Source: Deltaproteobacteria bacterium
Lineage (GTDB): Bacteria; Myxococcota; SpSt-1050
Direction of reading: 5' to 3'
Length of the DNA: 64,000 nt
Assembly: GCA_026416535.1 (NCBI GenBank)
Contig: JAOAFA010000104.1
Coordinates: forward strand, 1-64,000
The notes beneath the pieces are model-generated. The model did no database searches and was not told the DNA's origin. It worked only from the letters and a program-made list of their open reading frames with translations. Shown here piece after piece: positions 1 to 64,000 of the stretch (the first letter of the stretch is position 1; the number at the start of each line of letters is the position of its first letter). A program made the translations under genes and the position numbers.

Positions 1-19
1 AGATGTGTATAAGAGACAG
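1..19. other. Nextera/Tn5 transposase mosaic-end adapter remnant (sequencing artefact)
   Basis: Exact match to AGATGTGTATAAGAGACAG at the very first base of the window. Confidence 0.97.
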
Positions 20-577
20 AGCCTTATCTGATTAATATTCTGCGTCTTCCACGTATTTCCTTCCATTTTCAGACTCATACTACCATCAAACTTATCCCCT
101 GTAAAGAGTATCACACTACCTCCTGCAATTGAACCTATATTTTTTTCTGAATAAACTACACGATAGATAGATAGGTGTGAGAACTAAATTTTATAACCTC
201 AGGCAACTCAACCCCCCTTGCTGACAGGTAGGAGTTAAAATTTTAAGAAGGGCTCAGGAAAAGCATTACTTAGGGTAGGATAAGAAGTGGGGGTAATAGA
301 TGATTGATCTAAAATTTTATATGTATAGATTTCATCAGGGCATAGTTTTTTACATAGCAAAACACTCAAAAATTTTTCTCATTGGTTGGCAAATATTTAA
401 CTATTTATCTTAGCAAACCCCACAACATGATTCGCAGATGTAGGATTTTGTGGAATTTTGTCTTTGTATCTGAAATAATTATAAGTGGTGGCGTTTAAGG
501 GATTTGGCCTACTTTTTAAACCTTTGCCTTTTGCGATGTCGACGAGTAAAATTGTGTAGATGGTTTGGAGTAAAGAT

Positions 578-1621
578 ATGTCAGATGAGACAAGGCTTAA
601 TAATCATAAGGATGCAGTATTCAGAGAAAAGATAAAGAGCGATAGGGCATCTCTCTATCCTGAAGGTCTAATGCTTGAATTTTCATCTATCTGCAATCTC
701 AGGTGTGAATTATGTCCCGCAGGCAGCAAGGAAGCGGATGATCACAGGGGGGTTATGTCAGATATTCTTTTCAATGATATTGTGCGGGAGATCAAGCCAT
801 TTCTTTATAGTGGGATTTTGATAAACGGGCAGGGAGAGCCTCTCACCGATCCCAACTTTATCTCCAAAATCAATACCCTGAAAGAAAACGATATCACTGT
901 CAAGACCCTTTTTACTAACGGAACACTACTAAAAAGATTTGCTGAGGAGATAGTTGAGAGCGGTATAATCCTCACAATTGCAATTGGAATTGAAGGGGCG
1001 ACACAAGAGACCTATGAGAAGTACAGAAGAGGCGGAAGGTTGTGTGATGTCATTGAAGGCATCAGATTCATAAATGAAAAAAAGAAAGAAAAAAATACAA
1101 AAATTCCCAGAATTCAGATAAACACAGTTGTCTTTCGTTCAAATGAGGATGAAATTGAACATATAAGAGAGATGGCAATGCTACTAGATGCAAATTTTTC
1201 TCTCAAATCATCCTGGTTTTTATCCGCTATTATGGGAGAAATAAAGGTTGACAGTAAAACACTTGAATGGCTGCCTAAGGACAAAAATATGTGGGCATAT
1301 CCCGTGAAGGAGACTGAGAACGGAGATATAGTTATTGACATCAATCATCCATTGAGATACAGGGGTTGCCACTGGCAATACAGAAATACATTTATTAGAT
1401 ACAATGGAGAGATCTATACGTGTGACTGCGACCAGACTCACAGTTTTCTTAGAATGGGACAATTAAGTTATCCTGACACTGGTATCCGCGAGATATGGAA
1501 CAATGATGCCTATCGTGAACACAGAAGAAAGATAAATACAGACATTACATCCCATCCGTTTTGTAGGGTGTGTCCCAGATTTTTTGGTAGAGTTAGATTT
1601 TCAAAATCAAAACAGACCTAA
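578..1621 (+). CDS. Radical SAM/SPASM-type protein
   Basis: CNLRCELCPAG (CxxxCxxC) radical SAM motif, NGQGEPL, C-terminal Cys cluster (CDCDQTH...CRVCPRFF). ORF opens at 560; MSDETRL start at 578 has GGAG upstream. Confidence 0.88.
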   Translation: MSDETRLNNHKDAVFREKIKSDRASLYPEGLMLEFSSICNLRCELCPAGSKEADDHRGVMSDILFNDIVREIKPFLYSGILINGQGEPLTDPNFISKINTLKENDITVKTLFTNGTLLKRFAEEIVESGIILTIAIGIEGATQETYEKYRRGGRLCDVIEGIRFINEKKKEKNTKIPRIQINTVVFRSNEDEIEHIREMAMLLDANFSLKSSWFLSAIMGEIKVDSKTLEWLPKDKNMWAYPVKETENGDIVIDINHPLRYRGCHWQYRNTFIRYNGEIYTCDCDQTHSFLRMGQLSYPDTGIREIWNNDAYREHRRKINTDITSHPFCRVCPRFFGRVRFSKSKQT

Positions 1622-2513
1622 TATTCATTATACATGTTAACACAAGATTCTTCCCTATATTACTCATCAATAACAAATTTTGGCTCTCCAATTTGGCTTT
1701 TCCTTTCTACCTTAATGCGTTTGACACGAGCGACTTATCATAATCATACTCTCCTGCACAAAGGATGTTTGTCATCATCCCAATCTTTATAGATAGTTCT
1801 TTACCAAGTTGGTTCTATCAAATGGAAAGTTTTATGTCCATCTTTCACAGATCTATGTATCTATATATCATTCAATCTCTGCTTTCCTAATCTTTTGATT
1901 TGTATTGATTACATCATCTATCGTCTGCAAAATGATTGTGGAATTGTCACCAGTCTTAAAAAATGCCTCTTCTTTCAATCTTAACATTCTCTACTATAGT
2001 TAGCCTCTTATATATGGTTATTCATTTGTTGCATTTATATCTCACACAGTACCAGCGGCTCCTTGTGACGGTGGTCTTCTGCTACAGAATACACGAATAG
2101 ATAATTATGAATATATGCGTTTAGTTGGTGCAAAATACTTAACTTTATTTAGGTAAAAATTTGAGTCAGTATTGAGTAAACAGATAGAGAAGTCCATATA
2201 GGTACTTGAGATGATTGGGTAGAAGGGTAAAAGGATTGCCCTACGGGATAGTATCTTTTAATGCTTATTGTATAACATAGGGGGGTTAGCTCCTAAGTTT
2301 GAATATTAACCGAGAATTTAATAACTTTTGTTGTAGGTGCACACTATAATGCGAAGATTACGGGTAGAGGTGAGGAATTTTAGGGGGGAATACTGAGTTT
2401 AAAAAATGAAAAGATAGGTTGAAGCTAATGCCATGATCTAACATAGTGAGTTTTTCTCTTTTAGAGAAGCTCTTTTTACATTGTAGAACTTTTCTAATAA
2501 AACTAAAAGAAGC

Positions 2514-3704
2514 TTGATTATAGGTAATTGTTATGTAATAAGGCTTATTATGGGATTAGTAGAAGGCATGTCATATAAAAAGGCTTTTGTTAGGATAATG
2601 TTATTGTTTCTGGTATGGCGAGGAGGGTTATTCGTATTTGATTTCATAGGGATGAATTTTACTTTTGAGCGGGTAAACAATACTAACAAAGATTACCAGG
2701 CTTATCCACAAAAGGAGAGGTACTTCTTGGATGGCTGGTTTAGATGGGATTCTGGATGGTATAAGAGGATTGCAGAAAAGGGATATTATATAGAAGGGCG
2801 ACAGAGCAATGTTGCATTCTTTCCCCTCTTCCCATATTTATCTAGATATTTGGGTTACATAGTTGGTTCGCATTTCTTGGCTGGGTTTCTTATCTCTAAT
2901 TTTTCTACGCTCTTTGCAACTTTCTTTATGTATTTAATAGCCTTATCAATGACAGATGAAGAGAGGGCAAAGAGAGCTGTAATACTGCTTCTACTTTTTC
3001 CGACCTCTTTCTTTTTTTCTGCATATTATACTGAGGGACTTTTTCTACTTACTATTACTGGGAGTACATATTTCTTTCTGAAAAAGCGATATATTCTTAG
3101 TGGATTATTTGGGATGGCGGCCATGTTAACCAGATCCACAGGAATAATACTATTTTTTGCATTTGGACTATTTCTTCTATACGAAATAATAAAAAAAAGA
3201 GAGAAGTTTTCCCCGCAAATGCTTTCTTTACTATTTATTCCTATGGGTTTACTTGCTTTTATGCTTATTTTAAAATTTCAGGTAGGAGACCCGTTTGCAT
3301 TCTCGAAGTATCAGGCGGGATGGGGGAGACATTTTGTCTTTCCCCTACTCACGCCTTTCTTAGAACTCTACAGAGTTGACTGGTCATTCCCTAGAGATGA
3401 TGTAAACATGCAAAAGTTCATGGAGTCGATTACTTCGATAATTTTCCTTATAATAGCAATAGCAATGATGATAAAGCGTTACCATCCTGTTCTTTGGATG
3501 ATCGTCCTCTTTGGTACTCTGATGCCTCTTTCAACAGGTAAAGTAATGTCAATGATTAGGTTTTGTGGGGTCCTGTTTCCTGCATTCTATTATATCGCAG
3601 ATTTATGTGAAGATCGCAAAACGGAGAGGTTTGTCATATTTCTTTTTGTATTTTTTCTTGCATTGTATAATCTTAGATTCATGAATTGGTTCTGGGCAGG
3701 GTAG
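2514..3704 (+). CDS. Multi-pass membrane mannosyltransferase, PIG-V-like (GT-C fold)
   Basis: WFRWDSGWYKRIAEKGYY motif and many TM segments; ORF start is TTG, an internal ATG (about 2568) may be the true start. Confidence 0.75.
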   Translation: MIIGNCYVIRLIMGLVEGMSYKKAFVRIMLLFLVWRGGLFVFDFIGMNFTFERVNNTNKDYQAYPQKERYFLDGWFRWDSGWYKRIAEKGYYIEGRQSNVAFFPLFPYLSRYLGYIVGSHFLAGFLISNFSTLFATFFMYLIALSMTDEERAKRAVILLLLFPTSFFFSAYYTEGLFLLTITGSTYFFLKKRYILSGLFGMAAMLTRSTGIILFFAFGLFLLYEIIKKREKFSPQMLSLLFIPMGLLAFMLILKFQVGDPFAFSKYQAGWGRHFVFPLLTPFLELYRVDWSFPRDDVNMQKFMESITSIIFLIIAIAMMIKRYHPVLWMIVLFGTLMPLSTGKVMSMIRFCGVLFPAFYYIADLCEDRKTERFVIFLFVFFLALYNLRFMNWFWAG

Positions 3705-3706
3705 AT

Positions 3707-5278
3707 ATGCATTTTGTGATCAGATTTGAGACATCAGAAAAAAATGATGTAAACTATGATATATCCTCTAAGGTTAGAGTTGTTTTCCCTGAGACCGAAC
3801 TAAGAAAAGGTGATGTAGTGACCTTTGTAGGGGAAGAACCTCTCACAAGATCAGAGTTTTATGAAATCTCAGATGATCTCACCTCAAAAGGCGTTGATAT
3901 AAGATTTGAGACATGGGGCACAACCTTTAATAACTCTGATAATATAAAACATATATTTACAAAGTATAAAGTCAAAGAGGTCTTAATAAAGATATACAGC
4001 CTCAATTCCCCAGATAATGATCGTTTCTTCTCATATGTTGGTCTTGCATTTAAGACTCTCATGGGATTGGCAAATCTACTCAGAACGGGATACAAAGATA
4101 TTAGTATTCTAACCTATATCACAGATTCAAATTATATAAGCCGGATAAGAACCTTGTATAGATTTAAGGTCAAGAATAATCTTAGGTTTTTATACATTGA
4201 GTTGGGGAGAAGTATACCTATCGAACAGAGAATTGAGGTGTGTAGAAAGTTGTCATATGAATTTGCTGGCGCAGAGGATGTTATACTAAGGAATAATTGC
4301 TTTGAGATTAGACTTGGTGCTCCAAGGAATCAGAATGTCGAGATAAAGACAGATAGGGAAAATGGAGTAATGAATATGGTTTTAAAAAACTCCTGTACAA
4401 ACAATTGTGTTTATTGTACAACTAGGATAGTCCAGAGCGCGTATAATTCTCCCCTCCCTTATGATTCCAAAACGGATGTGATTACAGCAATAAAGGATAA
4501 CTCGAAAAGTTTAAAAAAGAAGAGTTGGTTTGAGATTGTTGCAGTAGAACCATTAGAACACCCTGATATTTTAGATATTTTGAGTGAGATAAAGGAATGT
4601 GGCTTTCAGAGCATCAGACTTCTTACTCATGGAAGACCTCTTAAAGATAAGGCTCTCTTGAAAAGACTAAAAGCAACCGGAGTAAGGGAACTCGTAATAC
4701 CAATTTCATTTCACTCGGAAGGGTCTGCAGGTGTATGTGTAGGCGATAAGGGTGCATATTCCGATATCATAAAGGTATTTGAAAACATAAAAGAAGAGAC
4801 ATCAATATCCTTTGTCTTCAGTATAATGATTTTTAGACAAAATTACAGAGAGATTGATAAAATAGTGGATTTTTTGAAAAAATATAAAATAATGGATTGT
4901 GGATTTAATTTGGCTCTTCCATCAATAGAGGATGAGAGATTCTATTTACCTTACGCCCTTCGCTTTAACGAGTTGATGGAAGGTATAGAGAAGATAAAAG
5001 ACAGGAGACTAGCAGCCAAAATAATATCTGCCCTTTCTTATATAATCCCACCATGTGTCGTGTATAGATACTATAGCCCAAGTCTTATTCGGAAAATTAA
5101 GAGTGCCAGAGTCTTTAATACGAAGGTATCCCTTGCATCAAAAAGGGAATTTTCTAAATTCAAGGCCACAGAAAGATGTAAGGACTCCAAAATTTGCATT
5201 TTTGGGAATTTCTGCGCGGGTGTAAATAGGGTTTACCTTAAAACATTTGGAGATGAGGAATTTAAGGTTGTGAGATGA
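3707..5278 (+). CDS. Radical SAM protein with a Cys-less N-terminal radical SAM-like half
   Basis: CTNNCVYCTT motif in the second half; C-terminal CKDSKICIFGNFC cluster; N-terminal half has GEEPLTRSEFYEI...-like layout without the CxxxCxxC. ORF opens at 3686, inside the upstream gene. Confidence 0.78.
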   Translation: MHFVIRFETSEKNDVNYDISSKVRVVFPETELRKGDVVTFVGEEPLTRSEFYEISDDLTSKGVDIRFETWGTTFNNSDNIKHIFTKYKVKEVLIKIYSLNSPDNDRFFSYVGLAFKTLMGLANLLRTGYKDISILTYITDSNYISRIRTLYRFKVKNNLRFLYIELGRSIPIEQRIEVCRKLSYEFAGAEDVILRNNCFEIRLGAPRNQNVEIKTDRENGVMNMVLKNSCTNNCVYCTTRIVQSAYNSPLPYDSKTDVITAIKDNSKSLKKKSWFEIVAVEPLEHPDILDILSEIKECGFQSIRLLTHGRPLKDKALLKRLKATGVRELVIPISFHSEGSAGVCVGDKGAYSDIIKVFENIKEETSISFVFSIMIFRQNYREIDKIVDFLKKYKIMDCGFNLALPSIEDERFYLPYALRFNELMEGIEKIKDRRLAAKIISALSYIIPPCVVYRYYSPSLIRKIKSARVFNTKVSLASKREFSKFKATERCKDSKICIFGNFCAGVNRVYLKTFGDEEFKVVR

Positions 5279-6207
5279 AGGGATGTGCAACCTTTTTATT
5301 GGTAATTTTTACTTTTTGTTGCACTAAAACGGACTATTATAGTAAGGTAAAAAGGGATTGTAATTTTCAATCAGCGAAGAATTACTATGAGGAGTTGAAG
5401 CATAAAAATAGGGCAGATCTTTTCAAGTTAATAGAGGCTATGGTCGATTGTAAAAGTGAAGAGATGGAGAGATTTTTAACTGAGGAGTACACACAGTCAC
5501 CAGAGAGCACGAAGGGGCACATTTATAAGTTACTAATCCAGAGTAGAAGCAAGGCGTTTCTCGAAACAGGATTTAATATTTTGATTAATAAGATCCAGAC
5601 AAATATGGATTATAAAAGTGAGCTTGACTATATTAACAATACAGACCCCTATTTCCTTGAGCGTAAGTACAAGGAACTCTCCACGAAACTCGAGGATGCA
5701 AAGAGAAAAAAAAATGTGATAGCTATCGAGGTGTATTCTGATACGTTAAAATCGCTTTCTAAGGTGCTAAACAAGAACAACTATGATGACAAAAATTCTT
5801 TAGATGCTATTAGGTCTATAAAATCAGAGAGGATGCGTGAAGAACTGTATTCAGACTTCATTGAATCGGCAACGAACCAGCGAATGACACACTTGTATAG
5901 TATCTTTAAGGAATTGAAGAAGCAGAATCTTATCCAGAATAATGAAAAGACAAGAAAGCTTGAAGAAATACTAATCCATATTTCAACTGTGGAGGATAAG
6001 TTTTATGAAACAGCAAGTAGACAAGATGCCCTAATGATAGAAATTGAGAAAGAGAAAAAAAGGGGGGATATGCAAAGGGTAAAGGAACTTGAAGAAGAAC
6101 TTAAGTATGTTAAGTCTGAGATGGTATTTAGAAAGAGAGCACTGGACAGAGCCTCCAAGAAATTGGAAGTGGTTAGAGAATTGTTTGAAGAGGTAAAAAT
6201 AAAGTGA
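5275..6207 (+). CDS. Putative lipoprotein with charged coiled-coil segments
   Basis: MKGCATFLLVIFTFCCTKTD signal peptide/lipobox-like; Glu/Lys-rich helical C-terminus; start overlaps upstream stop (ATGA). Confidence 0.7.
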   Translation: MKGCATFLLVIFTFCCTKTDYYSKVKRDCNFQSAKNYYEELKHKNRADLFKLIEAMVDCKSEEMERFLTEEYTQSPESTKGHIYKLLIQSRSKAFLETGFNILINKIQTNMDYKSELDYINNTDPYFLERKYKELSTKLEDAKRKKNVIAIEVYSDTLKSLSKVLNKNNYDDKNSLDAIRSIKSERMREELYSDFIESATNQRMTHLYSIFKELKKQNLIQNNEKTRKLEEILIHISTVEDKFYETASRQDALMIEIEKEKKRGDMQRVKELEEELKYVKSEMVFRKRALDRASKKLEVVRELFEEVKIK

Positions 6208-6785
6208 AGAGGATTTTATATATCTTAGTAGTAGTTGGGCTTGTTATTTTTACAATAATTATGACGATAAATAGATATTACATTCCAATTAAGTGCATTT
6301 ACTCAAGTGAAGAGGAATGTGTTCAGAGTGCAACAAAATCAAATAGTCCTAATTTGTTAAAGAGGGTTTGTCAGAGGATAAGTGAAGATATGTGTATTTC
6401 CCTGTTAGGTAAGCTACATCTAAATTCAATGGATAGTCTTATCCCTTTTATTAGTGATGAGAGATGTCACTTAAGTAGATCTACATTTTGTGCTTTTTCA
6501 TCCGTGGCTTACACTTCAACGGGTGATTATCACAACGCACATAAGTTTGCCGTTTTGGGGTGTGATTTAAATGAAGGTGTGAGTTGTGCAATCCTCGCAG
6601 CAGTGGAGCTTGACAACAATAAGAGAAGTGAAGCGCTAAAGACCTCTCTTAAAGGTTGTCTATTAAATTCAGCGGCCGCATGTGCAATAGCGGGAACTAT
6701 TCTGATTGAACAGGGAAATGAAGAGGAAGGCATTCAGTTTATAAATAGATGTTGCCAGCTCGGTGGTGAAGATTGTTGTAATTAA
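6204..6785 (+). CDS. Membrane-anchored Cys-rich Sel1/Hcp-like repeat protein
   Basis: N-terminal TM; repeated C-x7-C pairs (GCDLNEGVSC, GCLLNSAAAC, CCQLGGEDCC) in alpha-helical repeats; GTG start overlapping upstream TGA. Confidence 0.65.
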   Translation: MKRILYILVVVGLVIFTIIMTINRYYIPIKCIYSSEEECVQSATKSNSPNLLKRVCQRISEDMCISLLGKLHLNSMDSLIPFISDERCHLSRSTFCAFSSVAYTSTGDYHNAHKFAVLGCDLNEGVSCAILAAVELDNNKRSEALKTSLKGCLLNSAAACAIAGTILIEQGNEEEGIQFINRCCQLGGEDCCN

Positions 6786-6840
6786 AAACCATTCTTGTCA
6801 TTTTTTTGACAGAAGTAAAATCTGAATTATAAATTAAAGT

Positions 6841-8187
6841 ATGAGGGACTCAGTCATAAAAATTGTTAGAAGAGCAAGTAACAAGGGTAGAAAGATATTT
6901 AGGATTTACCTAACCTTTATAGCGTTTTTAATATGTATAATCTTCATTTGGGGACTTACCAATGTAAAGAGAGAACTGAGTATTGATGATAAAATAATTC
7001 AGAGATTTGAGTATAGCAATCCCCGAGAGTATCTGGAGTCAAAAGATGCGATTTGTGGTTTGGACATAACGCAATATAAGATAGATTTGAGAGGAATTTT
7101 CGAGCAATGTGGAGAATACTTCTATAGGTTTAATGACGGGAAGGTAGCAAGGCTTACTCTTAATAAAAGTATTCAGGAGATTTTAAAAAATAGGCTTAAT
7201 ACCTATAAACTACCTTTTGCTGGTGCAGTTATCATGGATGCCCAGAGTGGAAGGATATTGGGAATTTATGAAAGCAAAGGACAGAATAACCACTACTCAC
7301 TTGGTAAGACATATAAATCCGCGTCTATATTTAAGATCATTACCATGGAGGCAATCCTTTCAGATAGTAAGATTAATACATTGGATAAAGTTTGCTATCA
7401 TGGTGGGAGGAGAAGGTTAAACAGAAATCTTCTTATTGATAATCCTAAGAAGGATCACAGGTGTATGGAGATTGATAAGGCCCTTGGATATTCAGCCAAT
7501 GTCATATTTGCGAGATTGGCATATAGGTATTTAGATAGAGATACATTGGTTAGGCATTCTTTATTATTCGGGTTTGATGAGAGATTGCCTGTTGAATTTG
7601 ATACTGAGACAAGCAATGTGGATATCCCCGATAATCGGGAGGAGCTTGCTTATACAGCTGCTGGTTTTGGAGAGACATATATTAGTGTACTTCACGGTGC
7701 GGTAATTGCCTCTATAATTGCCAACAAGGGTATGTATATAAAGCCTTCAATTATTGAAGATATAAGAGATTTAAATGATAATATTCTCTATTCTCACTCT
7801 ACTTTTGAGGTAAGAAGAGTGATGAAAGAAGATGTTGCTATTAAGTTGGGTGACATGATGAGATATACTGTTACAGAAGGGACTGCTCATAAGTTTTTTG
7901 CTAGAAGAAAACCTGTGGATTTTATTGGCCAGGTACCAGTTGCAGGTAAAACTGGTTCACTTGCAGATAGAAATGGTGAGTACACAGAATATAACTGGTT
8001 TGTGGGTTTTGCCCCGTCAAGTAGTCCGAGATATGTCATATCTGTGTTAACAATTAATTCCGAGAATATTTCAGCACGTGCTGTATTATTTGCGAGAAAG
8101 ATACTCGATGATATTTTTACACAAGACAAGCCTCAAAAATCGATTGTAAAGTCTATTTCGAGGAGCCGTTATTTAAGCAAAAGGTAA
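6841..8187 (+). CDS. Penicillin-binding protein, transpeptidase domain
   Basis: SxxK (SIFK), SAN-type SxN (YSANVIFA) and KTGS motifs; single N-terminal TM. Confidence 0.9.
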   Translation: MRDSVIKIVRRASNKGRKIFRIYLTFIAFLICIIFIWGLTNVKRELSIDDKIIQRFEYSNPREYLESKDAICGLDITQYKIDLRGIFEQCGEYFYRFNDGKVARLTLNKSIQEILKNRLNTYKLPFAGAVIMDAQSGRILGIYESKGQNNHYSLGKTYKSASIFKIITMEAILSDSKINTLDKVCYHGGRRRLNRNLLIDNPKKDHRCMEIDKALGYSANVIFARLAYRYLDRDTLVRHSLLFGFDERLPVEFDTETSNVDIPDNREELAYTAAGFGETYISVLHGAVIASIIANKGMYIKPSIIEDIRDLNDNILYSHSTFEVRRVMKEDVAIKLGDMMRYTVTEGTAHKFFARRKPVDFIGQVPVAGKTGSLADRNGEYTEYNWFVGFAPSSSPRYVISVLTINSENISARAVLFARKILDDIFTQDKPQKSIVKSISRSRYLSKR

Positions 8188-8209
8188 CTCTGCCTTGATT
8201 TATTCACTA

Positions 8210-9205
8210 TCAGAGTTCACTTGAGGGGGATGCTGTAAGTGAGAATACATCATCAAAAGAGCCTTCCTCGATTCTTCTAACAGAGGCAGCTGCAATCATA
8301 GCGGCATTATCTGTACAGAATCTCTTTTCTGGGAAGAAAATCTCGAGGTCGTGATCAACTGAGTGAGCCAAAAAATAGTCTCGGATATAACTGTTAAAGG
8401 CAACCCCCCCTGAAAAGAGAATCTTCTTTATTCCAGTAATGTTTGAAGCAAGCACAGCCCTCTCAAAGAGAGTCCTTGCTACCGCCAGTTGGAAAGATGC
8501 AGCTATATCAAATTTGTCCTGCTCGCTATTTATAGGATTCTTCTTTAGGTAATCAATTACAAAAGTCTTAAGACCGGAGAAACTTACATCGATTCGGTCA
8601 GGCATTACAGATGGGAATTTGATTAGATCCTCATTGCCATATTTTGCATATCTCTCAATCTCAGGACCTCCAGGATAACCAAAACCTAATAACCTTGATA
8701 CCTTGTCAAATGCCTCACCTGCTGCATCGTCAAGTGTTGTCCCTATCTGTGTATATTCACCCCATTTTTTGACCTCATATATATTTGTATGTCCACCCGA
8801 GACAACCATTCCAACAAAAGGGGGTTTTAAGACATCGGATGAGAGCCTGATAGCTGCCAGATGTCCCTCTAAGTGATTTACTCCTATCACCTTCTTTTTA
8901 GAGGCATATGCAAGTCCATTTGCAAACGTTACACCTACTAATAGAGAACCCATTAACCCAGGAGATCTTGTGACAGCTATTACTTCTATATCCTCGAAAC
9001 TAAGTCCTGATTTTGAAATAGCCTCTTCGACCACAGAATATATTTTTATTATGTGATTTCTTGAGGCGATCTCTGGTACAATCCCTCCATATTTTGAGTG
9101 AATCTCTGTCTGGGAGGCCACTACATTTGAGTAGACATTAAATGATGTGTCAATTACAGCCGCACCTGTCTCATCACAAGACGTTTCAATCCCCAATATG
9201 TACAT
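8210..9205 (-). CDS. tsaD: tRNA N6-adenosine threonylcarbamoyltransferase
   Basis: MYILGIETSCDETGAAVID; NHLEGHLAAIR; VVSGGHTNIY; start taken at the ATG beginning MYILG (9205). Confidence 0.96.
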   Translation of the reverse strand: MYILGIETSCDETGAAVIDTSFNVYSNVVASQTEIHSKYGGIVPEIASRNHIIKIYSVVEEAISKSGLSFEDIEVIAVTRSPGLMGSLLVGVTFANGLAYASKKKVIGVNHLEGHLAAIRLSSDVLKPPFVGMVVSGGHTNIYEVKKWGEYTQIGTTLDDAAGEAFDKVSRLLGFGYPGGPEIERYAKYGNEDLIKFPSVMPDRIDVSFSGLKTFVIDYLKKNPINSEQDKFDIAASFQLAVARTLFERAVLASNITGIKKILFSGGVAFNSYIRDYFLAHSVDHDLEIFFPEKRFCTDNAAMIAAASVRRIEEGSFDDVFSLTASPSSEL

Positions 9206-9206
9206 T

Positions 9207-10793
9207 CTACTTAAAATATTCGACATTAATCTCAGGGAAGATATTGTCTCTCTCTTCTATGGTTTTTAACCAATCGAGATTAACCGAGTGGGATTTGACT
9301 TCATTATATATCCTTGTAAATCTAAGAATGTGGTCTGTGAATCTCTTGTGAGCATATCCGACTGCAGTTCCAGTCTTCATGATAAATGCCCAATCACTAC
9401 TTTGTGCCAGAAGAAGCTCACGAGCCGCCTGACGAATAGCCCTGTCTTCGACCTCACTTCGTCCATAATAGTAGTTAGCTAATTCATTCATCCTTCTCTC
9501 TGCAACATGTAGGTGTGGATATATCCACGAATTTGACCCTTCTACCCACACCTCGTAATATCCTTTATTGCCCCAGCTTGAGCGCGCGGGGTTTACTATT
9601 TGTTGAGTCGGGAACTGCCTTAGATAGTTAGATAGTAGTGTCGTCTTAAATATCTTTTGATCATAACATGATTTTCTGAAAAAGTAGTTTAAGAATTCAG
9701 GTCCTTCAAACCACCAATGCCCGAAAAGTTCTGCATCATAGGGAGCCAGAACTATTGGTTTAATACCAAGTTTTGAATGTAGATATTCAATCTGCCTTTC
9801 CCTATTAAACATGAAGTTGCCCGCATGAATGGCGGCCTTATTTAAGGCGGCGTCTCTAATATATGGTTGCTTGTGCTTGGTCTTCCCCGTAATTCTATAA
9901 TATTTAACTCCTGTGAAAATTCGAATTCCATCAGGATGGATATACGGCTTTATGTATTCGTAATCGAGGTCAAAACCAACATCTCTATAAAAATCTCTGT
10001 AGTCAAAATCTCCGGGGTATCCTTCCTCCGCGCTCCATACCTGTTTTGATGACTCAGGGTCCCTTCCATAGGCAGCAATTCCATAGGGTGTGAATATGGG
10101 GGCATAAACTCCGTAAATAGGGGTTGGTTTACCAAATAGTAGTCCATGTGTATCTAAGATAAAATATCTTATTTCTGCCTCAAACAGAAATCTCTCTACC
10201 CCATTGAAGTATGCACACTCAGGCAGCCATATCCCTTTAGGGTCCCTTCCAAAGCACTTGCGATGATAGTCTCTAGCCGTTAAAATCTGCCCTCGGATCG
10301 CCCAAGGGTGATCCTCCATTAAAGGGAGAAAACCATGGGTAGCTGCTACTGTTAGAATCTCCAAATATCCTGCATCTTGAAGTCTTTTTAGTTGAGAAAT
10401 GATATCCCTATTGTATTTCTCTTCAAATAAATATCTTAAGTGTTGAAAACGGGTGTGATAAAACCAGGCCAAATTATTAAAGTCAGGCTGGTGCCTTGTT
10501 CTTTCAATCTCCCTTCCTGTCAGATCAATAAGTCTATAGAGGTGTTTTAAGTATCTACTGCGTAGTAGTTCATCATTCATCATCGAGGCGAGAGAAGGAG
10601 ATATGGTAATGTTAACCTTAAAATTAACTCCATCTTGTGCTAGATTTTCAAATATATCAATAAGAGGAAGGTAGGTCTCGGAGACTGCCTCATAGAACCA
10701 ATCCTCTTCTAAAAATTCATCAAACTCTGGATGCCTTACATATGGGAGATGGGCATGAAGTAATATTGCTAAGAATCCCTTTTCATCAAACAC
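9207..10793 (-). CDS. Glycoside hydrolase family 57 protein, 1,4-alpha-glucan branching enzyme-like (DUF1957)
   Basis: HAHLPYVRHPE, GIWLPECAY, PYDAELFGHWWFEGPEFL motifs. Confidence 0.92.
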   Translation of the reverse strand: MFDEKGFLAILLHAHLPYVRHPEFDEFLEEDWFYEAVSETYLPLIDIFENLAQDGVNFKVNITISPSLASMMNDELLRSRYLKHLYRLIDLTGREIERTRHQPDFNNLAWFYHTRFQHLRYLFEEKYNRDIISQLKRLQDAGYLEILTVAATHGFLPLMEDHPWAIRGQILTARDYHRKCFGRDPKGIWLPECAYFNGVERFLFEAEIRYFILDTHGLLFGKPTPIYGVYAPIFTPYGIAAYGRDPESSKQVWSAEEGYPGDFDYRDFYRDVGFDLDYEYIKPYIHPDGIRIFTGVKYYRITGKTKHKQPYIRDAALNKAAIHAGNFMFNRERQIEYLHSKLGIKPIVLAPYDAELFGHWWFEGPEFLNYFFRKSCYDQKIFKTTLLSNYLRQFPTQQIVNPARSSWGNKGYYEVWVEGSNSWIYPHLHVAERRMNELANYYYGRSEVEDRAIRQAARELLLAQSSDWAFIMKTGTAVGYAHKRFTDHILRFTRIYNEVKSHSVNLDWLKTIEERDNIFPEINVEYFK

Positions 10794-10798
10794 GATCT

Positions 10799-11953
10799 CT
10801 ACCTCTCTTTTATTAAATTATCAGATGACGAGAGATTCCATTTTAGTGCCTTTCTAAGTCTCTCTAAAATCTCTTCGGAACCTTTTAAGTATCTTCTTAT
10901 ACCCTGTCCGTCTGGACCCCATAGCTCTTCGAGTAGGATGACCCCTTCCGGTAGTGGTGAAACATATGGGAAAGGTAACTCCGTTCCTTCCTCTTGAAGC
11001 TTAGAGAGTAGGTATGCAAGCTCTGAGATATCCCTCAGCCTTGGTCCTACAATCTCTTTTATCCTTGCAAGAGGTATATCAAACGGGATGGTTACAAACC
11101 TTACCTCTCCACTGGAGGTAGTTGACGGAGGCATCCTTACCGTTTTTGAACGAAGTATGGGTAAGAATCCATGCCTACTTTTTACAACGATCTCAACAAC
11201 GAAATCTCGCTCAGGGGAATCTACAAATGCATACCAGTTTTTTGTCCCATAAGGTATTTCATACAAAAGATACCTATTGGCATTACCACCATCATAAATA
11301 ATGTTGGTCACATCACTTATTTTGATGTATAACCTGTTGTCTATACTCTGAGTTAGATAATGTCTAATCGTATCTCTCGAGATGTCCCAGTAGCAGAAAA
11401 TCCATTCTGGATCCCTTGCAATGACGAAGATTGTGTCAATATCATAAGACTCTGGGAGCGTCCCTAATGCCTCTTCGACAAACTTTCTTCTAGACATATC
11501 TCCCATATCATATTTGGAAGGCTCTACATCTCCAGTTCCATGAACGGGCTTTGTGGATATCTGTTCTAAAACTATCCGTGCTTCAGGTTCATCCCTACCT
11601 TTCTTTCTAGCGAGTGTTGTTCTTTTCAATATATTTACACTTCTCTGAATTCCCTTTGATACGGATTTAACCTTTTCAGCAACCCTCTTTGTCTTTTCAA
11701 TTTGACTCTTGGCAACCCGTTTTGTCTTTTCAATCTCTTTTTTAGCCTTCTCTTTTGATTTTTCGATATGCATTTTAGCTATTTTTTGGGCATCCTCTGC
11801 CTTAGAGGTAAGATCGCTAATTATCTTCACCAATTGTAACTTAGTCATGCCCTTCTTAACATCCGCACTTAGTCTCTTGGCAAGCTTTAGTAGTTCTTCT
11901 TTGGATTTTTTCAATAAGCCTTTACTCTCGTCTGTCTCTTTCCTTTGAGGCAT
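10799..11953 (-). CDS. DUF4912 protein with N-terminal Rho-N/SAP-like segment and basic coiled coil
   Basis: SKEELLKLAKRLSADVKKGMTKLQLVKII; IEKTKRVA repeats; DPEWIFCYWDIS; next to the GH57 gene. Confidence 0.85.
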   Translation of the reverse strand: MPQRKETDESKGLLKKSKEELLKLAKRLSADVKKGMTKLQLVKIISDLTSKAEDAQKIAKMHIEKSKEKAKKEIEKTKRVAKSQIEKTKRVAEKVKSVSKGIQRSVNILKRTTLARKKGRDEPEARIVLEQISTKPVHGTGDVEPSKYDMGDMSRRKFVEEALGTLPESYDIDTIFVIARDPEWIFCYWDISRDTIRHYLTQSIDNRLYIKISDVTNIIYDGGNANRYLLYEIPYGTKNWYAFVDSPERDFVVEIVVKSRHGFLPILRSKTVRMPPSTTSSGEVRFVTIPFDIPLARIKEIVGPRLRDISELAYLLSKLQEEGTELPFPYVSPLPEGVILLEELWGPDGQGIRRYLKGSEEILERLRKALKWNLSSSDNLIKER

Positions 11954-12015
11954 TACTAAACCTCCTTGATAAGTGTAAAAACAAAGTCCTGGACCATATT
12001 GAGCTAAACCAAAAT

Positions 12016-12393
12016 TTATGCCGGTATATCACTCCTCTTTTCCTCTCTAATCAAGGCTAGGATTGAATGATGTGGTATTATTAGATATTTCTTCCCCTGA
12101 AAATCTATTTCTACTGATGACTCCTTTACAAATATTGCATAGTCGCCTTCTTGTGCCTGAAGTGGGATATATTTAACATCTTTTAGTTTGGCACCGCTAG
12201 GGAGTTCGTAAACCGAGCCGGGGTCATATACGGCATATCCGGGACCTGTCTTGACTACTCTACCAGACAGGACCTTTTCCTTTTCTTTAACTGTGGGCGG
12301 TAGATAGAGTCCTCCGTCGGTTTTTAAATTCTCCTCATCTGGTTCTATAAGAACCTTATCGCCTACAACTATGATATTCTTTTTAACATCCAT
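12016..12393 (-). CDS. GroES-like co-chaperonin (single-gene variant)
   Basis: VVGDKVLIEPDE...GGLYLPPTVKEKEKVLSGRVVKTGPG...EGDYAIFVKESSVEIDFQGKKYLIIPHHSILALIRE. Confidence 0.88.
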   Translation of the reverse strand: MDVKKNIIVVGDKVLIEPDEENLKTDGGLYLPPTVKEKEKVLSGRVVKTGPGYAVYDPGSVYELPSGAKLKDVKYIPLQAQEGDYAIFVKESSVEIDFQGKKYLIIPHHSILALIREEKRSDIPA

Positions 12394-12508
12394 AGCAAAT
12401 GAAATATATAACCCAATTAAAAAAATGCAACAGTAAATTTTTAATAATTATGAATTCAAGAATATGATAATTTTATCTCTCCTTAGGTTTTGGGAAATTA
12501 TTAGCTAC

Positions 12509-14410
12509 TCACCTCTTAACCAACTTTTCGAGTTCCTCTATTCTCCTAGTAAAAATATTGAATGCCTCCTCATAAGGTTCTTTAGACATCATATCAGCAC
12601 CAGAGCGCCTTAATAGCTCAAGTGGATAATCTGAAAATCCGCCTTTCAATAGGTTTTCTACGTACTCCTTGCGGGCATTCTCTCCTTCTCTAAGGACCCT
12701 TTCACTTAGATACAGAGCAGCAATATATCCCGTAACATACTTATAGACATAGAAGTTGTAGTAAAAATGGGGAACATACGCCCATTCAACGGCATATAGG
12801 TCATCTATTTTAACTACCCCTTTCGAATCACCATAGTATTTTTTCAAAAGTTCAAGATAAGTCTTGTTCAAAAAATCCGCCGTAATGGGTTCTTTGTTTT
12901 CTGCAGATTTGTATATATTATACTCGAATTCTGAAAACATCGCCTGTCTAAAAACAGTGGTACGCATTGTTTCAAGAGATTCTCCTAAAAGGATCTTCCT
13001 TTTTGTAATGTCCTTTTCTTTTGATAGCATGTAATTTAATAGCAGATTTTCATTGAAGGTAGATGCTACTTCTGCAACGAAGATAGGATAATTAGCTTTA
13101 GCAAATGGCTGAGTCTTATTGGAATAGTATGAATGCATTGCATGACCAAGTTCATGAAGCATCGTGGAGACAGAGTTATAATTGTCGTTGTAGTTTAGTA
13201 GCATATAGGGATGGACATCGTAGTGATCACCAGTCATATAGGCACCAGATCTTTTTCCTCTATTTGGATAGACATCAGTCCATCCACTTCCAGGGCTCAG
13301 GGCCTCAATAGCAATTTTGACATATTCATCTCCCATAGGCTTAAGTGTTTCACCTGCTATTTTTACTGCCTCTTCATACGAATATGTATCTTGAATACCC
13401 GTTGTAATAGGTGCATAAAGGTCATAATATCTAAGTTCACTTAGACCAAGAATTTCTTTCTTCAGTATCAAGTATCTGTGTAAAACATTAAGATTTTCAT
13501 TTATCATCTTTATAAGATTTTCATACAATTCGACAGGGATGTTTTCATAGAATATAGAGGCCTCAAGGGCCGATTTATACCTTCTCGTCTTTGCATAAAA
13601 TATATTGGCATCAATCTGAGAGGCAAGAGATTGGGCAAGTGTATTCTTGTATTTCATGTAAGTAGAGAAAAATTCAACAAAGATCTTTTCTCTGTCACTC
13701 CTTATTGTGGACTCCCTATACTTGGTGTAGTTAGCCTGGTTGAGTTGGACCTTTTCTTTTGTAGAGAGTTCTACCTCTGGGAAATTTAGCTCTCCTCCAG
13801 TAAATGCCGAATATATGTTATACCCTGCACTCGCAAAAGTAGCAGTTCGTGCAAGGAGCTCCTCCTCTTTCCTTGATAGAATGTGAGACTTTTTCCTCAA
13901 TAAGTTCTTTAGAAACATATCATAGTCTTTGAAATCTTTGTGGGATATAAGTTTCTTAATAGTTGCTTCAGGAAGAGAAATAAGTTCGGGTTCAATAAAA
14001 GCCGTTGCCTCTCCAAAGTCAGCAGAGACCTTCTCCGCTATAGATTTAAGTGCCAATGTCTCAGAGACCCGCGTGTCTTGATCATAGGACATCATTGCAT
14101 AACCACTAATACGGTATAGTTTGTGCATTAACTTAAAATATAGATCAAGCACCTTCTTTATGTCTTCAGTCTTCTTGAGTTTACCCTTATACTTCTCAAA
14201 TTCTTTTAAGTTATTTAATATAAAATCCTTATCTTTTCTCCACTCCTCGATATTTTTATAAAGATGCGTCAGATCCCATTTATACTTAGAATCTATCTCA
14301 CTCCTTTCTTTTATTTCACCCTTTTTCATAATAGGTCCTCCTTGTTGATAGGCTGCTATCAAAATGATTGCGATGATGAAAACAAAAAACGAAAGACTAA
14401 TTCTATTCAC
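12509..14410 (-). CDS. pepF: Oligoendopeptidase F (M3B family), with N-terminal signal-like segment
   Basis: HELGHAMHSYYS zinc site; RKSHILSRKEEELLA; SGAYMTGDHYDVHPYMLLNY. Confidence 0.93.
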   Translation of the reverse strand: MNRISLSFFVFIIAIILIAAYQQGGPIMKKGEIKERSEIDSKYKWDLTHLYKNIEEWRKDKDFILNNLKEFEKYKGKLKKTEDIKKVLDLYFKLMHKLYRISGYAMMSYDQDTRVSETLALKSIAEKVSADFGEATAFIEPELISLPEATIKKLISHKDFKDYDMFLKNLLRKKSHILSRKEEELLARTATFASAGYNIYSAFTGGELNFPEVELSTKEKVQLNQANYTKYRESTIRSDREKIFVEFFSTYMKYKNTLAQSLASQIDANIFYAKTRRYKSALEASIFYENIPVELYENLIKMINENLNVLHRYLILKKEILGLSELRYYDLYAPITTGIQDTYSYEEAVKIAGETLKPMGDEYVKIAIEALSPGSGWTDVYPNRGKRSGAYMTGDHYDVHPYMLLNYNDNYNSVSTMLHELGHAMHSYYSNKTQPFAKANYPIFVAEVASTFNENLLLNYMLSKEKDITKRKILLGESLETMRTTVFRQAMFSEFEYNIYKSAENKEPITADFLNKTYLELLKKYYGDSKGVVKIDDLYAVEWAYVPHFYYNFYVYKYVTGYIAALYLSERVLREGENARKEYVENLLKGGFSDYPLELLRRSGADMMSKEPYEEAFNIFTRRIEELEKLVKR

Positions 14411-15174
14411 AGTAAACCTCCTAAATAGTTATTGAAGGAATAACCACCATAAAAATATAATCAATATTTTACTTTGAGCAAGGAAATTTTGCTAACTGTG
14501 ATCATTATTTTGTAGAGAAATCCCGCCATGGCCGATAGGGAAGCCCAGTTTTTATGAGTGGTAAAAAGACCTTCTCTATTCCTCTCTTCTATCGAAAAAA
14601 CTTAAAGTTCTCCTTCTTATATACTATGAATTTTCAAACTATCTATCTCTGCCACAGGTGTCTTTAATCTTCTTTCAAAAAATCTACTCCTACATCCCCA
14701 TCTTCATAACAAAACATAGTTCTCTCTTCTAAAAAGGGCCATTTTTACACCTTCTATAGTCTCGGCTTTCAAGTACTTTCTTTTGTTGGAATAGTGTTTA
14801 ATTTGTTTAAGGTTTTGTAATAGTGTTTCCATACCTGCTTTCATAGTCTATGTTTTTGGTGTTTAGGATAATATTGTGAGAGTTTAATATGTTGTTGAAT
14901 TTTTAGAGTTCACTTTCTCCATTTTTACCTCATCTTCCAGAGCACACACAGTTTCTATTAATACTAACTTTATGTGTAGATTAATTTCCCTCTCTTCGAC
15001 AGTTAATACATAAAGTATTAAAGGATATAAAAATAAGACACCGCATATAAAATTTGTAAAGGCACAAAGAGAAACTTGCGATGGTATAGATGAGTATAAA
15101 AGACCTATTATCTTGTGTTTTTACACCGATAGGGAGCTTAGGTATAGCGTACTTTGCCAATCAACCCATATATT

Positions 15175-18100
15175 CTATTGGGTGAATTGAGCCTTTCTAA
15201 GCTCCTTGATGATTGATAAAATTTCCGGATCCTTTATTTTATCCTCACCCACTTTACTCAGAACCTCCCTAATTTTCACATAGTTTTCCTTGTAGTAATA
15301 ACGCTTAATTGCGAGGGATATTACCTTAAGCCTCTCGTTTTCATTCAGGAGGTTAGATGAGAGTAGGCTATCTGTGACAGATTCAAATCCATCTGTGTCG
15401 TCAAGGAAGAAGTAAATGTTTTGTATATATTTGAGGATATCTTTGTTATGTTCATAAGCTATACATTTATTTAAGTGATAAAATATATTTGAATTTTGAG
15501 TTTTGTAAAAAATCGAAGCCGATAGTTCTATATATTTCAATATGTTTTGAAGCAGACTTAGACATTTTTCAATGCTGTAGGCTTCGGGTTGTTTTGGAAA
15601 GTCATTTATAAAGGTGTAAAGGGCGAGTAACTGAGGATATGCGTTTGTGATATGTATATTCTCTTTGTCTACACCCTTTTCTAACAAGTAAAGATAAGCA
15701 GATCGAGCAACTTGCCTCTGACCTCTAATCTCACAGGATTTTATAAAATCGAGAATCTCTTCTTTACTCATTAGAGAGAACGAATCCTTGATCAGTTCTT
15801 TAGTTGGCAACCTGCTATACTCATAGATAACATTTGCTTCCGATATAGCAAAAACAATATCTGACGGCATTCCGATGAAAAATGCCTTTGGCGCCTCATA
15901 TTCTATTATAGGGAATTTATCCTCATTAACTAGGAGATTCTCATCGCCTCTCCCAAAATGCATCCTAAATCTTCGGTCGCCTATTAAGTTCATTGACACA
16001 AACTCATATATCGTATCTGGAATCCCTATTGAGTTTTTATCCCTTATGGCAGAATAAAATACGGGATCGCTGAATTTCTCATAAATCCTTTGCTTATTAA
16101 AGTTCAAAGGCTTTTCAGATGCAACTATTAGAAGATCCAGTGCAGCGGGTGCAAATACATAAGCGTAGTTGAATACATGTCCTATTGTATTGAACATAAT
16201 ATTTACAATTCTGTCATTTGTTTCGTATGCCTGGAACCACTGAATAAATATCCCATCTTCTTTTAGGTGCGATTTTACTTCCTCAAAGTATTGAACAGTA
16301 AAAAGGCTTGCAAGCCCTGCTATCCACGGGTTCGATGGTTCCGAGATGATAACATCATACTTTTTTTCCGGATTTAATCTGAGATACTCTCTTCCATCAG
16401 AATTAATAATTTTAACTTTCTTGTTATTTAATACATCAAAGTTAAAGTCCTTAAACAGAATCCCCGCTTCAATTACCTCCTTTGATACCTCAAGTAGTTC
16501 AACATTTTTAACCTCATTATTAATCGCTGCTACACCAGCGGTGACTCCACTACCCATACCAAGGACAAAGATATCCTCAGGGTTATTGTGAAGCAAAACT
16601 CCCAAAAGACCTGACCACAATTGAGTAGGCATGTCATACTCAGAGCTGGCATCAGGTTTTCCATTTATCCTCAATATTATGGTTCCCTTCTTGTTTTTTG
16701 TAACTGATACTAGTGAACCCTTCCCTTCTTTATAGTACAAAAGTTTCTCACGGTTCTTATCGTTTATGAATTCATCAAAGGATCGAGCCACTCGTTTTCT
16801 GATCCTGAAACTGCCTCGCTGAATATATTCTCTGTCTATGAACTCGTAAGATATAATAAAGATTAGCAATGGCACAGATATAATTGATAAACCTATTTTA
16901 AAATTCCTCTTTACTCCTGTGATATAAAATAGTATTATCCCTATTAAAAGGTTAATGACGACCCCTACTTTCATTGAGCTTTCCATACCTATCAGGGGTA
17001 ATAGTAGGAAGCCTGTAAATAGAGAACCAAATAAGTTACCAAGCGTGTTTATGGAAAATGTATCTCCAATGCCTACCCCAACCTTAGTTATGCTTTTTGT
17101 ATTTATATGACTTGCTAAAGGCAATGTCATACCAATAAATAGTGTCGGCAAAAACATGACAACAAAACAGATGATAATCTTTGTAATCTCGTAGAATATG
17201 AACATTGACTCTGTCTTTGGTATAGCGCTCCCAATTATATTGAAATAATAAGGCAAGCGCATATATAGAGGCAAGGCGATAATTATTGACAATGCTATTA
17301 GTATTTCAATGATAGCAAACCAGAAGAGATGATTGATCCTTTTTGAAAGCGCTTTATGAATTATATAAGAGCCAACAGCAATACCAGTTATAAAAGTAAA
17401 TAACATAACAGCAAAGGATTGGACTGCTGACCCTATAATTAATGATAACATCCTTGTCCAGACTACTTCATATAACATTGAGACAAAACCACTAATTCCT
17501 ATCATTATTAAGACAACCTTTATATCAGAATCGGAGTATTTTATCTCAGGACTAATATTATTTGGGGTAGTATCCATCTCATCTATACTATCCATGGTCT
17601 TTTCACTTACCTTTTTACTTAAGTAGAATGTTACAACACCCACTAATATATTTACGAAAGAAAAGAGCTGGATTGAGAGGTCTGTCCCAAGGGTGTGAAT
17701 AATAAAGTACCCTCCAATCAATGTCCCTGCAATAGCACCTACTGTATTGAGAAAGTACAATAATCCAACCTTCGCTCCCACATCAGCTATGTGTTTTATA
17801 ATGAACTTACTCATTACTGGGAGTGTCCCTCCCATAAATGTTGTTGGAAGTAAAATTGTCATTATGCTAAAGATGATTTTTAACAAGAGATTACTTATTG
17901 AATTAGGGACAGAACCTTGGGCAAGTGTAAAATAAAGGTCAAATAGAATATCAAAGTAGATCGGGAAGAGTGCACAGGTAATACCGATCCCAAATTCGAG
18001 GTAAGAATAAAGTTTGAGGGGATTCTTGTATCTGTCTACGAATTTTCCGAAGATGTGATTTCCAAGGGCGAGCCCTCCCATGAATGTAGACAGAAGGATA

Positions 18101-18228
18101 GCAACAGAGTATGAAGTAATCCCTAAAAATAGATTAAAATACTTAGACCAGACCACCTGGTATATCAAACCGGCCATCCCAGATAGGAAAAAACAGACAT
18201 AAATGGCAAATTTCATTAATTTCCTCAC
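15175..18228 (-). CDS. Fused membrane transporter-like / spermidine synthase-like protein
   Basis: Long N-terminal multi-TM region; VLGMGSGVTAGVAA...IINSDGREYLRLNPEKKYDVIISEPSNPWIAGLASLFT aminopropyltransferase-like region; helical C-terminus. Confidence 0.88.
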   Translation of the reverse strand: MRKLMKFAIYVCFFLSGMAGLIYQVVWSKYFNLFLGITSYSVAILLSTFMGGLALGNHIFGKFVDRYKNPLKLYSYLEFGIGITCALFPIYFDILFDLYFTLAQGSVPNSISNLLLKIIFSIMTILLPTTFMGGTLPVMSKFIIKHIADVGAKVGLLYFLNTVGAIAGTLIGGYFIIHTLGTDLSIQLFSFVNILVGVVTFYLSKKVSEKTMDSIDEMDTTPNNISPEIKYSDSDIKVVLIMIGISGFVSMLYEVVWTRMLSLIIGSAVQSFAVMLFTFITGIAVGSYIIHKALSKRINHLFWFAIIEILIALSIIIALPLYMRLPYYFNIIGSAIPKTESMFIFYEITKIIICFVVMFLPTLFIGMTLPLASHINTKSITKVGVGIGDTFSINTLGNLFGSLFTGFLLLPLIGMESSMKVGVVINLLIGIILFYITGVKRNFKIGLSIISVPLLIFIISYEFIDREYIQRGSFRIRKRVARSFDEFINDKNREKLLYYKEGKGSLVSVTKNKKGTIILRINGKPDASSEYDMPTQLWSGLLGVLLHNNPEDIFVLGMGSGVTAGVAAINNEVKNVELLEVSKEVIEAGILFKDFNFDVLNNKKVKIINSDGREYLRLNPEKKYDVIISEPSNPWIAGLASLFTVQYFEEVKSHLKEDGIFIQWFQAYETNDRIVNIMFNTIGHVFNYAYVFAPAALDLLIVASEKPLNFNKQRIYEKFSDPVFYSAIRDKNSIGIPDTIYEFVSMNLIGDRRFRMHFGRGDENLLVNEDKFPIIEYEAPKAFFIGMPSDIVFAISEANVIYEYSRLPTKELIKDSFSLMSKEEILDFIKSCEIRGQRQVARSAYLYLLEKGVDKENIHITNAYPQLLALYTFINDFPKQPEAYSIEKCLSLLQNILKYIELSASIFYKTQNSNIFYHLNKCIAYEHNKDILKYIQNIYFFLDDTDGFESVTDSLLSSNLLNENERLKVISLAIKRYYYKENYVKIREVLSKVGEDKIKDPEILSIIKELRKAQFTQ

Positions 18229-18840
18229 AGATGGAGCACAATTTTTATATTATAGATCATGTAAGTTGTAAATTTAATTTTTTAAACTCCTTTATATAGC
18301 TATCTAATGTAGAATAGCTAAGGGGAAAATTTTCAACGTTAATTAAGTCAGTTGAAATTAGGTATTCCTCAGCAGAGGTTGTTGTAGTCCTTATCTATGT
18401 TGTCATCATAAGCTTTTTACTGAGCCTCTTAGATGATTGGTAGAATTGTAGACACACTGTAGGTATTTTGTTGTAAGGAAAGTTTATGTAGAGTAGAATT
18501 TTGTGAGCAGAGCAGTCGAAAAAGGATCTTTGACCTTACCAATAACTCACAGGGAATTTTTCAGGTGAATCCTACGACAATTCGATGCGCTTTCATACGC
18601 CATTATTAGGCAGGTGTATTCCAACTTACTGTCTTGAAAAAGATGATAGGCTATAGGTCTCAAAATTATGCCCTACTCCAGGTTTTGTTCTTATTATTAA
18701 AGATCCGTAGGTGCCGTGTGAGGATTACTTTTTGTAAACATACAAATGTTTTATGTTATATTAATTGATAAAACACAAATTTGGAGTTATAAAGTGATGT
18801 TACGGCGATCGGTGTACCGTATTTGACGTGGAGTATAAGA

Positions 18841-19296
18841 ATGATAGAAGAGAGGATTTCCTGGGATGAGTACTTTTTGTCTTTTGCACAACTAGCTGCG
18901 ACCCGCTCAACTTGTTTAAGGAGAAAGGTAGGAGCAGTAATTGTAAAAGACAAACATATAATATCTACTGGTTATAACGGAGCACCTAAGGGAATTAGGC
19001 ATTGTAGTGAGGTAGGTTGTATTAGAGAGGCTGAGAAGGTTCCATCAGGTCAGAGACATGAGCTCTGTCGCGGGCTTCACGCTGAGCAAAATGCAATTAT
19101 TCAAGCGGCCTTATACGGTGCCCAGACTGATGGTGGCATCATATACTGTACCAATCAACCATGTGTGATCTGCGCAAAGATGATCATAAATGCTGGGATA
19201 AGATCTGTTGTATTTAGTGAAGGATATACCGATAGTCTTGCCCAAGAGATGCTCACAGAGGCCAATATAAAATTGATAAAATTTGATAGGAAATAA
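18841..19296 (+). CDS. Deoxycytidylate (dCMP) deaminase
   Basis: [12 protein letters not shown] zinc site and [17 protein letters not shown] opens with TTG at 18823, ATG at 18841 preferred. Confidence 0.94.
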
Positions 19297-19776
19297 ATGA
19301 AATGCCCATTTTGCAAATCGTCAAATACAAAAGTAATTGATTCCAGAGTATCTAAAAACGAGTTGTCTATAAGAAGAAGGAGGGAGTGTGTAGCTTGTAA
19401 AAAAAGATTTACAACATTCGAGATAGTGGAGTTTGAACTACCATCTGTTGTCAAAAAGGATGGGAGGAGAGAGCCTTTTGATAGGCAGAAGATCTTAGCC
19501 GGGCTCAAGAAAGCATGTGAGAAGAGACCAATTCCTACAACGACCCTTGAAGAGATTGTCACAGAAATAGAGAGGATGTTGATGGAGTCAGGTGATAAAG
19601 AGGTGAGTTCAAGTTTTATAGGTGAGTTGGTCATGCAACGACTAAAAAATCTAGATAAAATTGCCTATATAAGATTTGCAAGCGTCTATCGAGCTTTCGG
19701 TGACATAGAGGATTTACTCAACGAGGTCAGAGGTATGCTTAAGGGAAAGAGGAGGAGGTCTCACAATAGTGAATAA
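19297..19776 (+). CDS. nrdR: Transcriptional repressor NrdR
   Basis: MKCPFCKSSNTKVIDSR...RRRRECVACKKRFTTFE...VVKKDGRREPFDRQKI. Confidence 0.97.
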   Translation: MKCPFCKSSNTKVIDSRVSKNELSIRRRRECVACKKRFTTFEIVEFELPSVVKKDGRREPFDRQKILAGLKKACEKRPIPTTTLEEIVTEIERMLMESGDKEVSSSFIGELVMQRLKNLDKIAYIRFASVYRAFGDIEDLLNEVRGMLKGKRRRSHNSE

Positions 19777-20944
19777 TGACGCAAGGTTAGATGAATTTTT
19801 TATGTCTGAGGCGATAGAATTAGCCAAGAGAGGAGTAGGACTTACATCTCCGAATCCCTATGTTGGAGCAGTAATTGTCAAAAACAACAGGATTATTGGA
19901 CGTGGGTTTCACAAGAGGTGTGGTCTACCCCATGCTGAGATAAATGCGATCAAAAATGCGACCTGCTCTATAAAAGGGACAACCATGTATGTTACACTAG
20001 AGCCATGTATCCATTATGGTAGGACACCTCCTTGTGCTGAAGCCATTGTGAAAGGAGGAATAAAAAGGGTCGTTATTGGAGAGGTGGATCCAAATCCCGC
20101 AGTTAATGGTAGAGGCATTAATTACCTGAGGAGACATGGTGTTATTGTGGATATCTACTCTAATAGAGATGAGATCAGGTCACTCAATTGTGGTTTTAGA
20201 AAATGGATTAGGAATAAGATTCCATATATTATCTTAAAAGTTGCCTCATCACTTGATGGGCGAATAGCCGATAGAAGAGGATGTGCAAAGTATATAACCT
20301 CAGAGAAGTCCAGAGAGTTTGTTCACTTCATAAGGTATATCTCTGACGCAATACTTGTGGGTGCTGGGACAGTAAAAAAAGATGACCCTATACTTGATTT
20401 TAGATTTTTTGGAACTCTAAAAAAGAAGAACGTTACAAGGGTCATTTTGGATGGCAATCTTTCTCTACATCCAAAATATAGAGTCTTTAGGGAAGATGGT
20501 GCGAAGAGGATAATCTTGACGTCTCATGCTGCAATACAAAATAAAAAACACCTTGTAAAAGCGCTTATCAACAAAGGTGTAGAGATTATCCCATTTAAAA
20601 CCAAAAAGGGAAGAATTTCAATAAAAGATATTCTTGAATATTTAGGAAGTATTAATATATTATACTTGTTGGTCGAAGGAGGAAGGGATGTCTTTACGGA
20701 TTTTATTGATTCAAAAGAGGTAGATCTGTACATACAGTTTTTAGCACCAAAGCTTTTGGGAGAGGGTGGTTATGGGTTCTATGGGAGAGACCGTGATATC
20801 AATAAATGTATGACAGAGCTCGTGCTTAAAAACATATTGTCATTCAATAATGACGCTGTGCTTTTTTACGCAAGGAAGGATACAGATGTTTACAGGATTG
20901 ATAGAATCTACAGGCAAAATCTGGAACCTGAAAAAAAGGGATAA
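19769..20944 (+). CDS. ribD: Bifunctional pyrimidine deaminase/reductase
   Basis: VGAVIVKNNRIIGRGFH, HAEINAI, TLEPCIHYGRTPPCAEAI, KVASSLDGRIADRRG. Confidence 0.96.
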   Translation: MNNDARLDEFFMSEAIELAKRGVGLTSPNPYVGAVIVKNNRIIGRGFHKRCGLPHAEINAIKNATCSIKGTTMYVTLEPCIHYGRTPPCAEAIVKGGIKRVVIGEVDPNPAVNGRGINYLRRHGVIVDIYSNRDEIRSLNCGFRKWIRNKIPYIILKVASSLDGRIADRRGCAKYITSEKSREFVHFIRYISDAILVGAGTVKKDDPILDFRFFGTLKKKNVTRVILDGNLSLHPKYRVFREDGAKRIILTSHAAIQNKKHLVKALINKGVEIIPFKTKKGRISIKDILEYLGSINILYLLVEGGRDVFTDFIDSKEVDLYIQFLAPKLLGEGGYGFYGRDRDINKCMTELVLKNILSFNNDAVLFYARKDTDVYRIDRIYRQNLEPEKKG

Positions 20945-21524
20945 AGGACTTGAACTTTATATAGAAGACCACTTCGTCGCTTCTAATGTGAAAGAGGGTG
21001 ACTCAGTGTCAGTAGATGGTGCATGTCTAACAGTAAATGGTATTAACGATAAGATAGTCTCTTTTGATGTCTCATTTGAGACCATACACCGAACTATAAT
21101 CTCTGACTACAAAGTAGGTTCTATTGTAAATTGTGAATTATCATTACGGGCAGATAAGAGAATAGGAGGACATATCGTCACAGGTCATGTAGATACTGTC
21201 GGGATTGTGAAGAGGTGTAGTTTAAAAGGAGATTTTCTCTTGTTATCGATTAATTTTGACAAAGATTATTCGCCGTTTGTTGTTGAAAAAGGGTCGATAG
21301 CCATAAATGGAGTGAGCCTTACTATAAATGAAGTTGGGAGTGACTTTGTAACTCTCTTGTTAATACCACAGACCATACAGAGAACAAATCTAAGATTTAT
21401 GAAACCTAATGATAGAGTCAACATTGAATTTGATATTATTGGCAAATATGTGGTAAAGTATCTTGCTGCCAGAGATACTTCCGATAGTCGTTTGAAAAGA
21501 CTTCTTGAAGAGGAAGAATTATGA
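20886..21524 (+). CDS. ribE: Riboflavin synthase alpha chain
   Basis: [51 protein letters not shown] at 20886 has AAGGAAGGA upstream. Confidence 0.95.
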
Positions 21525-22738
21525 GAAAGATTGAACCATCTCTTGAGACGGTAAAAAAGGCTATAAATGAGTTAAGAAAAGGTAAGATGGTTATATTGGT
21601 AGATGACAAGGATAGAGAGAATGAAGGTGACCTATGCATAGCCGCAGAGTTTGTTACTCCGGAGGCTATAAATTTTATGGCAAAGTATGGTAGAGGACTT
21701 ATATGCCTTGCTCTGACAGAAGAGCAAATAAATAAGCTCAGACTCCCGATGATGACCTATGATAACAACAGTAAGTTTGGAACAGCGTTTACTGTCTCGA
21801 TTGAGGCAAAACGAGGGGTAACAACGGGTATATCGGCCTATGATAGGGCAACAACTATCTTGACAGCTATAAGGGATGATGTGACGCCTGATGATATTGT
21901 TGTTCCTGGACATGTTTTTCCTCTTAAAGCTCGTAATGGAGGAGTCCTTTCGAGAACAGGTCAGACAGAGGGGAGCGTTGACTTGGCAAGACTCGCTGGT
22001 CTTAAACCAGCCGCTGTGATATGTGAAATAATGAATGATGATGGGACAATGGCAAGGATGCCTGATTTAATCAAATTTGCTAAAAGGCATAAGATGGTCA
22101 TAGTTTCCATTGCAGATATAATAAAATATAGATTGCAAAACGAATTACTTGTTAAGAGGGTTGCTGAGGCGAGATTGCCCACCGCATATGGGGGAGAATT
22201 TAAGATCATAGCCTATAGATATGAACTCGATAACAATGAACATATTGCTCTTGTAAAAGGAGAGATAGACCCTAAAAAACCGACACTCGTAAGGATTCAT
22301 TCGGAGTGTCTAACAGGTGACACATTTGGTTCGCTGAGATGTGACTGTGGCCCCCAATTGCATAGAGCCATGAAGATGATCGAGGAGGAGGGGCGAGGTG
22401 TCCTAATCTACCTCAAGCAGGAAGGTCGTGGTATAGGGCTCGCCAATAAGATCAAGGCATATGCCCTACAAGATCAGGGGTTGGATACCGTGGAGGCAAA
22501 TGTGGTGCTAGGATTTAAGCCAGATCTGAGGGATTACGGTTTAGGTGCCCAAATTATGTTTGAGTTGGGTTTGAAAAAAGTTAGATTGATGACGAATAAT
22601 CCAAAAAAGATAATTGGATTGTCCGGTTACGGGATAGAGATCGTAGAGAGGGTCCCAATTGAAATTAAACCCAATAATATAAACAAGGAGTATCTTGTTG
22701 TAAAAAAGAAGAAAATGGGACATATGTTGAAAGTATGA
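21521..22738 (+). CDS. ribBA: Bifunctional DHBP synthase / GTP cyclohydrolase II
   Basis: [11 protein letters not shown] and [28 protein letters not shown]. Confidence 0.97.
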
Positions 22739-22753
22739 GAAGGAGGTATTTGT

Positions 22754-23221
22754 ATGCCTAATATCTATGAAGGTTCGTTTGATGCAGGTGGTTTAAAATT
22801 TGGGATCGTCGTATCCAGATTTAATCATTTTATCTCTGACAAACTTTTGTCAGGGGCAATGGATGCCATCTTTAGACACGGAGGGAAGGAAGAAGATATA
22901 TCCATTTATAGGGTGCCAGGTTCTTTTGAGATACCACCTGTTGCTAATAAGCTTGTGGAAAGTGGAAAGTTCGATGCTATTATATGCCTGGGCGTTATAA
23001 TCAGGGGGGATACTCCTCACTTTGATTACATCGCCTCAGAGGTCTCAAAAGGAGTTGCTAATATCGCTATTAATTCTGGTATACCTGTTATCTTCGGTAT
23101 TATTACAGCTGATACCATAGAGCAGGCAATTGAGCGGGCGGGAACAAAGCATGGGAACAAAGGATTTGATGCCGCAATGGCAGCCATAGAGATGGCTAAT
23201 CTTTACAAAAGTATTAAATAG
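22754..23221 (+). CDS. ribH: 6,7-dimethyl-8-ribityllumazine synthase
   Basis: [58 protein letters not shown]. Confidence 0.97.
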
Positions 23222-23231
23222 TGTCCAATGT

Positions 23232-23630
23232 ATGAGACCCGAATCCCGAGCACGAGAGCGAGCATTTCTTTGTGCATATGCCGTTGATATGAAAGGCTCA
23301 ATATCACCAGATATAATCAAAGAACTTCAAAAGGATGATTCAGAGGAAGTGAAGAGTTTCTCTGATATGCTGTTTACAGGCATGAGCAGCCGAATTCCGC
23401 AGATTGACAACATAATAGGCAGACATTTAAAAAATTGGACCGTAGAAAGGCTTAGCTCTGTTGATCGCTCATTACTGAGAGTAGCAGTATATGAGATGCT
23501 TTACTATAAGAAGACCCCTCCAAAGGTAATCTTTGACGAATATGTGGAATTGGCGAAGAGATATGGAGATACAGATTCGGGTAGCTTCGTTAATGCAGTA
23601 TTAGACGCAATTTATAAGGATAAAGATTAA
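23232..23630 (+). CDS. nusB: Transcription antitermination factor NusB
   Basis: SRARERAFLCAYAVD; WTVERLSSVDRSLLRVAVYEMLY; VIFDEYVELAKRYGDTDSGSFVNAVLDAI. Confidence 0.95.
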   Translation: MRPESRARERAFLCAYAVDMKGSISPDIIKELQKDDSEEVKSFSDMLFTGMSSRIPQIDNIIGRHLKNWTVERLSSVDRSLLRVAVYEMLYYKKTPPKVIFDEYVELAKRYGDTDSGSFVNAVLDAIYKDKD

Positions 23631-24172
23631 TGGAGATTGTCTTTTCAAGGCTTCAGAAGAGAAGAATCTCAAGGAATTGCTGCTCACTTTTGCTTTGCTT
23701 CTACTATGAAGATGAGAGACCACTAAATAGATTAGCGGGAATTATAGACTGGAAGGTAGACTGTTTTTTGTCAAGACTTATCAAGGATAAAAAGCTATAC
23801 GGTAATGAGGGAGAGATTATACTATTTGCATCAGAAGAGAGATTTGGGAGCATGCCGATACTTATATGTGGATTGGGGAAGAAAAGATTCTTTTCATTGA
23901 CAACCATTAAAAATGTGACAGATTCGCTTGTTAGAAGGATATATGATATGAATATAAAAGATTTTGGTTTTTCCCTGCCTGACCTCTCATCAACTAATAT
24001 TAGTTGGCTTGATGGATTTAATGCCTTTATTGATAGTTTTTCGAAGTGTGAGAATATCGAAAAGATTTATTTGTTCGAAGAAAAGGACAAAGAGCTTTTC
24101 TTCAGAGGAAATATCAATGACTCATTTAAGAGGAGGTTTTACTTCTCCTCAGAGTCAGAGGAGGAAAAATGA
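23630..24172 (+). CDS. Stand-alone peptidase M17 N-terminal-like domain protein (no catalytic domain)
   Basis: KLYGNEGEIILFASEERFGSMPILICGLGKKRFFSLTTIKNVTDSLVRRIYDMNIKDFGFSLP resembles the leucyl aminopeptidase N-domain pattern (..LLVGLGK.....). Confidence 0.55.
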   Translation: MEIVFSRLQKRRISRNCCSLLLCFYYEDERPLNRLAGIIDWKVDCFLSRLIKDKKLYGNEGEIILFASEERFGSMPILICGLGKKRFFSLTTIKNVTDSLVRRIYDMNIKDFGFSLPDLSSTNISWLDGFNAFIDSFSKCENIEKIYLFEEKDKELFFRGNINDSFKRRFYFSSESEEEK

Positions 24173-25656
24173 AAAGATTTATTTATTTAGTTATTCTTTT
24201 TGGTATCACTCCGTTATTAGGGGCAAGCGATTTTGTTGATACCCGCGTCTCATTCATACTAAGTAATGATAACATCCTGGTAGGCCCGGGCGAGACCAAT
24301 CCATCTAACCCTGGTACCAGATTTGGGAGTGCATCCAGCGGAAATACATTTTTTTACGACAACTATGAGACTAAATATACTGGGTATGAATCACTCTCGC
24401 ATTTGGTTCTTTACAAAAAGATGCCCTCATATTTTGAGAACTTGACAACAGAGGCATCATTGGCTTTGTTGGTAATTCTCTTGAGCGAGTATTCTGTTGG
24501 TTTTGGGGACTCAGGCTCCTATTTAAGATTGACATATGCCTTCGACAAAGAAGAGAACTCCAGACAGAATATCCAATTGACTCTTTTCCCGTATTCATCT
24601 GATAGGTTTCGTCTGGGTTATTCATATCAGATTTCATGGGGTGGTTCTGATATATTCCCCAAACAGGATCCCGACATAAACAAGAAAAATCCCGTGCCAG
24701 GGGCAAAGCTTCAATTGAACTACAATGATTTTTATGCATTCACGGGTGCTAAGTCTTCACTTTTACAGAGAAAGCGAGATATAAATGACCCGACAGAGCT
24801 TGAATCCTTCTGGGGTTTTATGGGTGGTGCCGGTTGGGATAATGGATTCATAAGAGCTGAGGTCAACGGAGGGTTTTTTAGAAGGGGACTAAATCCTAAT
24901 AACTCTGTAATGGGTGACCCAGTAGATTCACTAGGACTATCTATACAATTGGGGCTCCAAAGGGGATTGCGCATTGGAAAATCAATAGACTTTGCCCTAT
25001 ATAAAAACGATCCAAATGAAATCGTGAATTTTTTCAAACCAGAGGAGTATGGGACTGGACTCTCATGGGTAATTTCTGCTGAGTTCACAAACATCTACAC
25101 TAGGCTTGAAGACGCGGATAGGCCCGGTAGCACAGTTTATCAAAGGGCTGTAGCCGGGGATATTAATTTGAAACTCAAATATAATTATACCAAGTTTGCA
25201 ATAGATGCCGTCTATAAGGATCTGGCGTTCATACTCTTGAATGTCCCATCTCTCACACCTTATCAAAGTTTCCCTAAAGAACTGAGGATCTCGCCAGCTA
25301 TTTTTTATGCCGTTTACTTAGACCATCATCTGCCCTCTTTGCATCTGACTCCAGGTATTTCATTCGGTATGGAGTGGCCTGCCTACTTTGAAGACAAAAC
25401 GAATACTGTCACTGTAGTGCGATCTATCTCCAATAGAAACTCGCTTAAAACAGGAGATGAGATTGTGCCAATAGTGGCAACAAAGTTTTATTCAAAACTC
25501 GACATTTCAGAGATGTTGGCAATGATATTTGAACTTCGTTTTCAAATTGATAACAATATGACTACTTTCAAGCAAGATATTAACGGAGAAGTTATTATGG
25601 ATTATACAGAGCCATATCTATTTGGGTTTAATCTTGTTTTTCAGGGGAGATTTTAG
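24169..25656 (+). CDS. Putative outer-membrane beta-barrel protein
   Basis: Signal peptide; alternating aromatic/polar strands; terminal ...LVFQGRF with C-terminal Phe. Confidence 0.6.
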   Translation: MKRFIYLVILFGITPLLGASDFVDTRVSFILSNDNILVGPGETNPSNPGTRFGSASSGNTFFYDNYETKYTGYESLSHLVLYKKMPSYFENLTTEASLALLVILLSEYSVGFGDSGSYLRLTYAFDKEENSRQNIQLTLFPYSSDRFRLGYSYQISWGGSDIFPKQDPDINKKNPVPGAKLQLNYNDFYAFTGAKSSLLQRKRDINDPTELESFWGFMGGAGWDNGFIRAEVNGGFFRRGLNPNNSVMGDPVDSLGLSIQLGLQRGLRIGKSIDFALYKNDPNEIVNFFKPEEYGTGLSWVISAEFTNIYTRLEDADRPGSTVYQRAVAGDINLKLKYNYTKFAIDAVYKDLAFILLNVPSLTPYQSFPKELRISPAIFYAVYLDHHLPSLHLTPGISFGMEWPAYFEDKTNTVTVVRSISNRNSLKTGDEIVPIVATKFYSKLDISEMLAMIFELRFQIDNNMTTFKQDINGEVIMDYTEPYLFGFNLVFQGRF

Positions 25657-25661
25657 ACCCC

Positions 25662-26129
25662 GTGGCAAAGAGGTTGTTGGTCCTCTTCCTTGGTAATATC
25701 CTGAGAGGAGATGATGGAGTTGGGATTGAACTTTTGAAGAGAGTGTCTAATAAAATTATGCCGGATAATGTGAAGCTCGAAGAGGGCTCGACCGGAGGTA
25801 TGATCCTGCTTGGAATATTTAAAGATTATGAAAAACTACTTATAGTTGATGCAATTGATACTGGGGATTATTCAAAAGATGTAGTGATATTCTCTCCATC
25901 AGATATCTTCGATGATGCTCACAATGTATTTTCGTTGCATTCAATAGGAATAATAGATGTATTAAGGCTCAGCAAAAGATTAGAGGAGAAAATACCAGAA
26001 GTAACAATATTTGGTATACAAGTTCGTGATACATCAGAACATATAGGATTAAGCCCCGCCATATTGAAGATATTAAACGATTTGGAAGAGAGACTTTACA
26101 GACTTATTTTAGAATTGTCTAGAGCTTGA
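25662..26129 (+). CDS. Hydrogenase maturation protease family (HyaD/HybD/HycI-like)
   Basis: LFLGNILRGDDGVGIELLKRV; LLIVDAIDTGD; SLHSIGIIDVL; VTIFGIQ. Confidence 0.85.
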   Translation: MAKRLLVLFLGNILRGDDGVGIELLKRVSNKIMPDNVKLEEGSTGGMILLGIFKDYEKLLIVDAIDTGDYSKDVVIFSPSDIFDDAHNVFSLHSIGIIDVLRLSKRLEEKIPEVTIFGIQVRDTSEHIGLSPAILKILNDLEERLYRLILELSRA

Positions 26130-26178
26130 TTTATTTGAGACAAAATGGGTTTATCCCTTTGAGAAACTTATTTTTAAT

Positions 26179-26207
26179 TTGACTTTTCAATATGTAGCAT
26201 TTATACT
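26179..26207 (+). promoter_or_regulatory. Sigma70-type promoter of rpsO-pnp: TTGACT-N17-TATACT
   Basis: Read directly; -35 at 26179-26184, 17-nt spacer, -10 at 26202-26207, 32 nt before rpsO ATG. Confidence 0.7.
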
Positions 26208-26238
26208 GAGAGTTCTCTTGTAAGGAGGATATGAGAAG

Positions 26239-26508
26239 ATGGAACTGGACGCGAGGTTAAAAAAGGAGATCATCGAAAAGTTTAAGACACATGATAGGGA
26301 CACTGGTTCCCCGGAGGTTCAAATAGCACTCCTAACCGAAAAGATAAAGAATCTCACAGAGCACTTTAAGGTTCACACCAAGGATTTTCATTCTAGAAGA
26401 GGACTTATTAAGCTTGTGAGTAAGAGGCGTAAGCTATTGGACTATCTAAGATTAAAAGATTTCAATAGATATCAAAGGTTAATTACTGAGCTTGGAATCA
26501 GAAAGTAG
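26239..26508 (+). CDS. rpsO: 30S ribosomal protein S15
   Basis: [39 protein letters not shown]. Confidence 0.98.
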
Positions 26509-26593
26509 CATTTATAAATTTTTTATCAAAGTGAGGAGGAGTAAATTTTTTACAAGTAAAAGTTTTATCTCTCTGTGTATATGAGGATGAGCT

Positions 26594-28693
26594 ATGTATA
26601 TAAAAAAGAGCGCAAGACTAGGTGAGAAGGATGTGATATTCGAGATAGGCAAAATGGCAAAGCAGGCAGATGGCTCTGTCCTTGTTTCTATGGGAGATAC
26701 CTCTGTTCTTTGTACAGTGGTCCTTGGGTCAGAGTCTGAAGAGACACTGGATTTTCTCCCACTGACAGTTGATTATATTGAAAAGACATCTGCAGCTGGC
26801 AAGATCCCGGGCGGCTTTTTTAAGAGAGAGGGTAAGCCGACCGAAAGGGAAATACTTAATTCAAGGATAATAGATAGATCAATCAGACCACTATTCCCTA
26901 AAGCCTTTAATAGGGAGATTCAAGTAATAACAACGGTGCTCTCAGCTGATCCAGAATACGACCCTGATATTGTAGCATTAACCGGTACATCGCTAGCCCT
27001 TCTTATATCTAATGCACCTTATGAAACACCTATAGCAGGCCTGAAGATAGGATATAAAGATGGGAATTTTCTTTATAATCCTAGGACATCGATATTGCAG
27101 ACAAGTGAGATGGAACTGACAGCCGCCCTATCTAAGGATGCGCTTATTATGGTTGAGGGAGGGGCGAATATCATAGAAGAAAACATAATAGTCGAAGGAC
27201 TATTTGGTGCATTTGAGGTTGTAAAAGAGGTTATATCACTGCAGGAAGAAATAAGAAAAGAAGTTGGCAGAGAAAAATTAACTTATATTTCACCATGTAA
27301 TTTGGGTATCAAGGATAAGCTTGTAGATAGATATGGGGAAGCGTTGAAAAAGATTTTGCTGATATCAGGGAAAAAGAGAAGAAACGAGGAATTTAGGAGT
27401 TTCGTAGATACCGTCAAGCAGGAGATTTTAGCAGAGAAGATAATCAGTGAAGAAGACCCAGTTAATATAGAGGGGATCCTTGAAGATATCAAACGTGATC
27501 TTATTAGAGAAATGATTGTAAAGGAGGGTAGGAGGATTGATGGTAGAGGAGTCAATGATATAAGGCAAATATCTTGTGAAGTGGGATTGTTTCCTAGGAC
27601 ACATGGTTCAGCTCTCTTTACGCGAGGAGAGACTCAGGCCCTGGTAGTGACCACACTTGGAACAGCTGAGGACGAACAAAAGATAGAGGCTCTTGGTGAG
27701 GAGAGTAGCAAGAGATTTATGCTTCACTATAATTTTCCTCCATTTTCTACAGGTGAGGTCAAGTTCTTAAGGGCACCCTCAAGGCGAGAGATCGGACATG
27801 GCAATCTGGCAGAGCGTGCACTTTCAAAAGTAATCCCATCTGAGGAAAAATTTCCTTATACGATCCGTGTTTTATCTGACATACTCGAATCAAATGGCTC
27901 TTCTTCTATGGCCACGGTCTGCGGTGCTACCCTCTCCCTTATGGATGCAGGTGTTCCTATATCGGATCCAGTAGCCGGCGTCGCGATGGGACTAATTAAA
28001 GAGGGCGAAAAAGTTGTCGTACTAACCGATATACTCGGAGATGAAGATCACTGTGGTGATATGGATTTCAAGGTGGCCGGTACTCGTAAAGGGGTTACTT
28101 CAATTCAGATGGATATTAAGATAAAAGGTATATCAAAGGAGATAATGACAAATGCATTAGAGCAAGCAAGGGAGGCAAGATTGAAAATCTTAGATGTTAT
28201 GAATGAGACGATTGCCTCTCCAAGACCAGATATCTCACCCTATGCACCAAGGATTACAACAATAAGTATTAAACCTGATAAAATCCGAGATGTCATCGGT
28301 AGTGGTGGTAAAGTCATAAGGGAGATCATATCAAAGAGTGGAGTTATAGCCATTGACATAGATGATAATGGTTTGGTAAAGATAGCAGCCAATAATCAAG
28401 AGGCTGCCCAAAAGGCGGTTGCAATGATCGAAAACTTGACACAAGAGGTTGAAGTAGGTAAAGTCTATATGGGTAAGGTAAGCAAGGTAGTCGAGTTTGG
28501 CGCATTTGTAACACTTTTTCCTGGAACCGATGGCCTGGTCCACATATCAGAGTTATCTGATACAAGAGTTAATAAGGTAACAGATGTAGTAAGAGAAGGA
28601 GAGGATATCTTAGTAAAAGTCATTGGGATTGATAAGCAAGGTAAGATAAAACTCTCAAGAAAAGAGGCACTAAATCATCATAAAAAGAAATGA
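26594..28693 (+). CDS. pnp: Polyribonucleotide nucleotidyltransferase
   Basis: Full-length PNPase with KH (VIGSGGKVIREI) and S1 (GKVSKVVEFGAFV) domains; downstream of rpsO. Confidence 0.98.
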   Translation: MYIKKSARLGEKDVIFEIGKMAKQADGSVLVSMGDTSVLCTVVLGSESEETLDFLPLTVDYIEKTSAAGKIPGGFFKREGKPTEREILNSRIIDRSIRPLFPKAFNREIQVITTVLSADPEYDPDIVALTGTSLALLISNAPYETPIAGLKIGYKDGNFLYNPRTSILQTSEMELTAALSKDALIMVEGGANIIEENIIVEGLFGAFEVVKEVISLQEEIRKEVGREKLTYISPCNLGIKDKLVDRYGEALKKILLISGKKRRNEEFRSFVDTVKQEILAEKIISEEDPVNIEGILEDIKRDLIREMIVKEGRRIDGRGVNDIRQISCEVGLFPRTHGSALFTRGETQALVVTTLGTAEDEQKIEALGEESSKRFMLHYNFPPFSTGEVKFLRAPSRREIGHGNLAERALSKVIPSEEKFPYTIRVLSDILESNGSSSMATVCGATLSLMDAGVPISDPVAGVAMGLIKEGEKVVVLTDILGDEDHCGDMDFKVAGTRKGVTSIQMDIKIKGISKEIMTNALEQAREARLKILDVMNETIASPRPDISPYAPRITTISIKPDKIRDVIGSGGKVIREIISKSGVIAIDIDDNGLVKIAANNQEAAQKAVAMIENLTQEVEVGKVYMGKVSKVVEFGAFVTLFPGTDGLVHISELSDTRVNKVTDVVREGEDILVKVIGIDKQGKIKLSRKEALNHHKKK

Positions 28694-30249
28694 AGACGGC
28701 AAAGATAATTTTCCTTATAGCTGCTTTTGCTTTGTTTTCATCAAAAGGTAACTCTATTGATTGTACCCCTCCAAGTTGCACAAAGACAGAGCTAAAGAAA
28801 GGGGTAATATGGTATCATAAGACTTACTCAAATTTGCTCGGGGGTCCACAGGATGTTAATATTATCGATATCGACAATAATGATCCCCATATTGTAATAA
28901 AGCCTGTATATAAATCTTCATCTTCTTGTGAGAGAACCAGCTCTATGGGGAAGAGGACCGGGGCTTTAGCCGGTGTAAACGGTGGATTCTTCGACAGCGG
29001 AAGTGGCTGTACTCCTTTGGGATTGTTGAAGATTGATAACAAAGTCATTTCTTATGCTGTCTCTTATAGACCACCAAGGTCGGCAGTTGGTATCGCGCTT
29101 GACAAAACGATAATTTTTAGGAGGACAGGCTCTAACGACCCCTTTCCTGAAGCAATTCATGCACTCGGAGGTATGCCAAACCTTGTCAAGGATGGTAAAA
29201 AATATGTAACTATAACGGAAGAGCAGGCAGAGTCCATAGCAGGGTTAAATCCACGAACGGCGATCTGCAAAACCCCTAACAATCATTTCTTGATGATAAC
29301 TGTGGACGGAAGGGCTACAAATAGAACTGGGATGACCCTTGATGATCTGGCGCAATACCTCCTTTGGCTGGGGTGCAGTGATGGTATAAATCTTGATGGT
29401 GGTGGTTCCACTACAATGTGGATAAACCAGTATGGAGTGGTAAATCATCCTTCTGATGGCACTGAGAGATATGTGTCCAATGGCCTTTTTGTGTATTACA
29501 TTGATAATCTGCCTCCTGTAATAGAACATACCCCCATAAAAGAGAGTGCAAAAATGGATATAGTAATAAAAGCGAGAGTCACAGATGACAATGGATTAAA
29601 GGCGGTCAACCTTAAATTCAGAAATAAAGGAGATATCAGCTTTGTCTCAAGAAGCATGATTGACAAAGGGAATGATATTTTTGAAGGCACTATATATACA
29701 GATGAGATAAAGACAGATCTAATTCAATATTATATAGCTGCCTGGGATGGGACATTGAGAACTGTATTACCAGCAGATGCTGAAACTAATAATGTATATT
29801 TCGAAATATCTATTAAAAACTATTATATTGACGCCGGCCATGATGAAAATAATATAGGAGAAGAGATCCCAGTCCATGATGTTGCAATGAATAATGATGT
29901 AACAGAGATCAAAGATGTGTTCATCGAGAATGATATTTACTCGTATGGGGATTCCATTGGTGATTGGGATGACCACAGTGATGCTGAGAGGGATTATGGA
30001 TATAGCGACTATTTTTTTGGTGATACTGAACAGAAAGATTCTACTCAATGGGACACTTCTTTTTCTGACCTATATGATGTGCATGGTGATGACTCAAGCT
30101 CTTCAACGAGCGAGGATATACAATTGATAGATCATTTTTTGCCCAAAGACATAGGAAACCTTGCCGATATAAAGGGTGACAAGGAGATAGGAAGCCCTCT
30201 TTTAGAGAATAATGAGCAATCTGGTTGTAGCTGCGGACTTGTCGAATAG
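28690..30249 (+). CDS. Secreted phosphodiester glycosidase (NAGPA/DUF2233-like) with Asp-rich spacer and CSCGLVE tail
   Basis: Signal peptide; GVNGGFFD, TAICKTPNNHFLMITVDGR, LGCSDGINLDGGGSTTMW; C-terminal acidic spacer ending EQSGCSCGLVE. Confidence 0.85.
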   Translation: MKTAKIIFLIAAFALFSSKGNSIDCTPPSCTKTELKKGVIWYHKTYSNLLGGPQDVNIIDIDNNDPHIVIKPVYKSSSSCERTSSMGKRTGALAGVNGGFFDSGSGCTPLGLLKIDNKVISYAVSYRPPRSAVGIALDKTIIFRRTGSNDPFPEAIHALGGMPNLVKDGKKYVTITEEQAESIAGLNPRTAICKTPNNHFLMITVDGRATNRTGMTLDDLAQYLLWLGCSDGINLDGGGSTTMWINQYGVVNHPSDGTERYVSNGLFVYYIDNLPPVIEHTPIKESAKMDIVIKARVTDDNGLKAVNLKFRNKGDISFVSRSMIDKGNDIFEGTIYTDEIKTDLIQYYIAAWDGTLRTVLPADAETNNVYFEISIKNYYIDAGHDENNIGEEIPVHDVAMNNDVTEIKDVFIENDIYSYGDSIGDWDDHSDAERDYGYSDYFFGDTEQKDSTQWDTSFSDLYDVHGDDSSSSTSEDIQLIDHFLPKDIGNLADIKGDKEIGSPLLENNEQSGCSCGLVE

Positions 30250-30260
30250 AGGGAGTTTTT

Positions 30261-31199
30261 ATGATCTACAGACTGACAGAGGGATATTTCAATTCATTTG
30301 ATGGCACAAAAATTTACTACAATTATGCAGGCAAAGGGACGTCTTTGATATGCTGTGACGGTATTGCCTGTGATATGTATGCATGGAAATACATCTTCGA
30401 ACATTTTGTAAAAGAATATAAGATTGTTAGATGGAATTATAGGGGTCATGGTCGTTCCGAAAAACCAACTGATTTTGGTAACCTGAGAATAGAGGATCTG
30501 GTTGAGGACTTGAGGATCCTAATGGATACAATCAGAGTTAAAAAGGCTGTCTTGTTGGGGCATTCGATGGGGACACAGGTCATTCTTGAATTCTGGCATA
30601 AGTACCCTGACAGAGTAATTGGGCTTATCCCGATCTGCGGTAGTTTTGAATATCCGCTTAGGACATTTCATAATAGTGATATTCTTGAAAAAACAGTCCC
30701 GTACTTAGCAAGGTTGTATGAGAGGCACGAGGCATTGTTCCGCACAATCTGGTATCAAATTCTTCCAACTAAATTCTCATTTTGGCTTTCAGTCCTCGTA
30801 GAGATCAATTATTTTCTTGTTAAGATGGAAGACTTTATGCCTTATCTCGAACACCTAGCAAAAATGGATTTGAGGCTGTTTTTTACAATGCTACAAAATG
30901 CCAACAAGCATTCGGCAAGGGATTACCTCAGAGAGATTAATGTGCCAGTCCTAATCTTTGGCGGAGAGAAAGACAAGTTTACTCCACTGTGGCTCTCTAA
31001 ACAGATGCACAACATGATTCCAACATCCGAACTTCAGATTCTTCCTCTGGGTACACACACATCTCCGATCGAACACCCAGATCTTATATGTCTCAGGATA
31101 GAGAAGTTTTTAAAAGAAAAAATTGGTAAGAAGGTCAAGAGAGTTGCTAAAAAGGAAAAAAAGACATCAATAGATACTCCAGCCTCTGGGAATGAATAG
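30261..31199 (+). CDS. Alpha/beta hydrolase
   Basis: WNYRGHGRSEKP; LLGHSMGTQV (nucleophile elbow GHSMG); LGTHTSPIEHPD catalytic His region. Confidence 0.92.
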   Translation: MIYRLTEGYFNSFDGTKIYYNYAGKGTSLICCDGIACDMYAWKYIFEHFVKEYKIVRWNYRGHGRSEKPTDFGNLRIEDLVEDLRILMDTIRVKKAVLLGHSMGTQVILEFWHKYPDRVIGLIPICGSFEYPLRTFHNSDILEKTVPYLARLYERHEALFRTIWYQILPTKFSFWLSVLVEINYFLVKMEDFMPYLEHLAKMDLRLFFTMLQNANKHSARDYLREINVPVLIFGGEKDKFTPLWLSKQMHNMIPTSELQILPLGTHTSPIEHPDLICLRIEKFLKEKIGKKVKRVAKKEKKTSIDTPASGNE

Positions 31200-32219
31200 C
31201 TTCTCATATAATTCCATAGCAAATCCATCGGTCATACCTGAAATGTAGTCAACAACGGCTCGGTCTAATTCCTCAGATACACAATATTTCATGGAATAGC
31301 GTTCATAAAATTCATCTTTATGGGAGATAAAATAATTATATAACTCCTCTATTACCCTTTGCGCCTTTACTAACTCTGCATTGACAATGGGATTTTCATA
31401 GACCTTTTCAAATAGATAATCTCGTAGTTCTTTTAGAGCTATGTACATCTTATCAGACATCCTTATATGAGGCTCTTTATCAAATATTGAGTTTTGAATT
31501 GTATCTATAACGAGGTTATTGATTCTCTCTGAGTGTGTCTTGCCTATTATGTTGAGAAGCCTTGATAGTCTTTCATCGACTTGCAGTATACCTGCTCTTA
31601 AGGCATCATCGATATCGTGATTCACATAGGCTATTAGATCGGAAAGACGTACAATCTCGCCCTCTAAGGTTTCTGGATTTGAATTGTTTTCCTTCTGACC
31701 GTAGATATTCCCCTTCCCCTTACTATGTTTAAGAATACCGTCTCTCGTCTCATATGTGAGATTCAGACCATTTCCATCTCTCTCAATGAGGTCAACAACT
31801 CTCAGAGACTGAACTGTATGGTGAAAACCTCCCTTGTCTTTTAGGATATTATTCAATACCCTTTCACCTGCATGCCCAAAAGGTGTATGTCCCAGATCAT
31901 GTCCTAAGGCTATTGCCTCGGTGAGGTCTTCATTTAACCTAAGTGCCCTTGCAATTGTGCGGGCAATTTGTGAGACTTCAAGCGTGTGGGTTAACCTCGT
32001 CCTATAATGATCGCCAACTGGTGCAAGAAACACCTGGGTCTTATGTTTTAGCCTTCTAAATGCCTTACTATGTAGAATTTTGTCTCTATCGTGTTGAAAG
32101 GCGGCTCTGATTGGACATGGTCTTTCCTCCCTTAACCTCCCCTTCGACTTATCTGAGAATGTTGCATATTCGCAAAGAATTATATGTTCTATTCTCTCAG
32201 TCTCTTCTCTGATTTTCAT
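31167..32219 (-). CDS. dgt: Deoxyguanosinetriphosphate triphosphohydrolase-like HD protein
   Basis: RRLKHKTQVFLAPVGDHYRTRLTHTLEVSQIART; GHDLGHTPFGHAGE; VNHDIDDA. Confidence 0.93.
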   Translation of the reverse strand: MKIREETERIEHIILCEYATFSDKSKGRLREERPCPIRAAFQHDRDKILHSKAFRRLKHKTQVFLAPVGDHYRTRLTHTLEVSQIARTIARALRLNEDLTEAIALGHDLGHTPFGHAGERVLNNILKDKGGFHHTVQSLRVVDLIERDGNGLNLTYETRDGILKHSKGKGNIYGQKENNSNPETLEGEIVRLSDLIAYVNHDIDDALRAGILQVDERLSRLLNIIGKTHSERINNLVIDTIQNSIFDKEPHIRMSDKMYIALKELRDYLFEKVYENPIVNAELVKAQRVIEELYNYFISHKDEFYERYSMKYCVSEELDRAVVDYISGMTDGFAMELYEKLFIPRGWSIY

Positions 32220-32274
32220 TGGAACACCACCTTAGTTTTCAATATCACCGATATTGTTAAAATGCAAGGATATG

Positions 32275-32303
32275 AAACAAAAAAGCCCACCTTGAAGTGG
32301 GCC
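32275..32303 (-). terminator. Rho-independent terminator for the 32337-32903 gene
   Basis: Minus strand GCCCAC-TTCAAG-GTGGGC followed by TTTTTTGTTTC. Confidence 0.85.
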
Positions 32304-32336
32304 TCTCAAATAAAATATTTCAATCTTTCAATTTAA

Positions 32337-32903
32337 TTATTTCATTCCTATTAGATCTTCCATGCATTTGCCCAAATCGTCCTCAATCGTTTGACAATTC
32401 GCCTTCTTCATACATTCACCAAGGTCTGAAAAGGCTTTATCAGTTAGACATCTAACTATTTCACCTTCATTTATCTCTTTGTCTAACGCATTTTTAAATT
32501 CGGTTGTACAGGTATCTTTAGTTGTACCTAACCCACACTCAATGTGTTTATCACAGGCAGCACTGACAAAGGGCATATAATTTGGAGCTTTACATGAACC
32601 TGTCCCTTTCTCTACACAACTATCAATTTCTGGGCAAGTTTTGTCATAACAACTATTTATCGTCTTAATGATTGTATTTTGGAAGTATCCACTCCTTGAG
32701 ACCCCATCGCACTGCGTCTTACACTCTCTGAGATCGTCATCTGTCATTTCCTTGTTGCACTCCTTCTCTTTGTTACATATCTTATCACAATCCAATTTTA
32801 CCTCTTCTTCCTCATCATCTAAAATTCCACACGATGAGATAACAAAGGGTAATGAGGCTACTACGACAGTCACAACTAATGAAATTAAAAACCTAATCTT
32901 CAT
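32337..32903 (-). CDS. Cys-rich secreted lipoprotein of unknown function
   Basis: Signal peptide with SSC lipobox; acidic DDEEEE; many regularly spaced Cys. Confidence 0.75.
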   Translation of the reverse strand: MKIRFLISLVVTVVVASLPFVISSCGILDDEEEEVKLDCDKICNKEKECNKEMTDDDLRECKTQCDGVSRSGYFQNTIIKTINSCYDKTCPEIDSCVEKGTGSCKAPNYMPFVSAACDKHIECGLGTTKDTCTTEFKNALDKEINEGEIVRCLTDKAFSDLGECMKKANCQTIEDDLGKCMEDLIGMK

Positions 32904-33277
32904 CTCTACTCTCCTTTTGAAATAGTTGCGAGAGCTTACCTTAGTATTATTTATATGTCAAAATAAAAAGGTACAATAATTAATATCTTTTCCATCAAGG
33001 GCGGCATGAATTCTGTATTTTTGCTACTTATTACGTATCCCACGGCAAATAGATAAAGTGAACATGAGCAGATCTAATAAATATTTACGCACTTGTTAAT
33101 AAAGTCCTACTATTTAGTATTTCTAACAAGTTGTTTATTCGAACCCGCAAAAAGTTAGATTTACCAAAATTGTTATTGAAGTACTTAGGAAATAAACGTT
33201 TGGAATTTACGAAAGACGTGTTTGATCTCTTTTAAGTTATATTCTCTGGGTAATATAAGGGGCATCTATATTTGTTG

Positions 33278-34171
33278 TTAGTGTTGGACTAGATCTTTTA
33301 CTATATCCTCAAGGAATTTAAATTTAAATTCAAAGCCGGCCTCAGTTAGTCTCTTTGGTATTGCCCTCTGGCTAAATAGTAGAGTATCGGCAAATTCTCC
33401 TAAAATAAGCTTTAAGAGATTTGATGGAATAAAAGGAATTATTATGGGTCTCTTTAGAATTCTGGATATTGTGTGGGTTAATTCCCTATTAGTCACAGGA
33501 TTTGGTATCGTAAAATTGAAGACTGATGCGTTTGGTGCTTTATTAATTAGGAAGGAAATAGCGCTGTATATGTCCTCTATGTGGATTGAAGAAAAGTACT
33601 GGGTTCCATCCCCAAGAACAGAACCTAAAAACAACTTGTGATTTTTTATAAGTTTTATGAATGCTCCACCATCCCTTGATGCAACAACTCCAAATCGCAT
33701 AATATAGACTCTTGCACCTTTATTCTTTGCTACTAACGCCTCATCTTCCCACATTTTACATACTTTAGAAAGAAAATCATCTTTAGGAGGTTCATCTTCC
33801 GTTAAGATTTTCTCTCCACAGTTCCCATAGTATCCTACTGCCGAGGCATTAAACAGGATTTGGTTTTTTGACATACTAGCTACAATGTTTTTTGTTGTTA
33901 GGATTCTACTATTGAGGATCTCTTCTTTGTATTTGACATTCCATCTTCTTCCTATATTAGCACCTGCAAGATTAATTATGATTTCATATTTTTTGATGGC
34001 TTCTATCCATAAGCCTATTTTTGTGGTATCTGCTTCAATATGTTCGTCAAATACCCTATTTTTTATATTCCTTGCAATTATTCCAATAATACTCCCTTTC
34101 AATTTAAACTGTTGGGCCAAGTAACTTCCTATTAATCCACTGCCACCAATTATTAAAATCTTACTCTTCAT
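33278..34171 (-). CDS. TIGR01777-like NAD-dependent epimerase/SDR (YfcH family)
   Basis: MKSKILIIGGSGLIGSYLAQQF; NLAGANIGRRWNVKYKEEILNSRI; FNASAVGYYG; start moved to the ATG at 34171. Confidence 0.88.
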   Translation of the reverse strand: MKSKILIIGGSGLIGSYLAQQFKLKGSIIGIIARNIKNRVFDEHIEADTTKIGLWIEAIKKYEIIINLAGANIGRRWNVKYKEEILNSRILTTKNIVASMSKNQILFNASAVGYYGNCGEKILTEDEPPKDDFLSKVCKMWEDEALVAKNKGARVYIMRFGVVASRDGGAFIKLIKNHKLFLGSVLGDGTQYFSSIHIEDIYSAISFLINKAPNASVFNFTIPNPVTNRELTHTISRILKRPIIIPFIPSNLLKLILGEFADTLLFSQRAIPKRLTEAGFEFKFKFLEDIVKDLVQH

Positions 34172-35843
34172 ACTTTTCAAGCCTATGTGAGGCATAATTG
34201 AGCATGAATATAGTAGAAAATAGTAAAACAAGGAGTATCAAGGCAATATTTAGTCCTACGATGATATAAACTTTTATGCCCAATTTTGCAGCATATTCTG
34301 GGAATCTTATAAATGATGTCGGCCAGATAGTCAGTAAAATAAGTATGATTATTGCTGTCATCGATAAGATCATGTAAATTACTCCGCCTATTGATGCCGG
34401 GATGGAGGCTATATCAACTTCTTTGAAATTTGGGTAAATGGCACCTATAGATATACCAATCCCAGAGACAACAAGGGCAATAATAACAGACATGAGAACT
34501 GATATGGTGAAGTATTCCCATGTAGAATCCAAGATCATATTACTAACTAATGTAACAACTCCGCTTGTGACCGTTAGGGGTATTGAATATATAAAGAATT
34601 TGGAGTACACGAATTTCTTCATGCTAATTGGAGATACCTTGTAGATATAAAAGGAATTTCTTTCAAGGGATATAGCTGGGAATATAAACCTCGCTCCAAG
34701 GGCAGCAATTACAAATCCGCAAAGTCCCATATTTAAAAAATATAGGCCCCATTGGGATATCAGACCGGTGAGTTGGATATTTTTGAAATGCTTAAAATTA
34801 TAGACATAAACTACAAGCAGAGCGAAGAGAAGGATTAACTGTGACCATTGAGATGGTTGTCTTACAAATTCTAGAAGGTCTTTGTACAGGATTACCTTTG
34901 GAAGTTGCGATATGGGTATAAGTCTGGAAAATCTATATGCCAGTAGGCTTTTGGTAAGTCCTTTCTTTTTACCTTCATTTGCCCTCGAGAATCCCTCGAG
35001 GTAGAACCTATCTATAAAAATAGCGGAGATAAATATTAATGCAATAGATGTAGATGTTAGTGAGATGAGGATAATAGTATTGATCTTAGTGCCTTTTATG
35101 GATGCAAAGATGAGCTCAGAAACCCATGTAGAGGGTATGAGTATAGACCCTGGCACATCGAATCTAATTATAAACTCTATCATGGTAGAGAGCCCATCGG
35201 GATTCAGAAATCTCTCTGGTTGAAACATTCTAAACCATATATACATTAGGGAAAAGATTATTATACCGATTACAACCAAGACCTCTTTAATTCTCGTGGC
35301 TGGGAATAGCCTTACTATGACTGTAATAATCATTGAACCTAAAGTGACGGGTATGATAAAAAAGAGGACCAATAAAAAAATTATAAGAATATATGTAAAG
35401 ATTTTTGCTCCAAAAGTTGACGCAAATCCAAATACTACTGGTAGTATAAATCCCAAAGGCATCCATGATGAATTAATGAACGATCTATAGATCCGAGAGA
35501 AAAATATAGACTCAAAACCAATCGGTAGTGATAGTATAATGTTGAGGTCCTCTGCTGTATAAAATGCAGTAAGTGATGTAACTAATGCTGAAAATAAAAC
35601 CAGAAAAAAGATGGTCATGAGCAACATAGAAAGAATTCTTTTGGCAACAAACTCACCTATTATGTCAATTGATAAGACCTTTGAGGTTATGAACTGGGAT
35701 AAAAAAAATAAGGTTATTATAAATGATAATCCCAGGACAAGAAAAAATACATTTTTGATTCTACTCTCTCTTCCAAGAGAGAGGTATATTGAATTTTTTA
35801 ATGAGTATAGGTGAGGTAGAAATATATATTTATTAAAGTGCAT
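34161..35843 (-). CDS. ABC-2-type exporter permease-like multi-pass membrane protein
   Basis: About 12 hydrophobic segments; LNIILSLPI; KDLLEFVRQPSQWSQLILL region typical of large ABC exporter permeases. Confidence 0.7.
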   Translation of the reverse strand: MHFNKYIFLPHLYSLKNSIYLSLGRESRIKNVFFLVLGLSFIITLFFLSQFITSKVLSIDIIGEFVAKRILSMLLMTIFFLVLFSALVTSLTAFYTAEDLNIILSLPIGFESIFFSRIYRSFINSSWMPLGFILPVVFGFASTFGAKIFTYILIIFLLVLFFIIPVTLGSMIITVIVRLFPATRIKEVLVVIGIIIFSLMYIWFRMFQPERFLNPDGLSTMIEFIIRFDVPGSILIPSTWVSELIFASIKGTKINTIILISLTSTSIALIFISAIFIDRFYLEGFSRANEGKKKGLTKSLLAYRFSRLIPISQLPKVILYKDLLEFVRQPSQWSQLILLFALLVVYVYNFKHFKNIQLTGLISQWGLYFLNMGLCGFVIAALGARFIFPAISLERNSFYIYKVSPISMKKFVYSKFFIYSIPLTVTSGVVTLVSNMILDSTWEYFTISVLMSVIIALVVSGIGISIGAIYPNFKEVDIASIPASIGGVIYMILSMTAIIILILLTIWPTSFIRFPEYAAKLGIKVYIIVGLNIALILLVLLFSTIFMLNYASHRLEKYEE

Positions 35844-35863
35844 CTATTTGTAATCTATGGGGA

Positions 35864-37042
35864 TTAGTTTCTATTTTTAATGATTATTGCCTTACCCATC
35901 CCACCGCCCACGCAGAGTGTGGCAAGACCAAATTCGACATCTCTCCTCTTCATTTCATATATGAGGCTTACTACTATTCTTAGACCAGTGCATCCGACAG
36001 GATGTCCAAGTGCAATGCCCGAGCCATTTACATTTGTTATATCCCTGTTAAGACCTAATAGCTTCTCACAGGCGAGATATTGAGCAGCAAATGCTTCATT
36101 GAGCTCTATTAACCCTATATCCTTAAGCGTAAGTCCTGCCTTTTTGAGTGCCTTCTGTGTTGCGGGGACAGGTCCATATCCCATGAGCTCAGGCTCAACA
36201 CCAGCCACAGCATGAGAGACTATCTCCGCCAGTGGCTTTATGCCGAGTGACCTAGCCTTTTCCTCTGACATAATCACAGAAAAGGCAGCCCCATCATTGA
36301 TTCCAGAGGCATTCCCAGCAGTTACCGTCCCATTCTCCTTAAATGCTGGTGGCAATTTTGACAGTGATTCCATAGAGATATCTCTTCTTGGATGCTCATC
36401 CGTATCCAAAACCTTATCACCCTTTTTGCTCTTTATTACAACAGGCACTATCTCATCCTTAAACCTACCACTGTCAATAGCAGCTATCGCCCTTTTGTGA
36501 CTAAGAAATGCTATCTCATCTTGTTCTTCTCTTGAGATATTATATTTTTCTGCAAGATTTTCAGCAGTTATGCCCATAATCTGTCCTGTGAGAGGGTCTG
36601 TTAATCCTTCCCACAACATATCTGTGAGTTCTGTATGCTTGAGTCTCGTCCCCCATCTTGCTGTCTTGATGGCATAGGGAATCCTACTCATGTTCTCTAC
36701 ACCCCCAATTAACACTATGTCATTCTCTTCCGCCATTATTTGTTGTGCACCAAAGACCAGGGCCTGCATACTTGAAGAACACTGCCTTTGGATTGTAACA
36801 GCTGGTGTTGTAAAGGGAATCCCACTCTTGAGAGAGATACACCTTGCAATGTTGATCTCATCTGTTCTCATAAAGCAATGTCCTACGATAACATCTTGAA
36901 TATCTTTCTTCTCAATATTTGCCCTTTTGATAGCCTCTTCCGCTGCCACGACTCCAAGGTCTACTGCTGAGATGTCTTTGAACATACCTCCAAATGATCC
37001 TATGGCAGTTCTAACTGCACTCACTATTACTACCTTTTTCAT
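35864..37042 (-). CDS. Acetyl-CoA C-acyltransferase (thiolase)
   Basis: VIVSAVRTAIGSFGG; QRQCSSSMQAL active Cys; NVNGSGIALGHPVGCTGLRI; LATLCVGGGMGKA. Confidence 0.96.
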   Translation of the reverse strand: MKKVVIVSAVRTAIGSFGGMFKDISAVDLGVVAAEEAIKRANIEKKDIQDVIVGHCFMRTDEINIARCISLKSGIPFTTPAVTIQRQCSSSMQALVFGAQQIMAEENDIVLIGGVENMSRIPYAIKTARWGTRLKHTELTDMLWEGLTDPLTGQIMGITAENLAEKYNISREEQDEIAFLSHKRAIAAIDSGRFKDEIVPVVIKSKKGDKVLDTDEHPRRDISMESLSKLPPAFKENGTVTAGNASGINDGAAFSVIMSEEKARSLGIKPLAEIVSHAVAGVEPELMGYGPVPATQKALKKAGLTLKDIGLIELNEAFAAQYLACEKLLGLNRDITNVNGSGIALGHPVGCTGLRIVVSLIYEMKRRDVEFGLATLCVGGGMGKAIIIKNRN

Positions 37043-37067
37043 AGTCTTACTCCCTCCTTACACCTTT

Positions 37068-38426
37068 TTATTTAATACCATATTCTTTTAACTTATAAAG
37101 CAAAGTCCTATGACTTATATTCATTATCTTTGCCGCCTTTGTTCGGTTTCCTCCTACGGATTGTAGTACTTTGATTATAAATTTTTTTTCGAATCTGGCA
37201 ACTGCACTTGCGAGGCTTAAATCCTGAGAATCGAGATCAATATCAATATCTGATGCCCTGGAGATCGATTCATTAGGAAAATACTCCATACCGAGTATAT
37301 CAGAATCACACATTATAATTGCACTTTCCACGGCATTTTCAAGTTGCCTCACATTCCCCTCCCATTTTAGTTTCGAGAGATAAGAAATCAGTTCCTTACT
37401 AATGTTTGGAATTTTCTTATTATGTTTAGTAGCAAATTTTTCAACGAAGTGTTTAAGAAGAATGGGAATGTCATCTACCCTTTCTCTTAAAGGTGGTATA
37501 GAGATATTAAAGACGTTCAAACGATAAAATAGGTCTTCTCTAAATCTACCGTTTTTTACATCATCAGGTAGATTCCTAGAGGTCGCGGCGATGATCCTGA
37601 CATCAACCTTTCTGTCCTTGTTTTCACCGATTCTTCTTATCTCCTTGGTTTCTATGGCTCGTAAAAGCTTTGTCTGAAGTGTAAGTGGCAGTTCTCCTAT
37701 CTCATCCAAGAACAGTGTAGAACCATTTGCATCCTCAAACAATCCGACTTTATCTGCTTGAGCATCCGTAAAAGCACCTTTTGTATGTCCAAATAACTCG
37801 CTTTCAATTAGATTTTCTGGAATCGCGGCACAATTTATTGTTATCATGGGTCTATCAGACCTCTTACTAAGATTGTGAATGGCTCTGGCTACCAACTCTT
37901 TGCCTGTGCCTGATTCCCCATTTATAAGGACGGTTACATCAACTCCGGCGGCCTTCTTTATCCTTTCTTTAAGGTTCTGTATAGCAATCGAATTTCCAAC
38001 AATGCTATCAAGACCGGACTCTTTTTTTATCTGCATCTTAAGAAGGCTATTCTCCCTCTTTAAGTTCTCCCGCTCCTCAGCCTTTTTTAATAAGAGAAGT
38101 AGTTCCTCTGGGTTAAACGGTTTGGCAATGTAATCATAAGCTCCTCTTTTGACTGCCTCAATAGCTGTTTCATAGGTCCCATAGGCAGACATAACAACAA
38201 TGATCAGATTAGGTTTTATCAAGAGAGCCTCTTCCAAAAATCTTAATCCATCCATCTCTGGCATTCGAATATCAGTAATCACAAAATCAAAGTTTTGCTC
38301 TCTTATTAAGTTCAGAGCTCTTTTAGGTGAATTAGAGGTATCAGCCTCATAGCCCTCCATAGAAATGAACGTGGAGAGCATATTGGTAAATTCGAAGTCA
38401 TCGTCTACAAATAATACCCTTGGCAT
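37068..38426 (-). CDS. Sigma-54-dependent response regulator, NtrC family
   Basis: Receiver domain VLFVDDD...ITDIRMPEMDG; GESGTGKELVARAIH; ESELFGHTKGAFTDA; C-terminal HTH GGNRTKAAKIMNISHRTLLYKL. Confidence 0.96.
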   Translation of the reverse strand: MPRVLFVDDDFEFTNMLSTFISMEGYEADTSNSPKRALNLIREQNFDFVITDIRMPEMDGLRFLEEALLIKPNLIIVVMSAYGTYETAIEAVKRGAYDYIAKPFNPEELLLLLKKAEERENLKRENSLLKMQIKKESGLDSIVGNSIAIQNLKERIKKAAGVDVTVLINGESGTGKELVARAIHNLSKRSDRPMITINCAAIPENLIESELFGHTKGAFTDAQADKVGLFEDANGSTLFLDEIGELPLTLQTKLLRAIETKEIRRIGENKDRKVDVRIIAATSRNLPDDVKNGRFREDLFYRLNVFNISIPPLRERVDDIPILLKHFVEKFATKHNKKIPNISKELISYLSKLKWEGNVRQLENAVESAIIMCDSDILGMEYFPNESISRASDIDIDLDSQDLSLASAVARFEKKFIIKVLQSVGGNRTKAAKIMNISHRTLLYKLKEYGIK

Positions 38427-38810
38427 AAACTATTAACCTCGCTTGTCTTATATACAAAAATTTAATAACTGTAAAGAAATTGAATACTGTGGTTCTACCA
38501 TCTACCTGCCTATTCGCTAGGATATTTAAAAAATAATACCTTATAGTTGTGTAAAAATCATGCCACCAAAAGAGGTCTGAAAATCCTCATGAAATCTTAG
38601 TCGGATTGTAAACCATAAGAGAAATAGAATATTAACTCACACCATAAGCTTTATCAACAATCCATAAGTAATTAGGATAGATTTAATAGGTTTGACATCT
38701 ATTGGGCTATTTATGCAAAAGTTTACAATATTGAGCAGGATAATTAGATTATCTTATATCTTGGGTTTGGCTTGAAAATTTTAACAGGTTTAGTATATAT
38801 GGACTCAAAG

Positions 38811-40124
38811 AGGAGGTCAATTGTGATTAGAGGTTATTTTGAATTTGATAAATACAACACGACGTTTACCAAGGAGATTATAGGCGGAGCAACAACTTTT
38901 ATTACAATGGTTTACATAGTAGTAGTTAACCCCAAGATATTAGAGGCTGCAGGGCTTCCATTTGGTGCATCAATGGTGGCAACCATTCTTACTGCATTTC
39001 TGGGGACACTAATTATGGGTATATATGCGAGAATGCCTATTGCGATTGCACCCTATATGGGAGAAAATGCCTTTATCGCCTATACAGTAGTTAAGGTGAT
39101 GGGGTACTCTTGGCAGACTGCGCTTGGTGCGATATTTATCAGTGGAGTCTTGTTTATAATCATCACAGTGCTAAAAATTAGGAGTTGGCTTGCCAACTCA
39201 ATTCCTCTTTCACTGAAGATAGGTTTCTCAGTGGGTATAGGGCTCTTTATGACCTTCATAGGTCTTAACAACGCTGGAATCGTCACCTTAGGTGTTCCAG
39301 GGGCACCAGTCCACATAGGGAACTTAAAAAACATAAGTGTTATCCTATCAATCCTAGGATTTGTTGTTATGTCATTATTAATAATTAAAAAGGTTCCTGG
39401 TGCGATCCTCATAAGTATTATTGTTACTACCCTGCTCTCGTTTATTCTCAATGTTGCCCCTCTCCCTGAAAGTATATTGTCCATGCCACCCAGCTTTTCC
39501 GAAATATTCTTAAAATTGGATATTGTCGGTGCATTTAATTTCGGATTTATTTCAGTAATACTAACACTCTTTATAATGGCTTTTATTGATACCATTGGCA
39601 CACTGATAGCCCTAGGTATGAAGGCAAATCTTTTAAATGAGAAAGGAGAACTTGAAAGAATTGAGAGACCTATGCTTGCTGATGCTATAGCTACAACATT
39701 GGCATCTTTATTTGGTACTACAACGAGTGGTGCATATATCGAATCAGCAACAGGTATTGAGACAGGAGCACGTACCGGTTTTGCAAGTATCATAACGGCA
39801 ATCCTTTTCTTACTCTGTCTTTTCTTAGCCCCACTATTTTCATCTGTCCCTGCTTGTGCGTACTCGCCAGCCCTTATTGTAGTAGGAATGCTCATGCTAT
39901 CTCCTATCACAAGTTTAAATTTTGGGGATCTTTCGGAGGTAATTCCAGCTTTTACTGTTGTAGCACTAATGTCCTTTACATACAACATAGGTATTGGGAT
40001 GACAGCAGGTTTTGTAATTTATCCAACAATAAAAATCCTAACGGGCAAAACAAAAGAGATCCCTTCTGGACTTTGGATTTTATTCGGTATCTCAGCCATA
40101 TTCTATATCTTTTATCCGTATTAA
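38811..40124 (+). CDS. NCS2-family purine permease (AzgA/guanine-hypoxanthine type)
   Basis: YNTTFTKEIIGGATTFITMVYIVVVNPKIL; GENAFIAYTVV; SATGIETGARTGFAS. ORF opens at 38772; internal starts possible. Confidence 0.88.
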   Translation, partial: RRSIVIRGYFEFDKYNTTFTKEIIGGATTFITMVYIVVVNPKILEAAGLPFGASMVATILTAFLGTLIMGIYARMPIAIAPYMGENAFIAYTVVKVMGYSWQTALGAIFISGVLFIIITVLKIRSWLANSIPLSLKIGFSVGIGLFMTFIGLNNAGIVTLGVPGAPVHIGNLKNISVILSILGFVVMSLLIIKKVPGAILISIIVTTLLSFILNVAPLPESILSMPPSFSEIFLKLDIVGAFNFGFISVILTLFIMAFIDTIGTLIALGMKANLLNEKGELERIERPMLADAIATTLASLFGTTTSGAYIESATGIETGARTGFASIITAILFLLCLFLAPLFSSVPACAYSPALIVVGMLMLSPITSLNFGDLSEVIPAFTVVALMSFTYNIGIGMTAGFVIYPTIKILTGKTKEIPSGLWILFGISAIFYIFYPY

Positions 40125-40559
40125 CCATAATCCTAAAAGTTGTGGACGGACTCTTAGACTAAATTCCTATTTCTCATGGGAGAGGCGAAAGGAGTAGTAG
40201 ACACAATGATGATCTATAGAGGGGTTTAAATCATTTGAGATATTAGAATTTAATAGATCACTATGCAAATACGCCTATAATCTTTTATTGGAACACCTGG
40301 GCGGGATCATGTAATGGGTCTTATCAATATCCTTTATAGCATTGAGATTTGCAATGAAATTGAGGAGTAGCACATCAAGGAGTGGGAATAACTAAAGTTT
40401 TATAAGGAATATAAGAGAGAAAATACGAGGGTAGGGCGCTCAACCATACCTTATAAGATCAGCAACCTTATAAAATACATGAGAGATGATCATGTGTAGG
40501 GAAAGAATAACGAAAACCTCCTCTAGATGGATCAAAGGTGTTAAACTATGGAGACTTTT

Positions 40560-41060
40560 AAAACTTAGAGATAAACATCTGCCTGATGAGTGGATTTTTT
40601 ACTGAACCTCGTGCTTGAGAGTTATTCTCCAAACAAGATAAAATCCTTGCTCAAGTTAATGAATCTTCTGCATTCAACAGATAAGATAGAAGAGAGTATA
40701 CATCAAGGCAAGAGAATTGAGAACAAGGGAATCGAGCAAGTCCCTTCTATTCATAGACACATATCATACAAGTATCAAGGATAAGGACATAGAAAGGGTT
40801 AAGTATGCTGTAATTTGTGTATATGCATATGGATAGATTTGGGAAGTGAAGAAGAGTTTTTTAGGGCACCATATTTTATTTGGGTAGTGATTCCATGGAT
40901 GAGTGGTTGGATATTTTAGATGATTCTGTTAAGAGTAGTCTTAAGCTGTGATGCTTTTGGTATCTGATAATTTTAGTGTATTAGGTCAAGTAATTTACAT
41001 CTTTTTTCCAGAGGTAGAAAATATCAACTTTGTTTTATTTACTTGAAGAGAAATCTTATG
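40560..41060 (+). pseudogene. Decayed IS256/mutator-family transposase
   Basis: Frame-broken but continuous similarity: LLFIDTYHTSIKDKDIERVKYAVICVYAYG(*)IWEVKKSFLGHHILFG / SDSMDEWLDILDDSVKSSLKL(*) / VMLLVSDNFSVLGQVIYIFFPEVEN, matching the catalytic-core layout of IS256 transposases. Confidence 0.68.
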
Positions 41061-41181
41061 ACGTTCTCGACTGTATCGCTATACATGTATACAGTAATCT
41101 AAATTACTCCCGTGTTTTTAGAGTTTAAGGTTTTTTTTGACTTTAATAGGTAATATTATTATTATATATGGCGTTTTTTTT

Positions 41182-43023
41182 ATGAATAGGATGGCTAAGA
41201 TAATAACATTTTTTTTAATATGCAATTTGAATCTGCTATCTGCGGAGCCTATAGAAGAAAAATTTTTGGAGTTAAAAAATAGATTTGCAGAACTTAAGCA
41301 GGACAAAAAGAAGAGGCTATATAGGGTTCATTGGTCAAAGGTATCAAAAGAGCTTCTGGAATTAGCTGAAAAAGCTGAGCCAAAACTTAGAGTTAGGATA
41401 TATTTTGTCCTCGGGGAACTTTATAGAGAGTTAAGGAAGATAACTTTGTCCCCTTACGACTTCGAATCAGCTGTTGAATATTACAAGAAAGTCTCTTTTG
41501 AATTTCCAGAGTCTAATTTGGCAGACGACGCACTTTACTATCTAGGCAAGTTATATCTTGAAGTAGAGAACGATACAGATATGGCTATTAAATATTTTAA
41601 GATGATTAAAGAGAAATACCCTAAGGGGGATTACTTCGATAAAGCTATTACGATATTAAATTCGGTGCCAGATGCATATAACTTAGAGACACAAGGAGCA
41701 GAAGTAACTGACAGTGGGATTGAAGTAAAAGATACTGAGGACAAAACTGTGAAAGCTAAGATGTCCGAACAAGGCGTAGAAGGCGAGCCAACTAAGACCT
41801 TATTCACTTTAAACGAGATTAAGCTTCAAGTAGGAGAAAAGGGCGCTATATGCGAGCTATTTGTAACTGGGCAGGTTAGATATCTCTATAAAGAGTTGCC
41901 TGAAGATATAAAGGCTCAAAAGCCTCCAAGGATCTACATTGATTTGATTGATACAAAGCTTTCTGAGGGGATAAATAAATTTTATGCAATCGAGAGAGGG
42001 TTCTTGAGAACTGTAAGGGTTGGTCAGTTTGCTGACAATACAGTAAGGATTGTATTTGATTTATTGAGCATTCAAACCTATCTTATATATTCAGCAGAGA
42101 AACCCGAGAGAATAATTATTCACTTTGGAGAGCTCACAGACCTAAAACCATACGAATTAAAAAAGACAGAGATAAAAAGAACCTCAGACGTTGATTCCCA
42201 AACATTATCAAAGAGAGAGAATAAATCTCAAGAAAGCCCTGAGGAGGAGATTAACAAAACGATTGTAGAATCAATAAAAAACGATCTCAAGAAGAATATC
42301 AGTGAGAAGAAAACTGATACAATACCACTCTCAAAACAATTGGGGTTGAAGGTAAAAAAAATTGTGATTGATCCCGGCCATGGAGGTGACGATCAAGGGG
42401 CTGTAGGCAAAACCGGACTTAAAGAAAAGGATGTTACATTAGATATTGCCATCGAACTCGCAAAAATTATCAAAAAAAACACTGACATTGAAGTCATTTT
42501 AACCCGTGATTCAGATGTAAATGTAAAACTCTCAGAAAGGGCTGCAATTGCGCGAGAGAAAAAGGCCGATCTATTCTTATCTATTCACGTAAATGCAAAC
42601 AAGAATAAGAAATACTCAGGAGTGGAGGTTTATTATCTGAATAACACAGATGATAGAGCATCTCAAAAGGTCGCTATGCTTGAAAATATAAATTCTGACA
42701 AGAGCATAAGCGATCTGAAGATGACTCTCTTGGATCTCGCAATATCTGCAAATGTTGATGAGTCAATGCGACTTGCCCAGTTCGTTCAAAGTGGAATTAT
42801 CAATAAGGTGAGGAAAAAGTATCCAGATGTCAAAGACAGGGGTGTGAAATATGCACTTTTTTACGTCCTGTTTGGGACCGATATTCCGAGTATTTTGATA
42901 GAGGCCTCGTTTATTTCAAATCCCGTTGAGGAGAAGAGGTTAAAGACCAGAGAATATAAAAGGCTTATAGCTGAGGGAATATTTGATGGTGTGATGAGAT
43001 ACATAAACATATCTGATGAATAA
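41182..43023 (+). CDS. N-acetylmuramoyl-L-alanine amidase (AmiC-like) with TPR and AMIN domains
   Basis: IVIDPGHGGDDQGAVG; LSIHVNANKN; IEASFISNPVEEKRL; AMIN-like PRIYIDLIDTKL; start moved to MNRMAKII. Confidence 0.93.
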   Translation: MNRMAKIITFFLICNLNLLSAEPIEEKFLELKNRFAELKQDKKKRLYRVHWSKVSKELLELAEKAEPKLRVRIYFVLGELYRELRKITLSPYDFESAVEYYKKVSFEFPESNLADDALYYLGKLYLEVENDTDMAIKYFKMIKEKYPKGDYFDKAITILNSVPDAYNLETQGAEVTDSGIEVKDTEDKTVKAKMSEQGVEGEPTKTLFTLNEIKLQVGEKGAICELFVTGQVRYLYKELPEDIKAQKPPRIYIDLIDTKLSEGINKFYAIERGFLRTVRVGQFADNTVRIVFDLLSIQTYLIYSAEKPERIIIHFGELTDLKPYELKKTEIKRTSDVDSQTLSKRENKSQESPEEEINKTIVESIKNDLKKNISEKKTDTIPLSKQLGLKVKKIVIDPGHGGDDQGAVGKTGLKEKDVTLDIAIELAKIIKKNTDIEVILTRDSDVNVKLSERAAIAREKKADLFLSIHVNANKNKKYSGVEVYYLNNTDDRASQKVAMLENINSDKSISDLKMTLLDLAISANVDESMRLAQFVQSGIINKVRKKYPDVKDRGVKYALFYVLFGTDIPSILIEASFISNPVEEKRLKTREYKRLIAEGIFDGVMRYINISDE

Positions 43024-43038
43024 TAGAGGATTCTTATA

Positions 43039-43821
43039 ATGTTTGAGAGGTTACCTGATATTCAAAACCGAATTGATGGGCGCAACATACCGATAGATCA
43101 AGTTGGTGTAAGTGGGATAAGACTTCCTATAACAGTCTTGGATAAAGAAAGGGGCGTTCAACATACTATAGGAGAATTTCACATAACAGTCGATTTACAG
43201 CGAAATATAAAAGGAACCCATATGAGTCGATTTATAGAGGAGATAAATAACTTCAGAGAAGGCTTATCAACCAGAAATATTGGGAACCTTGCAGAAAACA
43301 TCAGAAAGAGATTTGATGCAAAGAGCGTGTCAATATTTGTCTCCTTCCCTTTCTTCAAGATAAAAGTGGCTCCAGTCTCAAAGGTTCCGTCGTTGATGGA
43401 GTATAATTGTAAATTATACTTCTCACGTAGGAAAAAAGATGATATCGTAATCCAGGTAGATGTGCCTGTAACCACATTATGTCCTTGCTCAAAAGAGATA
43501 TCCCGCTATGGTGCACATAATCAACGAACGATTGTGTCCATAGCTGTCAGATACAAAAAGTTCATCTGGATTGAAGAGCTGATAAAACTTGCGGAGTCAG
43601 CTGGTAGTTGTGAAATCTATAGTCTTTTGAAGAGAGTGGATGAGAAATATGTTACAGAAAAGGCATACAGAAATCCAATGTTTGTTGAAGATGTAGTAAG
43701 GAAGCTTTCCGAAAGGCTTAGTAAAAATGAGAAGGTTAAGTGGTTTATGGTAAGGGCAGAGAGTATAGAATCTATACATAATCATAATGCCTTTGCCTGT
43801 ATCGTAAAAAGGAAGAGATAA
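43039..43821 (+). CDS. folE2: GTP cyclohydrolase FolE2
   Basis: LPDIQNRIDGRNIPIDQVGVSGIRLPI; VTTLCPCSKEISRYGAHNQRT; ESIHNHNAFA. Confidence 0.95.
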   Translation: MFERLPDIQNRIDGRNIPIDQVGVSGIRLPITVLDKERGVQHTIGEFHITVDLQRNIKGTHMSRFIEEINNFREGLSTRNIGNLAENIRKRFDAKSVSIFVSFPFFKIKVAPVSKVPSLMEYNCKLYFSRRKKDDIVIQVDVPVTTLCPCSKEISRYGAHNQRTIVSIAVRYKKFIWIEELIKLAESAGSCEIYSLLKRVDEKYVTEKAYRNPMFVEDVVRKLSERLSKNEKVKWFMVRAESIESIHNHNAFACIVKRKR

Positions 43822-43889
43822 AATGAAACTAAGTCTCAAAATTCTATCGAAAGTATTGAACTTAAATTATATAAGGAGAGTATAGGTAT

Positions 43890-44606
43890 ATGGAAGACAA
43901 TAAGATTGATATATCAATTGTTATTCCAGTGTATAACGAGGAGAGTATACTACATAAGTCTATTGAAGAACTTCACAGTATGATGGTTGGTTTTGGGCGG
44001 AATTTTGAAATTATTATCTCCGAAAACGGCTCCAAGGATAAAACTAGGGAGATACTTGAAGAGCTATGCAAAAAGTTTAAAGAGGTGAGGTACTTGACAT
44101 CAGAGAATCCTGACTATGGGGCAGCCTTGAAAAAAGGTATACTTGCAGCAAAAGGCGACATAGTCATCTGTGACGAGATCGACCTGGGGATATACAACTT
44201 CTACAAAAGTTCTATCCAGATTTTGGCTAATGATGAGGCTGATTTGGTCATAGGCTCCAAACTTTTGAGTGGCGCCAGGGATGAAAGACCTTTTCTTAGA
44301 CATCTTGCAACAATCATTATAAATCTACTTTTAAGACTCCTACTCGGTTTTAAGGGCTCTGATACCCATGGGCTAAAATCGTTTAGACGTGAAAAGTTAT
44401 TACCGATCGTTAATAAGTGTTTAGTAACAAAGGATCTCTTCGCTAGTGAATTTGTAATAAGAGCTGAGAGAGAGAATATTAGGATTAAGGAGATACCACT
44501 TGATGTCAAGGAGAAGAGGACACCGTCCATAAACCTTTTTAGAAGAGTTCCTAACGTCTTAAAAAACTTGATAAAACTTTTTTATGTGTTAAGAATTAAA
44601 GGATAA
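43890..44606 (+). CDS. Family 2 glycosyltransferase
   Basis: ISIVIPVYNEESIL; IISENGSKDKT; GADYGAALKKG-like region (NPDYGAALKKGIL). Confidence 0.9.
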   Translation: MEDNKIDISIVIPVYNEESILHKSIEELHSMMVGFGRNFEIIISENGSKDKTREILEELCKKFKEVRYLTSENPDYGAALKKGILAAKGDIVICDEIDLGIYNFYKSSIQILANDEADLVIGSKLLSGARDERPFLRHLATIIINLLLRLLLGFKGSDTHGLKSFRREKLLPIVNKCLVTKDLFASEFVIRAERENIRIKEIPLDVKEKRTPSINLFRRVPNVLKNLIKLFYVLRIKG

Positions 44607-44612
44607 GATCAA

Positions 44613-44960
44613 TTGAAAGGAGGGCAAAAGATAATGATTCAGGAAAGGAGGAAGGAAGAAAGAAAGAGTTGCTATATTGAGGCTCATTATGAAAGTCCCA
44701 CACTTAGTCTTAATGTAGTTGTCAGAAACATATCAAGTGGAGGATGCTTTATTAATACTCCCTATCTAGACATAGTTGGAACATGTGGAATGCTCTTTTT
44801 AAATCTTCCACAAAAGAGAGGGACAATAGCAATTCCATCCAAGGTGATTTACACAAGAGACAGAGACATAGATAACTCTGGGATGGGCATAAAGTTTTTA
44901 TATTATTCCTCAGATGATATCCTTAGAATTAAGGAAATTTTAAATGAGCTGGAGTACTAG
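44613..44960 (+). CDS. PilZ-domain protein
   Basis: ERRKEERKSCYIEAHYE...NISSGGCFI...GMGIKFL; start codon uncertain (internal ATG near 44634). Confidence 0.82.
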   Translation: MKGGQKIMIQERRKEERKSCYIEAHYESPTLSLNVVVRNISSGGCFINTPYLDIVGTCGMLFLNLPQKRGTIAIPSKVIYTRDRDIDNSGMGIKFLYYSSDDILRIKEILNELEY

Positions 44961-44968
44961 ATGTAGGA

Positions 44969-46300
44969 TTACTTTATAACGTCGGGTACTGGTTCTGGTG
45001 CATCTTTGTATCCTAAAAGTTTTCTTAAAGAGAATCCCACAAATGGTTGTTGAGGGACGGGGATCTTCCCAGCTGCTATCCATACCAGGCCCTTCTCTGG
45101 GTCGAAAACAATGGCGAATAGCGCACCATATGTTGCGATACTTTTACCATTATCAAACTCATCTATGGGTGATTCTTCCCCAGTGTATGGGTTTATCCTA
45201 TCTCTTAAGACTTTGACTAAATTCTCTGGGTCAAGCATTCCATAGAGCGTGTCCTTACCATTGGGTTCAAGCAGTTGTGCATATCTGTCATATCTCAGGA
45301 TATTTGCCTCTTTTGTAGGTTCTTTGTCATAGTCTTTAGTCTCTTCAGCTAAGAAATGATTAGTAACGTATATAACACCATTCGAGTCCATTCTCCTCTC
45401 ACCTATATGCTTTGCTGTCATCTCAAATACTGATGCGGTCTTATTTTTACCATCAGCAATCATGAATATCTCTGTGCTCATATGCCTTTCTTTCAGTATT
45501 ATATCTCTAGCCTCATCAAGATTGTGAGCCTCTCTTACAATCTTAGCAAGCATCTGTACATGGCTTCGACCCTCGAGGGATGTCTGAGAAACATCTCTTG
45601 GATGAGCCTCATTAGATGCAATAGAGATACCCTCTACATTCATTGCAGAGTACGGGCTCAGATTCGCTGGGAATCCTATATACATGTGGGGTATCCCACC
45701 CTTAGGTTGCCTTACAAATATCGTCGGATTTTCAAGTATGTAGTCAATCTTAGACCAATCAAGTATCCTCCCGTGGTAAAGCCTCTTATCTCTTGTAGCA
45801 TTATGTGCTACCGCCGCTTGAGAACAGGCCTGCTTTGGCATACCATTCAAGAGATACTCCATAAACACATCCCCAAAATTTAAAATTATACACTTCTGAT
45901 AGGACCAACCAGTATCTTTTGCTGCATCTACAAGACCCTTGCATTCTTCTATGATCTCGGGATAACTCTGTTTAATAGCTATGTCTATCACCCCCATATC
46001 CCTTGCCATCTCCTCCTGCTGAGATAAGATAGGGTCTTTTTTGATAAACTCAAGACCTTTTTTTAGCTCATCTCTCAAAAGGGTTCCGTGTTGGTAACCC
46101 ATCTCATAAGGGGTCCCTTTTAGCCAAACAACCTTAAATATTCCTATCTGTTCTTTCTTTGGCTCAACAGATGGATATCTGGAGTCTTCGCCAATTGTTG
46201 AATCAAGGAAGGCATCCGAAAAATCAGGATGTGTATCGGTATCTCTATTTGAACAACCAAAAGTTAATAAACACAATAAAAGAAATAACCCCTTTTTCAT
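44969..46300 (-). CDS. C45-family (AAT-like) Ntn-hydrolase lipoprotein
   Basis: Lipobox TFGC followed by acidic linker; GYQHGTLLRDEL; ACSQAAVAHNATRDKRLYHGRILDW nucleophile region; SNEAHPRD. Confidence 0.8.
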   Translation of the reverse strand: MKKGLFLLLCLLTFGCSNRDTDTHPDFSDAFLDSTIGEDSRYPSVEPKKEQIGIFKVVWLKGTPYEMGYQHGTLLRDELKKGLEFIKKDPILSQQEEMARDMGVIDIAIKQSYPEIIEECKGLVDAAKDTGWSYQKCIILNFGDVFMEYLLNGMPKQACSQAAVAHNATRDKRLYHGRILDWSKIDYILENPTIFVRQPKGGIPHMYIGFPANLSPYSAMNVEGISIASNEAHPRDVSQTSLEGRSHVQMLAKIVREAHNLDEARDIILKERHMSTEIFMIADGKNKTASVFEMTAKHIGERRMDSNGVIYVTNHFLAEETKDYDKEPTKEANILRYDRYAQLLEPNGKDTLYGMLDPENLVKVLRDRINPYTGEESPIDEFDNGKSIATYGALFAIVFDPEKGLVWIAAGKIPVPQQPFVGFSLRKLLGYKDAPEPVPDVIK

Positions 46301-46312
46301 AAGAGCTCTCCC

Positions 46313-47647
46313 CTATTTATAACCAGAAAAATACTTACTGTGGACACAAAGAAATTCCTTTAGTATTTTACCAGCAACTCTCTCTCCTATAAGTGGATGA
46401 ACTGATAGTGCCTTCTCAGCAAGAGTGAGAGATTTGTTGAGAATAGCCTGGGCCGCCACATTTTCATATTCAGCAACCCTTTTTACAGTCTCAATAACAC
46501 TTTCAGGTAATTCAAATTCAATCTGCTTAGAATTGATACTCCCTCCTCTTATATAGCAGAACTTCTCAACCACGTATTCATCAGGTAAAAAGTTAAGTGT
46601 CCCTTTGTTGGGTAGAATCATTGGTATATTCAGATCTTTCTTCTCTCTTATTGCGGATATAATTCTCAATGCAACCTCGGCATACCCCTCTGACTCATTT
46701 TCAACAACCCGTCTCTTAATATTGTGGTATGCATAAGACATATATGTTTCGAATCGGTTATTGAGGTATTTCTCATATATCTGAATAAGTCTCTCAGGAT
46801 TTTCTTCCTTTAACAGATTTTCGACAAGCTCTCTATTGACTCTAAGCAGGTATTCTCCCCTTGTCTCAGCCTCGCTCATCATTCCTTTTAGTGCATCCTG
46901 TGAGCAGTAGTAATAATAGAGATATTCATTCTTAAAGAGTCCATCCTTTACAAAGATAGACCTTTCGAAAGGCCCATGGGCGATATTATAAAATTCTTCA
47001 CTCATTATGAGCTCTGGTAGTATATCTCTTGAGTCAGACAGTAGTCTTGTAGTCCAGCTAAGATGGTTTAAGCCCACTATCTCTGATTCAAAACTAAATC
47101 TATCTCTTTTAAGGAATTCTGAGGCATAAATCCTACAAGCATCGGCTGAATCACAGATGCCTATAACATCTTCAAAACCGGCAATATTAAGTGCTCTCAC
47201 AACAATTCCAGCGGGATTCGTAAAGTTGATAAGAATACAATTTGGACTCCTCTTTCTTATCTCTTCTGAATAACTAATGAGAGAAGGGATGCTCCTTGCT
47301 GCAAATGAAAACCCTGCAGCACCCGTAGTCTCTTGACCAATTATATTATATCTTAAGCAAATCCTCTCATCTATGGCCCTACCTTCCTCAAAACCCTCTC
47401 TAATAGTGAATACTACCGCATCAAGATTGTCAGAGAATTCTTCAATAGAACTACACTTGATAAGATCAATTTTCTTACCACTCTTGCTTATTATTGCTGA
47501 GGCAAGTTTGAGGATTGCATCTGTCTTTCTTGCATCGATGTCATATACTCTTACTTCCTCGAGCGCCTCTCCAAAATTGAAATCACTGAGCATCCTAATG
47601 ATTATTGGTGATCTAATACCCCCACCACCCAGAATTCCAATATTCAT
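46313..47647 (-). CDS. Glycoside hydrolase family 4 (6-phospho-beta-glucosidase-like)
   Basis: IGILGGGGIRSPIIIRML; NFTNPAGIVVRAL; GICDSADACRI; VGLNHLSW. Confidence 0.92.
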   Translation of the reverse strand: MNIGILGGGGIRSPIIIRMLSDFNFGEALEEVRVYDIDARKTDAILKLASAIISKSGKKIDLIKCSSIEEFSDNLDAVVFTIREGFEEGRAIDERICLRYNIIGQETTGAAGFSFAARSIPSLISYSEEIRKRSPNCILINFTNPAGIVVRALNIAGFEDVIGICDSADACRIYASEFLKRDRFSFESEIVGLNHLSWTTRLLSDSRDILPELIMSEEFYNIAHGPFERSIFVKDGLFKNEYLYYYYCSQDALKGMMSEAETRGEYLLRVNRELVENLLKEENPERLIQIYEKYLNNRFETYMSYAYHNIKRRVVENESEGYAEVALRIISAIREKKDLNIPMILPNKGTLNFLPDEYVVEKFCYIRGGSINSKQIEFELPESVIETVKRVAEYENVAAQAILNKSLTLAEKALSVHPLIGERVAGKILKEFLCVHSKYFSGYK

Positions 47648-48630
47648 TTGGATACCTCCGCTTGCTTTTTTATATCTCCTAATAAGAACAATCCCTTGTT
47701 TAGGTAGTACAAACCCATAATTACTTGACCTAAGATAAAGACCATATTTGAGGCAAATGTAGAGGCAAGTATATCAGCCTTCTCTCCATATCTTTCCAGG
47801 AGTATAAGGCTCATGCCTTGGAATGTCCCCAGTCCAGATGGAGTTATCGGTATGGCCCCTATAAAAAGTGATAAAATAACTAAGGAGATACCCTCTGAAT
47901 AAGGAACCTTTATATTAAAAAACCATAGCGCCATGACCATGTAAAACGCCTTCAAAAAGATCCTGGGAATTCTTACTATTAATATTGTAATCAGGTCTGG
48001 AAATGGGATAAGAATCAGAGCCCCAAGGAGTTGTCCTATTTTGTTGGACATGAGAAGAGATGAGACCCTCAGTTTATCATTTTTGAATAGCCACATAATC
48101 GAAAATCTCACGACAAGATACACAGGTATAACCATCATTAGACCCATAATTAGATAAGGCACAAAACTCGCTACGCCAATAACCTCTTTTTTGATACTCA
48201 ATCCCAAAGCAATTGTAAGGGATACAATATCTATAAACAACAGCAGCAACAGTGCCCCACCCACATAAAAGAAAGGAAGGCCCGATTTTTTATGATAGTA
48301 ATATCCAATACTCATTTGCCCTATTGCCTGATTTAAAAACCCAATAAGTCCCGAAATAGATTTTACAATGAGCATCTCATTAAAACTTGTATAGATTACC
48401 GATTTATCAATGAGCAGTTTAGTTCCTAAAACATCTACCAAAAAGACAATAAAAAAGAACACAATGCTTGCAGGGATGAAGTAATCATATCTCCCTCTTG
48501 ATAGAGAATCTACAAATCTCTCTAAAGAAACTACGTTTATTAGGTATAGCAGTATGACTATTCCTAATATGTAAGGAAAGAGTTTCCTGCCATAGTGCAG
48601 AAGTTTATTTTTACCTTCAATATTACCCAC
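47644..48630 (-). CDS. UPF0104/lysylphosphatidylglycerol synthase TM-region-like flippase
   Basis: Multi-pass TM; IPITPSGLGTFQG motif; ATG overlaps the GH4 gene in ATGA fashion. Confidence 0.85.
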   Translation of the reverse strand: MGNIEGKNKLLHYGRKLFPYILGIVILLYLINVVSLERFVDSLSRGRYDYFIPASIVFFFIVFLVDVLGTKLLIDKSVIYTSFNEMLIVKSISGLIGFLNQAIGQMSIGYYYHKKSGLPFFYVGGALLLLLFIDIVSLTIALGLSIKKEVIGVASFVPYLIMGLMMVIPVYLVVRFSIMWLFKNDKLRVSSLLMSNKIGQLLGALILIPFPDLITILIVRIPRIFLKAFYMVMALWFFNIKVPYSEGISLVILSLFIGAIPITPSGLGTFQGMSLILLERYGEKADILASTFASNMVFILGQVIMGLYYLNKGLFLLGDIKKQAEVSK

Positions 48631-48639
48631 AATATCCTG

Positions 48640-50790
48640 TTACTCAATTAGATTACAAGAACATGATGAGCCTGAGGTCTCATCTGACCCATAAATATCC
48701 CTTGAAATACCACCATCTTTTTCAACGTAAACATCAGGATAAGGTAAGCTACCATCTATTGAAGTGGTATCTTTCATAGGTACATCAACAGATATGTCAA
48801 GTGCCGGACCAAAATCATATCCCGCATCCTGAATAGGAACCTCTTTCTCGTCAATACACTGACCATCATAGCAAACCGCCGGTTCAGGACAATCTATTCT
48901 AAAACACGGATCATCCACACATTGGCCATCCTTACAGATTCTCCCCCATGCACAAATAACACCCCAGCATCTATCCTCAACGCAATTCCCCTCAACACAG
49001 GTCTTACCGAATTCACACCTTACATTAAAACATTTATCTTCGACACACTCCCCGTCAACACATCTCTTGCCACTTTCACACTTAACCTGATAACAACTCT
49101 TTACACAGAAACCATCACGGCAGAACTCATTTGGTTCACAATTTATATTCTTACATGGATTATCTATGCAGTTACTGTTTTTACATACCTTCCCTTCTTC
49201 GCACCCCATCACATAGCATGTTCCATCTAAACAAGCTCCATTTTTGCATATCCAATTTTCCGGACATACGAGAGACTCACAGGGGTCGATACATCTCCCG
49301 TCCTGACATATCTTCCCTTCTGGACATTCTACATCAAAACACTTATCATCTTTTAAGCACCATCCCTCTTTATTACATCTTCTACCTGTCGGGCACTCAT
49401 TATTAACACATGCAACTACGCACTGCCCTTTATAGCAGACCGCCTCTCCTCCACAGAGGTCCTTCCCCTCATCTACTTTTCCATTACAATTATTGTCAAC
49501 CCCATCACAAACTTCTTGTGGAGTGGGACCACACCCCCCACAACCATTATTCGGCAAGGGCGCATCACAGGACTTTTCATCCCATTTGCCATTTAAACAA
49601 TATTCATAGCCAGTTCCACATTGATTTGCACAAGGTCTCCTCATGACCTGATTATTCTCGTTCTCATCTGTAAATCCATCGCAATCATTGTCTATTCCAT
49701 CACATTGTTCTTGTGAAGGGGAGTATATTTGGATGCACTTCAAGACACTCCCCTCACACCTGTTTATTCCATATTTGCATATTCCAAACTTACCTGTATC
49801 ACATTCTTTGTTCTCATCTTCGTAAGATGGAGCGGTGCAATTAACCCACTTCCCCCTTTCGCAGCTTTCTACCCCTTTAGTGTTGCAAGCCCCCTCACAT
49901 TCCCTAGTAAGACCATCGTCTGTCTTGCCATTACAGTCATTATCTATCCCATCACAAATCTCTTTTGGAATCGTGATATTAAGAATTTTATTAAGTTCGT
50001 TTGCAAGTGTCTGTGGATCACTTGCGTTATACGCTTTATTATTAACTGCTGTCCCACCTGCTATTGCCATATCATTTAATGATTGGGCCCCTTTCGTGTT
50101 GTCACCATAGCCTATGACAAACGTCTTGATATCATAATAATTAGACTGGTATTGCGTAGCTCTAAGTTTAAGTACGGCGCCTACGGGATCACCACCGCAC
50201 GTCTCCTCACCATCAGTTAGAAGTATAACAAAATAAGGTCTACAATCTCTTACAGGATCTGATGGGAGTAGTTGGTTTACAAAATAATCCCTCATTGACA
50301 AGAGGGCCTTATCAATAGGTGTTGAACCATCAGCTCTCAATTCCTTATTCTGAGGATAGTTTTCATTATTATCCATCCATGACAAAATCTCCTGGGTATT
50401 TCCATCTCTTATTGGCACAAGAACCTCTCCTCCCTTTAGGCAGTTCTCACTTCCATCATAGTTAATAGTTCTTCCGCCATAAGCACTAGAAGGATTGCTC
50501 ACACCCTCTTTCTGATAGAACCTCCCAAGTCCAAATGTTATTTTATTTTGGAACGATTGAACCACTGAAGTCAAAACACTCTTTGCAGTGTATATCTTTG
50601 AGTTCTTACCCTCTCCATTACATGGGCTCCCATTTGAACCGTCACAATATTGTTCTACACCCTGCGGATTTTCAGTCATAGAGCCGGATGAGTCAAAGAG
50701 AATAAGCACATACGGCTTAATTGTCTGTGCATCGAGAACGACAGAAAACATTACAAATGAAACTAAGAGATAAAGATATTTCATTTTCAT
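48640..50790 (-). CDS. Secreted vWA protein with MopE-like and tandem Cys-rich repeats, Asp-rich spacer and CSCNLIE tail
   Basis: Signal peptide; LFDSSGSMTENP MIDAS; CDGIDNDCNGKTDDG, CDGIDNDCDGFTDE, CDGVDNNCNGKVDEG; ends SGSSCSCNLIE. Confidence 0.92.
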   Translation of the reverse strand: MKMKYLYLLVSFVMFSVVLDAQTIKPYVLILFDSSGSMTENPQGVEQYCDGSNGSPCNGEGKNSKIYTAKSVLTSVVQSFQNKITFGLGRFYQKEGVSNPSSAYGGRTINYDGSENCLKGGEVLVPIRDGNTQEILSWMDNNENYPQNKELRADGSTPIDKALLSMRDYFVNQLLPSDPVRDCRPYFVILLTDGEETCGGDPVGAVLKLRATQYQSNYYDIKTFVIGYGDNTKGAQSLNDMAIAGGTAVNNKAYNASDPQTLANELNKILNITIPKEICDGIDNDCNGKTDDGLTRECEGACNTKGVESCERGKWVNCTAPSYEDENKECDTGKFGICKYGINRCEGSVLKCIQIYSPSQEQCDGIDNDCDGFTDENENNQVMRRPCANQCGTGYEYCLNGKWDEKSCDAPLPNNGCGGCGPTPQEVCDGVDNNCNGKVDEGKDLCGGEAVCYKGQCVVACVNNECPTGRRCNKEGWCLKDDKCFDVECPEGKICQDGRCIDPCESLVCPENWICKNGACLDGTCYVMGCEEGKVCKNSNCIDNPCKNINCEPNEFCRDGFCVKSCYQVKCESGKRCVDGECVEDKCFNVRCEFGKTCVEGNCVEDRCWGVICAWGRICKDGQCVDDPCFRIDCPEPAVCYDGQCIDEKEVPIQDAGYDFGPALDISVDVPMKDTTSIDGSLPYPDVYVEKDGGISRDIYGSDETSGSSCSCNLIE
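48845..49430 (-). repeat. About nine tandem ~20-residue Cys-rich repeats (CxxxxCxxGxxCxxGxC-like) within the vWA protein
   Basis: CFDVECPEGKICQDGRC, CESLVCPENWICKNGAC, CYVMGCEEGKVCKNSNC, CYQVKCESGKRCVDGEC, CFNVRCEFGKTCVEGNC, CWGVICAWGRICKDGQC, CFRIDCPEPAVCYDGQC. Confidence 0.9.
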
Positions 50791-51182
50791 ATCACCTTCT
50801 CCTTAAAACATATAAATATTATCACAACTTTACCCTAATATAAATAAAATTCATAAAAAAGATATTATGCCGTTTTATACTGTTACCGCCATAAACTACC
50901 TTTAGATAAGGATAAACAAGTGAGTAAGATGGGTTTTGAATAGATAAGTTTGCAGTTCGAAAACCAACCCGTAAACTTTATTTCGCTACTATTATCTCTC
51001 TAGCTGACACATAAAAATAGTCTTTGGTAATATGAAATGGAGTATTTCATTTTTGATGACTCGAACAGTATAAGGTAATGTATCTTTAGATTGAATAAGA
51101 CTTTGAACATTTATGTTTAAATGTAAGGATTCTTAATATTTTGAGAGGGGAATTAAGAGGGTAGGAAGACTAATTAAAACAT

Positions 51183-52685
51183 TTATTTAAACCGAGGCAG
51201 TATTACTTCAAATCTCGTCCCCTTTTGTTCGACCGATTCAACAAATATACCACCGTTGTGGATCTCAACGGCATTCTTCACAGATAACATTCCAAGACCC
51301 TTGCCATACGATTTCGTAGTAAAAAATGGTTCAAATAGTTTACTCATTGTCTGCTTACTCATACCACAACCATTATCCTCAACTACTATGTAGACATATT
51401 CATCTTCCACAATGTTGGTGGAGGCAAGGTTGTTGCTTATCTCAGCTTTGCTGTAAAATCTTCGCCCAGTTTGAATTATTATTTCTCCGCCCCTATTCCC
51501 TATTGCCTCGATAGAATTAAGTAAGAGATTCATTACTATCTGTTGTATCCTAAGAGGATATCCTGATATAACTATCCTCTTTTCAGTGCGATTAAACATA
51601 ATCTTTATATTCTCTCTTTGCTTTGGTTTAAGCCATCTTATAATTTCATCTATTAGGCCATTTATTTCTACTTCCTGAGGTCTTTCTAATCGACCATTCA
51701 CAATATTAATTATAGAGTCGGAAAATCTCCTTATCTTTTCCATCGAATTTTTTAATTGAATAAACATTGGATCTCTCAAAAATTCTTCTCTATTTATTAA
51801 ATCAAGTAAACCCATGGTTGTTGTAATAGCGTTGTTTAAATCATGAATCACACCTGGAACAATATTTTGCATCGACTCCGCCCTCTCGAGAAGATTCACC
51901 TTGTCATCAAGGGTCTTCTTGACCTTTTCATAAAACAACTGCTCCGAGATATCCCGCACAGTAGCCAATAGATAACTTGAGTTGTTTATTGTAATTTTCT
52001 TCAAATGAACTATTGCATCGACTGGATTCCCATCTTTGTCTATGTGTTGCCAGTAAAACTCTTGTTCAACCCCGGATAAAGCCATATTAATAAGCGTATT
52101 GCTCTTTTCAAAGGAGCTACTCCCATCAGGTTGATAGAGCGGGGAGAAGTCAGCAGGTCTTTTACCTATTATATCGCTCTTATTGCATTTAAATATCTCG
52201 GCCATTCGATCATTTGTATCGAGGAAAATCTCTCTCATAATTATTTGACCATCTTTGGAAGCATTAAATAGCTCTCTAAACTTAGATTCACTATCCTCCA
52301 AGCTTTTTATTAGACTTTTGTAGTTTGTGATATCTGTGGCTAGATGTGCAAAGCCTTCAATATTTCCTTCATTATCAAGTATAGGATCAACAGTGACCCT
52401 AAAAACTCTGTCTCCGACTATCATCTCCATCTCTTCCCGCTTCCTGCTCCCCTGCGCCTTCAATAATGGGCAGCCTTCTACATGAAACCCAGTTTTGTGA
52501 ACAACCTCAAAACATCTTTTACCAATAACATCCTCTTTTTTTAAATTGAACATAGACAAGAAAGCCTTGTTGCACTCTAAAACAACCCCTTCCTTACTCA
52601 AGAACAGCATCAAGTCGTTTGATGCATTAAAGAATACCTCATACAAATCGGACTTTAGCTCTTTCAAGATAAAACACTCCTTCAC
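51183..52685 (-). CDS. PAS-domain sensor histidine kinase
   Basis: Two PAS-like segments; VIHDLNNAITTTMGLL phospho-acceptor His; NLLLNSIEAIGNRGG; VEDNGCGMS; FTTKSYGKGLGM. Confidence 0.92.
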   Translation of the reverse strand: MKECFILKELKSDLYEVFFNASNDLMLFLSKEGVVLECNKAFLSMFNLKKEDVIGKRCFEVVHKTGFHVEGCPLLKAQGSRKREEMEMIVGDRVFRVTVDPILDNEGNIEGFAHLATDITNYKSLIKSLEDSESKFRELFNASKDGQIIMREIFLDTNDRMAEIFKCNKSDIIGKRPADFSPLYQPDGSSSFEKSNTLINMALSGVEQEFYWQHIDKDGNPVDAIVHLKKITINNSSYLLATVRDISEQLFYEKVKKTLDDKVNLLERAESMQNIVPGVIHDLNNAITTTMGLLDLINREEFLRDPMFIQLKNSMEKIRRFSDSIINIVNGRLERPQEVEINGLIDEIIRWLKPKQRENIKIMFNRTEKRIVISGYPLRIQQIVMNLLLNSIEAIGNRGGEIIIQTGRRFYSKAEISNNLASTNIVEDEYVYIVVEDNGCGMSKQTMSKLFEPFFTTKSYGKGLGMLSVKNAVEIHNGGIFVESVEQKGTRFEVILPRFK

Positions 52686-53090
52686 TCAGAGAAAAATTGT
52701 CAATAACCCTTCCTTTTAATATTAATATCGCTCCTTTTACTTTATATGTCAAGAAATATAATTTTAGTATCTTGGTAAACTAAAGCTCATCAGTTTTATG
52801 CTTTGCCATACTTATAGGCACACCTATGTATTGAGACTCATCAAGAAAAAATCATGTACCTTTTCTTTGTTGGATTTAGAGATAAACGTTTGCAGAGGTT
52901 TCTTTGAAAGAGGTAAAGACTTTTCAGATTACTGAAGAGGAATAACTATCCCTAAAATGGCAACTGGAATATAACTCTGAATCAAACCCTACTCCAATGT
53001 TATAAGTAAGACGCGTAAACATAACAGACTCACGATTATGATCGATAGAGTTATATTGAACTAGATTTAGTCCATGATGTGTTCAACAAT

Positions 53091-55121
53091 TTATTTCAGA
53101 TAAAACCTCCGATACTTTGTCTGATGAAGATGCCTTATGAATTCCGGGTTTATATTTAAAATACCCTGAGAGAGACCTTCTCTTCCGAAGTCTATTTCTG
53201 GTCCCGTCCACTGTGATTTATCAATCAAGAACACAAAATAATAGTCGGGGTCAATTGTGATATGCCGAGGCGAGGAAGAAAGTCGCGTACTAATCTCTTT
53301 GACATCACCCACATTGCCTATGTCTACAGACACAATTTTCTCTTCATAATTGGTAGATATATGTATCTGTAGATTTTTCAGTTCTTGATTTCCTGCTGTC
53401 TTCATAATCTTAAAAGACAGGTTTCCATTGACGAACTCAAAGTCAAACACTTTTAGTGTTGGACAGGGGGTCGAGTAGATCCATTCATTAAAAAATTTTT
53501 CCCAAAAATCGTAGTTGTTTGTGAAATTGATTAGAAATTCTCTCAAATCCTCGGTTGTGACACGTTTATGTTTAAATTTTTCATACCATTTCCGTAAAAA
53601 TGCATATCTATTTATATTAAAATCTCTTTCGAGCCTCAGCAAAATCATCTCAACAATTGAGGATCCGTACTTATAAAACTGGTCCAAGACATCATTAAAA
53701 TAGTTCATTATATCCTCTGAATCTGAGAATCTCAGGGGGACACCATATTGTGAGTATTCCTCCGCGGCAAACAACCGCCAATAATATTTCAACTTATCTA
53801 CTGTCTGTTTCTCAGTAATCAAAGGCATTATCTCATATATTGTGCTCCACTCAGTAAAGCCCTCTGCAAGCCAAAAGTGCGGCCAATCATAAAACATAAC
53901 ATTATTACCCCACCAATGATGGACAACCTCATGCGCTGTCACATACTGAGACTCTATTGGCTGAGCATTTATTATGCTGGAGCCTATCCAAATAATAGTT
54001 ACATGTTCCATACCACCGCCAAACTCTGGGATATCCGCCAACTGAAGTATCTTCCCAAAGTCATATTTACCCACAATCTCCTCCATCCTGTTTATGGTCT
54101 TGATTGCAGATGCAAATGCCTGCTTTGCCCTCGACAGATTAGATTTTAGAGCTATACCCTTTACTTCTATATCAGATTCAGTTTTCCCAATGCTAAATTC
54201 ATTATAATAATTGCTTGCCGCAAAGCTCAATGAATAGAGAGGTATTGGGGTGCTAAATTCAAAAGTGTAGATATTATTCCCATAATTTCTTATTCCCCCT
54301 ATACTATAGACCTTCCAATAATTGTCAGGAACTTTTATTGAGAGGGAGACTCTGTTTAGTATAATATTAAAATCATATTGTGGGGCGATACTGTAGCTCG
54401 ATTGGGGTACAAACAGCCAATAATGTGTGAAATAAGGCTCTGTAAATGGTCCTATTACAGATTCTTGGTAGTTTAACCTCCACCTCCTTAGTCCGAAGAG
54501 CTCGTTATTGGAATTTACAACGAAACTCATCTTTGTAGTTATTTTGTCACCCTTCTTATAGGGGGAGACACAAATAGTAATTTTAGAACCTTCATATACA
54601 TACTCTCCATCCACCGCTGTGATTAAATGATTATTACCAAAAAGAGTTATTGTATCACCATCAGATTCAGCTTCAACGGACACAATCTCATCTATAAAAT
54701 ACCGAGATGCCTTAAAATCTCTCAAATCTACTACTATGTCGAGTTCCAGCCCATTTGTATGAACTCTCTCTTCATATGAGCACTTGTGAACACCTACATC
54801 ATCTTCTAATGACAGATCAGAAAACTCTAATTCCTTACCTATTATATCATCGCTCACGTCCATATTCGTAAGATCCTCAATTACATCTTCAATATTGATA
54901 TCACTTAATTCAACATCTTGACCAATATCGAGCACCCCTTCACTATCCAGACTATCCCTGCTAGTGTCATTAATTATCCAATCGACATCTTGAAATACGG
55001 GCTCAACCATATCTGACCTATTTATATCACCTATGTTATACTCAACTTCACTATGTGAGCACCCCCACATTATTAAAACACATGTAAAAACAAGAAAAAC
55101 CACAAAGAAATCCTTTTCCAT
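53091..55121 (-). CDS. M1-family metallopeptidase lipoprotein with Asp-rich N-terminal spacer
   Basis: Lipobox IMWGC; HEVVHHWWGNNV...WLAEGFTEW zinc site; GGGMEHVT. Confidence 0.9.
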   Translation of the reverse strand: MEKDFFVVFLVFTCVLIMWGCSHSEVEYNIGDINRSDMVEPVFQDVDWIINDTSRDSLDSEGVLDIGQDVELSDINIEDVIEDLTNMDVSDDIIGKELEFSDLSLEDDVGVHKCSYEERVHTNGLELDIVVDLRDFKASRYFIDEIVSVEAESDGDTITLFGNNHLITAVDGEYVYEGSKITICVSPYKKGDKITTKMSFVVNSNNELFGLRRWRLNYQESVIGPFTEPYFTHYWLFVPQSSYSIAPQYDFNIILNRVSLSIKVPDNYWKVYSIGGIRNYGNNIYTFEFSTPIPLYSLSFAASNYYNEFSIGKTESDIEVKGIALKSNLSRAKQAFASAIKTINRMEEIVGKYDFGKILQLADIPEFGGGMEHVTIIWIGSSIINAQPIESQYVTAHEVVHHWWGNNVMFYDWPHFWLAEGFTEWSTIYEIMPLITEKQTVDKLKYYWRLFAAEEYSQYGVPLRFSDSEDIMNYFNDVLDQFYKYGSSIVEMILLRLERDFNINRYAFLRKWYEKFKHKRVTTEDLREFLINFTNNYDFWEKFFNEWIYSTPCPTLKVFDFEFVNGNLSFKIMKTAGNQELKNLQIHISTNYEEKIVSVDIGNVGDVKEISTRLSSSPRHITIDPDYYFVFLIDKSQWTGPEIDFGREGLSQGILNINPEFIRHLHQTKYRRFYLK

Positions 55122-56293
55122 GTAGTGCTCCCTAAATAGATTAAGAAGTATAACCGAAATTTGCTATTCATGAATTGAGTAATATCATATTTTCACTATC
55201 AAAGATAATTTTGTCATATCTATAACCTCAATCTAAGTATAACAATGGGTCAAAAGAGAAAGCTTTCATACATACCCCATGTCACGTAAATAAAAAGAAA
55301 GGAAAACAAATCTAAAAATCTACATTATCATTCAGACAGAGTATTAGTCATCACTCTCTGCATATACCCAAGGGGAGCCAAATAGAGAACACCCCTGCCC
55401 ATTTTCGCTATAAGGTTTATAATTAACAAGAGTAAAAAGAGAGGAAAATCTGCGTCGAGGTGATTCACAAGGTAAATTACCTATCCACAAAGTTTGTGGG
55501 CTAAATAAGGGATTAATAACATTGTAACATAGACGCACTTAAGGTCCAACAAGTAAATCTTTTACGCTCAGTTCTGGGTATTCCACAAGTGGAGTTTTGT
55601 TAAATTAAAAAAGAGAGACTCTGAGTTTAAATCCTACAAGACCCCCAAGAGTGCGATAATCTCAAAGACATTAAAATCCAATTGATGCTGAGAGCCTTTA
55701 TTTTTGTATCTCAACTGAGTGTGAAGACAAGGAAAGAAATAGAAAATCAAAGGATACTCAGACACTCAGGATGTACTTAAGGTTACATCCTTTTTACTTG
55801 TAAGCCAAGGTAGATCTGCTAAAAAGGCTTTGCCGGCACAAGATTTAACGCTCGAATGAAATCAATAATGGATGCTACAAATGGATGTTAAATAGCATGT
55901 TCCAAGGGAGTGTAATAAGAATTTGCCTTTTATGGTCTTATGTAAATTTTGCCTCAAAACAGAATGTCCTATTCATTAATAGTTATCTGAAACTTAAAAC
56001 AACAACTCACTATTTATGACAATAAAAATGTTGTGCTGGATAAACATTAAAACAATGACTTGATTAAAGTCATCCAATTTCATCTCAACTTACTCTTTGC
56101 TTCCAAATAGTTAGTTTTTTGAAAGTGATTATCTTGTGAATATATACACTAGAAGGCTCCACCTTGGATCGCGGCTAAAAGAGGCGGTATTTCGGTTTGT
56201 TGCTTGAAGATCGAGTCAATGTTGGCTCGCAGTCCTTCATTCAGTAAAATCTTGAAGAGAATATGGTGTTGAGATAGGAAATAACTACACACC

Positions 56294-56803
56294 TCATCCA
56301 ATATTTAAGCCTTTTATCCTGAGACTTAACAAAAACGAGGGGATAGTAGAATATCTAAAAAAGACAACCGAGCGAGAGACTAGTCTCCCTGAGTCTTTCT
56401 CCAAGATGGTTCCAAAACACGTGGTGTGAGATACGGGTAGATTCCAAGGTTTTATATTCACCTTTTCTCCAACATATACATACAACTTGTTGTCTTTCTC
56501 AAATTCAAATTTATATCTAATCTTGAACTCGGTAAAATATTTGAGTTCCAATGTCCCTTTAACCTCCGCGTTCTCACAAAACCCTCCCACTGTAATATGC
56601 CCAGATAGATCATTCACTAAGAACCTTTCACTTTTCGGATTTATCCAATCAAGGATGTTACTTGTCCCCCAAACTACGTCAAACTCAATAGGGAATACAC
56701 CATCCGGACCATAGCCATTTTCAAATCTATGAGTCCCATTCATCCTCTCTCGCATCTCAAAGCCTATTTGTCTCCCCATTATTAGTTTAACAATATTCCA
56801 CAT
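56294..56803 (-). CDS. Conserved-looking hypothetical protein
   Basis: 169-aa ORF abutting the SDR gene in the same direction; FDVVWGTSNILDWINPKSERFLVNDLSGHITVGG. Confidence 0.6.
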   Translation of the reverse strand: MWNIVKLIMGRQIGFEMRERMNGTHRFENGYGPDGVFPIEFDVVWGTSNILDWINPKSERFLVNDLSGHITVGGFCENAEVKGTLELKYFTEFKIRYKFEFEKDNKLYVYVGEKVNIKPWNLPVSHTTCFGTILEKDSGRLVSRSVVFFRYSTIPSFLLSLRIKGLNIG

Positions 56804-56812
56804 TACAAGACC

Positions 56813-57619
56813 TCACTTTCTTTTTGTAAGTAATAGGGCTGACGTAGTTGCTATTATATCCTGGGCAAAAGGCACAACCTGTGAATAAAACCCGATCTTA
56901 TTAAATATTGAAACCTTTTCAACCCTTTTCTCCTGTTTAATAGCCTTTAATATTATCCTTGCTACGGTCTCGGGTTTCATTGAGTAATACGGTACAAGTT
57001 TCATTGAAAGTTTAGCTCCCCACGTCTCACCCTCGATCTCTCTGTAAAAAGGGGTATTTACCATAAAGGGGTAGATGGTAGTTACAGTTATTCCGTACTT
57101 TTTTAATTCGTAGTACAATATCTCGGAATAGACACCAAGCGCAGCTTTCACACTCGCATATGCACCCCAGCCAGGTAGCTTAAAAAATGCCTGACCTGAT
57201 GATACATTTACAATTTGCCCTCTCTTAGCATTACGCATTGATTCTAAGAAGGCATTGATGTGGTAGATTGGTCCAAAGAAGTTCACATCGACAAGCCTTT
57301 TCCACACATCAATAGGTGTATCTGCGAGGTCATTTGAATACCCAATCCCGGCATTGTTTACCAGTATATCTAAGTCTCCTTTTGACAAAGTCTCTTCAGC
57401 GGCTGATTTTACTGCTTCAAAATCAGAGACATCATATGCAAAATAGGTAACATCAGCTCCATTCGATATTAATTCGTCTGCGAATTTCTTGAGCTGTTCT
57501 TCATTAATATCTGAAATATACAAAATTGCACCTTCCCTTGCCAAGAGTTCACAAAGACACCTTCCAATACCACTTGCGGCCCCTGTTACAAAAGCCCTTT
57601 TTGATTTTATACTTTTCAT
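56813..57619 (-). CDS. Short-chain dehydrogenase/reductase
   Basis: AFVTGAASGIGRCL; ILVNNAGIGYS; NVSSGQAFF...YASVKAAL; start moved to MKSIKSKRAF (57619), overlapping tetR stop. Confidence 0.93.
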   Translation of the reverse strand: MKSIKSKRAFVTGAASGIGRCLCELLAREGAILYISDINEEQLKKFADELISNGADVTYFAYDVSDFEAVKSAAEETLSKGDLDILVNNAGIGYSNDLADTPIDVWKRLVDVNFFGPIYHINAFLESMRNAKRGQIVNVSSGQAFFKLPGWGAYASVKAALGVYSEILYYELKKYGITVTTIYPFMVNTPFYREIEGETWGAKLSMKLVPYYSMKPETVARIILKAIKQEKRVEKVSIFNKIGFYSQVVPFAQDIIATTSALLLTKRK

Positions 57620-58266
57620 AGCTCTACTCCTTTTGGATTTACCGACCCAACAAGACCAAAAAACGCAAAGTCTATAACTTCGGTAATTATATCGTCTACA
57701 TCCTCCTCCTTTATTATACCCCCAAGCCACATATTCAGAAGCGAAAACCCAAGCCCTACTATTGATTTAGAGACAATATCAGAATTGCACCTTCGTGCGA
57801 ACCCTTTCTCAATAGCGTGGTCTAAATAGTATTTTGCAAGCTGGGCAAATCTTATTTGAAACTCGTAGATCTTGTTTTCAAGCTCTTTATCAACTGTAAT
57901 AGCCTCTTTGATATAGATTTTTACAAGTTCTTTATTTGCAACGACAATATTTATCATCCTTTTTATTGCCCTGATAGAGGCCTCTCTATATTCATTGCTA
58001 TTCTGGGGGAGCTCACTACTCATATCCGAAAAAGATGAAAGGAGCTTCTCCGTAAGCTCATTCAGTAAATTTTCAAATATGTCTCTTTTATCCTTAAAAT
58101 TTCTATAAAACGTCCCTTGACCTACTCCCGCACCTTTTACAATATCCGATACTATCGTATTATGATACCCCTTCTCTGCAAATATCTTCTTAGCAACCTC
58201 AATGAGTCTTTGCCTCGTAGCATCTCTTCTAGCTCTATTCTTTAACCTCCTAAGCTCTGTTATCAT
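57616..58266 (-). CDS. TetR-family transcriptional regulator
   Basis: RDATRQRLIEVAKKIFAEKGYHNTIVSDIVKGAGVGQGTFYRNFKDKRDIF HTH. Confidence 0.95.
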   Translation of the reverse strand: MITELRRLKNRARRDATRQRLIEVAKKIFAEKGYHNTIVSDIVKGAGVGQGTFYRNFKDKRDIFENLLNELTEKLLSSFSDMSSELPQNSNEYREASIRAIKRMINIVVANKELVKIYIKEAITVDKELENKIYEFQIRFAQLAKYYLDHAIEKGFARRCNSDIVSKSIVGLGFSLLNMWLGGIIKEEDVDDIITEVIDFAFFGLVGSVNPKGVEL

Positions 58267-58290
58267 CCAATCTTACTCCTTAACTAGGTA

Positions 58291-58319
58291 CTTATAAACC
58301 AAACGGACGGACTTGTCAA
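58291..58319 (-). promoter_or_regulatory. Promoter of tetR-SDR operon: TTGACA-N17-TATAAG with GTCCGTCCGTTTGG in the spacer (candidate operator)
   Basis: Minus strand TTGACAAGTCCGTCCGTTTGGTTTATAAG, 25 nt upstream of tetR ATG. Confidence 0.7.
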
Positions 58320-59587
58320 TCTCGTTTTTAAAACTTTTTCACCAAGTTCTTATAACCCCCACAAAGTAGCCTGGTCAAAAAACTTTGCCTTAAACCGCCT
58401 TTTTCTTATAAAAAGTTGATTTAACAAATGGCTTAAACCCCCTCTTCCATTTGGTCCTCTTCACCCCACTTAATGTCACATACATCGCAATACTGCCCAC
58501 CTCATACACTTACAAAACATCCCCTATACCCACCTACTCAAAAAACCTAAACCTTTTATCACAGTATGCTATAAATCCTGCCCATAACCCTCTCCTATCC
58601 CACAAATTGAAGATTAAGATCAAAAATACTTATGAAAAATAAGATGATTAAAAGTTCATAAAATGATTAAGGAGTTAGGATTAGAAAGATCGTTGATTGG
58701 AATATCAAAGATGGACAAACAGTATGGTAAAGTTTTGTAACAGCCTTATTGATAGGTGAGCATGTGAAGAAGGAGGTTTAATGGGCTGAAGCAAAGCCTT
58801 CATGTTAGTGTAGGAATAACTCAGAATCGTGTTTCAGATAAACTGATTGGAAATATGCATATTGTCTTTTTTCATTTGTTAGGTAATATGGAGTGACGTA
58901 GTTCTTCTTTTCGATCTCCGAGGATGGAAAGCTAAAAACAAGGCTAATTTTCTTTTGTAGTATCCGTTGGCTTTATTATTGATGGTTTTTCTCAAGTAGA
59001 GTTCTTTTTCATAAAGGCATTAAAAAGGAAGTGGGGATAAGCCTTTTACCTTCTCGGGAGTCGATTTTTGAAATATGCTCAAGAATTCCTTATAAAGATT
59101 TTTCACTATTTATTGTAGACCTACTCCTATAATTTTTCGTAAACAAAAAGCTTAAAGATGGTTGACATACGAACACAATATTACCTGCCTATGGATATGG
59201 ACACTTAGCATGAATATTTTCAGAGATTAGTAAATAGACAATAAGGTATTTTTTGAAGAAATAATACAGGCAGATACTCGATGACTTCAGAGTATATGTT
59301 GGAACATACAAAGTGTAGAGAAGGATGAGCTATAAGTACTATAAAGACTTTGGTATGCGAAAATCTGGTCTTAAAGTGACCAAAATATACTCAATTTATC
59401 CTCAAGCTTTAATCTAGGACAATTGAAGGATAATTATCCTCTCATCTTACTCTTTATTCCCTTAGTATTTCCCTAATCGCTCTTCAATTAAGCCTGTACA
59501 ACATTAAGTAGAGAATTTATCTCTTCTCTCATTCGCCTTAAACTAAAAAATCTGGCTTGAATATAGCAGAATTTTACAAATTATTTT

Positions 59588-62362
59588 TCAGTTCTTTAAA
59601 GTCAGTATAGGTTTTAAGAATTGTGCGGTATATGACTTCTCAGATTTGATTATCTCTTCTGGTGTTCCTTCGGCAACTATGAAGCCACCCTCCTCTCCCC
59701 CTTCAGGTCCAAGATCAATGATATAGTCAGCACATTTAATCACATCGAGGTTATGCTCAATTATAACAAATGTATTACCTGCATCTACAAGCCTATGAAT
59801 TACATTCATAAGTTTTTTTATATCTGCAAAATGCAATCCTGTAGTCGGTTCGTCCATTACATATAAAGTAGAGGTATCATGTCTTTTCCCAAGCTCTGAT
59901 GCAAGTTTTATTCTCTGAGCCTCTCCACCTGAGAGATTTGTTGCAGGCAACCCTATTTTGAGATATCCAAGTCCAACATCATCAAGTGTTTGGAGTATTC
60001 TAGATATCCTTTTATGATTCTCAAAGAATCTTAGTGCCTCGAGAACGGACATATTTAAGACGTCAGCGATCGTCTTACCTTTGTATGTGATCTCTAGTGT
60101 CTCTCTATTATACCTCGACCCTCCGCACTCATCACATGTAACATAAACATCCGGCAGGAATTGCATCTGTACAGATATCACACCAGCACCTTCACAAACC
60201 TCACATCTCCCCCCTTTTACATTAAAGCTAAATCTACCAGCCTTGTAGCCCCGTGACTTGGATTCTATTGTCATAGAGAATAGTTCCCTTATGGGGGTAA
60301 AGAGGCCGGTATAAGTTGCGGCATTACTCCGTGGTGTACGCCCTATGGGAGATTGATCAATTTGGATGATGCGAGAGATGCTTTCATATCCTTTTATTGA
60401 GTCATAAGGCAGAGCATTCTGGTTTGAGATGCCAAGCTTATTTAGAAGAGCTGGGTATAGTGTATCCATTATCAAGGTACTTTTGCCCGAACCTGAGACT
60501 CCGGTAACAACTGTTAAGGTTCCGAGAGGAATTTTTATGTCTATGTTTTTTAAATTGTTACCTCTTGCCCCTGTGAGAACAAGGAAGCCTTTGCCTTTTC
60601 TCCTCTCTTTCTTGAAATCTATCCTCTCTTCGCCCCTTAAGAAACGAGCTGTTATCGACTCCGGATTCTTCATGAGCTCGTCAAGTGTCCCATTTGAAAC
60701 TACATAACCACCGTACTCTCCTGCCCCAGGTCCCATGTCAATAACCAAATCTGCTGATCTGATAGTAGCCTCATCGTGTTCTACCACAATAACAGTATTA
60801 CCCAAGTTCCTTAAATTTATGAGTGTCTTTATGAGCCTTATATTATCTCTCTGATGTAAACCGATTGACGGTTCATCAAGCACATAGATTACACCAGACA
60901 AGGCTGTCCCTATCTGCGTTGCCAATCTTATTCTCTGATACTCCCCTCCTGATAATGTGGATGATGCCCTTGATAAAGTGAGATATCCCAGTCCAACATC
61001 CCTCAAGAATGATAATCTATCTTTGATCTCCTTCAAGACTATTTTTGAGATCTCACTTTCTCTTTTTGTGAGTGTGAGAGTACTAAAGAACTCTATGGAC
61101 TTATCGATTGACAGCTCTGTAACGTCAATTATGTTTTTCCCATTTATGTACACACTTAAATACTCTGGTCTTAATCTCTTCCCATTACACTTTGGACATG
61201 GCTTATAGCTTATGAATTTCTCAAGATTTTCCTTTACGCTCATTGATTCCGTCTCTTTATACTTCCTTTCGAGAAACGGTATCAGACCCTCAAAATAGAT
61301 TTGATCACCTTCGCTGCTTCCATATATAAGGATCCTTTTTACTTTATCAGAGAGTTTAAAAAATGGAGTATCAGGATTGACCTTTAACAGATGGAGTGCG
61401 GTATAAACTTCATCAATAAAGAATGTATGGATCTGGGAGAATACGGAGAAGGCGCCATTACTTATAGAGAGCCTCTGATCAGGGATAATCTTATCAGGAT
61501 CAAAATAGTAGAGATTTCCTATCCCAGTACAATGAGGACAAGCGGCTTTTGGATTATTGAAAGAGAATAGGGCAGGCTTTATCTCAGGAAGAGATAGACC
61601 ACAGCTTATACACGCATACCTCTCAGAAAATATCTTAGATAGGTTGATCTCTTCTGATTCAATCTTTACAAGCCCTTTAGCTAGTTTAAGTGCAGTCTCA
61701 ACAGAATCTGTTATTCTACTCTTCTCATCTTGGGATACAACCACCCTATCGATTCTTACATCAATATCGTGCTTTTTGTTTTTGTCAATCTCAATCTTTT
61801 CATCGAGGTCATACAAGACTCCATCAATTCTAATCGTAGAAAAACCACTCTTCTTAAAGGATGCTATTTCCTTCTTATATTCTCCTTTCTGCCCCATTAC
61901 TACTGGTGCATATACTACTATGAGCTTATTATGTGCTAATTTGAATATTTGATCAAAAATCTCCTGAACAGTTTGCCTTGTAATCTCTCTTCCACATATA
62001 TGACAGTGAACCTTTCCTATAGCAGCATACAACAATCGAAGATAATCGTATATCTCTGTTACTGTTCCTACGGTTGAGCGGGGGTTATGGCTCAGTGTCC
62101 GTTGTTCTATAGATATTGCTGGTGACAGACCCTCAATAGAGTCTACGTCTGGTTTTTTCAGCTTCTCTAAGAATTGTCTAGCGTAGGCAGAGAGTGATTC
62201 TATGTATCTTCGCTGACCCTCTGCATAAATTGTATCAAAGGCAAGTGATGATTTCCCTGATCCCGATACACCGGTTATAACAACAAGCTTGTTTTTTTCA
62301 AATGAGAGATCAATATTTTTTAAATTGTGTTCTCTTGCACCTCTAATTTTTAAATATTCCAT
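59588..62362 (-). CDS. uvrA: Excinuclease ABC subunit A
   Basis: RGAREHNLKNIDLSFEKNKLVVITGVSGSGKSSLAFDTIYAEGQRRYIESLSAYARQFL; zinc-finger CxxC pairs; two ABC signatures. Confidence 0.98.
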   Translation of the reverse strand: MEYLKIRGAREHNLKNIDLSFEKNKLVVITGVSGSGKSSLAFDTIYAEGQRRYIESLSAYARQFLEKLKKPDVDSIEGLSPAISIEQRTLSHNPRSTVGTVTEIYDYLRLLYAAIGKVHCHICGREITRQTVQEIFDQIFKLAHNKLIVVYAPVVMGQKGEYKKEIASFKKSGFSTIRIDGVLYDLDEKIEIDKNKKHDIDVRIDRVVVSQDEKSRITDSVETALKLAKGLVKIESEEINLSKIFSERYACISCGLSLPEIKPALFSFNNPKAACPHCTGIGNLYYFDPDKIIPDQRLSISNGAFSVFSQIHTFFIDEVYTALHLLKVNPDTPFFKLSDKVKRILIYGSSEGDQIYFEGLIPFLERKYKETESMSVKENLEKFISYKPCPKCNGKRLRPEYLSVYINGKNIIDVTELSIDKSIEFFSTLTLTKRESEISKIVLKEIKDRLSFLRDVGLGYLTLSRASSTLSGGEYQRIRLATQIGTALSGVIYVLDEPSIGLHQRDNIRLIKTLINLRNLGNTVIVVEHDEATIRSADLVIDMGPGAGEYGGYVVSNGTLDELMKNPESITARFLRGEERIDFKKERRKGKGFLVLTGARGNNLKNIDIKIPLGTLTVVTGVSGSGKSTLIMDTLYPALLNKLGISNQNALPYDSIKGYESISRIIQIDQSPIGRTPRSNAATYTGLFTPIRELFSMTIESKSRGYKAGRFSFNVKGGRCEVCEGAGVISVQMQFLPDVYVTCDECGGSRYNRETLEITYKGKTIADVLNMSVLEALRFFENHKRISRILQTLDDVGLGYLKIGLPATNLSGGEAQRIKLASELGKRHDTSTLYVMDEPTTGLHFADIKKLMNVIHRLVDAGNTFVIIEHNLDVIKCADYIIDLGPEGGEEGGFIVAEGTPEEIIKSEKSYTAQFLKPILTLKN

Positions 62363-63354
62363 ATCAAATTCCCAGTCACCCCTTTGGATAGCCTAAACGC
62401 AACCTCCAAAGCATTATAAGCCCCTTTATACTCGGCAATCCCTTTCCCAGCTATCTCAAATGCAGTTCCATGAGCTGGAGATGTCCTGATTATTGGCAGA
62501 CCCAATGTTATATTTACAAACTTTGAGATACCGAAAAGTTTGACCGGTATAAGGGCTTGGTCATGATACATTGCTAATACCGCATTGTATTTTCCATTAA
62601 AAGCTCTATAAAAGATTGAATCAGATGCAAAAGGACCACTTACATTAATACCTTCCCTACTGGCTACCTCAATAGCCGGGGCGATAACTTCGCTTTCTTC
62701 TTTCCCCAACAAACCACCTTCACCGGCATGCGGGTTTAATCCACAGACAGCTATACTTGGATCCCTGATTTTAAATAGATTTTTCATGGCAAAATTGAGC
62801 ATCCTCAGGTTTCTAAGTATAACATCTTTGTTTATTATTTTTGGCACTTGTGAGAGAGGTACGTGTGTCGTGGTTAACGCTATAAGTGGTTTCCCCTTCA
62901 TCTCGAATAACATTTGAACAAAACTAACACTTAGTAATTTCTTGAATAAGTCAGTATGACCAGGGATCTCTATTCCTTCCCTTAGAAGCCCAATTTTTGA
63001 TATGGGCATTGTCACTATAGCTGAGAGTTTGTTAATATTTCTTATAGCCTCCTTAATAAATTCAATTTGTGCTATATTGCCTTCCTCAGACGGGAGTCCT
63101 GGCTGAAAATCATCTGCTTTGAGATCCCCGAGATCTGATATACCTATTCTACCCTCTTTTATAAACTGTAAAAAGTCCTTTCCAGTCTCGACTATAGAAG
63201 AATAGTGGTCAAGAACTCTTTTACTACCAAATATCAGAAGGCTAACACTTTTATTCTTTCTTATAAATCTCGTAGATGACTTGATCAGTATCTCAGGACC
63301 CACCCCAGACGGGTGACCCATAGTAACTCCTATAATCTTAGACATGGGTATCAC
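62350..63354 (-). CDS. pdxA: 4-hydroxythreonine-4-phosphate dehydrogenase
   Basis: IGVTMGHPSGVGPEI; GHTDLF; GLNPHAGEGGLLGKEE; MYHDQALIPVKL; RTSPAHGTAFEIAGKG. Confidence 0.96.
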   Translation of the reverse strand: MIPMSKIIGVTMGHPSGVGPEILIKSSTRFIRKNKSVSLLIFGSKRVLDHYSSIVETGKDFLQFIKEGRIGISDLGDLKADDFQPGLPSEEGNIAQIEFIKEAIRNINKLSAIVTMPISKIGLLREGIEIPGHTDLFKKLLSVSFVQMLFEMKGKPLIALTTTHVPLSQVPKIINKDVILRNLRMLNFAMKNLFKIRDPSIAVCGLNPHAGEGGLLGKEESEVIAPAIEVASREGINVSGPFASDSIFYRAFNGKYNAVLAMYHDQALIPVKLFGISKFVNITLGLPIIRTSPAHGTAFEIAGKGIAEYKGAYNALEVAFRLSKGVTGNLIWNI

Positions 63355-63362
63355 TCCAAATG

Positions 63363-64000
63363 TTATTTTAAGTTTACATAGATTGTATACTTTTTCTTTA
63401 GGGTATCTATAACATAAGAAAATTGCTTATTTGTCTCCTTCTCAATAAGCATTTTTTTTATATCTTCTTTGGCCTCATCGAATTCCTTGATTTCTGGATA
63501 TGAGATCTTATTAACCTTGAAGACATAAAAACCCTCAGGACTCTTAATTATCTCTGATATCTCTCCTTCACCAAGGCTGAATATTATTCTTTCAAACTCC
63601 TCCCTCATATCACCCTTAGAAATTTTACCTATATGCCCACCTGAGGCTGCACTTGGGTGATCAGAATACCTCTTTGCAAGTTCTGCAAAATCAGAATTCA
63701 TTGCGAGTTCCCTTCTTACTGATTCTATTTTTTCAAGTGATCTCTTCTCATTAGCTTTATCGTTTAGCGAAGAGACAAAAATTACCGATATGTCGTATAA
63801 TTTTTTCATCTTACTTGGGTTAAACTCTTGGTTATAAAACAATTTCGCATCTTCATCTGTGACCTTCACTTTCTGGCGGATACGAATCTCCATAAATTTG
63901 GTCCTTCTTAGTTGTCTCCGCAACTCATCTTTGTACTGTTCAAATGAGAGACCCTCTTTTATCAGTAGCTCAGCAAACTTTTCGTCCGAGAGTCCTCTCT
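63363..64000 (-). CDS. SurA/PpiC-like peptidyl-prolyl isomerase, 5' end cut by window edge
   Basis: Parvulin core SDHPSAASGGHIGKISKGDMREEFERIIFSLGEGEISEIIKSPEGFYVFKV; reading frame stays open through 64000 (RGLSDEKFAELLIKEGLSFEQYKDELRRQLRRTKF), so the listed TTG start is not the real start. Confidence 0.88.
   Translation of the reverse strand, partial: RGLSDEKFAELLIKEGLSFEQYKDELRRQLRRTKFMEIRIRQKVKVTDEDAKLFYNQEFNPSKMKKLYDISVIFVSSLNDKANEKRSLEKIESVRRELAMNSDFAELAKRYSDHPSAASGGHIGKISKGDMREEFERIIFSLGEGEISEIIKSPEGFYVFKVNKISYPEIKEFDEAKEDIKKMLIEKETNKQFSYVIDTLKKKYTIYVNLK

Follow-up and report, generated by a model that had tools for sequence, protein, structure and literature searches.

A short cysteine tail without a transmembrane helix on exported proteins of a Myxococcota genome, most likely a variant of the MYXO-CTERM sorting signal

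The closest described system is MYXO-CTERM with its protease, the myxosortase MrtX (TIGR03901 and NF040593; Guo, Haft and Wall 2025, PMC11980579). That study showed cleavage of MYXO-CTERM by MrtX in both M. xanthus and E. coli, and its dependence on the cysteine in M. xanthus; it also proposes that the cysteine is lipidated before cleavage, perhaps by an Lgt-like enzyme, and that MYXO-CTERM proteins are exported by the type II secretion system (T2SS) (PMC11980579). In the literature examined, LPXTG, PEP-CTERM, PGF-CTERM, GlyGly-CTERM and MYXO-CTERM are all described as tripartite signals with a membrane helix. An extended form of the CaaX box is the CaaaX pentapeptide, with CSLMQ and CMIIM as examples (PMC11121372).

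Two proteins of the window and their orthologues

The window (the whole stretch of 64,000 nucleotides that was analysed) encodes an exported protein of 716 residues at 48640–50790 on the reverse strand, with vWA, MopE and Cys-rich repeat regions (Pfam PF00092 and PF11617 are both above the cut-off). It starts with the N-terminal signal peptide MKMKYLYLLVSFVMFSVVLDAQ and ends with ...DIYGSDETSGSSCSCNLIE and a stop codon. The short C-terminal tail, SGSSCSCNLIE plus the stop (48640–48675, reverse strand), has a CxC followed by exactly four residues, and the codons of CSCNLIE and the stop occupy 48640–48663. Upstream of the tail is an Asp-rich spacer (48676–48828, reverse strand), the first residues of which are DAGYD. 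The range 48640–48720 given for the tail in the earlier note does contain it, but also covers part of the spacer, which reaches ∼48828. A tail of the same kind, SGCSCGLVE plus the stop (30220–30249, forward strand), is found on an exported phosphodiester glycosidase (NAGPA) protein (28690–30249, forward strand; C-terminus ...NEQSGCSCGLVE), so that a second protein with a CSC-x-L-I-E type of tail, as had been claimed, is indeed present.

The vWA protein has an orthologue in the sister species (83% identity, from a whole-protein search that did not rely on the tail) which ends in GSSCSCTLVE. The orthologue in a genome from a different family of the same order (G002) is syntenic, is 59% identical and ends in SGSCSCATVGLY, and in G008, which is more distant, the tails of the vWA relatives are followed by the helix. 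Orthologues that end otherwise, without the cysteines, would have spoken against a sorting signal; in the sister species and the second family the cysteine tail is kept. The sister MAG Tomsk_43_40 (L034, DYEF01000033.1) is titled 'Bdellovibrio sp.' and groups with the Myxococcota here.

Directly downstream of the vWA gene is a gene for an LPG_synthase_TM-like membrane protein (47644–48630, reverse strand), which scores 0.1 bit under the Pfam cut-off. The two genes (47644–50790) are kept as a pair in three genomes of the order: this one, the sister species G001 and G002. The LPG_synthase_TM-like gene is a neighbour of the vWA gene and may at most be a candidate for a part in the tail system.

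Number, form and conservation of the tails

The exact pattern C-S-C-x-[LF]-[IV]-E-stop occurs at eight places in the 2.96 Mb genome, compared with none for the reversed-pattern control. A relaxed pattern gave 20 matches (four in the control), 19 of which are the ends of long reading frames, and 25 matches in the sister species (two in the control). Proteins ending in C-x-C-x-Φ-Φ-[E/D]-stop number 19 in this genome and 23 in the sister species, 42 in all, whereas composition predicts ∼0.02 in ∼2,800 ORFs; a 256 kb sample of the genome held one further tail. As the two cysteines, the hydrophobic pair and the final E/D of these 42 tails were fixed by the search pattern, the ends were rechecked with a search for CxC near the end only. 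This gave eight more tails, with the ends SLLK, AFIY, EYLK, SVLF, SILF, SALF (twice) and NSLE. Exactly four residues follow the second cysteine in all 50 tails, including the eight variants found with the end unfixed, and nearly all read x-phi-phi-X after this cysteine (a CaaaX form). The terminal nonapeptide style described in the earlier note thus holds as a shared tail, but not as a strict final E: the last residue can also be D, F, K or Y. A second vWA/MopE paralogue group (L258, L259 and L263) ends in CSCS[IA]LF, which is not acidic, and may mark a sub-class of the tail.

Apart from Cys-7 and Cys-5 (42 of 42, fixed by the search), the tails have Gly at -8 in 34 cases and Ser or Gly at -6 in 41, with an acidic/serine run upstream. 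Asp makes up 16.8% of the spacer (the last 80 to the last 10 residues) and 7.2% of the bodies of the 42 proteins. The likeness of the two spacer starts (DAGxD) that had been remarked on extends to the last 150 residues of 21 of the 42 proteins, where the motif has a density of 3.9 per 1000 residues compared with 0.08 expected from the spacer composition (∼50-fold) and zero in the bodies. Two N-terminal lipoproteins of the window (53091–55121 and 44969–46300, both reverse strand) have an Asp-rich tether right after the lipid cysteine, similar to the tail spacer; for N-terminal lipoproteins of this genome the mean Asp fraction is 0.086, compared with 0.049 in other exported proteins.

At the N-terminus, each of the 40 tail proteins whose start is intact has a segment that is hydrophobic and signal-peptide-like, as judged by hydropathy. 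The ectodomains of the tail proteins are unrelated, with 49 Pfam families among the 42 proteins (examples are vWA/MopE, NAGPA, GH25, agmatine deiminase, M4 peptidase, C1 peptidase, kelch, SBBP and phosphoesterase); the idea of unrelated ectodomains sharing one tail, first put forward for two proteins, thus applies to 19 and 23 proteins in two species. No transmembrane helix is apparent at the C-terminus: the mean maximal hydropathy of the last 60 residues is 0.27, compared with 0.6–1.5 in MYXO-CTERM examples, and exceeds 1.6 in one of the 42 proteins. An Arg-rich cluster is also absent, with RR at the end of none of the 42. Six tail proteins, which form three orthologue families (L104/L116, L107/L134 and L112/L132), appear to have an N-terminal lipobox-like cysteine as well as the C-terminal tail, and possibly two anchors; because of this site the tail may be something other than a simple anchor in these three families.

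Over 13 reciprocal-best orthologue pairs, the pooled identity is 75% in the last nine residues, 37% in the spacer and 66% in the body, with the Cys and hydrophobic positions of the tail partly imposed, as both members of each pair were chosen by the tail pattern. The comparison of tail with spacer that the earlier note had suggested therefore supports its reading of the tail as a C-terminal sorting signal, as do the vWA orthologues.

Among 195 Myxococcota, the E/D-ending pattern is above background solely in this genome (G000) and G001. Tails of the G002 type are invisible to this pattern, and the true range therefore covers at least three genomes of one order, and perhaps more. We dropped the notion that the short tails are genus-specific, as the helix-free tails of G002, which belongs to the same order, merely end differently. 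Samples of ∼64–100 kb from each of four genomes without TIGR03901 (G003, G012, G035 and G037) contained no convincing short tails; those of G003 and G012 had helix-bearing cysteine signals instead.

Descent from MYXO-CTERM and candidate processing enzymes

TIGR03901 has no hits in this genome or in the sister species; it is present in 47 of 58 relatives and in none of 14 control genomes, a distribution from which the phylum is taken to be Myxococcota. The tail peptides did not match any of the family HMMs searched, including TIGR03901, although one short-tail protein matches NF041905, 'myxosortase-dependent metalloprotease'. The sole above-threshold TIGR03901 protein of G002 shares 36% identity, across ∼730 residues, with the short-tail proteins L112 and L132 (E values of 1e-141 to 1e-139). 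It carries GCGCASVGAGDD...LLALLAVLGAALAALRRRR, whereas the short-tail orthologues stop at GCSCNLLE and GCSCSLIE; in the alignment the GCGC of G002 lies over the GCSC of the short tails, after which the G002 protein continues with a helix and RRRR and the short-tail proteins with a stop codon. G002 has a mixture of forms: a second helix-bearing tail (CACASVGTGG...RRR) is found beside at least eight helix-free tails (CSCATVGLY, CSCATVGSP, CSCATVEL, CSCATISL, CSCSSVKV, CSCAVLTLE, CGCSTLGS and CSCTLVGFGVR), several of which share their first residues. The simplest history suggested by these sequences is that the helix was lost within this order.

The sequences themselves show the tail and its exact length, its occurrence on many unrelated exported proteins and its in-register homology to MYXO-CTERM; they also show that classical MYXO-CTERM is absent and that one predicted myxosortase is present. 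We consider the tail to be a real C-terminal sorting signal, for which the best description is a MYXO-CTERM variant that has no helix and that most likely works in the same way. As the helix and the Arg cluster, two defining features, are missing, we file it as a derived variant and not as a member of MYXO-CTERM. What is added to the earlier note is this identity as a MYXO-CTERM derivative without a transmembrane helix, together with the single myxosortase of the genome.

There is exactly one CPBP protease gene in this genome and one in the sister species. Against Mrt_core, which has a cut-off of 100 bits, the two proteins score 108.9 and 117.7, which classes them as myxosortases, and residues Glu127, Glu128, Arg132, Phe163, His167, His203 and Asn207 of the EExxxR, FxxxH and HxxxN motifs are invariant, with the catalytic residues intact. 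The CPBP protease has a Pfam Rce1-like match of 64 bits, and its predicted model (pLDDT 94.9) has a CPBP-like fold. The best fold match in the PDB is SpdC, a CPBP-family protein, with a probability of 1.00, a TM score of 0.64 and a weak E value (0.06); a sequence search of solved structures with the myxosortase gave no match. A long stem of 1.16 changes per column leads to the pair in the tree, which carried a composition warning. The protease of the sister species also scores 78.4 bits against MrtJ (cut-off 75). An lspA-lgt-lgt tandem is found in this genome (L187, 2958–5321 of contig 81) and in the sister species. Two lgt genes in tandem also occur in G002 (L188 and L189 are the further loci of this set), and many Myxococcota have two or more Lgt proteins; the correspondence between Lgt copy number and MYXO-CTERM is not strict, with G047, G039 and G033 having MYXO-CTERM and one Lgt. 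A T2SS-type secretin is present in this genome, and the sister species has a gspD-E-F-G-H run (assigned by eye from gene order and sequence).

On the basis of the myxosortase, the lspA-lgt-lgt tandem and the T2SS-type secretin, together with the published work on MrtX, the most likely route is as follows. The tail protein would be exported by Sec and its tail cysteine lipidated at the periplasmic face, with one of the two tandem Lgt proteins as the candidate enzyme; the residues after the lipidated cysteine would then be removed by the myxosortase, the sole CPBP protease of the genome, and the trimmed protein displayed on the surface by the T2SS. A helix-free precursor with no evident membrane hold for the modification counts against this processing, as do the apparent N-terminal lipobox of three families, the loose relation of Lgt copy number to MYXO-CTERM and the failure of the family HMMs to match the tail. 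We put at roughly two in three the probability that the tail is a sorting signal that arose from MYXO-CTERM when the helix and Arg cluster were lost, and forms a lipidated, myxosortase-trimmed cysteine tail of exported proteins.

The strongest competitor, which we regard as unlikely, is a genuine sorting or secretion signal that the myxosortase does not cleave, such as a tag for the T2SS or a periplasmic receptor in which the two cysteines would be disulfide-bonded or carry no modification. An intramembrane protease would find no transmembrane helix to cut, and most of the tails finish in an acidic residue, as though it were the end that is recognised; the N-terminal lipobox-like site in three families also fits such a tag. 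However, the superfamily of the myxosortase includes enzymes that cleave substrates without a helix in CaaX processing, the tail signature is the MYXO-CTERM signature in register, and these genomes have kept a single CPBP gene, which encodes a catalytically intact myxosortase for which they contain no other known substrates. An element for metal binding, disulfide formation or oligomerisation, for example with the cysteine pair bound to a surface partner, is improbable: a CxC pair is able to coordinate a metal or to make a disulfide, and some of the bodies are Cys-rich, but many tail proteins are not, and the x-phi-phi-X end, the fixed length and the MYXO-CTERM register would be left unexplained. 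We give very little weight to a vestigial MYXO-CTERM, a functionless short remnant left by decay of the helix; the clear descent from a helix-bearing form and the long stem branch of the myxosortase would suit it, but not a tail that is more conserved than the adjoining spacer (75% versus 37%), that keeps its four residues past the second cysteine in 50 of 50 cases even when the last residue varies, and that ends dozens of unrelated genes. Finally, truncation by sequencing errors, or a stop codon that is read through into a helix, is close to negligible even for draft MAGs, given the same end at dozens of loci in two species, a helix-like stretch in nine of 42 three-frame read-throughs (several of them the start of the next gene, with no common sequence) and short tails in G002 without a MYXO-CTERM-like helix and RRR behind the stop. 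A read-through or frameshift that restores the helix was rejected, as no common helix lies behind the stop.

Comparison with known systems

A natural helix-free version, reduced to the cysteine core of the signal, suggests that the signal can do without the helix. It also bears directly on a question of the myxosortase field, namely whether lipidation of the cysteine comes before cleavage and which enzyme performs it, because such a substrate has no other obvious route to an intramembrane protease. A tail of about nine residues is a simple substrate for biochemistry. As current HMMs miss the tail proteins, the surface proteomes of such genomes are under-annotated.

The tail system shares with MYXO-CTERM the Gly-Cys-x-Cys signature, a low-complexity spacer, an N-terminal signal peptide, dozens of adhesin-like or hydrolase-like substrates, a myxosortase-family CPBP protease in the genome, a T2SS and a direct orthologue with the helix-bearing form. 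It differs in having no transmembrane helix, no Arg cluster and no TIGR03901 match, and in ending four residues past the second cysteine (five to eight in the neighbouring family). JDVT-CTERM, Synerg-CTERM and other Cys-bearing signals processed by CPBP proteases are tripartite with a helix. JDVT-CTERM/MrtJ and Synerg-CTERM/MrtS (NF033192 and NF040589) resemble the present system in their invariant cysteine and related proteases, but the short tail is not tripartite and has no helix. GlyGly-CTERM/rhombosortase, PEP-CTERM/exosortase and LPXTG/sortase also sort unrelated ectodomains by the C-terminus, although all are tripartite with a membrane helix and have another signature and other enzymes. 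With N-terminal lipoproteins (Lgt/LspA) the tail may have lipidation of a cysteine in common, and some lipoproteins of this genome have a similar Asp-rich tether; the tail, however, is C-terminal, has no lipobox and would be processed by a different protease family.

The parallel to eukaryotic CaaX processing by Rce1 is striking: both have a cysteine, a small residue, two aliphatic residues and an end residue (CSLIE and CSLME compared with CSLMQ) and no helix, and the genome has a protease of the CPBP/Rce1 superfamily. Unlike eukaryotic CaaX proteins, the bacterial tail proteins carry export signals, so that processing would take place outside the cytoplasm, and with such signal peptides cytosolic prenylation of the tail cysteine is unlikely. 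The parallel is one of analogy and not of membership. We tentatively suggest, at somewhat less than even odds, that the tail is an outward-facing prokaryotic counterpart of the CaaX box: a helix-free pentapeptide in which the cysteine would be lipidated after translocation and the last four residues cut off by an Rce1-superfamily protease, and which would have evolved from a helix-bearing signal within one order of the Myxococcota.
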